Shown in pieces: positions 1 to 64,000 of a stretch of DNA of 64,000 nt. The stretch comes from Blastococcus sp. CT_GayMR19. Lineage in GTDB: Bacteria > Actinomycetota > Actinomycetes > Mycobacteriales > Geodermatophilaceae. The DNA lies in NCBI RefSeq assembly GCF_004570385.1, contig NZ_SPQL01000002.1, forward strand, positions 62,001-126,000. The letters run 5' to 3'. Numbering within the stretch: position 1 is the first letter of the stretch; each line of letters begins with the position of its first letter. The position numbers were made by a program, and so were the translations under genes. A model generated the notes under the pieces. The model was given only the letters and a program-made list of their open reading frames with translations, ran no database searches and was not told the origin of the DNA.

Positions 1-1
1 C

Positions 2-1462
2 GACTCTCCGCTGGTCCTGCTGGCGTTCGCGGCCTTCGGCCTCCTCGTCGTGGCGCTGACGTCGTCGACGATGGCCGATGTCGCGGCGGTGCTGGCGTTG
101 GTCGCCTTCATGGGGATCACACCGAGGCAGGCGGCCCTGCCGCCGGAGCTCACACCCTCGGCCGACCGTTCCAACGTTCTCGTCGCCCTCGGCGACTCCT
201 ACATGTCGGGCGAAGGGGCAGCGACCTTCTACGAGAGGACCGACGAGGGGGGTGGCAATGGCTGCCGCCGGTCACCGACAGCCTGGGCCGCCGTCGCCGG
301 CCAGCAAGATCCCTTCGACGGCCTCGACTTCCTTGCCTGCTCAGGCGCGTCGACGTACAACGTGCGCGAACCCATCGCCGCCAGGAGCCCCGGGCCGGAG
401 ACCCCGAAAGACCCCCGACCGCATGCCCAGGACGGAGAGATCTCGACCCAACTGGCGCAGTACCAAAATCGCGCGGACGCCCGGAAGTACACCCCCCGCC
501 TGGTCGTGCTCAGCATCGGCGGAAACGACGCAGGCTTCGGGACGATCGGCCAGATGTGCGTGGCGCCGGGCAACTGCGGCACCGAGGCCGCCCTGTGGAA
601 CGGCGGCCTGGAGCAGGTGGAGGAGTCGCTGCGCGCGACGTACCAGGAGGTCCGGGAGACGTTCGGCCGCACCCCGGTCGCCGTCATCCCGTATCCGGAT
701 CCCATCTACAACGGCCCCGGGAGCAACTGCGAGCTCATCGCGTTGAGCCCCCGGGAGCGGACCTTCATCGGCGAGTTCCTGGCCGGGCTCAACAACAAGA
801 TCCGGACGGTCGCCGAGGAGTTCGACTTCTTCTACCTGGTCGAGATGGAAGGCGCCCTGGCGAACTCCGGCCTGCAGCTCTGCGACCCGGTGAACGAGGG
901 CCGTCCCGGGCTGAACTTCATCGGCCTGCGGTCGGTCAACGGGGACCCGGCACAGCGGTTCAACCCGAGCAACTGGACGCACAACAGCCTGCACCCCAAC
1001 GAGCGGGGGCACGCCGCCATGCTCCGGGTCTTCAAGAACTGGCGGGATGAGGTGGACCCGAAGCCGGGCGACGACCCTGCCTCGGCGCCGGAACCAGGCG
1101 ACCTCCAGGCCGGCGCCGACCAGGCATCGGACCTCCCGGACACCACGGCGGCGTGCGACGTCTACGGCCATCTGACGCCGGACGTGTACAGCAGGGCCGA
1201 CGGTGAGGGTTGCCGCAACCAGGGCTCCGACTGGGCCCTGAAGCAAGTGGGCGTCCAGGCCGGCCTGGTAGGGGTTATCGGGGCACTGGCGGCGGCCGCG
1301 GCGTGGACTGCCAGTGCCGCCTACTTCGGCTGGAGGCGGGCCCGATGGCCTCAGGTTCTCGAGAAGCGTGAGGAGGCCGCGCGTCAGGCGATGGAGCGTG
1401 GGGAGGCCGCGCGGACCGCCAGCGGGACCAGCACCGCGAGCAGTGCCGACGCGAGCACGTAG
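2..1462 (+). CDS. Membrane-anchored SGNH/GDSL-family hydrolase (5' end outside window)
   Basis: This is probably an extracytoplasmic esterase or lipase of the SGNH superfamily; the substrate is unknown. The catalytic blocks are visible: GDSYMSGEG (nucleophile Ser), SIGGNDAGFG (oxyanion Asn) and SLHPNERGH (Asp/His pair). A hydrophobic segment (VGVQAGLVGVIGALAAAAAW) near the C-terminus is followed by a basic, Ala-rich tail, which suggests a membrane anchor with the hydrolase outside. The first available start is GTG at 50, but the frame stays open and hydrophobic to base 2 (a further membrane-like stretch), so the true start is probably upstream of the window. The last 79 bases overlap the convergent MFS gene, which is unusually long and may mean the C-terminal tail is not conserved. 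Confidence 0.85.
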   Translation, partial: DSPLVLLAFAAFGLLVVALTSSTMADVAAVLALVAFMGITPRQAALPPELTPSADRSNVLVALGDSYMSGEGAATFYERTDEGGGNGCRRSPTAWAAVAGQQDPFDGLDFLACSGASTYNVREPIAARSPGPETPKDPRPHAQDGEISTQLAQYQNRADARKYTPRLVVLSIGGNDAGFGTIGQMCVAPGNCGTEAALWNGGLEQVEESLRATYQEVRETFGRTPVAVIPYPDPIYNGPGSNCELIALSPRERTFIGEFLAGLNNKIRTVAEEFDFFYLVEMEGALANSGLQLCDPVNEGRPGLNFIGLRSVNGDPAQRFNPSNWTHNSLHPNERGHAAMLRVFKNWRDEVDPKPGDDPASAPEPGDLQAGADQASDLPDTTAACDVYGHLTPDVYSRADGEGCRNQGSDWALKQVGVQAGLVGVIGALAAAAAWTASAAYFGWRRARWPQVLEKREEAARQAMERGEAARTASGTSTASSADAST

Positions 1463-2532
1463 GTCCACGGCAGCCCGATCCCCGCGGCGAGGATCCCGAG
1501 ACCGAGGGCGCCGGCGGCGGTGCCGGCGTCGAACGAGGCGTTCCACATCGCGCTCGCCGACGTCGCCCCGCCCTCCCCGGCGCGGGCGAAGGCGGTCAGC
1601 AGCGTCAGGTTCTGCACCGCGCCGAAGCCGGCGCCGAACACCGCGGCCCCCACGAGGACCCAGGCGTCTCCCGCGAGGAGCCCCGCGGCCACGGCGATCA
1701 GCCCGGCCGCTCCGAGGACGAGAGCCAGGGGCAGCAGCCGGCGGCTGCCGAACCGGTCGGCGAGCAGCCCCGCACGCCAGCGCGTCACCGCCCCGGTGAG
1801 CCCGAAGAGCAGCAGGGCCGCCGTCGCCAGTGCGCCATCCGGACGCTCGATGGGCAGGAAGGTGACCAGGCCCCCACCGGCCAGGGTGACCACGAAGAGC
1901 ACGACCGACGGAGCCACCGCGGCCATGGCCGCGATCCGACCGGCCCCGGCCGGACCCCGGACCTCCTGGGGAGGCATCGCGCGAACCAGGGTCGGGACCA
2001 GGAAGAGGCCCAGCAGGGGGGAGGCGGCCAGCCAGGCCAGCCAGCCGGCGTGCCCGTCGAGCACCAGGGCGACGCCCGCGGGAACCGCGACGAGGTTGGG
2101 TACCGCGATCGCCAGCCCGTAGATGCCGATCGCCTCACCCCGCCGCTCGGCCGGGGCCACCTGCGCGGCCAGGGTCGCGCCCAGGACGGTGAGGACGGCG
2201 AAGCCCACGCCCCGGACCGCCGACAGCGCGGAGAGCCAGAGCAGCCCGTCGTCGACCGCGTAGAGGGGAGACGGTGCCCCCAGCGCGACGAGCCCGAGCG
2301 CGAGCACCCGGGCCTGCCCGAGGCGCGCCGTCAGCACCGGGACGACCGCCTGCACCGCGATGGTGACCACCAGCAGCACGGCGGTGACCGTTCCGGCGGT
2401 GCTCTCCCGGGCACCCCCGGCGACGGCGTAGGCCGGCAGCGAGGCCAGCGTCAGGCAGTAGCTGACGAACCCGAGAACGGTGACGCCCACCAGCGCCCGC
2501 ATCGCCGGCGCCCGCCACAGCGACGCCCGCAT
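1384..2532 (-). CDS. MFS transporter (drug-efflux type)
   Basis: A 382-residue protein made almost entirely of hydrophobic segments, consistent with 12 membrane helices of the major facilitator superfamily. The loop after the second helix pair (LTARLGQARVLALG) and the mid-protein LLADRFGSRRLLPLAL resemble the MFS loop motif. The likely role is proton-driven export of a small molecule; the substrate cannot be read from sequence. The open frame extends upstream to 2649, but the ATG at 2532 (MRASLWRAPAM) is preferred because the upstream part is Gly/Arg-rich and would overlap the divergent DUF488 start. The 3' end overlaps the SGNH hydrolase by 79 bases, tail to tail. Confidence 0.85.
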   Translation of the reverse strand: MRASLWRAPAMRALVGVTVLGFVSYCLTLASLPAYAVAGGARESTAGTVTAVLLVVTIAVQAVVPVLTARLGQARVLALGLVALGAPSPLYAVDDGLLWLSALSAVRGVGFAVLTVLGATLAAQVAPAERRGEAIGIYGLAIAVPNLVAVPAGVALVLDGHAGWLAWLAASPLLGLFLVPTLVRAMPPQEVRGPAGAGRIAAMAAVAPSVVLFVVTLAGGGLVTFLPIERPDGALATAALLLFGLTGAVTRWRAGLLADRFGSRRLLPLALVLGAAGLIAVAAGLLAGDAWVLVGAAVFGAGFGAVQNLTLLTAFARAGEGGATSASAMWNASFDAGTAAGALGLGILAAGIGLPWTYVLASALLAVLVPLAVRAASPRSIA

Positions 2533-2635
2533 GCCCACGGCTCCCCCGCGCACGACTCCCCCTCCTTGCCGACCTCCGTTCGTCCGAGCATGACCTGCGG
2601 TGCGCGACTCCGTGCCTCCGGGTAGGCAGGAACGC

Positions 2636-3181
2636 ATGCCGCTGCTCACCGTCGGTCACGGCCCCGAGGACCGCGTCCGCCTCGGGGCGCGCCTGACCGC
2701 GGCGGGAGTCACGTCCCTGGTCGACGTCCGCCGTTTCCCGGGCAGCCGCAGCAACCCCGACGTCGCTCGCGACGCCCTCGCGGCCTGGCTGCCCGAGCTC
2801 GGCGTCAGCTACCGCTGGGAGGAGCGGCTCGGCGGCCGGCGACGCCTGCCGCCCGGCGGGCCCGTCGCCGACGGCTGGTGGACGGTGGCGCAGTTCGCCG
2901 CGTACGCCGCGCACACCCGGACGCCCGAGTTCAGCGCCGCCCTCGACGACGTGCTCGGCGAGGCGGGGCGCAGCACCGTGGCGGTGATGTGCAGCGAGAG
3001 CGTGTGGTGGCGCTGTCACCGCCGGCTGATCGCCGACGTGGCCGTCCTGGGGCGCGGCGTCCCGGTGGCGCACCTCATGCCCGACGGCCGGCTTCCCGGG
3101 CACCGCCCGTCGGAGGGCGCGGTGCTCGACGACGACGGAGCGGTCCGCTGGCCGGCGCAGGAACTACGGTCCGGGGCATGA
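2636..3181 (+). CDS. DUF488 family protein
   Basis: A 181-residue DUF488 protein, function unknown. The family hallmarks are present: an N-terminal LLTVGHG, then VDVRRFPGSRSNP, and the Cys-containing block CSESVWWRCHRRLIADV (CxExxxxxCHR). The ATG at 2636 follows an AGG-containing stretch (GGCAGGAACGC); an alternative in-frame GTG lies at 2600. The stop codon overlaps the ATG of the gluconokinase gene (ATGA at 3178-3181), so the two are probably translated as a coupled pair, though no functional link is known. The conserved Cys residues suggest redox or metal chemistry, which is inference only. Confidence 0.85.
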   Translation: MPLLTVGHGPEDRVRLGARLTAAGVTSLVDVRRFPGSRSNPDVARDALAAWLPELGVSYRWEERLGGRRRLPPGGPVADGWWTVAQFAAYAAHTRTPEFSAALDDVLGEAGRSTVAVMCSESVWWRCHRRLIADVAVLGRGVPVAHLMPDGRLPGHRPSEGAVLDDDGAVRWPAQELRSGA

Positions 3182-3687
3182 CCCGCCCCACCGCCGTCGT
3201 CGTCATGGGGGTGTCGGGGTCCGGGAAGACCACGGTCGCCGTCGAGCTCGCCCGCCGGACGGGCTGGGAGTTCGCCGAGGGCGACGACCACCACCCGGCC
3301 GCCAACGTCGAGAAGATGCGCGCCGGGATCCCGCTCGACGACGCCGACCGCGAGCCCTGGCTGCGGACCCTCGCCGGATGGATCGCCGAGCGCGAGCAGG
3401 CCGGCGCCTCGTGCGTGCTGACCTGCTCGGCGCTCAAGCGCAGCTACCGCGACCTGCTCCGGGAGGGCAACGGGTCGGTGTTCTTCGCCTACGTCGCCGT
3501 CCCGGAGGCCGTGCTGTCCGAGCGCCTCGCCGCGCGGAAGGGCCACTACATGCCGCCGTCCCTGCTGGGCAGCCAGCTGGCCGCGCTCCAACCCCTGGGG
3601 GACGACGAACCGGGCATCACCGTCCCGGGCACCGGGGAGCCCGGCGAGGTGGTCGACGGGATCGTCGCCGCCCTCCCGAACCGTTGA
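3178..3687 (+). CDS. gntK: Gluconokinase
   Basis: Phosphorylates D-gluconate to 6-phosphogluconate with ATP, feeding the pentose-phosphate or Entner-Doudoroff route in the cytoplasm. The 169-residue length fits the GntK family. The P-loop GVSGSGKTT starts near residue 11. The family block EFAEGDDHHPAANVEKMRAG, the LTCSALKRSYRDLLR motif and the HYMPPSLLGSQ motif are all present. It overlaps the DUF488 gene by 4 nt. Its stop codon (TGA at 3685-3687) lies inside the left arm of a 72-bp inverted-repeat element that fills the gap before the convergent pruA gene. Confidence 0.93.
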   Translation: MTRPTAVVVMGVSGSGKTTVAVELARRTGWEFAEGDDHHPAANVEKMRAGIPLDDADREPWLRTLAGWIAEREQAGASCVLTCSALKRSYRDLLREGNGSVFFAYVAVPEAVLSERLAARKGHYMPPSLLGSQLAALQPLGDDEPGITVPGTGEPGEVVDGIVAALPNR

Positions 3688-3754
3688 TCATCGGGTTGTT
3701 GCCGCCGACACGGCCGGACACGCCGCGGGGAGCGGGAACGAGCCGATGATCGAC
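3683..3754. repeat. 72-bp palindromic repeat element, copy A
   Basis: One of three dispersed copies of a 72-bp element (others at 41706-41777 and 57780-57851). The terminal arms are GTTGATCATCGG and CCGATGATCGAC, 12 bp with one non-Watson-Crick position, which would be a U-G wobble in a plus-strand RNA. By hand count it shares 60 of 72 positions with copy B. It includes the gntK stop codon and ends 11 bp before the pruA stop codon. It may serve as a 3'-end hairpin or terminator, or be a REP/MITE-like element; no transposase is nearby. Confidence 0.85.
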
Positions 3755-3765
3755 TGCGGGAGGCG

Positions 3766-5391
<1,626 letters not shown>

Positions 5392-5448
5392 GGGGTGGAC
5401 CTTCCGGTGAGATCGGGGGCCAACACGGCCATTTTGGCCCCTCAGAAG

Positions 5449-6378
5449 TCAGGACCTGGTGACGAGGGAGCGCAGGAAGAAGCGGACGTTCGCCGGGCGC
5501 TCGGCGAGACGGCGCATGAAGTAGGCGTACCAGTCGACGCCGTAGGGGACGTAGGCCCGCACGCGGGTACCGGCGGCGGCGAGGCGGCGCTGCTCGTCGG
5601 GGCGGATGCCGTAGAGCATCTGCACCTCCCAGGAGTCGGCGGCCCGCGAGTTCTGCGCGGCCAGCTCGTGGGCCAGCTGGATCAGCCGCGGGTCGTGCGA
5701 GCCGACCATCGGATAGCCCGGCCCGGCCATGAGGATGTCCAGGCAGCGTGCGTAGGCGGCGTCGACGGCCTTCTTCTTCTGGTGGGCCACCTCGGCCGGC
5801 TCGTCGTAGGCCCCCTTCACCAGGCGCACCCGGGACCCGGTGACGGCGAGGGCCTTCGCGTCGTCCTCGGAGCGGATCAGCATCGCCTGCAGCACGGCAC
5901 CGGTGCCGGGGTGCTCCTTCCGGAGCTCGGCGAGGACGGCGAGGGTGGAGTCGACGGTGCGGTGGTCCTCCATGTCGAGGGTGACCGTGGTGCCCATCTC
6001 CGTGGCCGCCTCGACCACCGGCCGGACCAGCTCCAGCGCGAGGTCGTGCCCACCCGGCAGCGCCTGGCCGAAGGCCGACAGCTTCACCGACACCTCGGCC
6101 GCCCGGCCGAGCCCCAGCGGGGCGAGGCCGGCCAGCAGCGCCAGGTAGGCATCCCGGGAGTCCTCGGCCTCCGACCGCCGGGTGATGTCCTCGCCCAGGT
6201 GGTCGAGGGTGACCGCGATGCCGTCGGCGGCCAGGGTGCGGACGACGCCCAGCGCGTCGGCCAGGGTCTCCCCCGCGACGAACCGGTCGACGACGCGCCG
6301 GCTGGCCGGGTTCCCGGTGACGAGTCGGCGCAGCCCCGGCCGGCGCGACGCGGCGAGGAGAGCCTTCTGGGTGAGCAC
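5449..6378 (-). CDS. putA: Proline dehydrogenase
   Basis: FAD-dependent oxidation of proline to pyrroline-5-carboxylate, the first step of proline catabolism, with electrons passed to the membrane quinone pool. The barrel-fold signatures are present: LDMEDHRT, RLVKGAYDEP, QMLYGIRPDEQ and the C-terminal YFMRRLAERPANVRF, whose arginines bind the proline carboxylate. The start is set at GTG 6378, which follows GGAGG with a 4-nt spacer; an ATG at 6408 is possible but lacks a better ribosome site. The 309-residue length fits the monofunctional type. It lies upstream of pruA in the same operon. Confidence 0.94.
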   Translation of the reverse strand: MLTQKALLAASRRPGLRRLVTGNPASRRVVDRFVAGETLADALGVVRTLAADGIAVTLDHLGEDITRRSEAEDSRDAYLALLAGLAPLGLGRAAEVSVKLSAFGQALPGGHDLALELVRPVVEAATEMGTTVTLDMEDHRTVDSTLAVLAELRKEHPGTGAVLQAMLIRSEDDAKALAVTGSRVRLVKGAYDEPAEVAHQKKKAVDAAYARCLDILMAGPGYPMVGSHDPRLIQLAHELAAQNSRAADSWEVQMLYGIRPDEQRRLAAAGTRVRAYVPYGVDWYAYFMRRLAERPANVRFFLRSLVTRS

Positions 6379-6586
6379 GGGACCTCCGGCGCGACGGGAC
6401 GGGAACACCTCGACGCTAGGCAGCCGGGCGGCGCCGGGCCAGCGACACGCGTACCGGCTCTCCCGGCCTCGACCTCGCTACCGGCGGCACCGGCCGCCCC
6501 TGCGCGCGTTCCCGGAGGCGGTCCGTCTCGTGCGGGGGCCCGCCTGCCCCCGCGGCGTGGACCGGGCTGACCTAGGCTCGGGTGCG

Positions 6587-7210
6587 ATGGCTGAAGGTCT
6601 GCGTCCGGAGCACCACGGCGAGGACGACGTCCTCCGGATGCTGCGGAGCGGTACGGCGGCGGAGCACGCAGACCTGGAGCGCTCGCTCGATCTGCTCGAC
6701 CCGGCGCTGGACCGCACCCGGCTCACCGACGTGCTGGCACGGATGCACGGGTTCTGGCAGGCCGCGGAGACCGGGCTCGACGCCTGGGCCGCCCGCCATC
6801 CGGGGGACGCCGGGCAGGTCTCCTGGGAGCGACGGCGCCGGGCGGGGCTGTTCGCGGCCGACCTGGCGACGCTCGGCGCCCGGGGCGCCGCGGACGCTCC
6901 CGAACTCCCGCCCCCGGCCGGCACCGACGAGGCCATGGGCCGGCTCTACGTCCTCGAGGGCTCGACGCTCGGGGGGGCCTTCATCGACCGGCACCTCGCG
7001 ACCGTGCCGGCGCTGTCGGGCCTGCGGCTGAGGGCCTTCTCGCCCTACGGTCCCGAGACCGGAGCCATGTGGCGCGACTTCCGCCGCGCGGCCCGCGACC
7101 GGGTGGCGGCGGGCGGGGACGCCGGGGCGATGGTCGCCGCCGCCCGTTCGACCTTCGGCGCGCTCGCCGCGTGGTGCCGCCCCGCCGCGAGCGCCCGGGT
7201 GCCCGCGTGA
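6587..7210 (+). CDS. Biliverdin-producing heme oxygenase
   Basis: Cleaves heme to biliverdin, CO and iron; biliverdin is the chromophore of the phytochrome encoded next. The 207-residue protein has the proximal-ligand region GTAAEHADLE (His27) and the distal-helix block RLYVLEGSTLGGAFIDRHL, which is diagnostic of BphO-type heme oxygenases. The ATG at 6587 was chosen because residues before it (an open frame back to 6182) are Arg/Pro-rich and antisense to proline dehydrogenase. The stop overlaps the GTG of the phytochrome gene (GTGA at 7207-7210), so synthesis of chromophore enzyme and photoreceptor is translationally coupled. Confidence 0.93.
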   Translation: MAEGLRPEHHGEDDVLRMLRSGTAAEHADLERSLDLLDPALDRTRLTDVLARMHGFWQAAETGLDAWAARHPGDAGQVSWERRRRAGLFAADLATLGARGAADAPELPPPAGTDEAMGRLYVLEGSTLGGAFIDRHLATVPALSGLRLRAFSPYGPETGAMWRDFRRAARDRVAAGGDAGAMVAAARSTFGALAAWCRPAASARVPA

Positions 7211-9552
7211 CGGAGGCCGACCGGACGCTGGAACTGCTGCCGCCGGGCACCCCGGTCGACCTCAGCAACTGCGAGCGCGAACCGATCCACGTCCCGGGCA
7301 GCATCCAGCCGCGCGGCGTGCTCATCGAGGTCACCGATCCCGACTTCGTCGTCCGGCAGGTGTCGGAGAACCTGGCCGACCTCGTCGGCCTCCCCTGGCA
7401 GGACGCACTCGGCCTGCCGCTCGCCGACCTGCTCGGGCCCGCGCCGGCCGGGGCGGTGGCACGCTCGGCCAGCGGGTTCGGCGACCTGCGCGAGCGGAAC
7501 CCCGTCGAGATCACGCTCGACGTCGCCGGGTCCCCGGTCCCGGTCGACGCGCTGCTGCACCGGGTGGCGCAGGGAGGGGACGGCGACCCGGCGTCCTCGC
7601 TGGTGGTGGAGCTGGAGCCGGCCCGCGGCCCGCGGCCCTTCTCCTTCCCGAACACCTACCAGGCCGTCCGCGGCACGATCGGCGAGCTCAACCGGGCGTC
7701 GTCGCTGCAGGAGCTGTACGACATCACCGCGCAGGCGGTCCGGACGCTCACCGGGTTCGACCGCGTGATGGTCTACCGCTACGACGCCGAGTACAACGGC
7801 GAGGTCGTGGCCGAGGCGAAGGCGCCGCAGCTCAACTCGTTCCTCGGCCTGCACTATCCGGCGTCGGACATCCCCGCCCAGGCCCGCGCGCTGTACGAGA
7901 AGAACTGGATCCGGCTGATCTCCGACGTGGACTACACGCCGGCGCGGCTGCGACGTGCCGAGGGGACGGCCGCCGAACCGCCCCTGGACCTGACGTACTC
8001 CACGCTGCGCAGCGTGTCGCCCATCCATGTCGAGTACCTGAAGAACATGGGGGTCCGCGCCTCCATGTCGATCTCGCTCCTGCGCGAGGACAAGCTCTGG
8101 GGGCTCATCGCCTGCCACCACTACAGCGGTCCGCACGCCCCGCCGTACGCCACGCGCGCGGCCGCCGAGTTCCTCGGCTCGACGCTGTCCCTGCGGCTGG
8201 TGGACCGGGCCGAGGAGGACGAGGTCCACCGCGCGCTGCGGGTCCGGTCCACCCTGGCGTGGCTGACCGCCGCCACCCTGGACGAGGACCGGCCGCTGGT
8301 CGACACGCTGCTCGGCTCGCCCAGCCTGCTGGACCTCCTGTCCGCCGACGGCGTCGCCGTGCACCTGCAGGGCCGCCGGGCGACGGCCGGTGCGGCGCTG
8401 CCCGAGGGGCTGGCCGACCGGATCGCCGCATGGGCGGCGGGGCACGGCGGGGACGTCGTCGCCACCGATGCCCTGCGCCGGACGGCGCCCGCGCTGGGGG
8501 TGCCGGTCGCGCCCGCCTGCGGCGTCGTCGTCCTGCCCCTGCCGGAGGGCCAGTACGTCCTCTGGTTTAGGGGGGAGGCGGTCCGGCACATCGACTGGGG
8601 CGGCGATCCGCACAACAAGGCGATCGCCGCCCGCGAGGGCGACGAGGTGCGGCTCAGTCCGCGGAAGTCGTTCGAGCGGTGGCAGGAGGTCGTCCGCGGC
8701 CGGTCGGAGCCCTGGCTGCCGCGGGAGCTGGCCGAGGTCGTCGAGCTGCGCAGCCACCTGCTCGAGGCCCTGTACGCCCGGTCCCGCAGCATCGTGCGGG
8801 CGGCCGAGACGCTCCAGCGCAGCCTGCTGACCGACCCGCCACAGCCGGCCCACCTGCAGGTCGCCGTCCGATACGTGCCCGCTGCGCGCGAGGCGCAGGT
8901 CGGCGGCGACTGGTACGACGTCTTCCTGCAGCCGGACGGCTCGACGGTCCTGGTGATCGGTGACGTCGCCGGGCACGACACCGCGGCGGCGGCCTGCATG
9001 TCGCAGCTGCGCGGAGTCCTGCGCGGCATCGCCTTCGACAACCGGGAAGGACCGGCGCAGGTGCTCACCCGCCTCGACGCGGCCATCGCCGGGCTGCAAC
9101 TGGGCGCGCTGGCGACGGTCCTGATCGGCCGGCTGGAGCAGTCCGCGGCCGACCGCGCCGCCGGCGTCCACCGGCTGCGGTGGGCCAGTGCCGGGCACCT
9201 GCCGCCGCTCGTCGTGGCGCCCGACGGTACGCAGCGCCTCCTGACGACGCCGCGAGCCGGGCTGCTCCTCGGCGTCGACCCGCTCGCCGTCCGCCCCGAG
9301 CGGGAGGTCGTCCTCGAGCAGGGCTCGACCTTGCTGCTCTACACCGACGGCCTCGTCGAGCGCCGCGACCAGGCGTTCGACGACGGGATCGACGTGCTCG
9401 GCCGGGCACTGGCCGAGGAACGCGACCGGCCGGTCGAGGAGGTGTGCGACGCACTGCTGCGTCGGCTGCTCCCCGACGGAGCCGAGGACGACGTCGCGCT
9501 GGTCGCCGTACGGCTGCTGCCCCGCGCGGAGGGCGACGCCGGGGCTCGCTGA
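7207..9552 (+). CDS. Bacteriophytochrome with SpoIIE/PP2C phosphatase output
   Basis: A red/far-red photoreceptor of 781 residues. The order is PAS (about 15-115), GAF (about 150-310), PHY (about 320-510) and a SpoIIE-type PP2C phosphatase (about 550-780). Cys22 in NCEREPIHVPGSIQPRG is at the biliverdin attachment position of bacteriophytochromes. The GAF domain has YPASDIPAQAR, and the PHY tongue has WGGDP and LSPRKSFERW. The phosphatase keeps its metal and substrate motifs: QVGGDWYDVF, VIGDVAGHDT, WASAGHLPP, LLYTDGLVERR and EDDVALVAVR. There is no histidine kinase domain. The likely target is a phosphorylated anti-sigma antagonist, linking light to sigma-factor control; that is inference from the SpoIIE family. 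Confidence 0.94.
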   Translation: MTEADRTLELLPPGTPVDLSNCEREPIHVPGSIQPRGVLIEVTDPDFVVRQVSENLADLVGLPWQDALGLPLADLLGPAPAGAVARSASGFGDLRERNPVEITLDVAGSPVPVDALLHRVAQGGDGDPASSLVVELEPARGPRPFSFPNTYQAVRGTIGELNRASSLQELYDITAQAVRTLTGFDRVMVYRYDAEYNGEVVAEAKAPQLNSFLGLHYPASDIPAQARALYEKNWIRLISDVDYTPARLRRAEGTAAEPPLDLTYSTLRSVSPIHVEYLKNMGVRASMSISLLREDKLWGLIACHHYSGPHAPPYATRAAAEFLGSTLSLRLVDRAEEDEVHRALRVRSTLAWLTAATLDEDRPLVDTLLGSPSLLDLLSADGVAVHLQGRRATAGAALPEGLADRIAAWAAGHGGDVVATDALRRTAPALGVPVAPACGVVVLPLPEGQYVLWFRGEAVRHIDWGGDPHNKAIAAREGDEVRLSPRKSFERWQEVVRGRSEPWLPRELAEVVELRSHLLEALYARSRSIVRAAETLQRSLLTDPPQPAHLQVAVRYVPAAREAQVGGDWYDVFLQPDGSTVLVIGDVAGHDTAAAACMSQLRGVLRGIAFDNREGPAQVLTRLDAAIAGLQLGALATVLIGRLEQSAADRAAGVHRLRWASAGHLPPLVVAPDGTQRLLTTPRAGLLLGVDPLAVRPEREVVLEQGSTLLLYTDGLVERRDQAFDDGIDVLGRALAEERDRPVEEVCDALLRRLLPDGAEDDVALVAVRLLPRAEGDAGAR

Positions 9553-9568
9553 CCTTCCGGCCGGAAGG
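9553..9568. terminator. Short perfect palindrome between convergent genes
   Basis: CCTTCCGGCCGGAAGG is a perfect 16-bp palindrome filling most of the 18-bp gap between the phytochrome stop (9552) and the stop of the convergent small gene (9571). It could fold as a 6-bp stem with a 4-nt loop in either transcript. No U-tract follows, so termination is only a suggestion. Confidence 0.4.
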
Positions 9569-9570
9569 CC

Positions 9571-9849
9571 TCAGGGCTCCCCGGGCGACTGGAACAACGG
9601 GTTCAGGCCGTCGTCGGGCGGCCCGCCCTTGGCGGGCAGGGGCCCCTCGTCCTCGGCGGCACGGACCTCCGCGACCGTCCCGGCGGGTGGGACGACCGCG
9701 CCTCCGGTGTCGCGTTCCAGGGCCGCCAGCAGGCGCTCCTCGTCGGGCGCCAGGTCGCCGGGCCCCAGGTGCCCCCCGGGTTCGCCCGCGTCCGATCCGG
9801 AGGCCATGGCCGAGTCCGGGGTCGGGTCGTCCGGCGCGGTCCAGCTCAT
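9571..9849 (-). CDS. Small acidic hypothetical protein
   Basis: A 92-residue, acidic, Pro/Gly-rich protein with no recognised domain; it is probably largely disordered (DDPTPDSAMASGSDAGEP at the start) apart from a central DEERLLAALERDTGG helix. The ATG at 9849 is preceded by AGGAGA on the minus strand with good spacing, which is the main evidence that it is translated. It sits between the phytochrome and a polysaccharide deacetylase. The function is unknown. Confidence 0.55.
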   Translation of the reverse strand: MSWTAPDDPTPDSAMASGSDAGEPGGHLGPGDLAPDEERLLAALERDTGGAVVPPAGTVAEVRAAEDEGPLPAKGGPPDDGLNPLFQSPGEP

Positions 9850-9951
9850 GTCTGTTCTCCTGTGCCGTGGCAGGTGAGGTCGGCGGACCAGGTCCCCCCG
9901 ACAGCCTCGCGGAAGTCCGGCCCCGGCGCAGGTCGGGCCGCCGCGGCCGGG

Positions 9952-10767
9952 CTACCGCGCCACCCGGCCGCCGGCCGTCGCGCCGCGAAGCCGCTGGCCA
10001 GGCGTGGCCCAGACGTCGGCGAGGGTCACGGTGCGCAGCTCCCGCTCGGCGATCAGGTCCAGCAGCTCGCCGTACACGGTGGTGACGGGTGGGTGGTTGG
10101 CGTGGCCGACGACGATCGACCGCGCGACGAACCACTCCCGCGCCGACGCCAGGAGCTCGTCCGGGCCGAGGACACGGGCGTCCCCGAGGGTGCCGTTCCA
10201 CATCGCGATGGTGGGGTGGCCCTCGTCGGCGGCGATCCGGTCGGTGCGCTCGTCCCTCGCGCCGAACGGCGGGCGGAAGAACGGGCTGTCGGTGACGCCG
10301 AATGTGCTGTGGAGGAAGTCGCGGTTCCGGCCGATCTCCTCGGCGACCTCGCGGTCGCCGAGCCCGGTCAGGTCGGGGTGGGACCAGGTGTGGTTGCCCA
10401 TGGCGACCTGGCCGGACTCGACGAGCGGCCGCAGCACCGCGGCGTTGTCCGCCCACGAGCGGTAGCGGCCGTTGGGGAAGAACGTCAGCCTGATCCCGGT
10501 CTCCACGGCGAGCGCGGCGAACGCGGCGACGACCTCTGAGCTGGTGCCGTCGTCGATGGTCAGTGCCAGCGAGTTCCCGGTGCCCGGAAGCGCATCGACC
10601 ACGCCGGTCGGAGGCCGTGCGACCGCTGGGTACGGAGCTCCCGTGGCGGCCGGCGCGAGGACCCGGGGCGGGGTCGCGTCGGGATCGCCCAGCTCGCTCG
10701 CGCCCCGGGCGACAGAGGCTCCGGCCAGCCCCGCGGCGAGCACGAGGAGGAAGCGCCGGCGGTCCAT
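9952..10767 (-). CDS. Exported polysaccharide deacetylase (NodB-type)
   Basis: A carbohydrate esterase family 4 type N- or O-deacetylase acting on a cell-surface glycan. The 271-residue protein starts MDRRRFLLVLAAGLAGASVA, a signal peptide with a Tat-like arginine cluster. The NodB domain follows: LALTIDDGTS (metal/catalytic Asp), GNHTWSHPDL (His ligands), FFRPPFGARD and a late VVGHANHPP. Peptidoglycan or exopolysaccharide is the likely substrate but cannot be distinguished here. It is transcribed away from the subtilase gene across a 325-bp gap. Confidence 0.88.
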   Translation of the reverse strand: MDRRRFLLVLAAGLAGASVARGASELGDPDATPPRVLAPAATGAPYPAVARPPTGVVDALPGTGNSLALTIDDGTSSEVVAAFAALAVETGIRLTFFPNGRYRSWADNAAVLRPLVESGQVAMGNHTWSHPDLTGLGDREVAEEIGRNRDFLHSTFGVTDSPFFRPPFGARDERTDRIAADEGHPTIAMWNGTLGDARVLGPDELLASAREWFVARSIVVGHANHPPVTTVYGELLDLIAERELRTVTLADVWATPGQRLRGATAGGRVAR

Positions 10768-11092
10768 GGCCGGAAGCTAGGGCGGTCCGCGGGGCCGCTC
10801 GGGGAGCCACACCCTGCGACGCGCCGGACCTCGCCTCCCGTGGCCGATCGGTTACGCCTTGTAGTGCTAGTACCTCCGCTGAGCGTCGCCGTCGTCACGG
10901 ACCGTCATATCTTCACCCGTCCGCGGGACACGGCACGCTCACTGGGCCCTTCTGAGGCCCCTCCCCCCTCGGGGTGAAGTACATGGGCCTTCGGGTCCAG
11001 ACCCTCTCCTGTTCCTCACACTCTGTGTCGATCCAGTCACCGTCAAAGGCACACGGACGTGCCCCGCACGACACAGGGAAGTGCAGGCCTAC
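10768..11092 (+). promoter_or_regulatory. Divergent intergenic region and structured leader of the subtilase operon
   Basis: No gene is supported in this 325-bp gap between the deacetylase (minus) and the subtilase (plus). It is less GC-rich than its surroundings around 10850-10915. Two hairpins could form in the plus-strand RNA: GGGCC/GGCCC at 10944-10960 with a 7-nt loop, and GGGCC-TTCG-GGTCC at 10985-10998, which has a stable UUCG tetraloop closed by a C-G pair. They lie 95-150 nt before the start codon and may be a 5' leader. No known riboswitch consensus was recognised, and no clear -10/-35 pair. Confidence 0.4.
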
Positions 11093-12967
11093 ATGAAGAA
11101 CAGCCTCGCGGGGGTCTCCTCCGCGTCCACGCCCGGATACGGGGTGACCTGGGGCGGACCGCCTCGGGCAGCCGGCCGGGCACTCACCGTCTTCGCCGCG
11201 GCGGCAGTCGTCGCCGGCATGGCGGGACCGGCGGCTGCCGCTGCCGCGCCGGCCTCCTCGGCCGACTCGGTGTCGGTCATCGTCCGCGAGACCCCGGGGT
11301 CCGGCAACGGCCCCGAGCGGGCCGTCGTGGCCCTGGGCGGCACCGTCGAGCAGCAGCTCGGCATCATCGGCGGCTTCGAGGCGACCCTCCCGGCCGACCG
11401 CCTGGGCGTCCTGCGCTACGCGCCGGGTGTCCTCGAGGTCGTCGAGAACGCCTCGGTGACGCTCACCAGCACCGAGGTCGACAACCAGGTCGGGCTCAAC
11501 GGTTCGCTGCAGCGGGTCACGCACGAGATGACCGGCGCCGCCTCCATGTGGGACGCCGGCTTCACCGGCGCCGGCGTGGACGTCGCGCTGATCGACTCGG
11601 GTGTCGTCACGGTCGACGGTCTGGCGACCGCCGGCAAGGTCGTGCACGGCCCGGACATGTCGTTCGAGGGTGTCGCCTGCGACAGCTCGGGCTGCAAGGC
11701 GAGCCCCGTCGCGACGCTGGACACCTACGGGCACGGCACGCACCTGGCGGGCATCATCGCCGGGCGCGACAGTGCAGCTCCCGGCACCGTGAACAGCGCG
11801 TCGTCGGGCGACTTCGTCGGCATCGCGCCGGACGCCCGGGTCGTCAGCATCAAGGTCGCTGACGCCGAGGGCCGTACCGACGTCTCGCAGGCGATCGCCG
11901 CGATCGAGTGGGTGATCCAGAACAAGAACGCCAACGGGCTGAACATCCGCGTGCTGAACATGTCGTTCGGCACCGACGGTGTCCAGCGCTACCAGCTGGA
12001 CCCGCTGGCGTTCGCCGCCGAGCAGGCGTGGCACCAGGGCATCGTGGTCGTCGTGGCCGCCGGCAACACCGGCTACGGCAGCGCGAAGCTCAACAACCCC
12101 GCCTACGACCCGTACGTGATCGCCGTCGGCGGTTCCGACGGCGTGGGCACGGCGACGACGGACGACGACATCGTCCCGTCCTGGTCGACCAGTGGTGACG
12201 GCACGCGCAACCCCGACGTCGTCGCCCCGGGCCAGTCCGTGGTCAGCCTGCGGGTGCCGAACTCGCACCTGGACGCGGCCTACCCGGGTGCCCGTACCGG
12301 GGAGCGGTTCTTCCGCGGCAGCGGCACGTCGCAGTCCGCGGCGGTCGTCTCCGGCGCTGCGGCCCTGCTCCTCGAGCAGCGGCCGGAGCTCACCCCGGAC
12401 CAGGTCAAGGCGCTGCTGATGGGTTCCGCGCGTTCGCTGCCGAACGCCGACGCCCGCGCCCAGGGCAGCGGTCTGATCGACATGGTGGCGGCCAGTGCCG
12501 CAGCCACGCCGACCGCCGTGCAGACCTGGGAGCGGTCGACCGGTGCCGGTTCGCTGGACAAGTCGCGCGGTACCGCGATCGTCAAGCACAACGGCAAGGA
12601 GCTCCGCGGCGAGACCGACTTCACCGGCAACAAGTGGGACGCCGCGAAGTTCAGCAAGAAGTTCGCCAAGGCGCTCGACAAGGCTGCCGCCGGGAAGGGC
12701 CCGCTCAAGAACGTGGACCTGAACGGCCTGTCCTGGAACGGCCTGAGCTGGAACGGGCTCTCCTGGAACGGCCTGAGCTGGAACGGGCTCTCCTGGAACG
12801 GCCTGTCCTGGAACGGCCTGAGCTGGAACGGGCTCTCCTGGAACGGACTGTCCTGGAACGGCCTGAGCTGGAACGGGCTCTCCTGGAACGGCCTGAGCTG
12901 GAACGGACTGTCCTGGAACGGCCTGAGCTGGAACGGGCTGTCCTGGAACGGTCTGGCGTGGGGCTGA
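11093..12967 (+). CDS. Secreted S8 (subtilisin-like) serine protease with NGLSW-repeat tail
   Basis: An exported subtilase of 624 residues. The signal peptide has a hydrophobic core (ALTVFAAAAVVAGMAG) and ends near AAAAAPASS. A propeptide-like region follows, then the S8 catalytic domain with Asp168 (VALIDSG), His214 (YGHGTHLAG), the oxyanion Asn in VVAAGNTG and Ser413 (GSGTSQSAA). After a basic linker (KFSKKFAKALDKAAAGKG) the protein ends in 15 NGLSW units, one NGLAW and a final Gly. The start is set at ATG 11093 rather than GTG 11081, because an AGG lies 5 nt before it and MKN begins a normal signal peptide. The GGDEF-EAL gene starts 4 bp after the stop. The tail may anchor or assemble the enzyme at the cell surface; its role is unknown. 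Confidence 0.93.
   Translation: MKNSLAGVSSASTPGYGVTWGGPPRAAGRALTVFAAAAVVAGMAGPAAAAAAPASSADSVSVIVRETPGSGNGPERAVVALGGTVEQQLGIIGGFEATLPADRLGVLRYAPGVLEVVENASVTLTSTEVDNQVGLNGSLQRVTHEMTGAASMWDAGFTGAGVDVALIDSGVVTVDGLATAGKVVHGPDMSFEGVACDSSGCKASPVATLDTYGHGTHLAGIIAGRDSAAPGTVNSASSGDFVGIAPDARVVSIKVADAEGRTDVSQAIAAIEWVIQNKNANGLNIRVLNMSFGTDGVQRYQLDPLAFAAEQAWHQGIVVVVAAGNTGYGSAKLNNPAYDPYVIAVGGSDGVGTATTDDDIVPSWSTSGDGTRNPDVVAPGQSVVSLRVPNSHLDAAYPGARTGERFFRGSGTSQSAAVVSGAAALLLEQRPELTPDQVKALLMGSARSLPNADARAQGSGLIDMVAASAAATPTAVQTWERSTGAGSLDKSRGTAIVKHNGKELRGETDFTGNKWDAAKFSKKFAKALDKAAAGKGPLKNVDLNGLSWNGLSWNGLSWNGLSWNGLSWNGLSWNGLSWNGLSWNGLSWNGLSWNGLSWNGLSWNGLSWNGLSWNGLSWNGLAWG
12722..12964 (+). repeat. 15-nt tandem repeat encoding the NGLSW tail
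   Basis: Sixteen in-frame units of 15 nt (plus a terminal Gly codon) encode 15 NGLSW and one NGLAW. Asn and Trp codons are constant (AAC, TGG). The Ser codon alternates between TCC and AGC and the Leu codon between CTG and CTC, giving an irregular two-unit (30-nt) pattern. TCC and AGC cannot interconvert by one silent change, so the array probably grew by duplicating a mixed unit while the peptide was held constant. Confidence 0.95.
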
Positions 12968-12971
12968 TCCC

Positions 12972-15587
12972 ATGACGACGACGATGACGGACGGCGGCGC
13001 TGCCGCCCCCCGGCGCTTCTCTCTGGGCGTGCCCCAGAAGATCGCGCTGCTCACGGGGGGGATCGCCGCGACTGCGGTGACCCTGTTCGTCATCGTCGTC
13101 GCGCCGCTTCCCGCGGCGCCCACGGCCCTGAACCTGCCGTGGGTGCTGTGGGCGGTGGCCTTCGCGGCCAGCGAAGTGCTGATCGTGCACGTGCAGTGGA
13201 AGCGCGAGTCGCACACCTTCTCGCTCAGCGACCTCGTCCTGGCCGCCGGCCTCGCGCTCGCCCTCCCGTGGCACCTCGTGCTGGCGCAGCTGGCCGGGAC
13301 CACGCTGATCCTGGTCTTCTACCGCCGCCAGCGGGGCCTGAAGCTGGCCTTCAACACCGTGCAGTTCGCGCTGTCCGCCACCATGGCGGTGCTCACGTTC
13401 TCGGCCGTCAGCTCGGTGCTGGGCCAGCAGTGGGCCTTCGCCGGACAGCTGCTGGCCATCGCCGTCGCCACCATGACGGCCTCGGCCGCCATCTTCGCCG
13501 TCATGACCCTCTCGACGGGGCATGCCGACATGCAGCCCCTGATCGGGATGCTCGGCTTCTCCCTGCCGTTCACCGTCGGCGCCGGCGCCGTCGGCGTGGT
13601 GATCGCCCGCACCTCCGCGGACGACCCGGCGGCCCTCGTGCTGCTGATGATCCCGACCCTCCTGATCATCGCGGCCTACCGCGCCTACACACGGGCCCGC
13701 GAGCAGCAGGAGAACCTCAAGCTGCTGCACGAGGTCACCTCGCTGCTGCACGGCGGCGACGTCGAGGCCGCCCTCGGGGACTTCCTCTCCTCCGCCCGCA
13801 CCGCCTTCCACGCCGAGGTGGCCGAACTGGTGCTGGTCAGCAGCGCCGGCACCGGTGGGATGACCGTCAGCCGGAGCCAGGAGGGCGACGACCCGGTCGT
13901 CATGTCGCCGGCCGTGGACGACCTCGAGCGGCAGCGGCTGCTGCGCCTGGCGACGACGCAGGGCTCGCTGATCACCCGCGCCGGCGGCGGCCGTGGCGGT
14001 CTGCTCGACGGCTACGCCGCCGAGCGCGGCGTGAAGGACGCCATGGTCGCCGCGCTGCGCACGGAGGACCGGGTGCACGGCGTGCTGCTGGTCGCCGGCC
14101 GGATGGGGGCGGGTACCACCTTCAACGGCAGCGACCTAGCCCTGCTCGAGACCTTCGGCCGGCACGTGGCCACCTCGCTCGAGCGCGGCCGGCTCGAGGA
14201 GACGCTGCGCCAGGTCACCGACCTCAAGGAGCAGCTCCGCCACCAGACGCTGCACGACGCGCTGACCGGGCTGCCCAACCGCACCCTGTTCCTCGACCGC
14301 GCCCGCCAGGCGGTCGAGGTGGCGGCGCGGACGCACGCCTGGCCCGCCGTCCTCTACCTGGACCTCGACGGCTTCAAGCCGGTCAACGACGAGTACGGCC
14401 ACGACGTCGGCGACGCCGTGCTGCGCACCATCGCCATCCGGCTGCGCGGCTGCCTGCGCCCGGCCGACACCGCGGCCCGGCTCGGGGGTGACGAGTTCGC
14501 CGTCCTGCTCGGTGGCCCGCTCGACCAGCAGGGGATCACCCGCGTCGTCGACCGGATCCAGGCGCAGTTCGACGTCCCCGTGGACCTCGGCAACGGCCAT
14601 GTCGCCAAGATCGGCGCCAGCATCGGCATCGCCGTCGGCAGCTTCGACACCGAGAACGCCGACAAGCTCATCCGGCAGTCCGACATCGCCATGTACTCCG
14701 CCAAGCGCAGCGGCGGCGGCGCGAGCTACTACGAGCCGGGCATGGGTGACCCCACGTCCGCGCGCGAGGAGCAGATCGCCACCCTCAACCGTGCGATCCG
14801 CGAGGGCGAGCTCTTCACGGTCTACCAGCCGCTGATCAACCTGCGCACCGGCCGGCCCACCGGCGCCGAGGCCCTGGTGCGCTGGCAGCACCCGGACGAC
14901 GGTGTCGTCGGTCCCGACGCGTTCATCGGGCTCGCCGAGGAGACCGGTCTGATCGTCGAGATCGGCACCCAGGTGCTCCGCGAGGCCTGCCGTCAGGCGG
15001 CCCGCTGGGCCGAGGCCGACCCGAGCCAGCCCCTCACCATCACGGTCAACCTCTCGGCGCGGCAGCTGTCCGACCCCGCCATCGTCGGCACGGTCACCGA
15101 GGCGCTGGCCGACGCCGGGCTCGATGCGAAGCGCCTGGTCCTGGAGATCACCGAGACGGTCCTCATGCAGGACCGCGAGGCGGCGGCCGCCACCCTCTGG
15201 CAGCTCAAGGCTCTCGGCATCCGCATCGCCATCGACGACTTCGGCACCGGCTACTCCTCGCTGGCCTACCTGCGCCGGTTCCCGATCGACATGCTCAAGA
15301 TCGCCCGTGAGTTCGTCGACGGCCTCGGCCGCGACGAGCACGACGACGTGATCACGCGCGCGATCGTGGAGCTGGCCAGCACGCTGGGCCTGCTGACCGT
15401 CGCGGAGGGCATCGAGACCCACGACCAGCAGACCATCGTCACGGCGCTGGGCTGCGACCTCGGCCAGGGCTACCTGTTCTCGGTGCCGGTCGACGCCGAG
15501 GCCGCGTTCGCCGTGCTGACCGCCACCCCGCTGGCGGTTCCGCAGCCCCGTCCGGGCGAGGGCCCGCGGCTGTACAGCGTCGGCTGA
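12972..15587 (+). CDS. Membrane-bound diguanylate cyclase/phosphodiesterase (GGDEF-EAL)
   Basis: Makes and/or degrades cyclic di-GMP at the membrane. The 871-residue protein has about seven or eight N-terminal helices (residues 20-225), a GAF-like region (about 255-410), a GGDEF domain with intact GGDEF at 505-509 and an RPAD sequence at the inhibitory RxxD position (496-499), and an EAL domain with EAL at 633-635 and DDFGTGYSS from Asp755. Both catalytic domains look intact, so the net activity cannot be predicted. It begins 4 bp after the subtilase stop and is almost certainly co-transcribed with it, which suggests c-di-GMP signalling linked to a surface or secreted function. Confidence 0.95.
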   Translation: MTTTMTDGGAAAPRRFSLGVPQKIALLTGGIAATAVTLFVIVVAPLPAAPTALNLPWVLWAVAFAASEVLIVHVQWKRESHTFSLSDLVLAAGLALALPWHLVLAQLAGTTLILVFYRRQRGLKLAFNTVQFALSATMAVLTFSAVSSVLGQQWAFAGQLLAIAVATMTASAAIFAVMTLSTGHADMQPLIGMLGFSLPFTVGAGAVGVVIARTSADDPAALVLLMIPTLLIIAAYRAYTRAREQQENLKLLHEVTSLLHGGDVEAALGDFLSSARTAFHAEVAELVLVSSAGTGGMTVSRSQEGDDPVVMSPAVDDLERQRLLRLATTQGSLITRAGGGRGGLLDGYAAERGVKDAMVAALRTEDRVHGVLLVAGRMGAGTTFNGSDLALLETFGRHVATSLERGRLEETLRQVTDLKEQLRHQTLHDALTGLPNRTLFLDRARQAVEVAARTHAWPAVLYLDLDGFKPVNDEYGHDVGDAVLRTIAIRLRGCLRPADTAARLGGDEFAVLLGGPLDQQGITRVVDRIQAQFDVPVDLGNGHVAKIGASIGIAVGSFDTENADKLIRQSDIAMYSAKRSGGGASYYEPGMGDPTSAREEQIATLNRAIREGELFTVYQPLINLRTGRPTGAEALVRWQHPDDGVVGPDAFIGLAEETGLIVEIGTQVLREACRQAARWAEADPSQPLTITVNLSARQLSDPAIVGTVTEALADAGLDAKRLVLEITETVLMQDREAAAATLWQLKALGIRIAIDDFGTGYSSLAYLRRFPIDMLKIAREFVDGLGRDEHDDVITRAIVELASTLGLLTVAEGIETHDQQTIVTALGCDLGQGYLFSVPVDAEAAFAVLTATPLAVPQPRPGEGPRLYSVG

Positions 15588-15599
15588 AGCGGCTGCCGC

Positions 15600-16127
15600 T
15601 CAGCCGAGCGGCACCAGCCCGGCGTCCTCGATCAGGCGCGCCTGCTCGCGGCACCACGGCGACCAGGCGTCCCCCTCGGTCTCCTGGCGCTCGCGGAAGG
15701 CCGCCCAGTCCAGCAGCTGCCACTCCCCCACCTCGCTGGGCTCCGGCTCCGGCGTGCCGGTGAACCGGCCCAGGTAGACCGGGCAGATCTCGTTCTCCAC
15801 GACGCCGCGGAACTCCGCCCGGTAGCGGTACCCGGGCAGGGCCGGACGGACGTCGGACACCTCGAGGCCGAGCTCGAACCCAGCGCGCCGGGCGATCGCG
15901 GCGGCGTCGTCCTCGTCGGGGCCGGGATGGCCGCACACCGTGTTCGTCCACATGCCCGGGAACGTCGCCTTGCCGGCGGCCCGCCGGGTGATCAGCAGGC
16001 GGCCGGCGTCGTCGAAGAGGTACGCGGAGAAGGCCCGGTGCAGCGGGGTCTCCCCGTGGTGCACCTGCGACTTGGGCATCGTGCCGAGGGCGGCACCGTC
16101 GTCGTCCACGAGCACGATCAACTCCAT
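15600..16127 (-). CDS. idi: Isopentenyl-diphosphate delta-isomerase, type I
   Basis: Interconverts isopentenyl and dimethylallyl diphosphate for isoprenoid synthesis. The 175-residue Nudix-fold protein has the TNTVCGHPGPDE block with the catalytic Cys, HRAFSAYLFD, and VENEICPVYLGR carrying the catalytic Glu region. The ATG at 16127 is chosen; the longer frame upstream is antisense to an alpha/beta hydrolase. It converges with the GGDEF-EAL gene 12 bp away and has no isoprenoid genes around it. Confidence 0.93.
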   Translation of the reverse strand: MELIVLVDDDGAALGTMPKSQVHHGETPLHRAFSAYLFDDAGRLLITRRAAGKATFPGMWTNTVCGHPGPDEDDAAAIARRAGFELGLEVSDVRPALPGYRYRAEFRGVVENEICPVYLGRFTGTPEPEPSEVGEWQLLDWAAFRERQETEGDAWSPWCREQARLIEDAGLVPLG

Positions 16128-16316
16128 ACCTGATTGTCTCCCTACCGGTCGACGACCGCGGCCAGCGGGCGTCCCCCGCTGCGCTGAGCCCTTCCCGGCC
16201 CTCCTCAGGGAGGCCTCCGGCCGCCCTTCGTCGAGCCGCCTCGCGGGGCGGCTGCGTGCCACTCCTCGCGGGATCCTCCGGCCCCCGCTCGTCGTGGCAC
16301 TGGCAGCATCTGCCAC

Positions 16317-17147
16317 GTGGACAGCTTCCGACGCGACGGTCTCACCTTCGACGTCCGTGACGCGGGACCGCCGGACGGCGAGCCCGTCGTCCTCCTGCAC
16401 GGGTTCCCGCAGGACTCGTCCGCGTGGGACGCGGTGAGCCCCCAGCTCCACCAGCACGGGCTGCGCACCCTCGCGCCCGACCAGCGCGGCTACTCCCCGA
16501 TGGCCCGGCCGCGCGGCCGGAAGCAGTACACGATCCGCGAGACGGCCGCCGACGTCCTGGCCCTGCTGGACGCCGCCGGGCTGGAGCGCGCCCACGTCGT
16601 CGGCCACGACTGGGGCGGCATGGTGGCGTGGGGCCTCGGCGCCTGGCATCCGGACCGGGTGCGCACGCTGACGGTGCTCTCGGTGCCGCACCCGGCCGCG
16701 ATGGCCAAGGCCATGGTCACCAGCGATCAGGCCCTCCGGTCGTACTACATGGGCCTGTTCCAGCTGCCGCTCCTCCCGGAGCGCCTCCTGCTGGCCCAGG
16801 GTGGGAAGGCCCTGCGCGGGACGCTGCGCAGCGGCGGCCTCTCGCGTGAGACCGCCGCGCACTACGTCGCCCGGATGCAGGAGCCGGGCGCGCTCACCGC
16901 CGCGCTCGGCTGGTACCGCGCACTGCCTTTCGGCGCCCGCGACGGGATCGGCACGGTCCGGGTGCCGACGCTGCACGTGTGGAGCACCGACGACGCCTTC
17001 CTCGGGCGCGCCGCGATCGAGGCGACGTCGCGGTTCGTCGACGCCCCGTACCGGCTCGAGATCCTGGACGGCGTCTCCCACTGGATCCCCGAGCTGGCCG
17101 CCGACCGCGTCGCCGAGCTGATCACCGCCCACGTCCGCACCGCCTGA
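16317..17147 (+). CDS. Alpha/beta hydrolase, epoxide-hydrolase-like
   Basis: A 276-residue alpha/beta hydrolase. HGFPQDSSAW supplies the oxyanion-type HGxP motif and GHDWGG gives an Asp nucleophile, as in epoxide hydrolases and haloalkane dehalogenases. The late WSTDDAFLG (acid) and GVSHWIPELA (His) complete the triad. Epoxide hydrolysis is the best guess; a dehalogenase or another hydrolase is possible. The start is GTG 16317. An MFS transporter follows after 40 bp on the same strand. Confidence 0.88.
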   Translation: MDSFRRDGLTFDVRDAGPPDGEPVVLLHGFPQDSSAWDAVSPQLHQHGLRTLAPDQRGYSPMARPRGRKQYTIRETAADVLALLDAAGLERAHVVGHDWGGMVAWGLGAWHPDRVRTLTVLSVPHPAAMAKAMVTSDQALRSYYMGLFQLPLLPERLLLAQGGKALRGTLRSGGLSRETAAHYVARMQEPGALTAALGWYRALPFGARDGIGTVRVPTLHVWSTDDAFLGRAAIEATSRFVDAPYRLEILDGVSHWIPELAADRVAELITAHVRTA

Positions 17148-17187
17148 GGGTCTGCGACGCGGACCACCGGTTGTCACACTTCTCGCC

Positions 17188-18555
17188 ATGACGGCAACCG
17201 CTCCCCCGCTCACCCGGGCCGAACGGCTCGACCGGCTCCCGTTCACCCGTGAGCACGGCCGGCTGGTCGTGGGCTCGGGGCTGGGCTGGGCGCTCGACGC
17301 CATGGACGTCGGCCTCATCTCCTTCGTCATGGCCTCCCTCCTGGCGCAGGAGCAGTGGGGCATCACCGCCACCGAGCTCTCCTTCATCGGCTCCATCGGC
17401 TTCGTCGGGATGGCGCTCGGCGCGACCCTGGGCGGGCTGCTCGCGGACCGGTTCGGACGGCGCCAGATCTTCGCCGTCACCCTGCTCGTCTTCGGCGTGG
17501 CGACCGGGGCCGCCGCGCTGTCGTGGTCGGTCGGCGCGCTGCTGGTCTTCCGGTTCCTCATCGGCCTGGGCCTGGGGGCCGAGCTGCCGGTGGCCTCGAC
17601 GCTGGTCAGCGAGTTCGCGCCGGCCCGCCTGCGCGGCCGGGTCGTGGTCGGGCTCGAGGCGTTCTGGGCCGTGGGCTGGACGCTGGCCGCGCTGATCGGC
17701 TACCTGGTGGTCCCCGTCAGTGACAGCGGCTGGCGGTGGGCCTTCGCCCTCGGCGCGGCCCCGGCGCTCTACGCCGTCGTCGTCCGCTGGGGGCTGCCCG
17801 AGTCGGTGCGCTTCCTCGAGCTGCGCGGCCGGGTCGAGGAGGCCGAGACCGCCGTGCGGCGCTTCGAGCAGGCGGCCGGCGTCGAGCCCGTGCCCTCGCC
17901 GCTGCCGCAGCCGCAGCGGGTCCCGGGACCGCGGGCGCTGTGGGGGCCGGGCACCCGCGGCCACACCGCGGCGCTCTGGGCGGTCTGGTTCTGCATCAAC
18001 TTCGCCTACTACGGCGCCTTCATCTGGCTGCCCTCGCTGCTGTTCGCGTCGGGCTTCTCGCTGGTGCGGTCGTTCGGCTACACGCTGATCATCACGCTGG
18101 CCCAGCTGCCCGGGTACGCGGTCGCCGCCTACCTGATCGAGAAGTGGGGCCGGCGCCCGACGCTGACGGTCTTCCTCGTCGGGTCCGCCGTCGGGGCGGG
18201 CATGTTCTCCGCCGCCGACGGCGACACCGCGGTGCTCGTCACCGGCATGGTGCTGTCGTTCTTCAACCTGGGCGCCTGGGGAGCGCTCTACGCGGTGACG
18301 CCGGAGGTCTATCCGACCGTGCTGCGGGCGACCGGCGCGGGCGCCGCGGCCGGGTTCGGCCGGATCGCCTCGATCGCCGCGCCGCTCTGCGTCCCGCCGC
18401 TGCTCGAGCTGGGCGGCTCCGGCCTGGTGTTCGGCACGTTCGCGGCCTTCTTCGTGGTCGCCGCGGCCGCCGCCCTCGGCCTTCCCGAGCGGCGCGGTCA
18501 GGCCCTCGAGGACGGTCCTGCCGCAACGGTCCCCAGCGATGCCGTGACCGGCTGA
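17188..18555 (+). CDS. MFS transporter (metabolite:H+ symporter type)
   Basis: A 455-residue, 12-helix major facilitator. The loop motif LADRFGRRQIF after helix 2 and the helix-5 region FLIGLGLGAELPVASTLVSE resemble sugar or aromatic-acid symporters, as does YLIEKWGRRPTL in the second half. It probably imports an organic acid or sugar; the substrate is not known. It lies 40 bp after the epoxide-hydrolase-like gene and may share its transcript. Confidence 0.88.
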   Translation: MTATAPPLTRAERLDRLPFTREHGRLVVGSGLGWALDAMDVGLISFVMASLLAQEQWGITATELSFIGSIGFVGMALGATLGGLLADRFGRRQIFAVTLLVFGVATGAAALSWSVGALLVFRFLIGLGLGAELPVASTLVSEFAPARLRGRVVVGLEAFWAVGWTLAALIGYLVVPVSDSGWRWAFALGAAPALYAVVVRWGLPESVRFLELRGRVEEAETAVRRFEQAAGVEPVPSPLPQPQRVPGPRALWGPGTRGHTAALWAVWFCINFAYYGAFIWLPSLLFASGFSLVRSFGYTLIITLAQLPGYAVAAYLIEKWGRRPTLTVFLVGSAVGAGMFSAADGDTAVLVTGMVLSFFNLGAWGALYAVTPEVYPTVLRATGAGAAAGFGRIASIAAPLCVPPLLELGGSGLVFGTFAAFFVVAAAAALGLPERRGQALEDGPAATVPSDAVTG

Positions 18556-18609
18556 TCCGCACGGGAACGTCTGGTCCGTGCGACGGGCGGCCCGGCACTG
18601 TGCAGGGGC

Positions 18610-18762
18610 ATGAGCCTCCACCCCGCGGGGACGACGGTCTGGGTTCCGGCGCAGCAGCACTACGGCGAGAACACCGGCGACACCCCGAGCCACTCGATCT
18701 TCGTGGAACTCGAGGAGGGCGCGACCGCTCAGGCGGACGGGGTTCGCCTCGGGCCCGGATGA
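18610..18762 (+). pseudogene. Probable cupin C-terminal remnant
   Basis: An open frame of 50 residues that reads like only the last third of a cupin: VWVPAQQHYGENTGDTPSH followed by SIFVELEEG, the usual HxxENxGDxxxxxxxVE block. No upstream cupin strands or metal-binding HxH are present in any frame before it, since the region before is the end of the MFS gene. It is either a decayed fragment or a very short expressed peptide. Confidence 0.45.
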
Positions 18763-18775
18763 TCGGCAGCTCCTC

Positions 18776-18973
18776 GTGACCTCACCCCCGGCGGACCTCC
18801 CGCGCGGCGTCGGCGCACCTGCGACCCGGGCCCTCACCGCCGCCGGGTACACCAGCCTGGAACAGCTCGCCGGCGTATCCGAGCGGCAGCTGGGAGCCCT
18901 GCACGGAGTGGGCCCGAAGGCGCTGCGCATCCTCCGCGAGGCACTCCAGGAACGGGGCCTGTCGTTCGGGTGA
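18776..18973 (+). CDS. Small helix-hairpin-helix DNA-binding protein
   Basis: A 65-residue protein with one helix-hairpin-helix unit: LPRGVGAPATRALTAAGY, then LEQLAGVSERQLGALHGVGP and KALRILREALQERGLSF. This matches the alpha-CTD-like/HHH type found as short stand-alone proteins in actinobacteria, often described as DNA-binding. The start is GTG 18776. The role is unknown; non-specific DNA binding is inferred from the fold. Confidence 0.75.
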   Translation: MTSPPADLPRGVGAPATRALTAAGYTSLEQLAGVSERQLGALHGVGPKALRILREALQERGLSFG

Positions 18974-18980
18974 GCTCGGC

Positions 18981-19331
18981 TCAGAGGTCGAACGCCGTGG
19001 GATGACGGGCCTCGTACAGGCCGACGGTCCCCCCACCGGGCAGCCGGATCCCGGTCAGCCGTCCCCAGCCCTGGTCGCTCACCGGCTCGGTGACGGTCAC
19101 CCCCCGGGCGCCCAGCTCCGCGACGGTGGCGTCGACGTCGTCGCACACGAGGTAGAGCTCGACGGCGCCGGAACCCTCGGCCGGGTGGACCGCCACCTCG
19201 GCCGGCGGGAGCTGCAGGATCAGCCACCCGCCGCCCGCGTCCACCTGCCCGCGGCCGAGCAGCTCCTGCAGGAAGGCCCGGTCGGCCTCGGCGTCGGTGC
19301 TGTACAGGATGACGTGCGCGCCGCGGATCAT
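18981..19331 (-). CDS. VOC (glyoxalase/bleomycin-resistance) family protein
   Basis: A 116-residue protein of the vicinal oxygen chelate superfamily. The pattern AHVILYSTDAEADRAFLQEL, then ELYLVCDDVDATVAELGARG, then RLPGGGTVGLYEARHP follows the paired beta-alpha-beta-beta-beta modules of the family. Members include glyoxalases, dioxygenases and drug-binding proteins; the specific function is not evident. It converges with the HhH gene 7 bp away. Confidence 0.82.
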   Translation of the reverse strand: MIRGAHVILYSTDAEADRAFLQELLGRGQVDAGGGWLILQLPPAEVAVHPAEGSGAVELYLVCDDVDATVAELGARGVTVTEPVSDQGWGRLTGIRLPGGGTVGLYEARHPTAFDL

Positions 19332-19398
19332 GCGGCGAAGCTAGCCCGTCGGCGACAGCGATCCGGTTGCTCCCCGGCCGCCCGGGTAGCCGGAAGGC

Positions 19399-20475
19399 AT
19401 GCCCGATCCCTTCCTCCCCCATCTCCATGGCGCGACGGTCGCCGTCACCGGTGCCAGCGGCAACCTCGGCACCGCACTGCTGCGCCGGCTCACCGCTCCG
19501 GGGAGCGGGGTCGCCGAGGTGCGCGGGCTGGCCCGGCGCCGGCCCCCGGACGTCGCCCCCTACGACGGGGTCCGCTGGCACCTCGCCGATCTCGGGACGG
19601 TTGCCGGTGACGAGGTGCTCCGCGGCTTCCTCGACGGCGCGGACGCCGTCGTCCACCTGGCGTGGGCCCTGCAGCCGGGACGGCACCCCGACGACCTGCG
19701 CCGCGTCAACGTGGGCGGGACCGGCCGGGTCGTCCGCGCCGCCGCCGCGGCGGGGGTTTCGCACGTCGTGCACATGTCGTCGCTCGGCGCCTACGCGCCC
19801 GGGGCGGTGGGCCAGCAGGTCACCGAGGACTGGCCGACCACCGGCATCCCGAGCGCGCAGTACAGCCGCGACAAGTGCGAGGCCGAGCGGGTCGTCCGGG
19901 AGATCGCCGCCCGCCACGGCGACCTCACCCTGACCGTCGTGCGACCCACCCTGGTGCTGCAGCCCGACGCCGGCAGCGAGATCGCCCGCTACTTCCTCGG
20001 GCCCCTGCTGTTCGGGGCCGCCCGGCTGCTGCCCGGCTCGGTGGCGCGGCTGCTCCCCCTCCCGCTGCCGGCGGTGTCGGTCGCGTTCGTGCATGCCGAC
20101 GACGTCGCCGACGCGCTCGTCCGGATCCTGGGCCGGCGCGCGGCCGGGCCGTTCAATCTCGCCGCCGAGCCGCTGATGGACGCCGCGGCGATCGCCCGCG
20201 CGCTCGGCACCCGTCGGGTCCCGGTCCCCGCCCTCGCCGTGCGGACGGCCGTCCAGGCCGCGTTCGCCGCACACGTGATCCCCACGGAGCCGGGGTGGGT
20301 CGACATCGGTCTGCGCGCACCGGCGCTGGACAGCACCCGGGCCCGCCGGCTGCTCGACTGGACGCCGGAGCATCGCGGCGACGAGGTGCTGGCGCGGTTC
20401 GTCGCGGCGCTGGGCCGCGGCGAGGGCGGCGAGGGACCCCTGCTCCGGCCCGAGGAGTCAACCGGCGCTCCCTAG
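19399..20475 (+). CDS. NAD(P)-dependent epimerase/dehydratase (extended SDR)
   Basis: A 358-residue extended short-chain dehydrogenase. The Rossmann motif TGASGNLG is near residue 19, VVHLAW follows, SSLGAY carries the catalytic Ser, and YSRDK gives the YxxxK pair. It probably acts on a nucleotide sugar or a steroid/isoprenoid-type substrate. The last 18 bases overlap the end of the convergent AAA-ATPase gene. Confidence 0.88.
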   Translation: MPDPFLPHLHGATVAVTGASGNLGTALLRRLTAPGSGVAEVRGLARRRPPDVAPYDGVRWHLADLGTVAGDEVLRGFLDGADAVVHLAWALQPGRHPDDLRRVNVGGTGRVVRAAAAAGVSHVVHMSSLGAYAPGAVGQQVTEDWPTTGIPSAQYSRDKCEAERVVREIAARHGDLTLTVVRPTLVLQPDAGSEIARYFLGPLLFGAARLLPGSVARLLPLPLPAVSVAFVHADDVADALVRILGRRAAGPFNLAAEPLMDAAAIARALGTRRVPVPALAVRTAVQAAFAAHVIPTEPGWVDIGLRAPALDSTRARRLLDWTPEHRGDEVLARFVAALGRGEGGEGPLLRPEESTGAP

Positions 20476-21927
20476 CAGCGTGCGGGTCATCGCGTTGCGG
20501 GTGTCGAGCAGCTCGTCGAGCGCCGCTCCGAGGTCGCCCGCCGACACGGCCAGCTCCTCGCCCTCCGGCGTCCGCGTCGCGGCCAGCAGGGCGGCCCGCC
20601 GGAGCAGCTCCTTGAGGAACGACGCCGTCACGCCCTCGGTGCGGGCCAGGACGTCGTCCAGGCCCGACGTGTCCACCCGGAGCGAGCCGCGGTAGAGCTC
20701 GAACAACGCGCGTCGCGCATCGGTGTCCGGCAGGTCGAGGACCACCGCCTGGTCGACCCGCCCGGGCCGGGCGGCCAGCGCCGGCTCCAGCAGGTCCGCC
20801 CGGTTGGTGGTGAGCACGAAGACGACGTCGGCGTCCTCGGCCAGTCCGTCCATCTCGTTGAGCAGCTGGAAGAGCAGCGGGTGCCGGCCGGGGTGCATCC
20901 CGCGGTCCTCGGCGATGAGGTCGACGTCCTCGATCACCAGCATCGCCGGCTGCAGGGCCCGCGCCACCGAGCAGGCCTCGGCGACCAGGTGCATGGCGTT
21001 GCCGGTGAGCTGGAGGACCGTCGTGCCGACCAGGCTGCTCGTCAGGTAACGGACCGTATGGGTCTTCCCGGTCCCGGGCGGCCCGTAGAGGAGCAGGCCG
21101 CGCTTGAGGTGCTGACCGGCCGCCAGCAGCCGGCCCTTGTGCCGGGCCACCTCGACGACCTGGCGCTGCACCTCGGCGAGGGTCTCGGGGCGCAGGATCA
21201 GCTGGTCCGCGGTGAGCACCGGCCGGCGGTGGAACCGCAGCAGGGTCTGCCTGTGGCCGAACACCTCCTGACCGAAGGACAGCACCTGCCCCCGGAAGAC
21301 GTTGTGTTCGAGGGCCGCGGCCCGGATCTCCGTGGCCACCCGGGGCGCGGCTGCGGGGTCGCTGCTCACGATCTGCAGCGACACCCGCTCGTTGCCGAAC
21401 TCCGGCGAGGCACCGCGCACCAACATGGTCGTGCGCACCTCTCCCTCGACGACCAGATAGATCCCGCACCGCTGGCACGGCCGCACCTCGCCGTCCGGAC
21501 CGCAGGCCACGTTGACCGTCGCCGGGTTGCCGGGCCGCAGTCCCATCGGATGGTGTCGGCCCTCGTCGGCGAAGAGATCGCCGAGGCCGAACATCGTGTG
21601 CTGGAAGTTGGCGATCCCGACCAGCTCCCACGTGCGGCGCGGATCGGCCAGCCAGGCGTCCAGGCCGGCCTGCACGTTCACGTGGTCGTATCCGGGCCAG
21701 GTCTCCTCGACGACGTCGTGGGCCCCGGCGCCCGCTCCCAGATGGTCGGACAGGATTCGGGACAGCTGCGGCCGCTCTCCTGCCCGCGCGGCACCGATGA
21801 CGGCGCGGAGCCCGCGCCGGGCGAGCCGGCCGACGTCGGCGAGCTCCGGACGCAGGTCGCCCTCCACTGCGGCCCCGCCGCCGGGCGCCACCCCGGGGGC
21901 AGCGAACCAGCCGTACGAACGCACCAC
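20458..21927 (-). CDS. AAA+ ATPase (CDC48/FtsH-like ATPase domain)
   Basis: A 489-residue protein with an unassigned N-terminal half and one AAA+ module. Walker A is GPPGTGKTH, Walker B is MLVIEDVDLI, and the second region of homology is VLTTNRADLLEPALAARPGR with arginine-finger positions. The likely role is ATP-driven remodelling of a protein partner; no protease domain is present. The start is set at GTG 21927 because GGGAGG lies 6 nt before it, which is stronger than anything before the alternative GTG at 21975. It overlaps the epimerase gene by 18 bp tail to tail. Confidence 0.86.
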   Translation of the reverse strand: MVRSYGWFAAPGVAPGGGAAVEGDLRPELADVGRLARRGLRAVIGAARAGERPQLSRILSDHLGAGAGAHDVVEETWPGYDHVNVQAGLDAWLADPRRTWELVGIANFQHTMFGLGDLFADEGRHHPMGLRPGNPATVNVACGPDGEVRPCQRCGIYLVVEGEVRTTMLVRGASPEFGNERVSLQIVSSDPAAAPRVATEIRAAALEHNVFRGQVLSFGQEVFGHRQTLLRFHRRPVLTADQLILRPETLAEVQRQVVEVARHKGRLLAAGQHLKRGLLLYGPPGTGKTHTVRYLTSSLVGTTVLQLTGNAMHLVAEACSVARALQPAMLVIEDVDLIAEDRGMHPGRHPLLFQLLNEMDGLAEDADVVFVLTTNRADLLEPALAARPGRVDQAVVLDLPDTDARRALFELYRGSLRVDTSGLDDVLARTEGVTASFLKELLRRAALLAATRTPEGEELAVSAGDLGAALDELLDTRNAMTRTLLGSAG

Positions 21928-21992
21928 CGTGTTCCTCCCGAGGCCGGAGGAGGCGGACAGTAGCCGGGACGGCACTGTTCAGGTACCGGGAA

Positions 21993-22763
21993 TCAGGTGC
22001 GATCGTGCCGATCGCCGCCGCCCGGCCCGGTCGGGGGGAGGACATCCGCGGGTACGTCCGGCCGGAGCGACACGAAGAGGCCTTCCGCCTCGGCGAGCGT
22101 CGACCCCGGGTCGTCCCGGGCGACCAGGCGGGCCCGGGCGGTGGTCCGCCGGCCGTCGGCATCGGCCACCTTGGCCGTCACCAGCAGGGGGACGCCGAGG
22201 CGCACCGGCCGCAGGTAGGTGACCGTGAGCGTGGCGGTCATCCCGCCGCGTCCTGCGGCACGCACGGCCCTGGCGAGCACGTGGTCGAGCAGGGTGGCGA
22301 CCACGCCGCCGTGCACGAGCCCGGGCGGGCCCTCGTGCGGCTTGCCGAGGGTCACGTGCCCGGTGGCCCGGCCGTCCGGGCTGTCGGTGGCGACCATCGG
22401 CGGGGCGATGGGGTTGCCGGGGCCGTACACGGGGCTGTACCAGCGCTCTCCCGTGGCGAGGTCGTCCACCGTGGCGATGTCCTGCGGTCCACGACCGTGG
22501 GCCCGCCGCCGCCAGGCGAGCTGTCGGGTGGCTGACGTGACAGCCTCGAGCTCCGCTACGGGCACTTCCGTGAGAACCGCGGCATCGACCAGGTCGCGCA
22601 GCGCCGAACCGAGATCGCCGACCGCCTCCCGCCGAACGGCCCGCTCCTCGGGCGACAGGTCGTCAGCCACGGCGCGGACCGGCTTCGCACGGCGTCGTCG
22701 ATGTGCCGACCGCACGTCGGGCGGTCCTGAGGGGGCGGAGGTCGTCGTGGTCCACCCCGCCAT
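21993..22763 (-). CDS. PaaI-type hotdog-fold thioesterase
   Basis: A 256-residue protein whose C-terminal half is a hotdog thioesterase: GLVHGGVVATLLDHVLARAV contains the HGGxxxxxxD motif of PaaI-type enzymes, followed by TVTYLRPVRLGVPLLVTAKV. It probably hydrolyses an acyl-CoA. The N-terminal 100 residues are helical and specific to this group of actinobacterial thioesterases. It is divergent from the STAS gene. Confidence 0.85.
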   Translation of the reverse strand: MAGWTTTTSAPSGPPDVRSAHRRRRAKPVRAVADDLSPEERAVRREAVGDLGSALRDLVDAAVLTEVPVAELEAVTSATRQLAWRRRAHGRGPQDIATVDDLATGERWYSPVYGPGNPIAPPMVATDSPDGRATGHVTLGKPHEGPPGLVHGGVVATLLDHVLARAVRAAGRGGMTATLTVTYLRPVRLGVPLLVTAKVADADGRRTTARARLVARDDPGSTLAEAEGLFVSLRPDVPADVLPPTGPGGGDRHDRT

Positions 22764-22805
22764 CGTGACGGCTCCCAGGACGGCCCGCGCGATCGGATCC
22801 TAGAG

Positions 22806-22833
22806 CGTTGTGTGATTGAGCGATCACCAAACG
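22806..22833. promoter_or_regulatory. Inverted repeat, possible operator between thioesterase and STAS genes
   Basis: CGTTGTGTGAT and ATCACCAAACG form an 11-bp imperfect inverted repeat (9 of 11 positions match) with a 6-bp spacer. Part of it, TGAGCGATCAC (22817-22827), recurs as TGAGCGATTAC at 22849-22859, a 32-bp period. The stretch is AT-richer than its surroundings, lies between divergent genes and covers the upstream GTG at 22812. The binding protein is unknown. Confidence 0.4.
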
Positions 22834-22907
22834 TTGCGGAGACGTCACTGAGCGATTACGGTCGATTCCGGACAGCAACGCTTCCGCTCCCCCCTGCCGG
22901 AGTCGCC

Positions 22908-23309
22908 GTGCCCCTGCTCACCGTTGCGCTCGTGCCCGCCCCCGACCGCACCGTGGTTCGGCTGACCGGCGAGAGCGACCTGTCGACGGATCCGCTCCTC
23001 ACCCGGGAGCTCGCCCGGGCGGCTGCGCTCGGCGCCCGCGCGGTGATCGTCGACGTCGCCGGCGTCCGGTTCTGGGACTGCTCCGGTCTGCACGCTCTCG
23101 CCGACCTCACCGCCGAGCTCGACACGGCGGGCCGTCAGTGCCGCATCGTGGGCGCCGGCCCCGCGACCCGCCGGCTGATCGGTATGGCGGACTTCGCGGG
23201 GGTGCTCGACCTGGACGGGCCGGTGCAACTGTCCCGCCGGCCCCGCCGTCAGCCGAGCCCTCCACCACCCGCTCCCGTCTGGAGGCGGCCGGTGGAGGTC
23301 CCGGCCTGA
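22908..23309 (+). CDS. STAS-domain anti-sigma factor antagonist
   Basis: A 133-residue STAS protein of the SpoIIAA/RsbV type, which releases a sigma factor by binding its anti-sigma kinase. The core runs VVRLTGESDLSTDPLLTREL then AVIVDVAGVRFWDCSGLHAL, where the DCSGL Ser is at the usual phosphorylation position. A Pro/Arg-rich tail follows. The start is set at GTG 22908, 5 nt after GGAG; the longer frame from GTG 22812 would begin inside an inverted repeat. It is a conceivable substrate class for SpoIIE-type phosphatases such as the phytochrome at 7207-9552, but there is no direct link. Confidence 0.86.
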   Translation: MPLLTVALVPAPDRTVVRLTGESDLSTDPLLTRELARAAALGARAVIVDVAGVRFWDCSGLHALADLTAELDTAGRQCRIVGAGPATRRLIGMADFAGVLDLDGPVQLSRRPRRQPSPPPPAPVWRRPVEVPA

Positions 23310-23315
23310 TCGGCC

Positions 23316-24170
23316 TCAGGCCAGCGCGTCCAGGCGGGCCATGTCGTCGTCGGACAGGGTGAGACCGGCCGCGCCGAGGTTCTCGGTGAGGTGCTCCACC
23401 GACTTCGTCCCGGGAATGGGCAGGACGACCGGCGACGTCTGCAGCAGCCACGCCAGCGCCACCTGGGCCGGTGTCGCGTCGAGCTCCGCGGCGATCGCGG
23501 CCACCGGGCTGTCGGGCGCGGCCAGGTCCCCGGTGGCGATCGGGAACCACGGGATGAACGCGATGTTCTCGGCCGTGGCGTAGTCCAGCACGTCCTGCGA
23601 CCTGCGGTTGGTCAGGTTGTGGAGGTTCTGCACGCTGACGACGTCGACGATCTCGCGCGCGGCCCTCAGCTCCTCCACCGACACCTCCGAGAGTCCGATG
23701 TGGCGGACCTTGCCCTGCTCCTGCAGCTCCTTGAAGGCGCCGAGCTGGTCGGCGAGCGGCACCTCGGGGTCGATGCGGTGCAGCTGGAGAAGGTCGATCC
23801 GCTCGACCCGGAGGTGACGCAGGGAGAGCTCTACCTGCTGCGTGAGGTAGGCCGGGCGCCCGACCGCCGTCCACACGCCGGGCCCCTGCCGCGTGAACCC
23901 GGCCTTGGTGGCGATGACCAGTTCGTCGCCGTACGGATGCAGCGCCTCGGCGATGATCTGCTCGCTCACGAACGGCCCGTAGGAGTCGGCGGTGTCGATG
24001 AAGTCGACGCCCTGCTCGACCGCGGCGCGGACGACGGCGAGCGCGCCGGCGCGGTCGGCCGGCTCGCCCCAGACGCCCTGGCCGGTGATCTGCATCGCGC
24101 CGTAGCCGAGGCGGTGGACGGGGAGGTCCCCGCCGATGGAGAAGGTGTCGCTTCGCTGTGCAGTCGTCAT
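23316..24170 (-). CDS. Aldo/keto reductase
   Basis: A 284-residue NADPH-dependent (beta/alpha)8 oxidoreductase. The catalytic tetrad is visible as [10 protein letters not shown] (Asp and Tyr), VIATKAGF (Lys) and LLQLHRIDP (His), with the C-terminal cofactor segment [17 protein letters not shown]. The substrate is unknown. The ATG at 24170 begins the conserved domain; the frame further upstream is antisense to the phosphatase gene. Confidence 0.92.
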
Positions 24171-24228
24171 GTCTCCGGCCAGCACGCGATCCCGCGCGGG
24201 TGTTCCCGAAACCGTGTTCGATGGCGGG

Positions 24229-24813
24229 ATGGGCGAGGTCGTGGTGATCCGGCACGGGCAGACGGAGTGGAGCCGCAGCGGCCAGCACACCAGCGTGACG
24301 GACCTGCCGCTCCTGCCGGAGGGCGAGGAGCAGGCGAGGAACCTGCGGACGTCACTGGCCGGCCGCCGATTCGTGGACGTGTGGGTGAGCCCGCGGCAGC
24401 GCGCACTCCACACGGCGGAACTCGCCGGGCTGACGCCGACGCGGGTCGAGGAGGACCTGGTCGAGGTCGACTACGGCGGCTACGAGGGCCGGACGACGCT
24501 GGAGATCAGAGCCGAGCTCGGGCGACCCTGGACGCTGTGGGCGGACGGCACCATCCCCGGCGACGCCTCACCTGGCGAGACGCTGGCCGCCGTCGCGGTG
24601 CGGGTGGACCGGGCGCTGGCCCAGGTGCAGGAACGACTGGCCGACGGCGACGTAGCGCTCGTGGCTCACGGCCACGTGCTCCGCGTGCTGACCGCCCGCT
24701 GGCTGGGTCTCCCGCCGGAGGCCGGGGCGCTGTTCGCGCTCCCCGCCGGGAGCTACGGCGTCCTGGGACACGATCGCGAGAGGAAGGTGCTCACCGGCTG
24801 GGGGCTGCACTGA
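24229..24813 (+). CDS. Histidine phosphatase family protein
   Basis: A 194-residue phosphatase of the phosphoglycerate-mutase-like superfamily. The phospho-accepting [10 protein letters not shown] is at the N-terminus, then [23 protein letters not shown], and the second catalytic His in [11 protein letters not shown]. It probably dephosphorylates a small phosphometabolite. The ATG at 24229 gives a normal N-terminus. Its end overlaps the convergent EAL gene by 23 bp. Confidence 0.9.
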
Positions 24814-25894
24814 CCTCCCGGCGGCCGACCGGCTGCCACCGGTCCTCCGGCTCCTCGGCCGGCAGTTCTGGTCGGACGGGCCGGCCGAAGAGCCACCCCT
24901 GACCGAGGTCGGCCCCGAGGGCGGTGACCTCCTCGGCCAGCCGTTCGGTCTCCACCCCCTCCGCGACGACGACGGCACCGAGCTGGTGGGCCAGCTCGGT
25001 CACGGCCCCGAGCGCGGTGCGGACGCCGTGGTCGGGCAGCTCCTGCACCAGTCGCTTGTCCAGCTTGACCACGTCGGGGCGGACGGCGGCCAGGAGCGAC
25101 CGGGTCGCCCGGCCGCCGCCGACGTCGGCCAGCGCCACCCGCCAGCCCAGCGAGCGGTGGTGCTCCAGCACCGAGACGAGGTGGCCGCGGTCGGCGATCG
25201 CGTGCGACTTCATCACCTCGAAGACCAGCTGCCGCGGGGCGATGCCGGTGTCGTGCACGACGCGTTCGGTGCCGGCCAGGCAGACCTGCGGCCGGTAGAT
25301 CGCAGCGGGGTGGAAGTTGACGTACAGCTCGTCGTCCCCGAGCCACGGGGCGGCCCCGGTGATCGCGGACTCGCGGGCGATCCGGTCCAGCCGGTCCAGC
25401 CAGCCGGCCTGCTCGGCGACGAAGAAGAGGTCACCGCCGCCGATCTCGCGGCCGTCCACGACGCCCCGGAGCAGCGCCTCGTGGGCCACCACCGAGCGGT
25501 CGGCCAGCGAGACGATCGGCTGGTAGGCGGACCGGAAATCGGCCTCCGCCAGCACCCCGACCTCCACGGTCACCCCGCGGCGGGCGAGCTCGACGGCGAG
25601 GGTGGGCGCGGTGAGGAGCCGCTCGGTGAGCGCCGCGCCGTCCGCGGGCGGGTCGGTGACCACCCGCAGCGCTCCGGCCTCCGCGTCGGTGAGCACGCGG
25701 GCCAGCCGCTGGAACAGCAGCGCCAGCCCTCGGCCACCGCGCTCGTCGACCAGGTCGAGCAGCTGCGGGGACGAGTGCACGATCAATCCGATGGCCTCGG
25801 CGGCGCGGGCGATCGGGGGCAGCACGTGGCCGACGGAGGTGGCCAGCAGGGCGCGCGTCGCCGGTGCCGGGACCTGCCAGCGGATGGTTTCCAC
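24791..25894 (-). CDS. EAL-domain protein with a degenerate active site
   Basis: A protein of about 367 residues. The N-terminal third looks like a sensor of the DICT type (about 40-130). The C-terminal EAL fold keeps AHEALLRG, VKLDKRLV and VVAEGVETERL. The usual DDFGTG is replaced by ADVGGG, so one of the paired metal-binding aspartates is missing, and the ETES-type segment reads VFEVMKSHA. It is more likely a c-di-GMP receptor or protein-interaction module than an active phosphodiesterase. The start is uncertain: GTG 25894 is preferred over an open frame from 25990, whose extra residues look non-native. Confidence 0.78.
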   Translation of the reverse strand: METIRWQVPAPATRALLATSVGHVLPPIARAAEAIGLIVHSSPQLLDLVDERGGRGLALLFQRLARVLTDAEAGALRVVTDPPADGAALTERLLTAPTLAVELARRGVTVEVGVLAEADFRSAYQPIVSLADRSVVAHEALLRGVVDGREIGGGDLFFVAEQAGWLDRLDRIARESAITGAAPWLGDDELYVNFHPAAIYRPQVCLAGTERVVHDTGIAPRQLVFEVMKSHAIADRGHLVSVLEHHRSLGWRVALADVGGGRATRSLLAAVRPDVVKLDKRLVQELPDHGVRTALGAVTELAHQLGAVVVAEGVETERLAEEVTALGADLGQGWLFGRPVRPELPAEEPEDRWQPVGRREVSAAPSR

Positions 25895-26006
25895 GCTCGC
25901 AGGATGACTGACCGATCCGCCGCGACGGCACAGGCGCGCGGCGCCCCGTCGCAGCACTTCCGGGTGAACCGTCGAACGAACGACGCGCACTGATGTGGGC
26001 CTACAG

Positions 26007-26020
26007 AGACTTTAATGTCT
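26007..26020. promoter_or_regulatory. Palindromic operator candidate upstream of TetR gene
   Basis: AGACTTTAATGTCT is a 14-bp near-perfect palindrome (12 of 14 positions symmetric) in the AT-rich gap between the EAL gene and the TetR gene. It covers the alternative ATG at 26015 and lies 13 bp before the preferred ATG at 26033. The position suits autoregulation by the TetR protein. Confidence 0.5.
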
Positions 26021-26032
26021 AAGGTCAGCGTC

Positions 26033-26653
26033 ATGGCCGCACTGACCACGACCGACATGCCCCGACCGAGCCGCGGTGGTCGTCCCCGCGACCCCAGCCG
26101 GGACGGCGTCATCCGGGCCGCCATCCTTCGTCTCCTCGCCGACGTCGGCTACGGCGCCCTGACCATGGACGCCGTCGCCTCGGAGGCCGGCGTGGGCAAG
26201 GCGACCATCTACCGCCGCTGGCGCACCAAGCAGGACCTCGTGGTCGACACCATCTCCGACCTCAACCGGGCAGAGGCGACGCCCCCCGACACCGGCTCGC
26301 TCGAGGGCGACCTCCGGCAGATGCTGCGATCGCTGGTCACGGTGATCACCGGCCCGACCGGTGCCGCGACGCTGTCGCTCCTGTCCACGATGCCGCACCA
26401 GCCGGCGCTGGCGGAGGCGTTCCGCACCGGTCCGCTGGCCGTGTGGCGACAGTCCTTCGAGGAGATCTGGGCGCGCGCCGAGCAGCGCGGCGAGGTGCGG
26501 CCCGGGGTCGCCAGCTCCGTGGCGGCCGAGACCACCAGCGCACTGCTCGTGCAGCGCTGGCTGCTGACCGGCAAGCCGGTCGACGAGGCCTTCGCCGACG
26601 AGGTGCTCGACACCGTGGTCCTGCCGCTCATCCGGGTCAACACCCCCAGCTGA
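26033..26653 (+). CDS. TetR/AcrR family transcriptional regulator
   Basis: A 206-residue repressor. The N-terminal helix-turn-helix reads AAILRLLADVGYGALTMDAV then ASEAGVGKATIYRRWRTKQDLV, a typical TetR domain; the C-terminal ligand domain is of the TetR_C_11-like kind. The start is set at ATG 26033, 8 nt after AAGG, since the alternative ATG 26015 lies inside a palindromic operator candidate. The divergent EAL gene may be under the same control. The ligand is unknown. Confidence 0.9.
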   Translation: MAALTTTDMPRPSRGGRPRDPSRDGVIRAAILRLLADVGYGALTMDAVASEAGVGKATIYRRWRTKQDLVVDTISDLNRAEATPPDTGSLEGDLRQMLRSLVTVITGPTGAATLSLLSTMPHQPALAEAFRTGPLAVWRQSFEEIWARAEQRGEVRPGVASSVAAETTSALLVQRWLLTGKPVDEAFADEVLDTVVLPLIRVNTPS

Positions 26654-26656
26654 CCG

Positions 26657-27145
26657 CTACCAGCCGAGCGTGCCGGGCTCGCCCTTGAACGGCCCGACGA
26701 CGTCGGCGGTGATCCAGCCGCCGTAGAAGCCGCCGGCCTGCGCGCGGACCGTCTCGCCGTCGACGAGCGCACGGTCGACCTTGCCCGGATAGAAGGCGAC
26801 CGCGCCGCGCACATGCTCGAAGCCGGGGCTGGGGTCCTCGTAGGACCAGCCGACCGCCGCCACGCGCCGTCCGTCGACCACGGCGTCCCAGTAGGTCGCG
26901 GCGCCCTTCCACTCGCACCACGAGCTGCCGGCGGCCCGTTCGAGGACGCCGTCGGCGACGTCCTCGCGGGGCACGTAGTAGACCGGCGGGTGACTGGTCT
27001 CGCAGACCCGGATCGCGCGGTCGGTGGCGGCGAGCACCCGCCCGCCCAGCTCGACGACGATGCGGCGGGGGGTGACCTCGGCCGACGGCGGCCGCGGGTA
27101 GTCCCAGACGGACTCCTGCCCGGGCCCGACCGGGTCCCGCTTCAC
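26657..27145 (-). CDS. DUF427 family protein
   Basis: A 162-residue DUF427 protein, function unknown. Family marks are RRIVVELGGRVLAATDRAIR, VYYVPREDV and SSWCEWKGAATYWD, the conserved CEWKG block. It is the last gene of a three-gene minus-strand operon. Its GTG (27145) overlaps the stop of the ATP-grasp gene as GTGA, so translation is coupled. Its 3' end is 3 bp from the TetR stop. Confidence 0.88.
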   Translation of the reverse strand: MKRDPVGPGQESVWDYPRPPSAEVTPRRIVVELGGRVLAATDRAIRVCETSHPPVYYVPREDVADGVLERAAGSSWCEWKGAATYWDAVVDGRRVAAVGWSYEDPSPGFEHVRGAVAFYPGKVDRALVDGETVRAQAGGFYGGWITADVVGPFKGEPGTLGW

Positions 27146-28329
27146 CGCCGCAGCCCGATCGTCCGCAGGAGCCGGCCGCCGAGCCGCCGGACCCGACGGC
27201 CGAGCCGCCGCAGCAGCCGGACACCGATGTCCGCCGTGAACCGCCCAGTGGGCAGCGGAACGCCCAGACTCTCCAACTGGGCGCGGATGACGGGGTCGGC
27301 GAGCCAGCCGTCGGTGTGCATCTGGAGGGACCGGAGTCCCCAGTCGGCGTTGCCCTCGAGCAGGACCGGGCCGCTCGCGGTGATGACGACGTCCCATCCC
27401 AGGGAGCGCAGGCCCGGGAACAGCCGCGCGGCCCGCACGCAGAGGTCCACGGTCTCGGCCCACCGGGGCACCTGCCAGCCGGTGAACTCCACACCTGTGT
27501 CCGGATGGTGCGTCAACCGTTCGGTCGACCCGGGCAGCACGCCTCGCCCCAGGGTCCCGGTGGCCGCGTCCACCGGTACGGACAGGCCCCCGAGGCTGTA
27601 GTTGTCGACCATGCCGCCGCGCCGGCCCAGCCGCAGCACGGCGCCCTGCACGGCGACGCTCCCCTCGCCGGTGAGGAACGTCTGTACCCGCACCGTGTTG
27701 GCCGCATAGGGAGCCAACCGGGCCAGCTCCTCGTGGTTGCGCACCGGCTCCTGCAGCACGTAGCCGCTCACTCCGCGCATGCCCGTGAGGTCCAGGGATG
27801 TGAGGGTCGCCTCGAGGTCGACCTGCTCCCCGGTCCGGGTCACCGCCTCGCCGGTGTCGTGATCGATGGCGTCCAGGATCAGCACGTGGCTGCCCCGTCC
27901 CCCACCGGCCGGCTTGATCACGAGTGCGCCCGGCTGCTGGCGACGCAGCTCGGTCAGGACGTCCTGGACGGTCCGCATCGGTCGCTCCCCGTCCCAGGTG
28001 ACGCCGTGGACGGGGTCGAACAGGCCCAGGGTCCTCGGCACGGGGAGTCCGAAGCTGTCGGCGAAGCGGTAGAACACCCACTTGTTCTCCGTGAGGACCT
28101 TCGCGCCCCCGTCGTTGAGAACAGGGCGGACGACGCTCAGGTACCAGTCGTAGCCGAGGAACCGGCCGGCGTCGGCGAGTGGCCGTCCGCCGGTGAAGCC
28201 GTAGGCGTCCACGTCCTCGGTCCGGTACCCCCAGAGATAGGCCAGCCGGAGACGCGCGGCCCTGCTCAGGACCCCGGCCGACGTCCGCGCGTCCCCGGTC
28301 ACGGGCTCCGGTCCGCCGCTGGTCGTCAC
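27142..28329 (-). CDS. Sugar-transfer-associated ATP-grasp protein
   Basis: A 395-residue ATP-grasp enzyme, resembling the family found beside sugar-transfer and polysaccharide genes. ENKWVFYRFADSFGLPVPRT leads into ALVIKPAGGGRGSHVLIL (ATP-binding loop), and VDNYSLGGLSVPV and LLEGNADWGL carry metal and nucleotide ligands. The C-terminus is strongly basic (RRLGRRVRRLGGRLLRT). It should form an amide or ester bond through an acyl-phosphate; the substrates are unknown. GTG 28329 overlaps the upstream QueC-like stop as GTGA, and its own stop overlaps the DUF427 start the same way. Confidence 0.88.
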   Translation of the reverse strand: MTTSGGPEPVTGDARTSAGVLSRAARLRLAYLWGYRTEDVDAYGFTGGRPLADAGRFLGYDWYLSVVRPVLNDGGAKVLTENKWVFYRFADSFGLPVPRTLGLFDPVHGVTWDGERPMRTVQDVLTELRRQQPGALVIKPAGGGRGSHVLILDAIDHDTGEAVTRTGEQVDLEATLTSLDLTGMRGVSGYVLQEPVRNHEELARLAPYAANTVRVQTFLTGEGSVAVQGAVLRLGRRGGMVDNYSLGGLSVPVDAATGTLGRGVLPGSTERLTHHPDTGVEFTGWQVPRWAETVDLCVRAARLFPGLRSLGWDVVITASGPVLLEGNADWGLRSLQMHTDGWLADPVIRAQLESLGVPLPTGRFTADIGVRLLRRLGRRVRRLGGRLLRTIGLRR

Positions 28330-29078
28330 GGGATCCGGCTGCTGGTCCGGCGACGGCGCCGCACCGCGCGGACGAGGCCGCGGGGATAGCGCGCCACCTC
28401 GCGACCGATCGCGACGGCGGGGTTGGCGAACTGGACGCCCTCGCGGATCGCCAGCTGACACGGTCGGCACCGCCCACAGGCCTTGTCGTTGAGCGGGTCG
28501 TGGCAGAACCAGCGCTGGGACAGCAGGTCCATGAAACCGTGCTCGCGGGCGATCGCGGCCATCTCCGGCTTGGTGGTGTTCAGGACCGGGAAGGAGAAGT
28601 AGCGGAACAGCTGTGCCTCGGGCGCGTCGCTGAGCGTTCCGGCGGTGTCGGTGAAGACGAGCCGGTGCAGCGGCGTGGGCCCGTCGTCGTGGGCCTGCAT
28701 GCAGATCTCCACGCCGGTCCAGCCGAGGGCATCGGCGACCGCGGCCAGGTACACGTACTGGCTGCCGATCCAGATGCCCCGGGCGAGGATGCCCTGGTAA
28801 AGGGCATCCAGCTCGGGGGTGGGCGGGTAGTCCGACCGCAGGTGCACCTCGAGCGCCCCGAGCTCTCCGGGGTCCCCGAGGCGGGCCCTGAGCTCCCCGA
28901 GCATCCGGTGCATCGTCCCGAGCTCCTGCATCGTGCTGCGTCGCTCGGGGTTCAGCACGTACACGGGGCGGACCGCGCGGCGCTCGACCAGCAGCAGCTG
29001 CATGAGCCGGAACGAGGAATCCCATCCCCCGGTCCACAGCAACCGCACCGCCTGCGCGTCATCGACGTCGTCGGACAT
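28326..29078 (-). CDS. QueC-like PP-loop ATPase
   Basis: A 250-residue PP-loop protein related to 7-cyano-7-deazaguanine synthase. The nucleotide loop is LLWTGGWDSSF, a variant of SGGxDS. Near the C-terminus WFCHDPLNDKACGRCRPCQL has the four-Cys CxnCGxCxxC zinc site typical of QueC. QueC-family enzymes adenylate a carboxylate and convert it to an amide or nitrile. No other queuosine or preQ0 gene is in the window, so a different substrate is likely. The ATG at 29078 follows AGGGGG by 5 nt. It is the first gene of the coupled operon with the ATP-grasp and DUF427 genes. Confidence 0.82.
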   Translation of the reverse strand: MSDDVDDAQAVRLLWTGGWDSSFRLMQLLLVERRAVRPVYVLNPERRSTMQELGTMHRMLGELRARLGDPGELGALEVHLRSDYPPTPELDALYQGILARGIWIGSQYVYLAAVADALGWTGVEICMQAHDDGPTPLHRLVFTDTAGTLSDAPEAQLFRYFSFPVLNTTKPEMAAIAREHGFMDLLSQRWFCHDPLNDKACGRCRPCQLAIREGVQFANPAVAIGREVARYPRGLVRAVRRRRRTSSRIP

Positions 29079-29228
29079 CAACTCCCCCTTCCTGCCGTGG
29101 GGTCGTCAGCGCCTGCGCCGGGTACGGGACAGGACGGCAGGAGTACGCGCCGAGCGGCGGTGCGGGCACTTCGGCAGGCAGCCGCGCCGGAGGCGGCCTC
29201 CGGGAAGCTGGGCACCAGGCGGGCTCGC

Positions 29229-29459
29229 TCAGTCGTTGCGGTGCCGGATCTTCTGGACGACGGCGATGGTGACCAGCAGACCCACTGCGCCGACCGTGGC
29301 CTTGCCGGCCGGCGTCTGGAGGAACCGCTCGACCGCGGCCCTCCCCTTCGCCTTGAGCCGCGTGGGGCTGGTCCGGTAGGTCAGGTTGTCCAGGGTGGCG
29401 GCCAGCGACTCGCGGGCGGCGTCGATCTCCAGCTGGATCTGTCGTGGGTCACGAGTCAC
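29229..29459 (-). CDS. DUF3618 small membrane protein
   Basis: A 76-residue actinobacterial DUF3618 protein. It starts with the family block RDPRQIQLEIDAARESLAAT then LDNLTYRTSPTRLKAKGRAA, and ends in a single membrane helix (VGAVGLLVTIAVVQKI). The function is unknown; homologues often accompany membrane-stress or phage-holin-like proteins. It lies 150 bp upstream of the QueC-like gene on the same strand; the 150-bp gap (29079-29228) contains no supported gene. Confidence 0.85.
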   Translation of the reverse strand: MTRDPRQIQLEIDAARESLAATLDNLTYRTSPTRLKAKGRAAVERFLQTPAGKATVGAVGLLVTIAVVQKIRHRND

Positions 29460-29547
29460 GGCGACAGCCTGCCAGACGATCGGAAGTCCAGCTTCCCCGC
29501 TCGCCCGGGGGCCACCCGCGCGGGCTACTCCTAGACTCCTGGACCGC

Positions 29548-29628
29548 GCGGGAGTGGTGTAACGGTAGCCACGCCAGACTTAGGATCTGGTGCCTTCGGG
29601 CGTGGGGGTTCGACTCCCCCCTCCCGCA
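29548..29628 (+). tRNA. tRNA-Leu (anticodon UAG)
   Basis: The acceptor arms GCGGGAG and CTCCCGC pair fully, with discriminator A. The anticodon stem-loop is CCAGA-CTTAGGA-TCTGG, giving anticodon TAG, which reads CUA and other CUN leucine codons. A long variable arm (around TGCCTTCGGGCG) marks it as a class II tRNA, as expected for Leu. The T-arm is GGGGG-TTCGACT-CCCCC. The 3' CCA is not encoded. Confidence 0.96.
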
Positions 29629-29816
29629 CGCGACACGGGCTGCTCGAGACCCGGCAAACGCCGTCCGCCCTCGACCTCACCCCTAAGAGCGTCGCCGCGC
29701 CTCCACCGTTCTCGTTACTGTGCGTATACGGCCGTGATCTACGGAAAGTCACGAAACGGATGACGCCGGACGGGGAACGCCCACAGAGCCCCGTCAGCAC
29801 GACCCACGGGGATCAC

Positions 29817-31697
<1,881 letters not shown>

Positions 31698-31705
31698 CGA
31701 TACCC

Positions 31706-31752
31706 GGATCGGGCCCGGCCTGGGACACGACGTACCTGGCCGGGCCCGATCC
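31706..31752 (+). terminator. Strong inverted-repeat terminator after the collagen-like gene
   Basis: GGATCGGGCCCGGCC (31706-31720) and GGCCGGGCCCGATCC (31738-31752) are a perfect 15-bp inverted repeat with a 17-nt loop, starting 8 nt after the stop codon. No U-tract follows, as is usual for actinobacterial hairpin terminators. The rest of the gap to 32013 contains no supported gene or further signal. Confidence 0.8.
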
Positions 31753-32013
31753 AGTGCAACTCCACAGAGCAGGCACACGAGGCCGGAGTGGAGCCGGCAC
31801 CTGGACGCCCCTGGCGCGACCCGATGGACGCCTTCGGATGGCTGGGCTTCGGGCCGAACTGAGTGCCCTCAGGCCCCGAGGGTCACGGCGAGCGCGGGCA
31901 CCAGCGCCGCGACCGCCTGACCGCTGTGGCTCCTACGCGACAGTCAGGCTGTCGCCGTGGCGCGGGGGGGCCGCGGAGGAGCGAGGAACCGCCGGGCGGC
32001 AGTGCGACGGGCC

Positions 32014-32202
32014 TCAGCGCCCTGAGGAGCGGGCGCCTTCGGGATCCGTCGTCGTCGACCCGCTCCGGACGTCGTCCACCTCGCTCTTGAAGATGCGGAG
32101 CGAGCGTCCGAGGGAGCGGGACGCGTCGGGCAGCTTCTTGTAGCCGAAGAGCAGCATCACCGCGAGCAGGATGAGGCCGATCTCGACCGGTCCGAGGCTC
32201 AT
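32014..32202 (-). CDS. tatA: Twin-arginine translocase subunit TatA
   Basis: A 62-residue TatA-type protein that would form the protein-conducting patch of the Tat pathway in the inner membrane. The membrane helix [20 protein letters not shown] is followed by the conserved FGxxKLP and the amphipathic helix [18 protein letters not shown], then an acidic tail. No tatC is nearby. Its start (ATG 32202, or GTG 32205) overlaps the stop of the upstream gene, which itself has a Tat signal. It may be a second TatA copy serving that substrate; this is inference. Confidence 0.9.
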
Positions 32203-33155
32203 CACGACGTCGGGCGGCTCGGCGGTCCGCCACGTCCACCCGGCGCGCCGGACGGCGCGCCGTCACCGGACAGCTGGCCACCGGTCGGCGTCGTCGTCGT
32301 GTCGATCCGGACCGGCAGGGTGACCGTGTAGCCGCTGCGGACGTCGCCGGTGACGGTGGCGAGCTGGCTGGCGCCGCCGTCGTCCCCGAAGACGTTGTCG
32401 CTGCTCAGGCTGAGTTCCGACAGGCTGCGTACCGAGGTCTCGTAGCCGTCGGTCGCGTAGACCGCGTCGCACGCGTTCTTCGGCAGGGCCACCTGCGAGG
32501 TCGCGATCGCACTCGTCGCGTCGGCGATACCTGCCTCGTCGGAGTAGACCTCGAAGTGGATGTGCGGCCAGCGCCCCGGGTAGCAGGCCGGGAAGATGCT
32601 GGTGAAGGTGACGCGGCCGTCGGCGTCGGCGATCTGGACGCCGCGCAGGTAGTTCTGGTCCTCGATCCCCTGCGAGTACAGGGAGTACCCCCCGTCGCGG
32701 TCGCAGTGCCAGACGTAGACGGCCACCCCGGCGAACGGGGCTCCCCCGTTCGCGAGGTCGGCCACGACGAGTTCGAGCGTCATGGGCACGCCCTCGGCCG
32801 TGCCGCTGTACTCCCCGAAGCTGGACCGGATGTCGGTCCGCACGATCCCGCTCTGCTCGAGCACGTCCGGACCGTTGGACCCGTCCCCCGGGTAGGGGCC
32901 GGCGGTCTCGTCGGGGATCTCACCGGACGCGTCGGCCGCGGCCGACGAGGACGAGGACGAGGACGACGTGCTGCCCGAGCTCCCCCCGCAGGCGGCCAGC
33001 CCCAGCCCGGCCGCACCGATCCCGAACACGGCCAGCATCCGCCGTCGGCTCAGCAGGGTGCCGACGTCGAAGCCCAGCCCCTGGTCGGCGAGCTCCTCCT
33101 GCGGCCGCGGCAGGGCGCGCCCCTCGTACGTCTGGTCGTGCGGCGGGTTGCCCAT
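32202..33155 (-). CDS. Tat-exported intradiol dioxygenase-like lipoprotein
   Basis: A 317-residue protein with a late Tat/lipoprotein signal: [20 protein letters not shown] then CGGSSG, with twin arginines and a lipobox Cys at about 56. A Ser-rich linker precedes an intradiol ring-cleavage dioxygenase fold: [17 protein letters not shown] and [17 protein letters not shown] supply the Tyr and HxH iron ligands. The usual substrate class is catechols, here outside the cytoplasm. The ATG at 33155 follows AGGAGAA. Overlap with tatA couples the two genes. Confidence 0.88.
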
Positions 33156-33287
33156 GTCGTTCTCCTGAGAAGGTCGCGGTTGCTGGTCCCGACGCTAGGC
33201 ACGGCTACCGCGAGTTCCCTGGGCCTCTGCTGGACATCGGCTGGGAGGGCTTCGCCTCACCCGGTCCAGAAACGGCGCGCGACCGTC

Positions 33288-33908
33288 TCAGCAGAGATTC
33301 GTGCTCGCGGCGTTCACCAGGTCGTAGATCTCCTGCGGGGACGCCCCGACGTCGCCCTCGATGAGGACGTCGGCGAGCGCCTGGGCCGAGGCGCCCTTGC
33401 CCATCGCCGTACATGCGTGCTCGCCCAGCGCCAGGAGCTGCTGGTCCGGCTGGAACGGCCAGTTGCTGCCGTCGGAGCCGCGGGCGTCGAGCAGGAAGGC
33501 GTCGCCGCCCGTCCCCCCGCTACCCGCGGATTCTCCGGTCACGGCCGACATGTCCAGTTCCCCGGATGCCACCGGGGGTGGAGTCGCCGAGCACTGCTGG
33601 TGGAAATGCCGAGCGATGGTCGGGTTGCTGTCCCCCGGGTTCGCCTCGTACCACAGGCCCAGGTCCGCGCAGGTGCCTCCGTGTTCGACGAGCATCAACT
33701 CGGCGTCGGCCAAAGCGCTCGGCGAGAGGTCCGCGTAGGGGTTCGCAGCCGGCTCCGTGGACTCCTCGTACGCGGTGTCGGCGTACGACGAAGCCGCGCT
33801 GCCGGCCGCGTCCGAGGAGCAGCCGACGAGTCCGCACACGCCCAGGGCGAGCAGGGCCACCATCCCTGCCCGGGGTCGCCAGGATCCCGAGACGCTTCCC
33901 TCTGACAC
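33288..33908 (-). CDS. DUF732-containing lipoprotein
   Basis: A 206-residue predicted lipoprotein. The signal is MVALLALGVCGLVGCSSD, with lipobox LVGC. The middle has a cysteine-containing region (LMLVEHGGTCADLGLWY). The C-terminal segment ALADVLIEGDVGASPQEIYD then LVNAASTNLC resembles DUF732, a small helical domain common in actinobacterial exported proteins. The start is GTG 33908, 5 nt after GGAGG; the ATG at 33920 lies within that ribosome site. The function is unknown. Confidence 0.8.
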   Translation of the reverse strand: MSEGSVSGSWRPRAGMVALLALGVCGLVGCSSDAAGSAASSYADTAYEESTEPAANPYADLSPSALADAELMLVEHGGTCADLGLWYEANPGDSNPTIARHFHQQCSATPPPVASGELDMSAVTGESAGSGGTGGDAFLLDARGSDGSNWPFQPDQQLLALGEHACTAMGKGASAQALADVLIEGDVGASPQEIYDLVNAASTNLC

Positions 33909-34086
33909 GCAATCCTCCATCGATGGGTGCCGGCCACGGCCTTCGGGCGTCCCCCGGCCGTCTCCGCCCCTGTGGGCACGAGCGGTACTCGGCGGGGCAG
34001 CATCGCACGACGCCGGACACCGGCCGGCCGGGCTCGCCCGGGAGTGCGCCCCATGCGCCCCGCAGGCCCCGGCAGCGCCCCGGGTC

Positions 34087-35040
34087 TCAGGCCAGATGGA
34101 CGCGGAGATCGATCTCGGCCGACGGCGTCCCGGGGTCGTCGTCGTCCACGACGGCCAGCAGGTGCACCTCGTCCCCCCGGCAGTCGCGCAGCGCCAGGCC
34201 TTCGATCTTGTGCACGTGTCCGCCCCACTCGGGGATCGCCGCACGCGCGAGCACCTGCTCCCCGTCCACCAGGGCGAGTGCGGTGGCGACCACGGGACCG
34301 TCGTCGACGGCGTTCGAGCTGTCCTCGGCGGCGGCGCTCAGCAGCAGGCGTCCGTCGGGCAGCGCGATCGCGTCGGTCACCTCCAGGCCGACGCCCTCCA
34401 CCTCGCCGAGGTCGTAGCCGCGCGGCTGCCCGACCGGCACCGCCTCGGCACCGGCCCGCCCGAGGACGGCGGTCACCATCGCATCCAGCGGGACGTCGAC
34501 GCTGCCGGAGCGCACGCCCGCGGCCAGGTTGCCTCGGTTGAACCAGCGGAGCATCCGGCCGTGCCGGCTCGCCCCCTCCAGGTTGAGGTGTTCCAGCGGC
34601 AGGCCCAGACACCCCGCCACTCGTTCGTAGAGCGGACCGAGGTCTCCAGCCCGCGCGACCGGCTCGCCGCCCACCAGCCGGACGAGCACGCCGCGCATCC
34701 GCCGCGGCGTCGAGCCCGACCCGAGGAGCAGGACGGCCGGCTCCCGGCCCACCTCCACGGGGCAGGCCGCCTCGAGGTCCGGCTTGAGTCGCTTGGTCCC
34801 CGCCGCTTCGGAGAACCGGTCGTGGCCCTCGACGGGTGGCAGCACGCGCACCGACGTGACGTGACCGGGGCGGCGCCAGGCGGCGCAGGTGGCGTCGTCC
34901 TGCGCGATCAGCAAGCCGTCGCCCAGCGGGGCGATGCCGGAGGCCGCAGTCACCGGCGTCCCGTCGTCGAAGCGCAACGCCCTGACGTCGTCCACGTAGA
35001 CCCGCACCGGCCCCCTGTGCCCGCGGAGACCTCCCGCCAC
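34087..35040 (-). CDS. Uncharacterised protein, beta-propeller-like
   Basis: A 317-residue protein, not confidently assigned. Repeated short beta-strand motifs such as VDDVRALRFDDGTPVTAASG, TDAIALPDGRLLLSAAAEDS and IEGLALRDCRGDEVHLLAVV suggest a beta-propeller resembling phytase-like or DUF69xx proteins of actinobacteria. There is no signal peptide. The start may be GTG 35040 or GTG 35007, which follows AGGGGG. It is divergent from the methyltransferase gene at 35088. Confidence 0.65.
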   Translation of the reverse strand: MAGGLRGHRGPVRVYVDDVRALRFDDGTPVTAASGIAPLGDGLLIAQDDATCAAWRRPGHVTSVRVLPPVEGHDRFSEAAGTKRLKPDLEAACPVEVGREPAVLLLGSGSTPRRMRGVLVRLVGGEPVARAGDLGPLYERVAGCLGLPLEHLNLEGASRHGRMLRWFNRGNLAAGVRSGSVDVPLDAMVTAVLGRAGAEAVPVGQPRGYDLGEVEGVGLEVTDAIALPDGRLLLSAAAEDSSNAVDDGPVVATALALVDGEQVLARAAIPEWGGHVHKIEGLALRDCRGDEVHLLAVVDDDDPGTPSAEIDLRVHLA

Positions 35041-35087
35041 GCGTTCCGCGGCTTCCGCTCGGACAGCGGGTGGGGAATCCTGCGCCG

Positions 35088-35699
35088 ATGGGCATCTACG
35101 GCACGCACCTCCGGCCTCGGCTGCACACGTTCGCCCTCAACGACCGGCTCACGGGCGAGGTGCGGGATCGCGTCTGCTCCGGCCTGACCGGCGACGTCCT
35201 GGAGATCGGCTACGGCTCGGGCCTCAACCAGCCGCACCTGCCATCGACGGTTCGCGGCGTCTGGGCGGTGGAGCCGTCCGCGACAGCGCTGCGGCTGGGC
35301 GAGGCGCGCCGGGCGGCGTCAGCGGTGCCGGTGGTGGTGGCCGGCGACGACGCCCAGACCCTCCCGTTCCCCGACGACCGCTTCGACGCCGCTCTGTGCA
35401 CCTGGGTGCTCTGCGGCATCCCAGACCCGGGTGCCGCCCTCGCCGAGGTGGCGCGGGTGCTGAAGCCGGGCGCCGCCCTGCACTTCGTGGAGCACGGGCT
35501 CGCCCCGGAGCCGACGGTCGTCCGGTGGCAACGGCGGGGCAACCGGATCAACCGGGTCATCGCCGGCTGTGTCCTGGACAACGACGTCCGCGGCCTGCTC
35601 GACCGGTCACCCTTGAGCGTCACCGCGCTGACCGCGTACTACCAGAAGGGGGCGCCCAAGCCTTCCGCCCACATGTACGAAGGGCGCGCGACCGCCTGA
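35088..35699 (+). CDS. Class I SAM-dependent methyltransferase
   Basis: A 203-residue methyltransferase. Motif I is VLEIGYGSGLN, motif II is VWAVEPSATAL, and LPFPDDRFDAALCTWVLC then VARVLKPGAALHFVEHGL are the post-I and motif III blocks of UbiE/thiol-methyltransferase-like enzymes. The substrate is unknown. ATG 35088 is chosen over GTG 35070. Confidence 0.87.
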   Translation: MGIYGTHLRPRLHTFALNDRLTGEVRDRVCSGLTGDVLEIGYGSGLNQPHLPSTVRGVWAVEPSATALRLGEARRAASAVPVVVAGDDAQTLPFPDDRFDAALCTWVLCGIPDPGAALAEVARVLKPGAALHFVEHGLAPEPTVVRWQRRGNRINRVIAGCVLDNDVRGLLDRSPLSVTALTAYYQKGAPKPSAHMYEGRATA

Positions 35700-35769
35700 C
35701 CTGACCCCTCCGGGTGGGGCCCCGGCTCCGTAGCTCGCGCCGCCCGGGGATCCGTCCGACATCCAGGGC

Positions 35770-36015
35770 ATGACCAGCCTCGCTCCACCGTCCACGTGGC
35801 TCCCGGCTGCCCTCGCCCGCGCCGCGGTCGTCCCCGTGGTCGCCACCTCTCCGCGCCCCGCCCGGCACGCCGCACCCGAGGCTCCCGGCCCGGTCGAGAT
35901 CGTGGCAGGCGAGCGGGCCGTCCCCGGCCGGCATGCCGAGCCGGCGTGGAGGCGCGAGCTCTTCGATGCGAGCCGCGACGAGGATCCCTTCGAGTGGCTC
36001 GGGTTCAGCGCCTGA
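35770..36015 (+). CDS. Small hypothetical protein
   Basis: An 81-residue open frame that starts with ATG after CCAGGGC and ends 3 bp before the convergent rdgB stop. It has an Ala/Pro-rich first half and a charged end (WRRELFDASRDEDPFEWLGF). No domain is recognised. The balanced C-terminus and the ribosome-site-like AGG make it plausible as a small gene, but it could be a chance frame. Confidence 0.4.
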   Translation: MTSLAPPSTWLPAALARAAVVPVVATSPRPARHAAPEAPGPVEIVAGERAVPGRHAEPAWRRELFDASRDEDPFEWLGFSA

Positions 36016-36018
36016 GGG

Positions 36019-36630
36019 TCAGCTCGATCCGAGGGTCGAGGCGATCACCGGGACCAGGGCGGCGAACGCCTGGCCGCGATGACTCCGTGCGTCCTTCTCC
36101 GCCGGCACCAGCTCGGCCGAGGTGAGGTCCATGCCCTGCGGAACGAAGACCGGGTCGTAGCCGAACCCGTTGGATCCGCGCTTCTCCCGGATCACCGTTC
36201 CCCGCCAGTGCCGCTCGAGCACGTGCTCGGTGCCGTCGGCGGCGACGAACGCGGCGGCGCAGACGAACGCGGCGCCGCGCCGCTCGTCCGGGACGTCGGC
36301 CAGCTGCCCGAGGAGCAGCGCCGTGTTGCCGTCGTCGTCCCCGTGCCGGCCCGACCAGCGCGCCGAGAGGACGCCGGGCATCCCGTTGAGCGCATCGACG
36401 GTCAGCCCGGAGTCGTCCGCCACCGCCGGGAGTCCCGTGTACCGGACGGCCTCGTGCGCCTTGAGCAGAGCGTTCTCCGCGAACGTCGCGCCGGTCTCCG
36501 GAGCCTCCGGGTAGTCGTCCACGTCGCGCAGGCCGACCACCTCGACACCGGGGACGGCTGCCTCGAGCAGCCGCTGCAGCTCGGCGAGCTTCCCCGCGTT
36601 CCGGGTGGCCAGCAGCAGCCGGGTGCTCAA
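36019..36630 (-). CDS. rdgB: RdgB/HAM1-type XTP/dITP diphosphatase
   Basis: Hydrolyses non-canonical purine triphosphates (XTP, ITP, dITP) to keep them out of nucleic acids. The 203-residue protein has RLLLATRNAGKLAELQRLL at the N-terminus, TFAENALLKA, VADDSGLTVDALNGMPGV and SNGFGYDPVF, all family signatures. The start appears to be TTG at 36630, preceded by GGAG with a 5-nt spacer. It follows rph on the same strand by 88 bp, as in mycobacteria (Rv1340-Rv1341). Confidence 0.95.
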   Translation of the reverse strand: MSTRLLLATRNAGKLAELQRLLEAAVPGVEVVGLRDVDDYPEAPETGATFAENALLKAHEAVRYTGLPAVADDSGLTVDALNGMPGVLSARWSGRHGDDDGNTALLLGQLADVPDERRGAAFVCAAAFVAADGTEHVLERHWRGTVIREKRGSNGFGYDPVFVPQGMDLTSAELVPAEKDARSHRGQAFAALVPVIASTLGSS

Positions 36631-36718
36631 CGCTGCTCCGCAGCAGTGAAGGAGTCAGCGCCGAAGGCACCGATCACACACCGGAGGTGCGTAGGGGAAC
36701 CGGCGGCCTTCGGCCCGC

Positions 36719-37456
36719 TCATCGGCGCGCGGCGGGTGAGGACAGGGCCTCCCGCTGCAGCCTGGTCAGCTCACCGCAGCCCGCGACGGCGAGGTCCAGC
36801 AGCGCGTCGAGCGTCTTCCGGTCGAAGACTGCCCCCTCCGCGGTGCCCTGCACCTCGACGAAGCTCCCGTCGCCGGTGCAGACGACGTTCATGTCGGTGC
36901 CGGCCGTCACGTCCTCCTCGTAGGCGAGGTCCAGCCGCGGCTCCCCGTCGATGACGCCGACGCTGACCGCGGCCACCGACTGCGCGATCGCGTTCGGCTT
37001 GGCGAGCTTCTTGCGTTCACCGAGCCACGAGACGGCGTCCGCCAGCGCCACGTAGGCGCCGGTGATCGCCGCGGTCCGGGTGCCGCCGTCGGCCTGCAGG
37101 ACGTCGCAGTCGATCGCGATGCTGTTCTCCCCGAGCGCCGACAGGTCTATCGAGGCGCGCAGCGAGCGGCCGATCAGGCGACTGATCTCGTGCGTGCGCC
37201 CGCCGATGCGGCCCTTCACCGATTCCCGGTCGCCGCGGGTGTGGGTGGCCCTCGGGAGCATCGCGTACTCTGCGGTCACCCAACCGAGCCCCGAGCCCTT
37301 GCGCCAGCGGGGTACGCCCTCGGTCACGCTCGCCGCGCAGAGCACACGGGTGCGGCCGAACTCGACCAGCACCGAGCCTTCGGCGTGGTCGAGCCAGTTG
37401 CGGCTGATGGTCACGGGGCGGAGCTGGTCGGCCGTACGGCCGTCGGGGCGGGTCAC
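36719..37456 (-). CDS. rph: Ribonuclease PH
   Basis: A phosphate-dependent 3'-5' exoribonuclease that trims tRNA 3' ends. The 245-residue protein has [50 protein letters not shown] and [18 protein letters not shown], typical of RNase PH. The start is set at GTG 37456, 5 nt after GAGGAG; another GTG at 37462 is too close to that site. It lies upstream of rdgB. Confidence 0.95.
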
Positions 37457-37608
37457 GTGCACTCCTCGCTAGCGCTCGTCGGGCACGTGCCCGGGTGCTG
37501 TACCTCCGCGTGACCTCGCAAGCTCGGTCACCGAGCCCGAGGGTAGTTGGCGCGGACGACCGGCCCGGCGCCGAGCGCCGGAGGGCACGCCCGGCCAGGA
37601 TCCTCTGC

Positions 37609-38013
37609 ATGCGATCCGAGCTCCGTTCCGTCCGCACCGGCGGCGTCCCGTCGGTAGTGGACCTGACCGACGAGTGCGCCGAATTCGTGAATGGGGAGCG
37701 CGACGGGCTGCTGCACGTGTTCGTGCCGCACGCGACCGCGGGGATCGCGATCCTCGAGACCGGCTCGGGCAGCGACGACGACCTGCTCGCCCAGCTCGAC
37801 GTCCTCCTGCCCCGCGACGACCGCTGGCGGCACCGCCACGGCAGCGCCGGACACGGTCGGGACCACGTGCTGCCCGCCTTCCTCCCGCCGCACGCGAGCG
37901 TGCCGGTGCTGGAGGGCCTGATGCAGCTGGGCACCTGGCAGCGGATCTGCCTGGTGGACACCAACGTCGACAACCACGCGCGGCACGTCCGGTTCTCCTT
38001 CCTGGCGGGCTGA
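37609..38013 (+). CDS. YjbQ family (UPF0047) protein
   Basis: A 134-residue YjbQ-type protein, reported in some bacteria to have weak thiamin-phosphate synthase activity. The family signature is present: LHVFVPHATAGIAILE, DDRWRHRHGSAGHGRDHVLP and WQRICLVDTNVD then NHARHVRFSFL. The conserved His residues probably bind metal. It is divergent from rph and begins a short plus-strand pair with bcp. Confidence 0.9.
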   Translation: MRSELRSVRTGGVPSVVDLTDECAEFVNGERDGLLHVFVPHATAGIAILETGSGSDDDLLAQLDVLLPRDDRWRHRHGSAGHGRDHVLPAFLPPHASVPVLEGLMQLGTWQRICLVDTNVDNHARHVRFSFLAG

Positions 38014-38058
38014 CCTCCCCCTGCGCCGGACCACGGCGGTACGCGGCAGGATGGCCGT

Positions 38059-38547
38059 ATGACCGAGACCGCCGCCGCTCCCGTCCGCCTCTCCCCCGGC
38101 GACCCGGCACCGGACTTCACGCTGCCGGACGCCGACGGGAACGAGGTCGCCCTGTCGTCCTACCGCGGACGCCGGGTCATCGTGTACTGCTACCCGGCGG
38201 CCCTGACCCCGGGTTGCACGACGCAGGCCGTCGACTTCACCGAGGCGGCCGGGGACCTGGCCCAGGCGGGGCTGGACATCATCGGGGTCTCGCCCGACGA
38301 GCCGGAGAAGCTGCTGAAGTTCCGGGAGAAGGAGTCGCTCGGCATCACGCTGGTCTCCGACCCCGACAAGTCGGTGCTGAAGGCCTACGGGGCGTACGGC
38401 CCGAAGAAGCTCTACGGCAAGGAGGTCGTCGGCGTGATCCGGTCGACCTTCATCGTGGACGCCGAGGGCCGGATCGAGAGCGCCGCCTACAACGTCAAGG
38501 CGACCGGTCACGTCGCGAAGCTGCGCCGCGAGCTCGGCCTCGGCTGA
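38059..38547 (+). CDS. bcp: Thioredoxin-dependent thiol peroxidase (BCP-type peroxiredoxin)
   Basis: Reduces hydrogen peroxide and alkyl hydroperoxides. The 162-residue peroxiredoxin has LSPGDPAPDFTLPDADGNEV and the active region YPAALTPGCTTQAVDF with the peroxidatic Cys. The usual second Cys five residues on (CTxxACxF) is replaced by Val, so this is likely a 1-Cys or atypical BCP. It sits 45 bp after yjbQ. Confidence 0.93.
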   Translation: MTETAAAPVRLSPGDPAPDFTLPDADGNEVALSSYRGRRVIVYCYPAALTPGCTTQAVDFTEAAGDLAQAGLDIIGVSPDEPEKLLKFREKESLGITLVSDPDKSVLKAYGAYGPKKLYGKEVVGVIRSTFIVDAEGRIESAAYNVKATGHVAKLRRELGLG

Positions 38548-38552
38548 CCCCG

Positions 38553-39038
38553 TCATGCCCGCCACGTCCCCGGCCGGGGCTGGCACTCCGGCTCGCACGG
38601 GTAGCGCGGGTCCCAGGGGAAGATGCCGCCCTCCAGCGCCCAGGTGAGCTGGTAGGCGGGCACGGAGAACTCGTCCGGCCGCCGGTAGAAGCGGTTGGCC
38701 GAGAACAGCACCTCGGCCGGGTTCGGCAGCACCTCGACCGTGAGCACGTCCACGCCGTCGTCGTCCGTGATCACCTCGCCGGGCACGAGGTCACGTCCCT
38801 CCAGCACCATGCCGGCGACCGTGTTGAGCAGGCCGCACGCCGTCTCGTGATCCAGGCCGACCGCGACGAGTTCGGGATGGTCCAGACCGAAGAGCCCGAC
38901 CGTGTAGGCGAACGACGGCTCGTCGGACTCCTCGCCGCGCATGACGTACTGCACCGCCACCCGGTGCGTGCGCACGGTCCGGGCGAGCCGGGTGTCCTCC
39001 TGGTCGAGCCAGGCCGTCGTCTGCGGATCTGTCGTCAT
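38553..39038 (-). CDS. DUF4262 family protein
   Basis: A 161-residue DUF4262 protein, function unknown. The family pattern is clear: [20 protein letters not shown] then [15 protein letters not shown], and a later [20 protein letters not shown]. The ATG at 39038 is chosen; a longer frame to 39062 has no better start. It converges with bcp 5 bp away. Confidence 0.85.
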
Positions 39039-39123
39039 GCGGAACAGCGTCTGCCGCGGCACCGACAGGACGGGGCGACTCAGCCGGGTCTGTGGACGGA
39101 CGGGATGCCTGGGGATGAACGGG

Positions 39124-40077
39124 TCAGCCGGCGGCGTCCCGCTCGGCCTTCTTCCGGCGCCGGCCCTCGTGCATGGCCACGACCCGGGCGATCGGGATGG
39201 TGTGCCCCTGGGCGACCAGGTCGGCCGGGAGTTGCTGCGGCTCGGGCAGGGTGGCCGTCCAGGGGTCGCCGTCCCCCAGCCGCTGCCCCGCCGTCGTCAC
39301 GGTGACGTCCCCCGGGTGGACGGCGTCGAGCGCGTCCCAGGCCACCGGGGCCGACACGGGCAGTCCCGGGCGGACCCGTGGGCTGTAGGCGGCTACGACC
39401 GTTCCCTGGCCGGCGCGGGTGGAGTCGACGAAGACCTTCCCGCCGCGCTCCTCCTTCAGGTACGCGGTCGTGGCGATCCCGGGGTCCAGCTTTTCGGTGC
39501 GCGCGGCCAGGGCGCGGGTGGCCGCGGCGACGTCCTCGACCGGTGCGTCCCGGACCGGGACGACGACGTGCAGCCCCTTGGCCCCGCTGGTCTTCACCGC
39601 GCCCGCCAGCCCCGCGCCGTCCAGCGCCCCGCGGACCAGCCGCGCCACCGCCACCACGGCCGCGAAGTCCGCGCCCTCGGGCGGGTCCAGGTCGAGCACC
39701 AGCGCGGTGGGATGGACCGGGTCGTCGAGGCGGAAGAACGGCACGTGGAACTCGACCGCCCGCTGGTTCGCCAGCCACAGCAGGGTTCGCCGGTCGTCGC
39801 AGAGCACCTGGTGCACCTCGCGGTGGGCCGCCTCCGACCACACCGTCACGGTGCGCACCCAGTCGGGGGCGCCTTTCATCACGTTCTTCTGCATGAACGG
39901 CTCGGCACCCGGCCGGACCCGCTTGATCGTCAGCGGCCGCCCGGTCAGCTGCGGCACCAGCCGGTCGGAGAAGGCGTCGAGGTAGTCGAGGAGATCGCCC
40001 TTGGTCACGTCGAGCCCGTCGCCCAGCGGCTTGTCGAGGCTGGTCAGCCGGACGCCGTCCCGAACGTCCTCGGCCAT
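39124..40077 (-). CDS. Stand-alone LigD-type polymerase/primase (NHEJ)
   Basis: An archaeo-eukaryotic-primase-type polymerase related to the PolDom of LigD, used in bacterial non-homologous end joining. The 317-residue protein has [29 protein letters not shown] (metal-binding Asp pair), [13 protein letters not shown] (SGxxGxH) and [20 protein letters not shown], all LigD-polymerase signatures. There is no ligase or nuclease domain and no ku gene in the window. It interrupts the gene order murI - Rv1339-like - rph seen in mycobacteria. Confidence 0.92.
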
Positions 40078-40088
40078 GTCCTCGCCCC

Positions 40089-40829
40089 TCAGATCTCGTA
40101 GGTGGCGCCCGGGCGGACCAGCTCGGTCTCGGGGAAGACGGCGCTCGCCGCGAACAGCTGGCCGATCTCGTCCACCCAGGCCGGGACGTGGGTGAGCAGC
40201 AGCCGCCCCACGCCGGCGGCCGCGGCGTGCTCGCCGGCCTCGCGAGCGGTCAGGTGCAGCCCGGGAGGCAGGTCCGGACCGGGCGGGTGGGCCGCCTCGG
40301 CGAGCAGCACGTCGGCGCCCCGGGCCAGCTCGACCACGCCTTCGCTCGGCCCGGTGTCGCCGGTGTAGACCAGCGACCGTCCGCCGGCGGTCAACCGGAG
40401 CGCGTGGCACTCGACCGGGTGCGCGGTGAGAGTGGTCTCTGTCGCGAACGGCCCGATGGCCGACCTCCCGGGCGCGAGGTCGACGAAGTCGAAGACGTCG
40501 GTCAGGTCGGCGTCCTGACCGTCGGCGGCACCGGCCAGGCGCGCGTGCGCGCCACCGGGTGCGTACAGCGGGATCCGCCGTCCCGACGACCGGCCGGAGT
40601 ACCGGTGCCAGATGACGAACGGCACGACGTCGAGGCAGTGGTCGGCGTGCAGGTGCGACAGGAAGACCGCGTCGATGGTGTCGGGTTCGACGAGGCCCTG
40701 CAGCGCGCCGAACGAGCCGTTGCCGAGGTCCACCAGCAGCCGGAACCCGTCGTGCTCGACGAGGTAGGAGGAGGCCGGCGACTTCGGGCCCGGGCCGCTG
40801 CCCGAGCAGCCGACGATGGTGAGCTTCAC
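40089..40829 (-). CDS. MBL-fold phosphodiesterase (Rv1339/RNase Z-like)
   Basis: A 246-residue metallo-beta-lactamase-fold hydrolase. [15 protein letters not shown] carries the HxHxDH zinc ligands, with [13 protein letters not shown] and [11 protein letters not shown] giving further ligands. Position immediately after murI matches M. tuberculosis Rv1339, described as a cyclic-nucleotide phosphodiesterase; cAMP hydrolysis here is inference from that synteny. Its ATG overlaps the murI stop (ATGA). Confidence 0.9.
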
Positions 40830-41653
40830 GGCGCGCCCACCGTCTCCGCGCGCAGCACCGAGCCCACCTCGGGACCCAGGAAGCGCCTGCCCAGGCGGGC
40901 GAACGGCTCCGGGTCGCCGGTGGCGAGGAAGCGGTGCTCCGGCGGCGGGCCGTCCTCGTTCCGCAGCAGGTCGGCGCGGGTGAGCACCCGGTAGACGTCC
41001 TTGGCCGTCTCCTCCGCGCTGGACACCAGCGTGACGTCGTCGCCCAGGACGAGCGAGAGCACGCCGGTGAGCATCGGGTAGTGGGTGCAGCCCAGGACGA
41101 CGGTGTCGACGCCGGCGCCAAGCAGCGGGTCGAGGTAGGACTGCGCCAGCCCCACGAGCTGCCGCCCGGTGGTGACGCCGCGCTCGACGAAGTCGACGAA
41201 GCTCGGGCAGGCCGCGCTGGTCACGGTGATGTCCGGCGCGGCGGCGAAGGCGTCCTCGTAGGCGCCGCTGGTGATCGTGGCCTGGGTGCCGATGACGCCG
41301 ACACGGCCGGTGCGGGTCGCTGCGGTGGCCCGGCGGACCGCGGGCAGGACGACCTCCACCACCGGGACGTCGTAGCGCTCACGGGCGTCCCGCAGCGAGG
41401 CGGCGCTCGCGGAGTTGCAGGCGACGACCAGCATCTTGACCCCGGAGGCGACCAGGTCGTCCATCACCGCCAGGGAGTGCCGGCGCACCTCGGCGATCGG
41501 CAGCGGGCCGTAGGGGCCGTTGGCCGTGTCGCCGATGTAGCGGATCGCCTCGTGCGGCAGCTGGTCGAGCACGGCCCGGGCGACCGTGAGCCCCCCGACC
41601 CCCGAGTCGAAGATGCCGATCGGCGCATCGGTCCTGCCCAGTCCGCTCCGCAT
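40826..41653 (-). CDS. murI: Glutamate racemase
   Basis: Makes D-glutamate for peptidoglycan. The 275-residue protein begins [20 protein letters not shown] and has both catalytic cysteines: [13 protein letters not shown] and [14 protein letters not shown]. The start is set at ATG 41653; a GTG at 41686 would add 11 residues. It overlaps the downstream MBL gene by 4 nt. Upstream is cysM, separated by a 72-bp repeat element. Confidence 0.95.
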
Positions 41654-41705
41654 GTCGCGCGCCAGGCTAACCGGCGCCCCTGACACCCCGCACCGGCGCT
41701 CCCGC

Positions 41706-41777
41706 GTTGATCATCGAGTTGTTGCCGCCGACACGACGCAACACGCCGCGGTGGGCGGCCACAACCCGATGATCAAC
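41706..41777. repeat. 72-bp palindromic repeat element, copy B
   Basis: Second copy of the 72-bp element, in the gap between cysM and murI, 24 bp beyond the cysM stop. The arms are GTTGATCATCGA and CCGATGATCAAC, with one mismatch at the inner end; in the minus-strand (cysM) transcript that position is a G-U pair. The interior shares an 18-nt block starting GTTGTTGCCGCC with copy A. Confidence 0.85.
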
Positions 41778-41801
41778 TGGGAGGACGGCCGTGAACGGGC
41801 G

Positions 41802-43050
<1,249 letters not shown>

Positions 43051-43171
43051 GGCGTGCGGTTCTCCTCGAACTGGGATGTCAGGGGGCGCTGCGCGGCGGC
43101 AGCGTTTCATGCGTCTGAGCGGGCAACGCCCGGGCGCCGCCCGGGATTCCGGACGGCGCGGGAACTTCCCC

Positions 43172-43645
43172 TCAGTCGTAGACGACGGTCGTCGGGGTGT
43201 GGCCGAAGAGGTAGGACTCGACGACCTCGACCTCCTCCTCGCTCACCTCGCCGTCGACGATGCGGAAGCTGCGGAACTCGACGTCGTCGCCCACCAGGCC
43301 GGTCTGCGGACCGTGCTCGCGGGTGGACACCAGGACGTAGTGGGCCTCGGGCTCGGCGGCCAGCCCGATGTCGGTGCGCGAGGGGTGGGCCTCGGTCGCG
43401 GTGTGCGAGTGGTAGATGACCACGGGCACCTCGTCGCGGTCGTCCATGTCGCGGTACAGCCGGAGCAGGTCGCCGGAGTCGAACTCGTAGAACGTGGGCG
43501 ACCGCGCTGCGTTGAGCATCGGGATGAACCGCTCGGGACGATCGCTGCCCTCGGGGCCGGCGACGACGCCACAGGCCTCGTCCGGGTGGTCCTCCCGGGC
43601 GTGGGCCACGATGGCGTCGTAGGTCGCGCGGTCGATGCGCAGCAC
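43172..43645 (-). CDS. mec: Mec-type JAMM metallopeptidase (CysO-cysteine releasing)
   Basis: Cleaves cysteine from the CysO-cysteine adduct and regenerates CysO. The 157-residue MPN/JAMM protein has DEACGVVAGPEG (catalytic Glu region) and the zinc motif HSHTATEAHPSRTD. It is first in the mec-cysO-cysM group, 121 bp upstream of cysO. The start is GTG 43645. Confidence 0.93.
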   Translation of the reverse strand: MLRIDRATYDAIVAHAREDHPDEACGVVAGPEGSDRPERFIPMLNAARSPTFYEFDSGDLLRLYRDMDDRDEVPVVIYHSHTATEAHPSRTDIGLAAEPEAHYVLVSTREHGPQTGLVGDDVEFRSFRIVDGEVSEEEVEVVESYLFGHTPTTVVYD

Positions 43646-43745
43646 GATCCCAGTCTAGGCGGCGGCTCCGTGGGCCTCCGGGCTCGGGCTCCGGGGAGGG
43701 AGGCGGCCACGCTCTCCGTCGTGCGACCCGTTACGGTCCGTTCTC

Positions 43746-44099
43746 GTGCTGGTCAAGTTGCTCATCGCCGTGGGTGTGGTGGCGTTCCCGCTGCCCGCGC
43801 TCTACCTGGGCGCCGGCAACCTGCTCAAACGACCCGGCCTCAGCGTCGACGAGCCCGCCGACCGGGCCTCCTTCCTGATGCTGGTCTTCCTGCGCGGGCT
43901 GATCCTGCTGGTGGTGTTCGCGCTGTCCGCGGTGACCCTCGTCTCGGCGGTCGGCGCGCTGATCCGGGGCGTGGAGCTGCACGGGCTGGTCTACGTGTTC
44001 TTCGTGCTCGACCTGCTGCTCGCGCTGGTGATCGTGCTCAGCTTCGGCCGGCGCGAGCGGCGACCAGTGCGTCGACGAGCGACCCCTGCACCGCGGTGA
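43746..44099 (+). CDS. Small three-helix membrane protein, unknown
   Basis: A 117-residue protein with three predicted membrane helices: LLIAVGVVAFPLPALYLGAG, MLVFLRGLILLVVFALSAVT and [19 protein letters not shown]. The tail is basic. No domain is recognised. The start is GTG 43746. Its last 62 bases overlap the end of the convergent DUF2017 gene, in the region encoding only the basic tail. It is between mec and the clpS operon, on the opposite strand. Confidence 0.62.
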   Translation: MLVKLLIAVGVVAFPLPALYLGAGNLLKRPGLSVDEPADRASFLMLVFLRGLILLVVFALSAVTLVSAVGALIRGVELHGLVYVFFVLDLLLALVIVLSFGRRERRPVRRRATPAPR

Positions 44100-44535
44100 G
44101 CCAGTAGTAGACGGCCAGCTGCTGGTCCTCCTCGCCGGTGATCTCCTCGGGCGGCTCGGTGTCCTCGCCGATGTCCAGCCGGGTCCCCAGCGCGAGCCGC
44201 AGGTCGTTCGTGCTGCGCAGCCACGCGGCCGCCTGATCGGCGTCCAGCCGCACCTCGCCGCCCGCCGCCGGCAGCGTCGCCCGCACCACCGCCAGGTCGT
44301 CGGCCTTGCCGCTCCGCAGGGCCGACTCCGTCAGCTCGCGGTAGTCGGCGGCGATCTCCGGGTCGCCGCGGTGGCCGTCGGGCAGCAGCCGGGCCAGCAC
44401 GGGGTCGTCGCCGACATCCTCGGCGTCGGCGGCGAGCAGCTGCTCGAGCTGGTCCAGCAGCAGCCCGACGACGGTCGCCTCGGCGGGGTCGAGCCGCGCG
44501 ACGACGTCGCCCCCACGCGCCCGGAAGGGCTTCAC
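44038..44535 (-). CDS. DUF2017 protein (Rv1332-like)
   Basis: A 165-residue DUF2017 protein, function unknown, found next to clpS throughout actinobacteria. It has [32 protein letters not shown] and the C-terminal [20 protein letters not shown]. Its GTG (44535) overlaps the clpS stop as GTGA, so both are coupled. The 3' end overlaps a convergent membrane-protein gene by 62 bp. Confidence 0.9.
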
Positions 44536-44828
44536 GAGTCCCGCTGGTAGCTGGCCCACAGCCCGTAGGCGTGCAGCCGGCTGGTGTCGTGCTCCATCCG
44601 CTCGCGGGGCCCGGAGCTCACGATCGCCTTCCCTTCGTGGTGGACCTGGAGCATCAGCGTCGTCGCCGTCGGCTCGTCGTAGCCGAACAGCTCCTGGAGC
44701 ACGAACGTCACGTAGGTCATGAGGTTGACGGGGTCGTTCCAGACGATCGTCACCCACGGCCGGTCGAGGTCGTGGTCCTCGTCGACGGTGGTGTCCGGGG
44801 TGCGCTCAGGCGCAAGGGGTCCGGCCAC
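44532..44828 (-). CDS. clpS: ATP-dependent Clp protease adaptor ClpS
   Basis: Delivers N-degron substrates to ClpA/ClpC. The 98-residue protein has [40 protein letters not shown] and [10 protein letters not shown], matching the N-end-residue pocket and ClpS fold. The start is GTG 44828, after AAGGTGG. It is divergent from pncB, 51 bp away, and coupled to DUF2017 by a 4-nt overlap. Confidence 0.95.
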
Positions 44829-44879
44829 CGGACCACCTTAGGACGCCGGTCCGACGCCGTCCCCCTACCCTTTCCGATC

Positions 44880-46175
44880 ATGGATACAGCCCCTGGGCCG
44901 GCTCCCTCCCTGTTCACCGACCGGTACGAGCTGACGATGGTCGCCGCGGCGCTCGCCGACGGCACCGCCGACCGGGACTGCGTCTTCGAGGTCTTCGCCC
45001 GCCGCCTGCCGCACGGTCGCCGCTACGGGGTGCTCGCGGGCACCGGACGTCTCCTGGAGGCGCTCCCCTCCTTCCGCTTCGGCGACCAGGAGATCACCGC
45101 GCTGCGCGAGCAGGGCCTGACCGACGAGCGGCTGCTGGACTGGCTGGCCGGCTTCCGGTTCAGCGGCGACATCGAGGGCTACGCGGAGGGCGACCTGTTC
45201 TTCCCGGGCTCCCCGGTCCTCACCGTGCGAGCACCCTTCGCCGAGGGCGTGCTGCTGGAGACCCTGGCGCTGTCGATCCTCAACCACGACAGCGCGATCG
45301 CCTCCGCCGCCGCCCGCATGATCGCCGCGGCCTGCGAACGCCCCTGCATCGAGATGGGCTCCCGCCGCACCCACGAGCATGCCGCCGTCGCCGCCGCCCG
45401 GGCCGCGCACATGGTCGGCTTCGCCTCGACGTCCAACCTCGAGGCGGGGCGGCGCTACGGCGTCCCCACCACCGGGACGAGCGCGCACGCCTTCACCTTG
45501 CTGCACGACGACGAGAAGGCGGCCTTCCGGGCGCAGGTGGACGTCCTCGGCCCCGGGACGACGCTGCTGGTCGACACCTACGACGTGGACCAGGGCATCC
45601 GGACGGCGGTCGAGGTCGCCGGCACCGGGCTCGGCGGCATCCGGCTGGACTCCGGTGACCTGCCCACCCTGGCCACTCACGCGCGGGAGCTGCTCGACTC
45701 CCTCGGCGCCACCGGAACCCGGATCGTCGTGACGAGCGACCTCGACGAGTACGCCATCGCCGGCCTGATGGCCGCGCCGGTCGACCGCTACGGCGTCGGC
45801 ACCTCGCTGGTCACCGGCTCGGGGGCGCCCACGGCGGGCATGGTCTACAAGCTGGTCGAGCGCGCGGGCGTGAAGGTGGCCAAGAAGTCGGAGGGCAAGC
45901 GGTCGGTCGGCGGCCGCAAGTACGCCGTCCGCCGGCACGACGGCGACGGCATCGCGCTGGCCGAGGTGGTCAGCAGCGAGCCGATCCAGCCCCGGGACGG
46001 CGACCGCGACCTCGTCGTCGCCCTGGTGGAGGCGGGTCAGGTGTGCTCCACGGCCTCGCCGGTACAGGCACTGGCCGAGGCACGGGCACACCACGAACGC
46101 GCCCGCGCCGCGCTGCCGCAGGAGGCCTGGGCACTCTCCCGGGGTGAACCGGCGTTGGACACGGTGACCGCATGA
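44880..46175 (+). CDS. pncB: Nicotinate phosphoribosyltransferase
   Basis: Converts nicotinate plus PRPP to nicotinate mononucleotide in NAD salvage. The 431-residue protein begins with SLFTDRYELTMVAAAL and has IEMGSRRTHEHAAVAAAR, GFASTSNLEAGRRYGVPTTG and GGIRLDSGDLPTLATHAREL, the phosphoribosyl-transferase family blocks. Start ATG 44880. The nicotinamidase gene follows by 13 bp, giving a two-step salvage pair. Confidence 0.96.
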   Translation: MDTAPGPAPSLFTDRYELTMVAAALADGTADRDCVFEVFARRLPHGRRYGVLAGTGRLLEALPSFRFGDQEITALREQGLTDERLLDWLAGFRFSGDIEGYAEGDLFFPGSPVLTVRAPFAEGVLLETLALSILNHDSAIASAAARMIAAACERPCIEMGSRRTHEHAAVAAARAAHMVGFASTSNLEAGRRYGVPTTGTSAHAFTLLHDDEKAAFRAQVDVLGPGTTLLVDTYDVDQGIRTAVEVAGTGLGGIRLDSGDLPTLATHARELLDSLGATGTRIVVTSDLDEYAIAGLMAAPVDRYGVGTSLVTGSGAPTAGMVYKLVERAGVKVAKKSEGKRSVGGRKYAVRRHDGDGIALAEVVSSEPIQPRDGDRDLVVALVEAGQVCSTASPVQALAEARAHHERARAALPQEAWALSRGEPALDTVTA

Positions 46176-46188
46176 GGGAGACCGCCGG

Positions 46189-46761
46189 ATGACCCGCGCC
46201 CTGCTCGTCGTGGATGTCCAGAACGACTTCTGCGAGGGCGGCAGCCTGGCCGTGACCGGCGGCGCCGCCGTCGCGGGCGCGATCAGCACCCACATCCGGA
46301 CGGCGGGCGAGGAGTACGCGCACGTCGTCGCCACCCGGGACCACCACGTCGACCCCGGCGGGCACTTCGCCGCGGAGCCGGACTTCCTCGACACCTGGCC
46401 CGCGCACTGCGTCGTGGGCACCGGCGGCGTGGAGCTGCACGAGGCGCTGGACCGCGGCCCGCTCGAGGCGGTCTTCGACAAGGGGGAGCACGCCGCGGCC
46501 TACTCCGGGTTCGAGGGCAGCGCCGATGGCGTCCCGCTGGCCGACTGGTTGCGGGAGCGCGGCGTCGACGCGGTCGACGTGGTGGGCATCGCGACCGACC
46601 ACTGCGTGCGTGCGACGGCGCTCGACGCCGTCGGCCAGGGGTTCGCGACCCGCGTGCTGCTGCACCTCACCGCGGGCGTCGCCGAGGCCAGCACCGAGGC
46701 GGCGCTGGACCAGCTCCGGACTGCCGGGGTCGAGCTCGAGGGCGAGGTCGGCCGGACCTAG
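46189..46761 (+). CDS. pncA: Nicotinamidase
   Basis: Hydrolyses nicotinamide to nicotinate, the substrate of the enzyme encoded just upstream. The 190-residue cysteine hydrolase has LLVVDVQNDFCEGGSL (catalytic Asp), VATRDHHVDPGGHF (metal-binding His), FDKGEHAAAYSGFEG (catalytic Lys) and GIATDHCVRATALDA (catalytic Cys). A GGGAG lies before ATG 46189. It overlaps the convergent lipoprotein gene by 4 bp. Confidence 0.96.
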   Translation: MTRALLVVDVQNDFCEGGSLAVTGGAAVAGAISTHIRTAGEEYAHVVATRDHHVDPGGHFAAEPDFLDTWPAHCVVGTGGVELHEALDRGPLEAVFDKGEHAAAYSGFEGSADGVPLADWLRERGVDAVDVVGIATDHCVRATALDAVGQGFATRVLLHLTAGVAEASTEAALDQLRTAGVELEGEVGRT

Positions 46762-47291
46762 AGCTTCCCGGCGGCCGCAGTGAGCACCGCGACCGACGCC
46801 TCGGGAGTCTCCTGGAGGTTCACGAGATGGACGACCACGTCGCCGACCCGCGCGAAGTAGTTCTCCGAGGTCACGAATGCCTCGTCCCCGACACCCTCGA
46901 TCGGAGTGCGTTCACCGATGGCGGCGGAATAGGTCAGGTCGGTCGGCGACATCAGCGTGATCGTGAACTCCTTGCCCGAGCCTTCGCCCCACGTGTCCCG
47001 GGTCCACGAGTAGGTGCAGGTGCCGCCGCCGCCCAGGGACGAGCTCTCGGAAGTCACGGTGACCGCGCCCTCGTCGGCGGGGAGCTGCTCGGACAGGATC
47101 CCGGCCATCTCCTCGTCGCCGAGCAGGCTGCACGGCTCCACAGGCGGGGGGGCACCCACGTCGTCCGACGTGGGCAAGGCTTCTGCCCCACTCTGACTGC
47201 CGCCGGCGGCGGGGCTCGGGTCGCCCCCGCACCCGGCCAACGGAAGCAGGGCCAGTGCACACCACACAGCCGCCAGGCGTGTTCGCGTCAT
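46758..47291 (-). CDS. DUF3558-like lipoprotein
   Basis: A 177-residue predicted lipoprotein. MTRTRLAAVWCALALLPLAG then CGG is a signal with lipobox LAGC. The mature part has a pair of Cys in PCSLLGDEEMAGIL and GGGGTCTYSWTR, a pattern of actinobacterial DUF3558-type exported proteins. The function is unknown. Start ATG 47291; the longer frame to 47477 is not supported. The 186-bp gap upstream contains nothing recognisable. Confidence 0.78.
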   Translation of the reverse strand: MTRTRLAAVWCALALLPLAGCGGDPSPAAGGSQSGAEALPTSDDVGAPPPVEPCSLLGDEEMAGILSEQLPADEGAVTVTSESSSLGGGGTCTYSWTRDTWGEGSGKEFTITLMSPTDLTYSAAIGERTPIEGVGDEAFVTSENYFARVGDVVVHLVNLQETPEASVAVLTAAAGKL

Positions 47292-47477
47292 GCGGTCATC
47301 TCCCTCAGCGGCGCTGAGCATGGCGCGCGCATGCTGGCAGGCACCCGCTCTGTTCCACAATCCCCCAGCGCGTTCGGGCCGCCGGCCGTCGCGAGGCATC
47401 ACCGCGTGCACCGGCGAGGTCCCGGCTCGGTGACACGCCTCGTCCCTCGAGGTGGACCCGCCGGCCGCGACACGCAA

Positions 47478-48734
47478 TCAGGGGACGGCGTCGAGGACCT
47501 CGTCGCGGGTGAAGCCGAGCACCTGCAGCACCGCGTCCAGATAGGGCTGGTTGAGCGCGGTGTGTGCCTGCTCCCGCACGAACGGCTTGGCGTTGAAGGC
47601 GATCCCGAGTCCGGCCGCGTTGAGCATGTCGAGGTCGTTGGCGCCGTCGCCGACCGCGACGGTCTGCTCCATCGGGATGCCGTACTCCGCGGCGAAGCGC
47701 TCGAGGGCCCGCGCCTTGCCCGGCCGGTCGACGATCTCCCCCACCAGCCCGCCGGTCAGCTTCCCGTCGACGACCTCCAGGGTGTTCGCGGCGGCGAAGT
47801 CGAGCCCGAGGGTCTCGGCCAGCGGATCGACGATCTGGGTGAATCCGCCGCTGACGATGCCGCAGCGGAAGCCGAGCCGTTGCAGGGTCCGGATCAGCGT
47901 GCGCGCGCCGGGGGTGAGCACCAGCGCCTCGCGCACCTCGTCCAGCACCTCCGCGGGCAACCCCGCCAGGACGGCGACCCGCGCGCGCAGCGACTCGGCG
48001 AAGTCGAGCTCGCCGTTCATGGCCGCGGCGGTGATCCGCGCGACCTCGGCGGCCCGGCCGGCCCGGGCCGCCAGCTCGTCGATGACCTCACCGCGGACGA
48101 GCGTGGAGTCGACGTCCAGCACGATCAGCCGCTTGCTCCGGCGGGCCAGGCCCACCTGCTCGACGGCGATGTCGGCGCCGGTGGCCGCGGCCACCGCGGC
48201 CAGGGCGGTGCGCAGCGCCGTCGCCTCCGCGCCGGAGACGGTGAGCTCGAAGCTGGTGACCGGGTAGTCCGAGAGCCGCCGGATCGCGTCGATGTTGCCG
48301 CCGATGCCCGCGATCGCCCGCGCGGCGCCGGCCACGGCGTCGGGCGGAACCGGCCGGCCCAGCACGATGACGTGGTGCGGCCGGCCGTCGGCGGGCGCCG
48401 GCCCGGGGTCCGTGGCCGACTCCACGTCGACCCGCACCCCCACCGCTGCCGTCACCCCGGCGGCCACCCGCGACAGGTGCGCCAGCAGCGTCGGCTCGTC
48501 CGCGACGCCCCCCTCCACGGGCAGCGCACCGACGACGACACCGAGCACCAGGTGGCCGTGGACGACCACCTGCTCGACGTCGATGACCTCCACCCGCGGC
48601 CCCGGGGTCTCCGCGAGGGCCGAGAACAGCCGCGCCGTCACCCCCGGCCGGTCGGCGCCCGTGACGGTCAGCAGGCCACGGGGGGACTGCGGCGTCGGAA
48701 CCGGCTGCGGGCGGGGAGTCGGGTCCAGCGGCAC
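47478..48734 (-). CDS. serB: Phosphoserine phosphatase SerB with N-terminal ACT domains
   Basis: Last step of serine synthesis. The 418-residue protein has two ACT-type domains (about 20-185), which likely sense serine, then a HAD domain. Key motifs are IVLDVDSTLVRGEVIDELA (motif I), IVSGGFTQIVDPLAETLGLD and VGDGANDLDMLNAAGLGIAF (motif III). The start is probably GTG 48734; GTG 48794 is also possible. Position next to ctaD matches M. tuberculosis serB2. Confidence 0.94.
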   Translation of the reverse strand: MPLDPTPRPQPVPTPQSPRGLLTVTGADRPGVTARLFSALAETPGPRVEVIDVEQVVVHGHLVLGVVVGALPVEGGVADEPTLLAHLSRVAAGVTAAVGVRVDVESATDPGPAPADGRPHHVIVLGRPVPPDAVAGAARAIAGIGGNIDAIRRLSDYPVTSFELTVSGAEATALRTALAAVAAATGADIAVEQVGLARRSKRLIVLDVDSTLVRGEVIDELAARAGRAAEVARITAAAMNGELDFAESLRARVAVLAGLPAEVLDEVREALVLTPGARTLIRTLQRLGFRCGIVSGGFTQIVDPLAETLGLDFAAANTLEVVDGKLTGGLVGEIVDRPGKARALERFAAEYGIPMEQTVAVGDGANDLDMLNAAGLGIAFNAKPFVREQAHTALNQPYLDAVLQVLGFTRDEVLDAVP

Positions 48735-48878
48735 GCCGCCATCGTGCCGCACCGGCGTCCCCTGCCCGGGAGCCGGTCCCGGTCCCCCGGACACCGAGAT
48801 CCGGATCCCGCCGCTTCCCGTCCCCGTCGGTGTCCGCCGTCAGGCGGATCTCGACGTCCGCCGCGCCTTGGGAACGAC

Positions 48879-48914
48879 GGACGCCCCGCCGGCCGGGGGG
48901 CGGGCGGGGCGTCC
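48879..48914 (-). terminator. Hairpin terminator downstream of ctaD
   Basis: GGACGCCCCGCC (48879-48890) and GGCGGGGCGTCC (48903-48914) form a perfect 12-bp inverted repeat with a 12-nt loop, 32 bp beyond the ctaD stop on the minus strand. No U-tract is present. It separates ctaD from serB transcripts. Confidence 0.75.
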
Positions 48915-48946
48915 GAGGGGTCGTGCGGTGCGATCAGGGCACGCGA

Positions 48947-50698
48947 TCAGGTCGGGTCGGGGTCGTTCGGACCCTGCCGAGCGCCGGCGGTCCCGCCCAG
49001 CTCGCTGGCGTACGGCGCGTGCCGCTTGCCGGCATGCGCCTCGTCCTGCAGGCGCTGGAGCAGGTGCGGGTAGTGGGCCTCGAACGCGGGGCGCTCCGAC
49101 CGGATGCGCGGGATCTCCACGAAGTTGTGCCGGGGCGGCGGCGAGGACGTCGCCCACTCCAGCGAGTTGCCGTGGCCCCAGGGGTCGTCGCGCAGTGCGA
49201 GTTGCCCGTACTTCCACGACTTCACCACGTTGTAGAGGAACGGGATGGTCGAGGCACCGAGGATGAACGCGAAGATCGTGGAGATCGTGTTCAGGGTGGT
49301 GAACATGTCGGTGGCCCGGTAGTCGACGTAGCGGCGGGGCATGCCCTCGTTGCCCAGCCAGTGCTGGACGAGGAACGTGCCGTGGAAGCCGATGAACGTC
49401 ATCCAGAAGTGCAGCTTGCCGATCTTCTCGTCCATCATCCGGCCGCACATCTTCGGGAACCAGAAGTAGATCCCGGCGTAGGCGGCGAACACGACCGTGC
49501 CGAAGACGACGTAGTGGAAGTGGGCGACGACGAAGTACGAGTCGGAGACGTGGAAGTCCAGGGGCGGGCTGGCCAGCAGCACGCCGGTGAGACCGCCCAG
49601 GAGGAACGTGATCAGGAAGCCGATGGACCACAGCATCGGCGTCTCGAAGGTCATCTGGCCGCGCCACATGCTGCCGATCCAGTTGAAGAACTTGATCCCG
49701 GTCGGTACAGCGATGAGGTAGGTCAGGAAGGCGAAGAAGGGGAGCAGCACCGCGCCGGTGGCGAACATGTGGTGCGCCCACACGGCCAGCGAGAGAGCAC
49801 CGATGGCCAGCGTCGCGAAGACCATGCCCTTGTAGCCGAACAGCGGCTTGCGGCTGAAGACCGGGATGATCTCCGTGATGATGCCGAAGAACGGCAGCGC
49901 GATGATGTAGACCTCGGGGTGACCGAAGAACCAGAACAGGTGCTGCCACAGCATGGCCCCACCGTTCTCGTCCGAGTAGATGAGGGAACCGAGGTTCCGG
50001 TCCGCCAGCAGCGCCATCAGCGCCGCGGTGAGGATGGGGAACGCCAGCAGGATCAGCACGCTCGTGACGAGGGCGTTCCAGACGAAGATCGGCATCCGGA
50101 ACAGCGTCATCCCGGGCGCCCGCAGGCAGACGATCGTGGCGATGAAGTTGACGCCACCCAGGATCGTGCCCAGACCGCCGACCGCCAGTCCGGCGATCCA
50201 CAGGTTCCCGCCCGCACCCGGCGTGTTCACGCCGTTGGACAGCGGCGTGTAGGCGGTCCAGCCGAAGTCGGCCGCGCCGCCCGGCGTCAGGAAGCCCGAC
50301 ATCGCGATGAGACCACCGAAGAGGAACAGCCAGAACGAGAAGGCGTTCAGCCGCGGGAAGGCGACGTCGGGAGCACCGATCTGCAGCGGCATGATCAGGT
50401 TCGCGAACGCGAAGAACAGCGGCGTCGCGAACAGCAGCAGCATCACCGTGCCGTGCATCGTGAACAGCTGGTTGTACTGCTCCGGCGACAGGAACTGCAG
50501 CCCGGGCCGCGCCAGTTCTCCACGCATGAGCATGGCCATCAGGCCGCCCGCGATGAAGAAGCCGAACGACGTGACCAGGTACATCAGACCGATGGTCTTG
50601 TGGTCGGTCGTGCGCAGGAGGTTGGACAGCCGCGAGCCCTTGACGGGCGCATGGGCCGGGCTGGGCCGGCTCACGATGGGTGCCGGAGCAATCGTCAC
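48947..50698 (-). CDS. ctaD: Cytochrome c oxidase subunit I (aa3-type)
   Basis: The catalytic subunit of the proton-pumping terminal oxidase in the membrane. The 583-residue, 12-helix protein has [11 protein letters not shown] (heme a ligand), [16 protein letters not shown] (CuB His and cross-linked Tyr, plus proton-path Glu region), AVWAHHMF (CuB ligands) and [11 protein letters not shown] (heme ligands). The start is GTG 50698. A soluble C-terminal tail of about 70 residues is usual in actinobacteria. The 182-bp gap upstream shows no gene. Confidence 0.97.
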
Positions 50699-50880
50699 GG
50701 CCGCAGCTTAGACGGTGGCCGCCGGGGTCCTCAGGTCGACAGGGGAGGCGCGCCGGAGCCGCCGACCGGCAACGCCCCCCGACCCTCAGCGATGCCCCAT
50801 GGCGAGGGCGCTCGCCGGCGAGCTCGCCGGGGTGGCCGCCCTGCGCGGGACCGGGCCGAGCCGGGTCGACGGGCCGGATC

Positions 50881-51735
50881 TCAGCCGGCGGGGCGGTAGG
50901 TGGTGACGTCGACGGCCACGGTCGTCCGCACCGGCTCCGCCAGGCGGCCGAGGGCGTCCGCGAGCGCCTGCCGGCCGATGTGCCGTGCGTGCGGGCCCAT
51001 GCCGACGAGCGTCGCCACGTCGACGCGGTCGAGAGCCAGCTCGGCGCGGAAGGACGTCGTCCGCACCGGCTGCAGGTGCGGTTCGAGGGACGTGGCCAGC
51101 CGGGCGGCCTTGTCCGGGTCGACGCGGAGCAGGCCGAGCGGCCCCACGATCTCCCCCAGGTGGTCGGCCGCCGGGCTCACCACCACCAGCCGGCCGCCGG
51201 ACCGCAGGACCCGGGCGATCTCCGGTCCGTTGCGCGGGGCGAACACCACGAGCACGCGGTCGAGGACGCCGTCCCGGACCGGCAGGCGGGCCCAGCTGTC
51301 GGCGACGACGGCGGCCGCGCGGGGATGTACCCGGGCGGCCCGGCGCGCCGCGTAGCGCGAGGAGTCCAGGACGACGCCCACCGCGCTCGGGAGGCGGTCC
51401 AGCACGCCGGCGAGGTGGTGCCCGGTGCCGCCACCGAGGTCCAGCAGGCTGTCCGGCGGTCCGTCGGCCACCACCGCGTCCGCCAGGGCCTGCGTGAGGC
51501 CCGCGTAGTGGCCGGCCTCGAGGAAGGCGACCCGGTCGGCGACCATCTCCGCCGAGTCGCCCGAGGGCGCCCGGTGTCCCGGGGGCAGCAGGGGGACGTA
51601 GCCCTGCCGTGCCCGGTCGAAGGAGTGCCCGGCGTCGCACCGCAGTGCCGAGGAGTCCGGCGCGAGTCGAAGCGACCCCGCGCAGACCGGACAGGCGAGG
51701 AGGTCGAGGACGGCGTCCGGGAAGGGGGCGGTCAC
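50881..51735 (-). CDS. RlmA-type 23S rRNA (guanine-N1)-methyltransferase
   Basis: A 284-residue class I methyltransferase with an N-terminal zinc site LACPVCAGSLRL then LRCDAGHSFDRARQGYVPLL, and SAM motif SLLDLGGGTGHH. The zinc knuckle plus RQGYVPLL is typical of RlmA/TlrB proteins, which methylate 23S rRNA and in some members give macrolide resistance. Later, DRVLVVFAPRNGPEIARVL fits the same group. The GTG at 51735 overlaps the upstream phosphoesterase stop as GTGA. Confidence 0.85.
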   Translation of the reverse strand: MTAPFPDAVLDLLACPVCAGSLRLAPDSSALRCDAGHSFDRARQGYVPLLPPGHRAPSGDSAEMVADRVAFLEAGHYAGLTQALADAVVADGPPDSLLDLGGGTGHHLAGVLDRLPSAVGVVLDSSRYAARRAARVHPRAAAVVADSWARLPVRDGVLDRVLVVFAPRNGPEIARVLRSGGRLVVVSPAADHLGEIVGPLGLLRVDPDKAARLATSLEPHLQPVRTTSFRAELALDRVDVATLVGMGPHARHIGRQALADALGRLAEPVRTTVAVDVTTYRPAG

Positions 51736-52241
51736 GCGCGGGGCGGCACGGCGTGGAAGACGACGTCCCGCAGCTCGCCGTCCGAGGCGACCGCCGTGAC
51801 GAACGTGCCGTGCGGCTGACGGCGCCGGTCGGTCGGCGAGCCGGGGTTGAGCAACCGGAGGCCCGTCGACGCCGTGGTGTCCCAGGGGATGTGGCTGTGC
51901 CCGAAGACGAGGACGTCGGCGTCCGGGAACCGGGCGGCGCACCGCAGCTCGCGCCCCTTGGCGTCCCCCGTCTCGTGGACGACGGCGAACCGGAGGCCCT
52001 CGATCTCGGCGGTGGCGACCTCCGGCAGCCGCTCGCGGAACGGGCCGTGGTCGTTGTTCCCGCGGACCGCCAGCAGCCGTCGCGACCGCGCCTCGAACTG
52101 GTCGAGCAGTGCGATGTGCACCCAGTCACCGGCGTGCACCACGACGTCCGCGGCATCGATCGCGCCCCACAGCACATGAGGTAGGTCACGTGCGCGCCTG
52201 GGAACGTGCGTGTCCGCGGTGAACACCAGCGAAACAGGCAC
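51732..52241 (-). CDS. Metallophosphoesterase (YfcE/MJ0936-like)
   Basis: A 169-residue calcineurin-like phosphodiesterase. VFTADTHVPRRA, VVHAGDWVHIALL, AVRGNNDHGPF, VHETGDAKG and VFGHSHIPWDT give the full set of metal ligands (D-H, GD, GNxD/H, H, GHxH). The substrate is probably a small phosphodiester. The start is set at GTG 52241, about 9 nt after GGGAG. It is coupled to the RlmA-like gene by GTGA overlap. Confidence 0.88.
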   Translation of the reverse strand: MPVSLVFTADTHVPRRARDLPHVLWGAIDAADVVVHAGDWVHIALLDQFEARSRRLLAVRGNNDHGPFRERLPEVATAEIEGLRFAVVHETGDAKGRELRCAARFPDADVLVFGHSHIPWDTTASTGLRLLNPGSPTDRRRQPHGTFVTAVASDGELRDVVFHAVPPRA

Positions 52242-52351
52242 GACGCCATGCTCCCAGGCGGTCAGCTTGCGAGCCGGGCCCGACCACCGGCCCCCGCCAG
52301 TACCGCACCGTGAGGACGTCCCGTGACCGACGCCGCCCCCAGCACGAGCCT

Positions 52352-53353
52352 TCAGTGCTGCGTCCGTGCCGCCATGTCGCGGAGACGTGCGTTGTAGGCC
52401 TGCAGCTCGGCGTCGCCGTCGCGGTCGGCGGCCCGGTCGAGCGTCCGGCCGCGGCGCTCCTCGGAGCCGGCCCACGAGAAGAAGACGACGGCGAGCACGA
52501 GAACGGTCGGCAGCTCGCCGAACGCCCAGACGATGCCGCCGGCGACGCCCTGGTCTCGCAGCGGGTCGACGCCCCACCCGGCGGGCGGATCGGTGAAGGT
52601 CCGCACCACCAGGGAGGCGGACATCATGATCGCGACGCCGAAGAACGCGTGGAACGGCACGGGCAGGAACAGCTCAAGCATGCGGCCGGGGTGGCTCAGC
52701 GTCCGCGGCCACGGGTCCTGGCCCAGGATCGGGCCGAAGAAGAGCAGCCCGGTGACGACGAAGTGGGCGAGCATGAACTGGTGCCCGAGGGGGCTGCCCA
52801 TGAGGGCGTCGAACAGGGGCGTGAAGTAGACGCCGTACAGGCTGGCGATGAACAACGGCACCGTGAACAGCGGGTGGGTCACGAATCGCGCGAACCGGCT
52901 GTGCAGGGCCTCCAGCAGCAGGGCGCGGGGGGCGCCGGCCGGGCCCCGGCCGCGCGGGAGGGTGCGCAGGGCGAGGGTGACGGGCGCGGCGAGGAGCAGC
53001 AGCAGCGGCGTGATCAGCGAGAGGACCATGTGCTGGGCCATGTGCACGCTGAACAGCACCATGCTGTAGCCGTTCAGCCAGGTGCCGGTGACGGCGAACA
53101 GGGACGCCGAACCGGCGATCCAGGCCACCGTCCGCCACCAGGGCCACGAGGCACCGGACCGGCGCAGGCGGACGACGGCGGCCAGGTAGACCAGCACGCC
53201 CACGACGCTGAGCACCGCCAGGACCGACCACGGCTCGAGGTGCGGCAGGAACATCCGGCCCCAGGTCGGGGGCGCACCGGGCACCCACATGCCCGAGTGG
53301 TGCCCGTGCTCCACCGACGCCTCCAGTTCCGCTCCCTGTCCCAGCCCCTTCAC
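52352..53353 (-). CDS. CtaG-type cytochrome c oxidase assembly protein
   Basis: A 333-residue membrane protein of the caa3-type CtaG family, implicated in copper insertion into oxidase. About seven helices are seen. LFSVHMAQHMVLSLITPLLL carries the conserved His pair, and VPFHAFFGVAIMMSA a further His. The start is GTG 53353; an internal ATG at 53290 is a weaker alternative. The cation-diffusion transporter gene lies 8 bp upstream on the same strand. Confidence 0.88.
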   Translation of the reverse strand: MKGLGQGAELEASVEHGHHSGMWVPGAPPTWGRMFLPHLEPWSVLAVLSVVGVLVYLAAVVRLRRSGASWPWWRTVAWIAGSASLFAVTGTWLNGYSMVLFSVHMAQHMVLSLITPLLLLLAAPVTLALRTLPRGRGPAGAPRALLLEALHSRFARFVTHPLFTVPLFIASLYGVYFTPLFDALMGSPLGHQFMLAHFVVTGLLFFGPILGQDPWPRTLSHPGRMLELFLPVPFHAFFGVAIMMSASLVVRTFTDPPAGWGVDPLRDQGVAGGIVWAFGELPTVLVLAVVFFSWAGSEERRGRTLDRAADRDGDAELQAYNARLRDMAARTQH

Positions 53354-53361
53354 TGTCCCAC

Positions 53362-54279
53362 TCAGTCGTGGACGGGGGACTCGTGCCCGGCGTGCGCTCC
53401 CGACTCGAGCTGGAAGGTGCAGTGCGCCACGTCGAAGTGGCTCCCCAGGCACTCGCAGAGCGCGTCGAGCACCCGGCCGCCGTGCCCGGCGTCGAGCGCC
53501 TCGTCGGTGACGACGACGTGCGCCGACAGGACCGGCAGGCCGGAGGTGATCGTCCAGGCGTGCAGGTCGTGCACCCCGACGACGCCGTCGACGCCGAGGA
53601 TGTGCGACCGGACCTGGGCCATGTCCACCCCGCGCGGGGCGGCCTCCAGGAGCACGTCGAGCGCCTCCCGGAGGAGGTGCCACGCCCGGGGCACCACGAG
53701 GCACCCGATCAGCAAGGAGGCGACGGTGTCGGCGGGCGTCCAGCCGGTGGCCGCGATGACGAGGGCGGCGACGACGACCGCCACGGAGCCCAGGGCGTCC
53801 GCCAGGACCTCCAGATAGGCCCCTCGGACGTTGAGCGACGTCGTCCGACCCTGGTGCAGGACCGCCAGGGCCACGAGGTTCACGGCCAGGCCGACGCCGG
53901 CGATGACGAGCATCGGGCCGGAGTCGACCTCCGGCGGGTTCCCGATCCGCCGGACGGCCTGCACGAGCACGAAGACGGCCACCGCGATCAGCAGGAGCCC
54001 GTTGGCCACCGCGGCCAGGATCTCCAGCCGCTGCCAGCCGAAGGTCCGCCGTCCCCCCGGAGGGCGCTGGGCCAGACCCACCGCGCCGAGGGCCAGGGCG
54101 ATGCCGGCCGCGTCGGTGGCCATGTGCCCGGCGTCGGCCAGCAGGGCCAGCGAGCCGGTCAGGGCCGCGCCGACGACCTCCGCGACCAGCACGGCCAGGG
54201 TGAGGCCGAGGACGAGGGCGAGGCGGCGGCGCTGCCCGCCCGCGGCGGTCGCCGGGCCGTGCACGTGCCCGTGCCCCAT
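53362..54279 (-). CDS. Cation diffusion facilitator (CzcD-type metal exporter)
   Basis: A 305-residue CDF transporter that exports Zn2+ or a related divalent metal. The N-terminus has MGHGHVHGP, a His-rich metal site; helix 2 has LLADAGHMATDAAG and helix 5 VLADALGSVAVVVAAL, the usual paired DxxxD/HxxxD ligands. The cytoplasmic C-terminal domain includes VVGVHDLHAWTITSG. The ATG at 54279 follows GGGGAGGAGGGG. It is next to ctaG (8-bp gap), suggesting joint expression in metal handling. Confidence 0.92.
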   Translation of the reverse strand: MGHGHVHGPATAAGGQRRRLALVLGLTLAVLVAEVVGAALTGSLALLADAGHMATDAAGIALALGAVGLAQRPPGGRRTFGWQRLEILAAVANGLLLIAVAVFVLVQAVRRIGNPPEVDSGPMLVIAGVGLAVNLVALAVLHQGRTTSLNVRGAYLEVLADALGSVAVVVAALVIAATGWTPADTVASLLIGCLVVPRAWHLLREALDVLLEAAPRGVDMAQVRSHILGVDGVVGVHDLHAWTITSGLPVLSAHVVVTDEALDAGHGGRVLDALCECLGSHFDVAHCTFQLESGAHAGHESPVHD

Positions 54280-54334
54280 GCGTCCCCTCCTCCCCTGCCC
54301 GTCGCTGTCCTTCTCGGCAGTGTGCCGCAGACGC

Positions 54335-54372
54335 CGACGCCCCCTGCCGCGAACTTCCGGCAGGGGGCGTCG
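54335..54372 (-). terminator. Hairpin terminator downstream of the M23 peptidase gene
   Basis: CGACGCCCCCTGCCG (54335-54349) and CGGCAGGGGGCGTCG (54358-54372) are a perfect 15-bp inverted repeat with an 8-nt loop, 16 bp beyond the M23 stop. It lies just upstream of the CDF start. No U-tract follows. Confidence 0.8.
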
Positions 54373-54388
54373 AGGACGGACGGGGAAC

Positions 54389-56293
54389 TCAGACAGCGAC
54401 GCCCTTGTCGCGCAGCCACGGCAGCGGGTCGATCTTCTGACCGTCGATACCGCCGACATGCACCTCGAAGTGCAGGTGCGGACCCGTCGACTGACCGCGG
54501 TTGCCGAGCAGGGCGATGGTGTCTCCGGCCCGGACGACCTGGCCGGCCTGGACCAGGATCTCGTCCATGTGGCCGTAGACGGTCACGTCGCCGTTCTCGT
54601 GCTGGATGTAGACGACCAGCCCGTAGCCGCTGGCCGGGCCCGCCTCGAGGACGACCCCGTCCATCGCGGCGTACTCGGGGGTGTGCATCGGAGCGGCCAG
54701 GTCGATGCCGGCGTGCAGGGTGCCCCAGCGGGCACCGAAGCCGCTCGTCAGACGGGCGCCGTTCACGGGCAGGACGGCCTTGGGCCGGGCCGCCTCGGCG
54801 GCCGCTGCGGCGGCGACACGGTCGGCCTCGGCCTGCACCTGCGCGGCGGCGGCCTGCTCGGCGTCCCGGATGTTGCGGCTGGCGGCGAGTTCGCCCAGGC
54901 GCTCCGTGACGTCGGCGTCGACGACGGCAGCGGTCGGGTCGGCGGCGATGCCGAGCTGCTCCGCGACGCTCACGGGCTGGCTCATGGTCGCGGTCGCGGT
55001 CGCCTGCGCCGTGGGCTCCTCGGCGGAGAAGGTGCCGAGGCTGACCGCGGCCACGATCGCGGCCGTCACGTACACGGCGGGGCGACGGCGGGCCGGCCGC
55101 TCCCGGCGACGCAGGAAGACCGGCAGCCGGCTCTCCGTGCCTCCGGGCGTCTGCTCGGGGGCGGCCGGGAGGTCCTTGCGGACGACGACGACCTCCGCGG
55201 CCTCGGGGGTCCCGAGGGCGGCGACGTCGGTGAGCGGAACCAGCCCGGACAGGGCGCTCCCGGGGGCAGCGACACGCTTGTGCGGAGTGGGACGCACGCG
55301 GGCCGTTCCGGGGGCGACCTCGCCGGCCGACGTCGACGTGGCCCGCGACGAGGTGGCATCCAGGGCCGTGGCGGCGGGGGCCGTGACGGCGGGGGCCGTG
55401 ACGGCCGGAGCCTTCGTCACGGACGCCTTGGCGACGGCGGCCTTCGCGACCGGAGCCTTCGCAGCGGACGTCTCGGTGACCGGAGCCGTGGCGACAGTGG
55501 CCTTCGCGGCTGCAGCCTTCGCGGCCGGAGCCTTCGCGGCCGGAGCCGTCGCGACGACCGCCTTCGCCACCGGAGCGGACTTCGCAGCAGGCTCGGCCGA
55601 AAGGGCCTTCGCAGCGGCAGGCACGACGACGGGGGTGGTCGCGGCCGTCCTGGCCGGGGCGCTCGTGACCGGGGCCGTCTTGGTGGTGGCCCTCGCGGCA
55701 GGCGCCGGCTTCGCGGCCGGAGCGGCCTTGGCGGCAGGGGTCGTCGCGTCGGCCGGAACGCCGGCGGCCGGCTTCGGTGCGGTCTTCGCCGTGGCGGGCT
55801 TGCGGGTCGCGGCACCCTTCGCGGACGCGGCGGCCGCCGCCCGGGCACTGCGCACCCCGGGGGTGTGGTTGGCGACGGTCGTGACGGCCGCGGCCCGAGC
55901 GGCGGTCGCGGCCTTGGCCGTCGCGGCCTTCGCCGTCGCCGCCTTGGCCGTGGCCACCTTGACGGTCGCGGCCTTCGCCGTCGCCGCCTTGGCCGTCGCG
56001 GCCTTGACCGTGGCGGCCTTGGCGCGGGAGGCGAGGGTGCCGCTGAGAGCCGCTGCCCTGGCGCCCGTCGCGCGCCTCGCACGCGGGGCGGCCGGAGCGT
56101 CAGTGGTGATCTGGATGGTCCCGGTGCCCTGCGCCGTCCCCTGGCGCTGCGTCGGAACCTTGCTGGTGGCCTTCTCCTCGGTCGAACCGGCGGCTCGGCG
56201 AGACGTTCCGCGAGCGGTCGGGAGGGTCGTGCGGGCCCCGGTGGCGGGTCCCGAGCCCTCGAGGTGAAGGCGGTCCTGGTGGAGCGAACTCAT
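54389..56293 (-). CDS. M23 (LytM-type) peptidoglycan peptidase with Lys/Ala-repeat N-terminus
   Basis: A 634-residue protein. Residues 1-400 are low-complexity Ala/Lys/Thr/Pro, including eight KAATA-type pentapeptides at 92-130, resembling histone-H1-like tails. A membrane helix (VYVTAAIVAAVSLGTFS) follows near residue 430, then a coiled Ala-rich linker and an M23 domain from about 515 with HAGIDLAAPMHTPEYA, VTVYGHMDEIL and GPHLHFEVHVGG (zinc His/Asp and catalytic His). The N-terminus would be cytoplasmic and the peptidase outside. The ATG at 56293 follows a GGAAG/AGGTG region. The role is probably wall hydrolysis; the long basic region is unusual. Confidence 0.88.
   Translation of the reverse strand: MSSLHQDRLHLEGSGPATGARTTLPTARGTSRRAAGSTEEKATSKVPTQRQGTAQGTGTIQITTDAPAAPRARRATGARAAALSGTLASRAKAATVKAATAKAATAKAATVKVATAKAATAKAATAKAATAARAAAVTTVANHTPGVRSARAAAAASAKGAATRKPATAKTAPKPAAGVPADATTPAAKAAPAAKPAPAARATTKTAPVTSAPARTAATTPVVVPAAAKALSAEPAAKSAPVAKAVVATAPAAKAPAAKAAAAKATVATAPVTETSAAKAPVAKAAVAKASVTKAPAVTAPAVTAPAATALDATSSRATSTSAGEVAPGTARVRPTPHKRVAAPGSALSGLVPLTDVAALGTPEAAEVVVVRKDLPAAPEQTPGGTESRLPVFLRRRERPARRRPAVYVTAAIVAAVSLGTFSAEEPTAQATATATMSQPVSVAEQLGIAADPTAAVVDADVTERLGELAASRNIRDAEQAAAAQVQAEADRVAAAAAAEAARPKAVLPVNGARLTSGFGARWGTLHAGIDLAAPMHTPEYAAMDGVVLEAGPASGYGLVVYIQHENGDVTVYGHMDEILVQAGQVVRAGDTIALLGNRGQSTGPHLHFEVHVGGIDGQKIDPLPWLRDKGVAV
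55901..56020 (-). repeat. 15-nt tandem repeat encoding KAATA pentapeptides
   Basis: Eight in-frame 15-nt units encode KAAT[A/V] (one KVATA) at residues 92-131 of the M23 protein. Further Lys/Ala/Pro units of looser periodicity continue downstream in the same frame. The array resembles the Lys/Ala tails of bacterial histone-H1-like proteins. Confidence 0.85.
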
Positions 56294-56417
56294 GCACCTG
56301 ACTTCCGTTGGGGGGCATTGCAGAAGCGCTCCCGGGGAGAGGAACGGGACCTATGTAAACATGCCGTGACCGATTCGTGATCTGTCGAACGGGGTACTGA
56401 CCTGCAGTTCTGTGTCC

Positions 56418-56434
56418 TGGGTCACCAAGACCCA
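56418..56434. promoter_or_regulatory. Inverted repeat in the divergent M23/ADH promoter region
   Basis: TGGGTC and GACCCA form a perfect 6-bp inverted repeat with a 5-nt spacer (ACCAA) about midway in the 288-bp gap between the divergent M23 and alcohol dehydrogenase genes (56294-56581). The gap is AT-richer than coding DNA and has no supported gene. The site may be an operator; the binding protein is unknown. Confidence 0.35.
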
Positions 56435-56581
56435 TGGATGTCGTTCTGCATTGGGTAGTCCCTGTCATACGCAGAGTGACGGGCTCGCCGGGCTGCGTTG
56501 AAAGTCTTGCGATCCAGGTCACGGCTGGGCAGAAGGGCCCTGGCGGGGCCGAATTCCAGTCCGATCGAGGGAGTTGTCGAG

Positions 56582-57763
56582 ATGCGCGCAGTCACCTGGC
56601 ACGGGCGAGCGGACGTACGGGTGGACACCGTCCCCGACCCGGTTCTGCAGGAGCCGACCGACGTCGTCATCGAGGTGACGTCGAGCGGCATCTGCGGCTC
56701 GGACCTCCACCTCATCGAGGTCATGGCACCGTTCATGTCGGTGGGCGACGTGATGGGTCACGAGCCGATGGGGATCGTCCGGGAGGTCGGCTCCGACGTC
56801 ACCGCGGTGAAGGCCGGGGACCGGGTGGTCGTCCCCTTCAACATCTCGTGCGGGACCTGCTGGATGTGTTCCCAGGGCCTGCAGTCCCAGTGCGAGACCA
56901 CCCAGAACCGGGAGCAGGGCTTCGGTGCCTCGCTGTTCGGCTACACCAAGCTCTACGGGCAGGTGCCGGGCGGGCAGGCCGAGTACCTGCGCGTGCCGTT
57001 CGGCAACACCCTGCCGATCAAGGTGCCCGACGGGCTTCCGGACGACCGGTTCGTCTACCTGTCCGACGTGCTGCCCACCGCGTGGCAGGCGGTGCAGTAC
57101 GCCGGTGTCCCGCAGGCGAAGAGCGTCCTGGTCCTGGGGCTGGGCCCCATCGGTGACATGGCCGCCCGGATCGCCCAGCACCTGGGTGTGGAGCAGGTCT
57201 TCGGCGCGGACGTCGTCCCCGAGCGCCTCGCGCGCGCCCGCGCGCGGGGAGTCACGGTGATCGACTCGACGAAGCAGGACGACGTCGTCTCGGCGGTCCG
57301 GGACGCCACCGGCGGGCGGGGACCGGACGCCGTCATCGACGCCGTCGGCATGGAGGCGCACGGCTCGCCGCTCGCCTCGTTCGCGCAGAAGGCCACGGCC
57401 GTCGTGCCGGACGCGATCATGGAGAAGGTCATGCAGGTGGCCGGCGTCGACCGGCTGGCGGCCCTCAACACCGCGATCGAGGCGGTCCGGCGGGGCGGCA
57501 CGATCTCGCTGTCGGGTGTCTACGGCGGCGCGACCGACCCCATGCCCCTGATGCGGATGTTCGACAAGCAGATCCAGCTGCGGATGGGGCAGGCCAACGT
57601 CTGGCGCTGGGTGCCCGACATCCTGCCGCTGCTGCTCGAGGGTGACCCGCTCGGTGTCGACGACTTCGCCACCCACCGGGTTCCGCTGGAGGAGGCGCCG
57701 GAGGCCTACATGAACTTCCGCGAGAAGAAGGAGGGCACCGTCAAGGTGCTGCTCCAGCCCTGA
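56582..57763 (+). CDS. Zinc-dependent alcohol dehydrogenase
   Basis: A 393-residue medium-chain dehydrogenase resembling glutathione-independent formaldehyde dehydrogenase-like ADHs. VTSSGICGSDLHLIEV gives the catalytic Cys, VMGHEPMGIV the His, and SCGTCWMCSQGLQSQC a structural-zinc-like Cys cluster. VLVLGLGPIGDMAARIA is the NAD-binding motif. The ATG at 56582 follows GAGGGAG. The substrate is unknown. A 72-bp repeat element lies just after its stop. Confidence 0.93.
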   Translation: MRAVTWHGRADVRVDTVPDPVLQEPTDVVIEVTSSGICGSDLHLIEVMAPFMSVGDVMGHEPMGIVREVGSDVTAVKAGDRVVVPFNISCGTCWMCSQGLQSQCETTQNREQGFGASLFGYTKLYGQVPGGQAEYLRVPFGNTLPIKVPDGLPDDRFVYLSDVLPTAWQAVQYAGVPQAKSVLVLGLGPIGDMAARIAQHLGVEQVFGADVVPERLARARARGVTVIDSTKQDDVVSAVRDATGGRGPDAVIDAVGMEAHGSPLASFAQKATAVVPDAIMEKVMQVAGVDRLAALNTAIEAVRRGGTISLSGVYGGATDPMPLMRMFDKQIQLRMGQANVWRWVPDILPLLLEGDPLGVDDFATHRVPLEEAPEAYMNFREKKEGTVKVLLQP

Positions 57764-57779
57764 CGGAGCGCCGCGGCCA

Positions 57780-57851
57780 GTTGGTCATCGTCTGCGTGCA
57801 CGCGACACGGTCGGACGCGCCGGGGCGGCGTCCACGTATCCGATGATCAAC
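57780..57851. repeat. 72-bp palindromic repeat element, copy C
   Basis: Third copy of the 72-bp element, 16 bp after the ADH stop and 12 bp from the ABC-F stop. The arms are GTTGGTCATCGT and CCGATGATCAAC. The interior has diverged most but keeps GCGACACGG and CGGAC. The arm difference at position 5 is a G-U wobble in plus-strand RNA; the inner end is mismatched. Confidence 0.75.
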
Positions 57852-57863
57852 CGGGCCGCGGCC

Positions 57864-59483
57864 TCAGCGAGCGCGGGCGACCCGGGTCTCGTCGAACACC
57901 GGCTCGGCCGACTCGTACACGCGCCCGTCGGCGCCGAAGACGAGGAAGCGGTCGAAGGAGCGCGCGAACCAGCGGTCGTGGGTGACCGCCATGACCGTCC
58001 CCTCGAAGGCCGTCAGCGCCTCCTCGAGAGCCTCGGCCGACAGGACGTCGAGGTTGTCCGTCGGCTCGTCGAGCAGCAGCAGGGTCGCGCCGGACAGCTC
58101 CAGCAGCAGGATCTGGAAGCGCGCCTGCTGCCCGCCCGACAGCGTGCGGAACATCTGGTCGCCGGAGTCGGCCAGCCCGTAGCGGCGCAGGGCGGCCATC
58201 GCCCGGCCGCGGTCGACGCCCGGACGGCCGGGTTCGCCGTGCCAGAGCAGGTCGACGAGGGTCCGGTCCTGCCACTCGGGATGGGCGTGGGTCTGGGCGA
58301 AGAACCCGGGGACGACACGGGCGCCGAGGCGCCACTCCCCCGTGTGCGCGACCTCCTGGCCGGCGAGCAGCCGCAGGAAGTGCGACTTGCCCGCGCCGTT
58401 CGCGCCCAGCACGCCGACCCGGTCGCCGTACCAGATCTCGGCGTCGAACGGCTTCATCAGCCCCGACAGCTCGAGCTGCTCGGCCATGACCGCGCGCACA
58501 CCGGTGCGGCCCCCGCGCAGCCGCATCGCGACCTTCTGCTCCGGCGGCCGCTCCGGCGGCGGCCCGGCCGCCTCGAACTTGGCCAGCCGGGTCTGCATCG
58601 CGTGGTAGCGGTTGGCCATGTCCGGCGAGTTCGCCGCCTGCTGCTGGAGGGTGCGCACGAGGTCGACCAGCCGCTGGTGCTCCTCGTCCCAGCGGCGGCG
58701 GAGCTCGGCCAGCCGCTCGTGCCGCGCCGTCCGTGCCTCGTGGTAGCTGACGAAGCCGCCGCCGTGCACCCACGCCGTCCCGCCCTCGACGGTGACCACG
58801 CGGTCGGCGACGCGGGCGAGCAGTTCCCGGTCGTGGCTGACGAACAGCACCGTCTTGCGCGTCTCCAGCAGCCGCTCCTCGAGCCAGCGCTTGCCGGGGA
58901 CGTCGAGGTAGTTGTCCGGCTCGTCGAGCAGCAGCACCTGGTCGGGGCCGCGCAGCAGCGCCTCGAGCGCCAGGCGTTTCTGCTCCCCGCCCGACAGCGT
59001 GGACAGCTCCCGGTACTTGCACCGGTCGTAGGGGACGCCGAGCGCGGCCACGGTCACCGTGTCCCAGGTGACCTCCGCGTCGTAGCCGCCGACGTCGCCC
59101 CAGTGCGAGAGCGCATGGGCGTACGTCATCTGCCCGCGCTCGTCGTCGGTCTCCATGAGCGCGAGCTCGGCGGCCTCCAGGGCGTCCCAGGCCTCGCGGA
59201 CGGCGGGCGGCGAGAGGTCGACGAGCAGGCGCTGGACCGTGGTGTCGTCGCGGACCGAGCCGATGAACTGACGCATGACGCCGAGGCCGCCGGTGCGGGC
59301 GACCGAGCCGGCCTCGGGCACCAGGTCGGCGGCGATGATCCGCAGGAGCGTGGTCTTGCCGGCGCCGTTCTCACCGACCAGGGCCGCGCGGGCGCCGTCA
59401 CCGATCCGGAACGAGACGTCGGCCAGCAGCACCCGCCCGTCCGGGAGGGTGTGCCGCACTCCGGTCACGTCGATGTAGCCCAC
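57864..59483 (-). CDS. ABC-F family ATP-binding protein
   Basis: A 539-residue soluble protein with two ABC ATPase domains and no membrane part, typical of ABC-F ribosome-associated factors. Walker A loops are GENGAGKTT and GANGAGKS; the signatures are LSGGEQKRLALEALL and LSGGQQARFQILLLE; Walker B are VLLLDEPDNYLD and LLLLDEPTDNLD. The inter-domain linker is helical and charged. The role may be translation regulation or antibiotic protection. The start is GTG 59483, preceded by GGGAGG. Confidence 0.92.
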   Translation of the reverse strand: MGYIDVTGVRHTLPDGRVLLADVSFRIGDGARAALVGENGAGKTTLLRIIAADLVPEAGSVARTGGLGVMRQFIGSVRDDTTVQRLLVDLSPPAVREAWDALEAAELALMETDDERGQMTYAHALSHWGDVGGYDAEVTWDTVTVAALGVPYDRCKYRELSTLSGGEQKRLALEALLRGPDQVLLLDEPDNYLDVPGKRWLEERLLETRKTVLFVSHDRELLARVADRVVTVEGGTAWVHGGGFVSYHEARTARHERLAELRRRWDEEHQRLVDLVRTLQQQAANSPDMANRYHAMQTRLAKFEAAGPPPERPPEQKVAMRLRGGRTGVRAVMAEQLELSGLMKPFDAEIWYGDRVGVLGANGAGKSHFLRLLAGQEVAHTGEWRLGARVVPGFFAQTHAHPEWQDRTLVDLLWHGEPGRPGVDRGRAMAALRRYGLADSGDQMFRTLSGGQQARFQILLLELSGATLLLLDEPTDNLDVLSAEALEEALTAFEGTVMAVTHDRWFARSFDRFLVFGADGRVYESAEPVFDETRVARAR

Positions 59484-59524
59484 CCGGACATCCTCCCGGG
59501 CGGAGGCAAGCAGCTTTCGTGCGG

Positions 59525-59734
59525 TCAGACGGCCGGGGCGCGGAGGCGCTGGCGGGCGAGGCGCTCGACGAGCTCCGGCAGCGCGTCGTTCGGTGAGCCC
59601 CTGAGCTCCTCGCGGCAGGTGCGGACCACCAGGACGATCGAGCGGTGTCCCAGTTCGGGGAATTCGGCGGAGAGCCGCGTCAGCGCGGAACGGACGGACA
59701 GGTCGGACACCGTGGGAAGGGCGGCCAACACCAT
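59525..59734 (-). CDS. Small three-helix-bundle protein
   Basis: A 69-residue protein with the pattern ALTRLSAEFPELGHRSIVLV then VRTCREELRG and LPELVERLARQRLRA. This resembles the three-helix-bundle dimerization domain found in actinobacteria, sometimes fused to arsenate-reductase-like enzymes. The ATG at 59734 has a near-perfect AGGAGG site 6 nt before it, supporting translation. The function is unknown. Confidence 0.72.
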   Translation of the reverse strand: MVLAALPTVSDLSVRSALTRLSAEFPELGHRSIVLVVRTCREELRGSPNDALPELVERLARQRLRAPAV

Positions 59735-59880
59735 GAAGGTCCTCCTACGCGCGCCGCCGCGACGGCGCTGATGACGTTCCCCCGCGCGGCCGCCGGACGG
59801 CGGCCCCTCGCTCCGTGCTCGCATACCGTCACGCGTCCGGCGCAGAACTGCCAGGGACCAAGGCCCCTTGCGGCAGCCGA

Positions 59881-60312
59881 TCAGGCCGCTGAGTAGCCGT
59901 TGTCCCCCGCCGCCGTGACGGCGACGGCGTCGCGCACCAGGGCACTGAGCTCGTCGGGGTCGACCCTGTCGAGGGACGTGAAGCGGATGCAGCTCTTGCC
60001 GCAGGACACCGTGCCGAGGCGTTCGGCCCGCGACTCGGCCAGGTACTCCCCGTCCACCACCGCGCACACGTACAGCGAGAGGTGCCGCTTCTGTGCCGCC
60101 AGGGCAATCAGCGGCCACATCGTGGTCTCTTTGGCGGACTTCGGCTTGTAGGGCATCAGGCCGTAGCCGAGCATCGCGCCCGAGCCCATCGGTACGAGCT
60201 GCCGGTCGATCCCCGGCGCGGCCGCCATGACCAGCTCATCGGTCCGGCGCAGCTCCTCCTCGCGGGCGCCCGCCTGACCGCACCAGGCGTCGATCTCGTT
60301 CGACTCGCTCAC
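59881..60312 (-). CDS. DUF1801 family protein
   Basis: A 143-residue DUF1801 (YdhG/iron-chaperone-like) protein. The pattern MGSGAMLGYGLMPYKPKS then HLSLYVCAVVDGEYLAE and CGKSCIRFTSLDRVD follows the family. The specific role is unknown; some relatives bind iron or DNA-repair partners. The start is GTG 60312, after GAGGAGG. Confidence 0.85.
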   Translation of the reverse strand: MSESNEIDAWCGQAGAREEELRRTDELVMAAAPGIDRQLVPMGSGAMLGYGLMPYKPKSAKETTMWPLIALAAQKRHLSLYVCAVVDGEYLAESRAERLGTVSCGKSCIRFTSLDRVDPDELSALVRDAVAVTAAGDNGYSAA

Positions 60313-60323
60313 CGCACGCCTCC

Positions 60324-60440
60324 TCAGAACAGGGAGAGGACGACGGCACCCGCGCCGAGGATCAGCGCCAGCACCAGCACGCTCGCGATCAGCCGCCGAC
60401 GGCGCGCGGCCGCCGGCCCGTCCACTCCACCCATTCCCAT
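60324..60440 (-). CDS. Small single-helix membrane protein
   Basis: A 38-residue frame with a basic N-terminus (AAARRRRLI) and one membrane helix (ASVLVLALILGAGAVVLSLF). It fits the 141-bp gap between the methyltransferase and DUF1801 genes, same strand. No family is known; the start could be ATG 60440 or 60434. The strict hydrophobic helix is the only support. Confidence 0.45.
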   Translation of the reverse strand: MGMGGVDGPAAARRRRLIASVLVLALILGAGAVVLSLF

Positions 60441-60453
60441 CACCCGGCGAACG

Positions 60454-61065
60454 CTACCGCCGGGGACCGACACCTGAGGCCGGCCGACGGCCCCACAGCA
60501 GCGTGTCCAGGGCCGTTCCCGCTGGAGTCTCCCGAGGCACCTGCGCGAGGCGGTCGACGTCCAGCAGCGCAGCCACCGGCGCGAGCCGCTCGACGCTGTG
60601 CAGGATCGCCGGGTCCTGCGGTCCGCCCACGCCGGACTGGACGTTCTCGACGTCGTGGCCGAGGACCAGCAGCCGACCGCCGGGGCGCAGCCAGCCGACG
60701 GCGCGGCGGAGCAGTTCCCGGGTGTCCTCCTGCGGCACGTGGAGGTAGGCGACGAGGACGAGGTCCAGGCTGGCCGGGAGTGCGGCCCAGCCGAGGACGT
60801 CGGCCCGGACCCACTCCACCGCGTCGGCGCCGGGCTGCTCCTGCCCACGGGCCAGGCCCGCGCCGGAGAAGTCGACCGCCGTGACCCGCCAGCCGAGGCC
60901 GGCGAGCCACAGGGCATGCCGCCCCTCCCCCGCGGCCAGGTCCACCGCGTCGCCGGGCGGCAGATCCGCCAGGAGCGCGGCGATCAGCCGGTTGGGCTCC
61001 GCCGACCACTGCCGGTCCCCGACGTACCGCTCGTCCCAGTCCTCAGCGCGCACGCACCGCAGCAT
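60454..61065 (-). CDS. Class I SAM-dependent methyltransferase (TehB-like)
   Basis: A 203-residue methyltransferase. It starts with WDERYVGDRQWSAEPNRLI, motif I is AVDLAAGEGRHALWLAGLG, then VTAVDFSGAGLARG and LVLVAYLHVPQEDTRELLRR. This is the tellurite-resistance TehB/thiopurine methyltransferase-like group; the substrate is unknown. The ATG at 61065 is chosen over GTG 61053. Confidence 0.86.
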   Translation of the reverse strand: MLRCVRAEDWDERYVGDRQWSAEPNRLIAALLADLPPGDAVDLAAGEGRHALWLAGLGWRVTAVDFSGAGLARGQEQPGADAVEWVRADVLGWAALPASLDLVLVAYLHVPQEDTRELLRRAVGWLRPGGRLLVLGHDVENVQSGVGGPQDPAILHSVERLAPVAALLDVDRLAQVPRETPAGTALDTLLWGRRPASGVGPRR

Positions 61066-61110
61066 GGCAGCGGTTCCGCGATCGTCGTACCCGCCTGGGA
61101 CGGTGGACCC

Positions 61111-62172
61111 ATGAGCACGCTGCACGAGGTGGCCCTGCTGCGGCTGGCGGCGCAGCGGATCGCCGGGCCGCGGCCGAAGACTCCGGCGGAGGCGGTGCGC
61201 CGGCTGGTCGCCGTCCAGGGGCAGGACCTGCCGGGTGCGCTGCTGTCGGTCGCCCTGCGGACTGCGGAGGGCACCCGTACCGACGTCGAAGCCGCGCTCG
61301 ACGCCGGTGAGGTCGTCCGGTCGTGGCCGATGCGCGGCACCCTGCACCTCGTGGCGGCCGAGGATCTGCCGTGGCTGATCGGGTTGCTGGGTCCGCGGGT
61401 GCTCGCCGGCGCCCCCGCGCGACGCGCCCAGCTGGGCATCACCGACGACAGCATCGAGCGGGCCCGGCTGCTCGCCGTCGACGCGCTCACCGGCGGCAGG
61501 CGGCTGCAGCGGAAGGAGCTGCTGGCCGCACTCGCCGCCGGCGGCGTCGAGATCTCCGGACAGCGCGGCTACCACCTGCTCTGGTACCTGTCGCAGACCG
61601 CCACCCTCTGCCTCGGACCGATGGCGGACGGCGAGCAGTCCTTCGTGCTGATGGACGAGTGGCTGCCCGGCCCGAGGCAGCTGGAGGCCGAGGAGGCTCT
61701 CGCCGAGCTGGCCGGCCGCTTCTTCCGGGGGCACGGGCCGGCCACCGTCAAGGATCTGGCGCGCTGGGCCGGCCTGCGCGTCACGGAGGCACGCAGCGGG
61801 CTCGCCGCCGCCCTGCCGGGGTTGGCGCGGCTCGAGGTCGACGGCGTCGAGTACTTCCTCGATCCGGAGACCCCCGACGTGCTCGCCGCCTGCCGCGAGG
61901 AGGCCCGCGGCACCTTCCTGCTCCCGGGCTTCGACGAGTTCGTGCTGGGCTACGGCGACCGCAGCGCCGTGCTCGACCCGGCCTTCGCCGACCGCATCGT
62001 CCCGGGCGGCAACGGCGTGTTCCGGCCGACGGTGGTGAGCGACGGCCGGATCGTCGGGACCTGGGCCTGGGCCGGACGAGGCGCCGGGCGGACCGTCACG
62101 GCGACGCCGTTCACCGAGTTCGCCCCGGAGGTGGCCGCGGCCGTCCCACAGCTCGCCGCCGGCCTGGCGTAG
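61111..62172 (+). CDS. AlkZ-like winged-helix DNA glycosylase family protein
   Basis: A 353-residue HTH_42 family protein, the group that includes the AlkZ/YcaQ interstrand-crosslink DNA glycosylases. LVAVQGQDLPGALLSVALR has the QxQ catalytic motif at the expected place near residue 37, and VVRSWPMRGTLHLVAAEDLP is the typical MRGTLH block. The C-terminal beta-rich part ends FTEFAPEVAAAVPQLAAG. A role in DNA alkylation or crosslink repair is inferred from the family. Confidence 0.85.
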   Translation: MSTLHEVALLRLAAQRIAGPRPKTPAEAVRRLVAVQGQDLPGALLSVALRTAEGTRTDVEAALDAGEVVRSWPMRGTLHLVAAEDLPWLIGLLGPRVLAGAPARRAQLGITDDSIERARLLAVDALTGGRRLQRKELLAALAAGGVEISGQRGYHLLWYLSQTATLCLGPMADGEQSFVLMDEWLPGPRQLEAEEALAELAGRFFRGHGPATVKDLARWAGLRVTEARSGLAAALPGLARLEVDGVEYFLDPETPDVLAACREEARGTFLLPGFDEFVLGYGDRSAVLDPAFADRIVPGGNGVFRPTVVSDGRIVGTWAWAGRGAGRTVTATPFTEFAPEVAAAVPQLAAGLA

Positions 62173-62175
62173 CGC

Positions 62176-62787
62176 TCAGTCGCAGGGCGGTGGGCGCTCC
62201 GACTCACCTGCCGCGCGCAGCCGGAGCTCGTGCCCGGCGTCGTCGCGGAACACCGCCTCGTCGGCCGACTCCAGGGTCAGCGTGCCGCGCTGGTACGGAT
62301 CGCCCCAGCCCGCCGGCGGGCCGGACTCCTCGACGAGCGGGGGATCGGCGGCGAACCAGACGCCCCCGACATCGGCACCGAGGATCCCGCAGTGCGTGTA
62401 CAGGTCGAAGGGGTACGAGTCCCCGGCCGCCGCGTCCTGCGGCACGGTCAGCACGTCCGCCGGCCCGGCCGCCGCCGCCCCCACGTCGTCGCCGGAGGAC
62501 CCTCGCCCGTCCGTGGCGGCTTCGAGGTCGCCCTCGGCCGTGCTCGTGGCGGGCGCGGCGATCGGGTCCGGGGCGGACAGCGGGCCGGACAGGAGGAGCA
62601 CAGCGGCGGTGACGGCGGCCACCGCTGCCGCGACCAGGGCCGGTGTCCGCCACCGTCGGGCGCTCGACCGCGCGGATCGGTCCGCCACAGGACGCCGTCC
62701 CGGGGCCGTCTCCACCACCTCGGCGTAGGCGTGCAGCGAGGCCCGCAGGCGCGCCTCGACGTCCTGCAGCTCCCGGTTCCCCGTCAT
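62176..62787 (-). CDS. Membrane protein partner of SigE-family sigma factor
   Basis: A 203-residue protein with a soluble N-terminal part (VEARLRASLHAYAEVVETAP), one membrane helix (ALVAAAVAAVTAAVLLLSG) and an extracytoplasmic domain with two Cys (LYTHCGILGADVGGVWFAAD and a terminal Cys). Its ATG overlaps the sigma-factor stop (ATGA), so it probably modulates that sigma factor as an anti-sigma-like or sensor protein. It lacks the HxxxCxxC zinc motif of classic anti-sigmas. Confidence 0.78.
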   Translation of the reverse strand: MTGNRELQDVEARLRASLHAYAEVVETAPGRRPVADRSARSSARRWRTPALVAAAVAAVTAAVLLLSGPLSAPDPIAAPATSTAEGDLEAATDGRGSSGDDVGAAAAGPADVLTVPQDAAAGDSYPFDLYTHCGILGADVGGVWFAADPPLVEESGPPAGWGDPYQRGTLTLESADEAVFRDDAGHELRLRAAGESERPPPCD

Positions 62788-63359
62788 GGCCGACCCCCGA
62801 GGCGTTGCTCCAGCGCCGACAGCCCACGGGACGCACTCGACTTCACCGTTCCGCGGGCGATCCCGAGCGTCGTGGCGATCTCCGCCTCGCTCAGCTCCGA
62901 CCAGTACCGGAGCACGAGGACCTCCCGCTGGCGCCGGGGCAGCGTCCGCAGCGCCTCGACGACCTCCCGGTGCTCCTCGTCGAGCAGCAGCGCCAGGTCC
63001 GCCGCTGGCCCCTCGTCGGGCTCGGCCACCCGCAGGTGCCGCCGTGCCACGCCGCGGCGCCGGAGCACCGAACGGGCTCCGTTGACCACCGACGTCCGCA
63101 GGTATCCGGCGGCGGCCGACGGGTCGACGGCGTGCCAGCGGCGCTGGAGGGCGAGGAACGCGTCCTGCACCACGTCCTCCGCCGCCGCCCGGTCGTCGAC
63201 GAGGAGGACGGCGAGGCGCACCAGCCCGGGCCGCTGCGACTCGTACAGGCCGAGCAGGGCGCCGTCCCACTCCGCGGTCGGCCGGTCCACCAACCCCGTC
63301 CTCCCCGCGCTGGGCGCCATGAGCACCGCGTCCGCCCCTCGATGCGACCGGGTGGCCAC
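62784..63359 (-). CDS. SigE-family ECF RNA polymerase sigma factor
   Basis: A 191-residue ECF sigma factor. Region 2 is LYESQRPGLVRLAVLLVDDR then AAAEDVVQDAFLALQRRW, and region 4 is LPRRQREVLVLRYWSELSEA then EIATTLGIARGTVKSSASRG. It directs RNA polymerase to a small regulon. The start is GTG 63359 with AGAGGG 6 nt upstream; ATG 63320 is an alternative. The coupled downstream membrane protein is its likely regulator. Confidence 0.92.
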   Translation of the reverse strand: MATRSHRGADAVLMAPSAGRTGLVDRPTAEWDGALLGLYESQRPGLVRLAVLLVDDRAAAEDVVQDAFLALQRRWHAVDPSAAAGYLRTSVVNGARSVLRRRGVARRHLRVAEPDEGPAADLALLLDEEHREVVEALRTLPRRQREVLVLRYWSELSEAEIATTLGIARGTVKSSASRGLSALEQRLGGRP

Positions 63360-63420
63360 GTGCCGCCCTCTGCACGCAAGACGCGCGAGGGCGGGCGGAG
63401 GTTGCTCCCGGGCGGAGAAC

Positions 63421-63864
63421 CTAGCGGCGTTCCACCAGGAAGACGGGGATCTCGCGGTCGGTCTTCTCCTGGTACTCGGCGTACGGCGGGTAGGCGGCGA
63501 CCGCCCGCTCCCACCACACTGCCTTCTCCTCGCCGGTGATCTCGCGGGCCGCGCCGTCCCAGGGATCCGGGCCGTCCTGCACGGTCACCTGGTCCGGATG
63601 AGCACGGAGGTTGTGCACCCAGCCGGGGTCGGTGGGGGCGCCACCCTGCGAGCCGACCATCGCGTAGACGCCGTCGTGCTCCACGCGCATGAGGCCCTGC
63701 TTGCGGACCTTGCCGCTCTTCGCCCCGCGCGTGCTGATGATGATGATGGGCAGGCCCGTGTCCCGCAGGGTGTTCGCCTCGCGCCCGTCGGTCGCCTCGT
63801 AGCGCTCGACCTGATCGCGGACCCACTGCGCCGAGCTCGGCTCGTACTCACCCTCCAGCGGCAT
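63421..63864 (-). CDS. Ddn-type deazaflavin (F420)-dependent nitroreductase family protein
   Basis: A 147-residue protein of the Ddn/FDOR-A family, F420-binding split-barrel enzymes of actinobacteria. The pattern IIIISTRGAKSGKVRKQGLM then RVEHDGVYAMVGSQGGAPTD and WVHNLRAHPDQVTV is the family core, binding the deazaflavin. The substrate may be a quinone or another electrophile. Confidence 0.9.
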   Translation of the reverse strand: MPLEGEYEPSSAQWVRDQVERYEATDGREANTLRDTGLPIIIISTRGAKSGKVRKQGLMRVEHDGVYAMVGSQGGAPTDPGWVHNLRAHPDQVTVQDGPDPWDGAAREITGEEKAVWWERAVAAYPPYAEYQEKTDREIPVFLVERR

Positions 63865-63882
63865 GTACCGAACCTAGGTGGG

Positions 63883-64000
63883 TCAGCGGCCGGGTGCGCG
63901 CGGAGCGACGTAGTCGATCGTGTGCGGCACGAAGTAGCTGAGGTTGTCGGTGATCAGCCCGTCGCTCTCCCGGATGCCGAGCCCCGCCGGCTCGCCGTCC
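63883..64000 (-). CDS. Glutathionylspermidine synthase family protein (3' fragment; 5' end outside window)
   Basis: The last 38 codons of a minus-strand gene entering from the right edge. The readable end is GEPAGLGIRESDGLITDN then LSYFVPHTIDYV, which matches the C-terminal block (usually GIxxRExxxxITxNxSRFxPH) of glutathionylspermidine-synthase-like ATP-grasp proteins such as YgiC. It probably forms an amide bond; the substrate is unknown. It lies 18 bp upstream of the Ddn-like gene on the same strand. Confidence 0.65.
   Translation of the reverse strand, partial: DGEPAGLGIRESDGLITDNLSYFVPHTIDYVAPRAPGR

What the first reader, a model, noticed from the sequence alone, without database searches (positions are those of the whole stretch)
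3683..3754. A family of exactly 72-bp palindromic elements at gene 3' ends, with arm differences that favour RNA pairing on the sense strand
Three copies (3683-3754, 41706-41777, 57780-57851) are each exactly 72 bp from outer arm to outer arm. Consensus arms are GTTGATCATCGG and CCGATGATCAAC. By hand alignment A and B share 60 of 72 positions; C is more diverged. In copy A the arm difference is a U-G pair only in the plus-strand RNA (gntK transcript); in B it is a G-U pair only in the minus-strand RNA (cysM transcript); in C one of two differences is G-U in the plus-strand RNA (ADH transcript). The pairing bias toward the strand of the preceding gene suggests a functional 3'-UTR hairpin rather than a dead repeat. 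Copy A even contains the gntK stop codon. I know of no named family matching it.
Basis: partly seen in the sequence, partly recalled or inferred. Interest (0 to 1): 0.82.

Follow-up and report, generated by a model that had tools for sequence, protein, structure and literature searches.

The report
Gene-end hairpins matching a flanked nuclease gene
The 72-bp palindromes are dispersed copies of hairpins that also bracket a nuclease-like gene of the same genome; other versions of this gene carry hairpins of their own that are likewise spread around their genomes, which looks like a previously undescribed kind of miniature mobile DNA.

Summary
The three 72-bp palindromes are real and sit at gene 3' ends. 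They belong to a Geodermatophilaceae family, 24 places in this genome, with quantised lengths (63, 72, 82 bp). The proposed sense-strand RNA pairing bias is not significant. The larger finding lies outside the window. The same hairpin stands on both sides of one gene, coding for an AbiEi-like DNA-binding region joined to a DUF559 (PD-(D/E)XK-like) nuclease region. Many homologs are bracketed by hairpins of another sequence. Five searches with such hairpins found dispersed copies in genomes where they bracket a homolog and none in most others, with exceptions. One was a second paralog of this genome (98 sites). Of 80 homolog loci, 39 have matching hairpin sequence on both sides, against 9 of 400 control genes, six of them the nuclease itself. 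Hairpin length class follows the nuclease clade rather than the genus. At some orthologous gene ends different hairpin dialects occupy the same site. I read this as a REPIN/RAYT-like system with an unrelated enzyme. The association is well supported; mobilisation by the enzyme is inferred. Nine searches of open-access papers showed me no description of it.

The parts
3683..3754 (+). Element A, 72-bp hairpin, GATCATCG family; left arm holds the gntK stop codon TGA (3685-3687)
41706..41777 (+). Element B, 72-bp hairpin, GATCATCG family, 24 nt after the end of the cysM-like gene on the minus strand
57780..57851 (+). Element C, 72-bp hairpin, GATCATCG family, more diverged; between convergent genes
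3178..3687 (+). gntK-like gene; its 3' end overlaps element A by 5 nt
3766..5391 (-). pruA-like gene (delta-1-pyrroline-5-carboxylate dehydrogenase), convergent; 3' end 11 nt from element A
   Evidence: name read by eye from the translation
41802..42752 (-). cysM-like gene upstream of element B on the minus strand
56621..57763 (+). alcohol-dehydrogenase-like gene, 3' end 16 nt before element C
57864..59483 (-). ABC-F-like ATPase gene, convergent, 3' end 12 nt after element C
   Evidence: name read by eye from the translation

Best explanation
The 72-bp palindromes are dispersed, non-autonomous copies of the hairpins that bracket one gene of the same genome (G000:C36:127391-128263, outside the window). 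That gene codes for a protein with an N-terminal AbiEi-type DNA-binding region and a C-terminal DUF559/PD-(D/E)XK-like nuclease region. SHOWN by sequence: matching hairpins around the gene; other hairpins around other homologs; dispersed copies of the same hairpin in genomes that carry such a gene; covarying stems; gene 3'-end position; hairpin class following the nuclease clade; different hairpin dialects at the same orthologous gene ends. INFERRED: the AbiEi region recognises the arms, the nuclease region cuts at or beside a hairpin or a native terminator, and repair or replication copies a cognate hairpin into the site. This would spread the family and rewrite older sites to the current dialect. 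Gene 3' ends are where such an insert is targeted or tolerated, and the hairpin may then serve as a bidirectional 3'-end structure. It works like REPIN/RAYT but with an unrelated enzyme.
For: (1) Elements flank the gene on both sides in own and related genomes. (2) Hairpin on one side with matching sequence on the other: 39 of 80 homolog loci against 9 of 400 control genes, six of those nine being the nuclease (Fisher p = 2e-26); a hairpin on each side, matching or not: 30 of 80 against 28 of 400. (3) Matrices over 41 genomes: AAGGCACT only in G017, 6 places, 2 of them flanking its nuclease; GAGCAGTT in 7 genomes, one a coding chance hit, next to a nuclease in G002, G003, G009, G017, G021; GATCATGG flanking nucleases in G018 and G002; GGTACC type 98 sites in G000 and 44 in G010, flanking a paralog in both, the GGTACAG variant standing both in the G010 flanks and in nearly all listed G010 sites; AGATCTGC flanking paralogs in G002 and G003. 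Reversed control patterns gave 0 in every listed row. (4) GATCATCG matches: mean 11.8 in 13 family genomes with a GATCATCG hairpin beside the nuclease, 2.25 in 12 others (p = 3e-5; grouping mine). (5) Nuclease clade I: a 63-bp hairpin beside 12 of 13 (one about 73 bp); clade II: 72 or 82 bp in 6 of 6 GATCATCG rows plus one AAGGCACT row; both clades hold the window's genus and Geodermatophilus. (6) Putative catalytic residues 97-100% conserved in 77 homologs. (7) Different dialects at the same orthologous sites. (8) AbiEi-family antitoxins bind inverted repeats (abstract of PMC7319586); the model matches AbiEi 6y8q, E 2.5e-5.
Against: No movement, cutting or binding was observed; no target-site duplication beyond shuffle. 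41 of 80 homologs fall below the threshold, and 14 of 20 outside the family. Genomes with copies but no cognate flanked gene found: GATCATCG in G013, G014, G022; AGATCTGC in G010, G011, G014 (G016's 10 places were not listed). Own genome has five 63-bp copies beside a 72-type nuclease. G002's nuclease has one hairpin of each of two dialects. GAGCAGTT rows are not one clade of the nuclease tree: 5 rows need 3 changes, as low in 15 of 500 shuffles. The C-terminal model is poor (pLDDT blocks 36-53 over residues 231-290), and DUF559 scores below Pfam's cut-off in the three proteins. Within clades vertical descent can explain part of the match.
Confidence: 0.72

Rival explanations
1. Gene-end terminators or 3'-UTR RNA hairpins whose sequence is kept for transcription termination or mRNA stability; the nuclease locus simply has terminators too.
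For: Position at gene 3' ends, strong folding, covariation, orientation bias of the 63-bp class.
Against: Hairpins lie on both sides of the nuclease gene and match each other; paralogs have other sequences with dispersed sets of their own. No T-tract (0 of 55); G-U bias not significant. A terminator needs no genome-specific arm.
Confidence: 0.12
2. Operators or structural sites of a domesticated AbiEi-type regulator: the protein binds dispersed hairpins for regulation, genome organisation or defence, and does not move them.
For: AbiEi antitoxins bind inverted repeats and autoregulate (abstract, PMC7319586); persistence at orthologous sites; similar gene neighbourhood of several nuclease loci.
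Against: Sites sit at 3' ends, not promoters; presence and absence at an orthologous site; units in arrays at 34-bp period in the GGTACC system look like copying; putative nuclease residues 97-100% conserved.
Confidence: 0.25
3. True REP/REPIN elements moved by a RAYT (Y1 transposase), or MITEs of an ordinary insertion sequence; the nuclease is a passenger.
For: Palindromic, extragenic, doublets in the GGTACC system, associated enzyme gene, compensatory changes, as described for REPINs (passages of PMC3116915).
Against: GTAG near an end in 1 of 111; no target duplication; the gene repeatedly found between matching elements is the AbiEi/DUF559 gene (three other genes between matching elements in the control set were not identified). 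A Y1 gene was not searched for genome-wide.
Confidence: 0.05

Closest known systems
REPINs and RAYTs (REP-associated tyrosine transposases)
   Same: Short extragenic hairpin elements with conserved ends, fixed spacing and compensatory stem changes; an enzyme gene beside its cognate repeats; in one genome three enzyme genes, each next to its own repeat class (passages of PMC3116915).
   Different: Enzyme is AbiEi + DUF559-like, not a Y1/HUH transposase; no GTAG foot (1 of 111); here in actinobacteria; different dialects found at the same orthologous gene ends.
AbiEi antitoxins / Rv2827c-like DNA-binding proteins
   Same: N-terminal region matches AbiEi profiles (PADLOC E 2e-15) and structures 6y8q and 1zel; the known proteins bind inverted repeats (abstract).
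   Different: Joined to a nuclease-like region; bracketed by hairpins that occur dispersed in the genome. No AbiEii toxin gene was looked for.
DUF559 / MTES_1575 / Vsr-like PD-(D/E)XK nucleases
   Same: C-terminal match to DUF559 in 11 of 11 scanned members (best E 6e-6) and a conserved E-R..Q..D..E-x-x-G-x-x-H..D..R pattern (its reading as PD-(D/E)XK is recalled).
   Different: Not seen described, in the paper searches made, as partner of dispersed hairpins; fold not confirmed with confidence here.
CGTC-tagged REPs without known enzyme
   Same: Palindromic repeats that 'apparently lack a dedicated transposase' (abstract passage of PMC3733652).
   Different: Found in five other phyla; the words Actinobacteria, Frankia and Streptomyces do not occur in that text. 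CGTC lies near an end in 25 of 111 here, not tested against chance.

Membership tests
REPIN/RAYT | Extragenic palindromic elements with conserved ends and covarying hairpin | tested here: met
   (end conservation partly fixed by the search pattern)
REPIN/RAYT | GTAG tetranucleotide at the REP end | tested here: not met
   1 of 111 elements
REPIN/RAYT | Associated enzyme is a Y1 (HUH) tyrosine transposase | tested here: not met
   bracketed gene is AbiEi + DUF559-like; other genes genome-wide not searched for Y1
REPIN/RAYT | Enzyme gene flanked by its own repeat class | tested here: met
   39 of 80 loci
REPIN/RAYT | Excision or transposition seen in populations | not testable with these tools
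   needs read data
Intrinsic (rho-independent) terminators | Hairpin followed by a T-tract on the sense strand | tested here: not met
   0 of 55 tandem elements with 5 or more T in the next 12 nt
Intrinsic (rho-independent) terminators | Position just after stop codons | tested here: met
   96 of 106 within 30 nt
Functional sense-strand RNA hairpin | G-U preferred over A-C on the transcribed strand | tested here: inconclusive
   72 against 52 cells, p = 0.088
MITE of a DDE insertion sequence | Target-site duplications | tested here: not met
   k = 2: 12 observed, 8.4 shuffled; k = 3: 2 and 2.2; k = 4: 0 and 0.55
AbiEi family | AbiEi N-terminal DNA-binding fold | tested here: met
   2e-15; 6y8q E 2.5e-5; Pfam AbiEi_1 below its cut-off
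DUF559/PD-(D/E)XK nuclease | Pfam gathering score | tested here: inconclusive
   16.2-19.9 bits against 20.6 in three members; 11 of 11 members at E <= 0.01
DUF559/PD-(D/E)XK nuclease | Conserved acidic catalytic pattern | tested here: met
   D220 100%, E231 97%, G234 100% of 77 homologs
DUF559/PD-(D/E)XK nuclease | PD-(D/E)XK fold | tested here: inconclusive
   pLDDT blocks 36-53 over residues 231-290; best restriction-nuclease match PvuRts1I E 0.16

The most novel reading that the evidence does not exclude
A previously unknown class of self-spreading DNA in actinobacteria: an AbiEi-nuclease protein recognises its own hairpin, copies it to gene 3' ends, and rewrites hairpins left there by rival paralogs, so that sets of orthologous gene ends change 'dialect' together. 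It would be a convergent counterpart of REPIN/RAYT with no transposase.
Probability: 0.45. Interest if true: 0.95.

Novelty: categorically new. Interest (0 to 1): 0.87.

Why it matters
The enzyme partner described for short palindromic repeats in the papers I saw is the RAYT. This finding offers a second, unrelated candidate enzyme, in a phylum for which my nine paper searches showed no enzyme-linked repeat family. It comes with many natural gene/hairpin pairs, several per genome, so specificity is directly testable. It would give a role to an uncharacterised protein family (AbiEi + DUF559), and it supplies orthologous sites where one hairpin dialect stands in place of another.

Tried and rejected
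Plain RNA-element reading: folded both strands, RNAalifold, G-U against A-C test: bias not significant. Flank pairing beyond the arms (noticed in copy B): in the 63-bp class above shuffles only at the first flanking pair; in the 72-bp class the 12-nt flanks pair better than in all 100 shuffles, the 8-nt flanks do not; left unexplained. Rfam at gathering threshold: only a tRNA in the window. Target-site duplication, T-tract and GTAG foot: absent.

Papers: nine searches gave no description: DUF559 with palindromic/actinobacteria, REPIN/RAYT, Vsr with mobile-element terms, DUF559 + AbiEi, 0 papers, REP in Frankia/Streptomyces, REP/DUF559/Vsr-like/REPIN, Geodermatophilaceae repeats, AbiEi with inverted repeats, 7 papers, hairpin/nuclease/REP-like/RAYT from 2018, 0 papers. 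The library is open-access PMC only, and beyond the listings I saw only passages of PMC3116915 and PMC3733652 and the outline with abstract of PMC7319586.

Orthologous-site test at gntK/pruA: a first script (25 loci) turned some loci the wrong way round; one search repeats it with orientation checked on all 30 loci returned. gntK lies next to pruA in 4 of 30.

Rows dropped before counts: loci L101, L122, L149, L158, L204 of the 115 (one match each; other taxa, coding-like). The 80 homolog loci are 82 chosen of 140 matches, less L217 (contig edge) and L285 (two homologs); L230 and L328 are the same gene. The 20 were chosen from the matches. A working note wrongly said seven of nine control hits were the nuclease; it is six (note).

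Full report
OBSERVATION. The three palindromes are present as described and beyond chance. Window = G000:C26:62001-126000 of a 4.57-Mb, 42-contig genome.

FAMILY. A covariance model from 16 own copies finds 24 distinct places at E < 1e-3 in the own genome (the 16 match by construction): 17 of about 72 bp, 5 of 63 bp, 2 not inspected. Lengths are quantised: 63 bp (83 matches), 72 bp (26), 82 bp (1 here, and the rule among the listed non-coding matches of genome G008). By eye they differ in the number of GACACG units of about 10 bp before a constant right half. Arms and GACACGCCG are conserved by construction of the pattern; the stem between them was free and covaries (63-bp class: pairs 12-52, 15-49, 16-48, 17-47 with z of 3.4-4.6 above shuffled partners).

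POSITION. Of 115 elements, 48 lie between convergent genes, 57 tandem, 5 divergent, 5 at contig edges, against 14.8, 65.0 and 30.2 expected of 110 by intergenic length. Genes were called by my own codon-usage caller, which agrees with the ORFs around the three copies. After removing duplicates, 96 of 106 lie within 30 nt of a stop codon, and 37 of 151 flanking 3' ends fall exactly on the TGA of the arm. The 63-bp class is oriented against the upstream gene in 33 of 39 tandem cases; the 72-bp class is not oriented.

THE PARTNER GENE. Elements that shared neighbour genes revealed pairs of elements about 1 kb apart around one gene. In the own genome and in L098, L117 and L145 an aldo/keto-reductase-like gene lies on one side; an AspS-like gene lies on the other side in the own genome and L117, further out in L145, and was not seen in L098 (names by eye). 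The own copy is G000:C36:127391-128263, 291 aa. It matches AbiEi profiles in the N-terminal half (PADLOC 2e-15) and DUF559 in the C-terminal half (11 of 11 orthologs, best 6e-6; below Pfam's cut-off in the three proteins). The AlphaFold model (mean pLDDT 66.6, C-terminal end low) matches AbiEi 6y8q and Rv2827c 1zel. In 77 homologs E187, R191, D220 and G234 are invariant and E231 97%. That it is an active nuclease is inferred. With the Geodermatophilaceae profile 13 of 149 phylum-wide genomes have a match at 1e-15.

OTHER GENES, OTHER HAIRPINS. Around orthologs in related genomes the hairpins differ: GATCATCG at 63, 72 or 82 bp, GAGCAGTT, GATCATGG, AAGGCACT, CTGCTGAG and others. Sixty further homologs, most about 30% identical, were fetched, and many again have one hairpin sequence on both sides. 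Quantified as a hairpin on one side with matching sequence on the other: 39 of 80 homolog loci (79 distinct genes) against 9 of 400 control genes; six of the nine controls are the nuclease, three are other genes. Of 20 homologs chosen outside the family, 6.

PREDICTION TESTS. If hairpin and gene are cognate, a hairpin seen beside a gene should be dispersed in that genome and rare elsewhere. Over 41 genomes: AAGGCACT 6 places, all in G017, two flanking its nuclease. GAGCAGTT in G002, G003, G009, G011, G017, G021 and one coding chance hit (G025), beside a nuclease in five of the six; in G002 and G021 the only copies are those beside the nuclease; the G011 nuclease carries this arm with mismatches. 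GATCATGG in 15 genomes, a mixture of loop types with some coding hits, flanking nucleases in G018 and, with another loop, a 30%-identical paralog in G002. The own genome's paralog at C26:350534-351316 is flanked by GCTTTCGGTACCGAAAGC; that motif (up to 1 mismatch) has 98 sites in G000, 44 in G010, 2 in G008, 1 in G009, none in 37 others; in the loci read, units often lie 34 bp apart, and G010's paralog and nearly all listed G010 sites share the variant GGTACAG. AGATCTGC has matches in 12 genomes: 10 in G002 and 24 in G003, flanking a paralog in both; beside one in G004, G009 and G015; but also 9, 11 and 4 copies in G010, G011 and G014 with none adjacent, and 10 in G016 whose places were not listed. 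Reversed control patterns gave none in the listed rows.

CO-EVOLUTION. GATCATCG matches average 11.8 in 13 family genomes with a GATCATCG hairpin beside the nuclease and 2.25 in 12 without (counts include coding hits). In the nuclease tree clade I (13 rows, support 100/99) goes with an adjacent 63-bp hairpin in 12 of 13; clade II (7 rows, 96/82) with 72 or 82 bp in its 6 GATCATCG rows and holds the AAGGCACT row. Geodermatophilus species and the window's own genus fall in both clades, so the class follows the gene, not the genus (classes). Eight labels need 7 changes, the minimum; shuffled mean 10.7. The GAGCAGTT rows, however, do not form one clade.

SAME SITE, DIFFERENT DIALECT. Elements with both neighbour genes homologous include GATCATCG against GAGCAGTT at three dispersed sites, and 63 against 72 bp. 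At the pruA 3' end G000 has the 72-bp element, G021 the 63-bp one, G002 a GATCATGG hairpin and G003 an AGATCTGC hairpin. Only in G000, G007, G018 and G021 is gntK the neighbour: two have the element, two do not. Either gene ends are repeatedly invaded, or resident hairpins are rewritten.

MECHANISM AND LIMITS. AbiEi antitoxins bind inverted repeats (abstract, PMC7319586), so recognition of the arms by the N-terminal region is likely. Cutting and copying are inferred. REPIN papers describe the same ecology with Y1 transposases (passages of PMC3116915; of PMC3733652). Against membership: no GTAG foot and a non-Y1 enzyme. Results against my reading are listed in the Against line.

Noticed in passing
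G000 whole genome, e.g. G000:C3:117295-117380, C26:350422 and 351481: A second hairpin system of the same genome: GCTTTCGGTACCGAAAGC, 98 sites, units often 34 bp apart, flanking another AbiEi/DUF559 paralog; none in the window itself (0 matches with up to 3 mismatches).
   Followed up: partly
window 30060-30700: Long 9-bp-period repeat, read by eye as a collagen-like Gly-X-Y coding repeat.
   Followed up: no
window 12676-13005 and 55345-56035: 15-bp-period repeat arrays, perhaps coding repeats.
   Followed up: no
G031 (family f8), loci L317, L319, L320, L326: One genome with 11 AbiEi/DUF559 homologs, several bracketed by different hairpins.
   Followed up: partly
63-bp elements in tandem contexts: Loop motif GACACGCCG lies antisense to the upstream gene in 33 of 39 cases; the 72-bp class shows no such bias. 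Unexplained.
   Followed up: partly
L162:691-1176 and L183:3625-4140 (Modestobacter): A gene other than the nuclease lying between two similar elements.
   Followed up: no
72-bp class, 12-nt flanks: Flanks outside the arms pair better with their own partner than in all 100 shuffles, not so in the 63-bp class.
   Followed up: no
L357 (G008), L360 (G014), L366 (G010), first 110 nt after pruA: Further palindromic units (GATCAGG-type pairs) at the pruA 3' end, perhaps yet another hairpin family.
   Followed up: no
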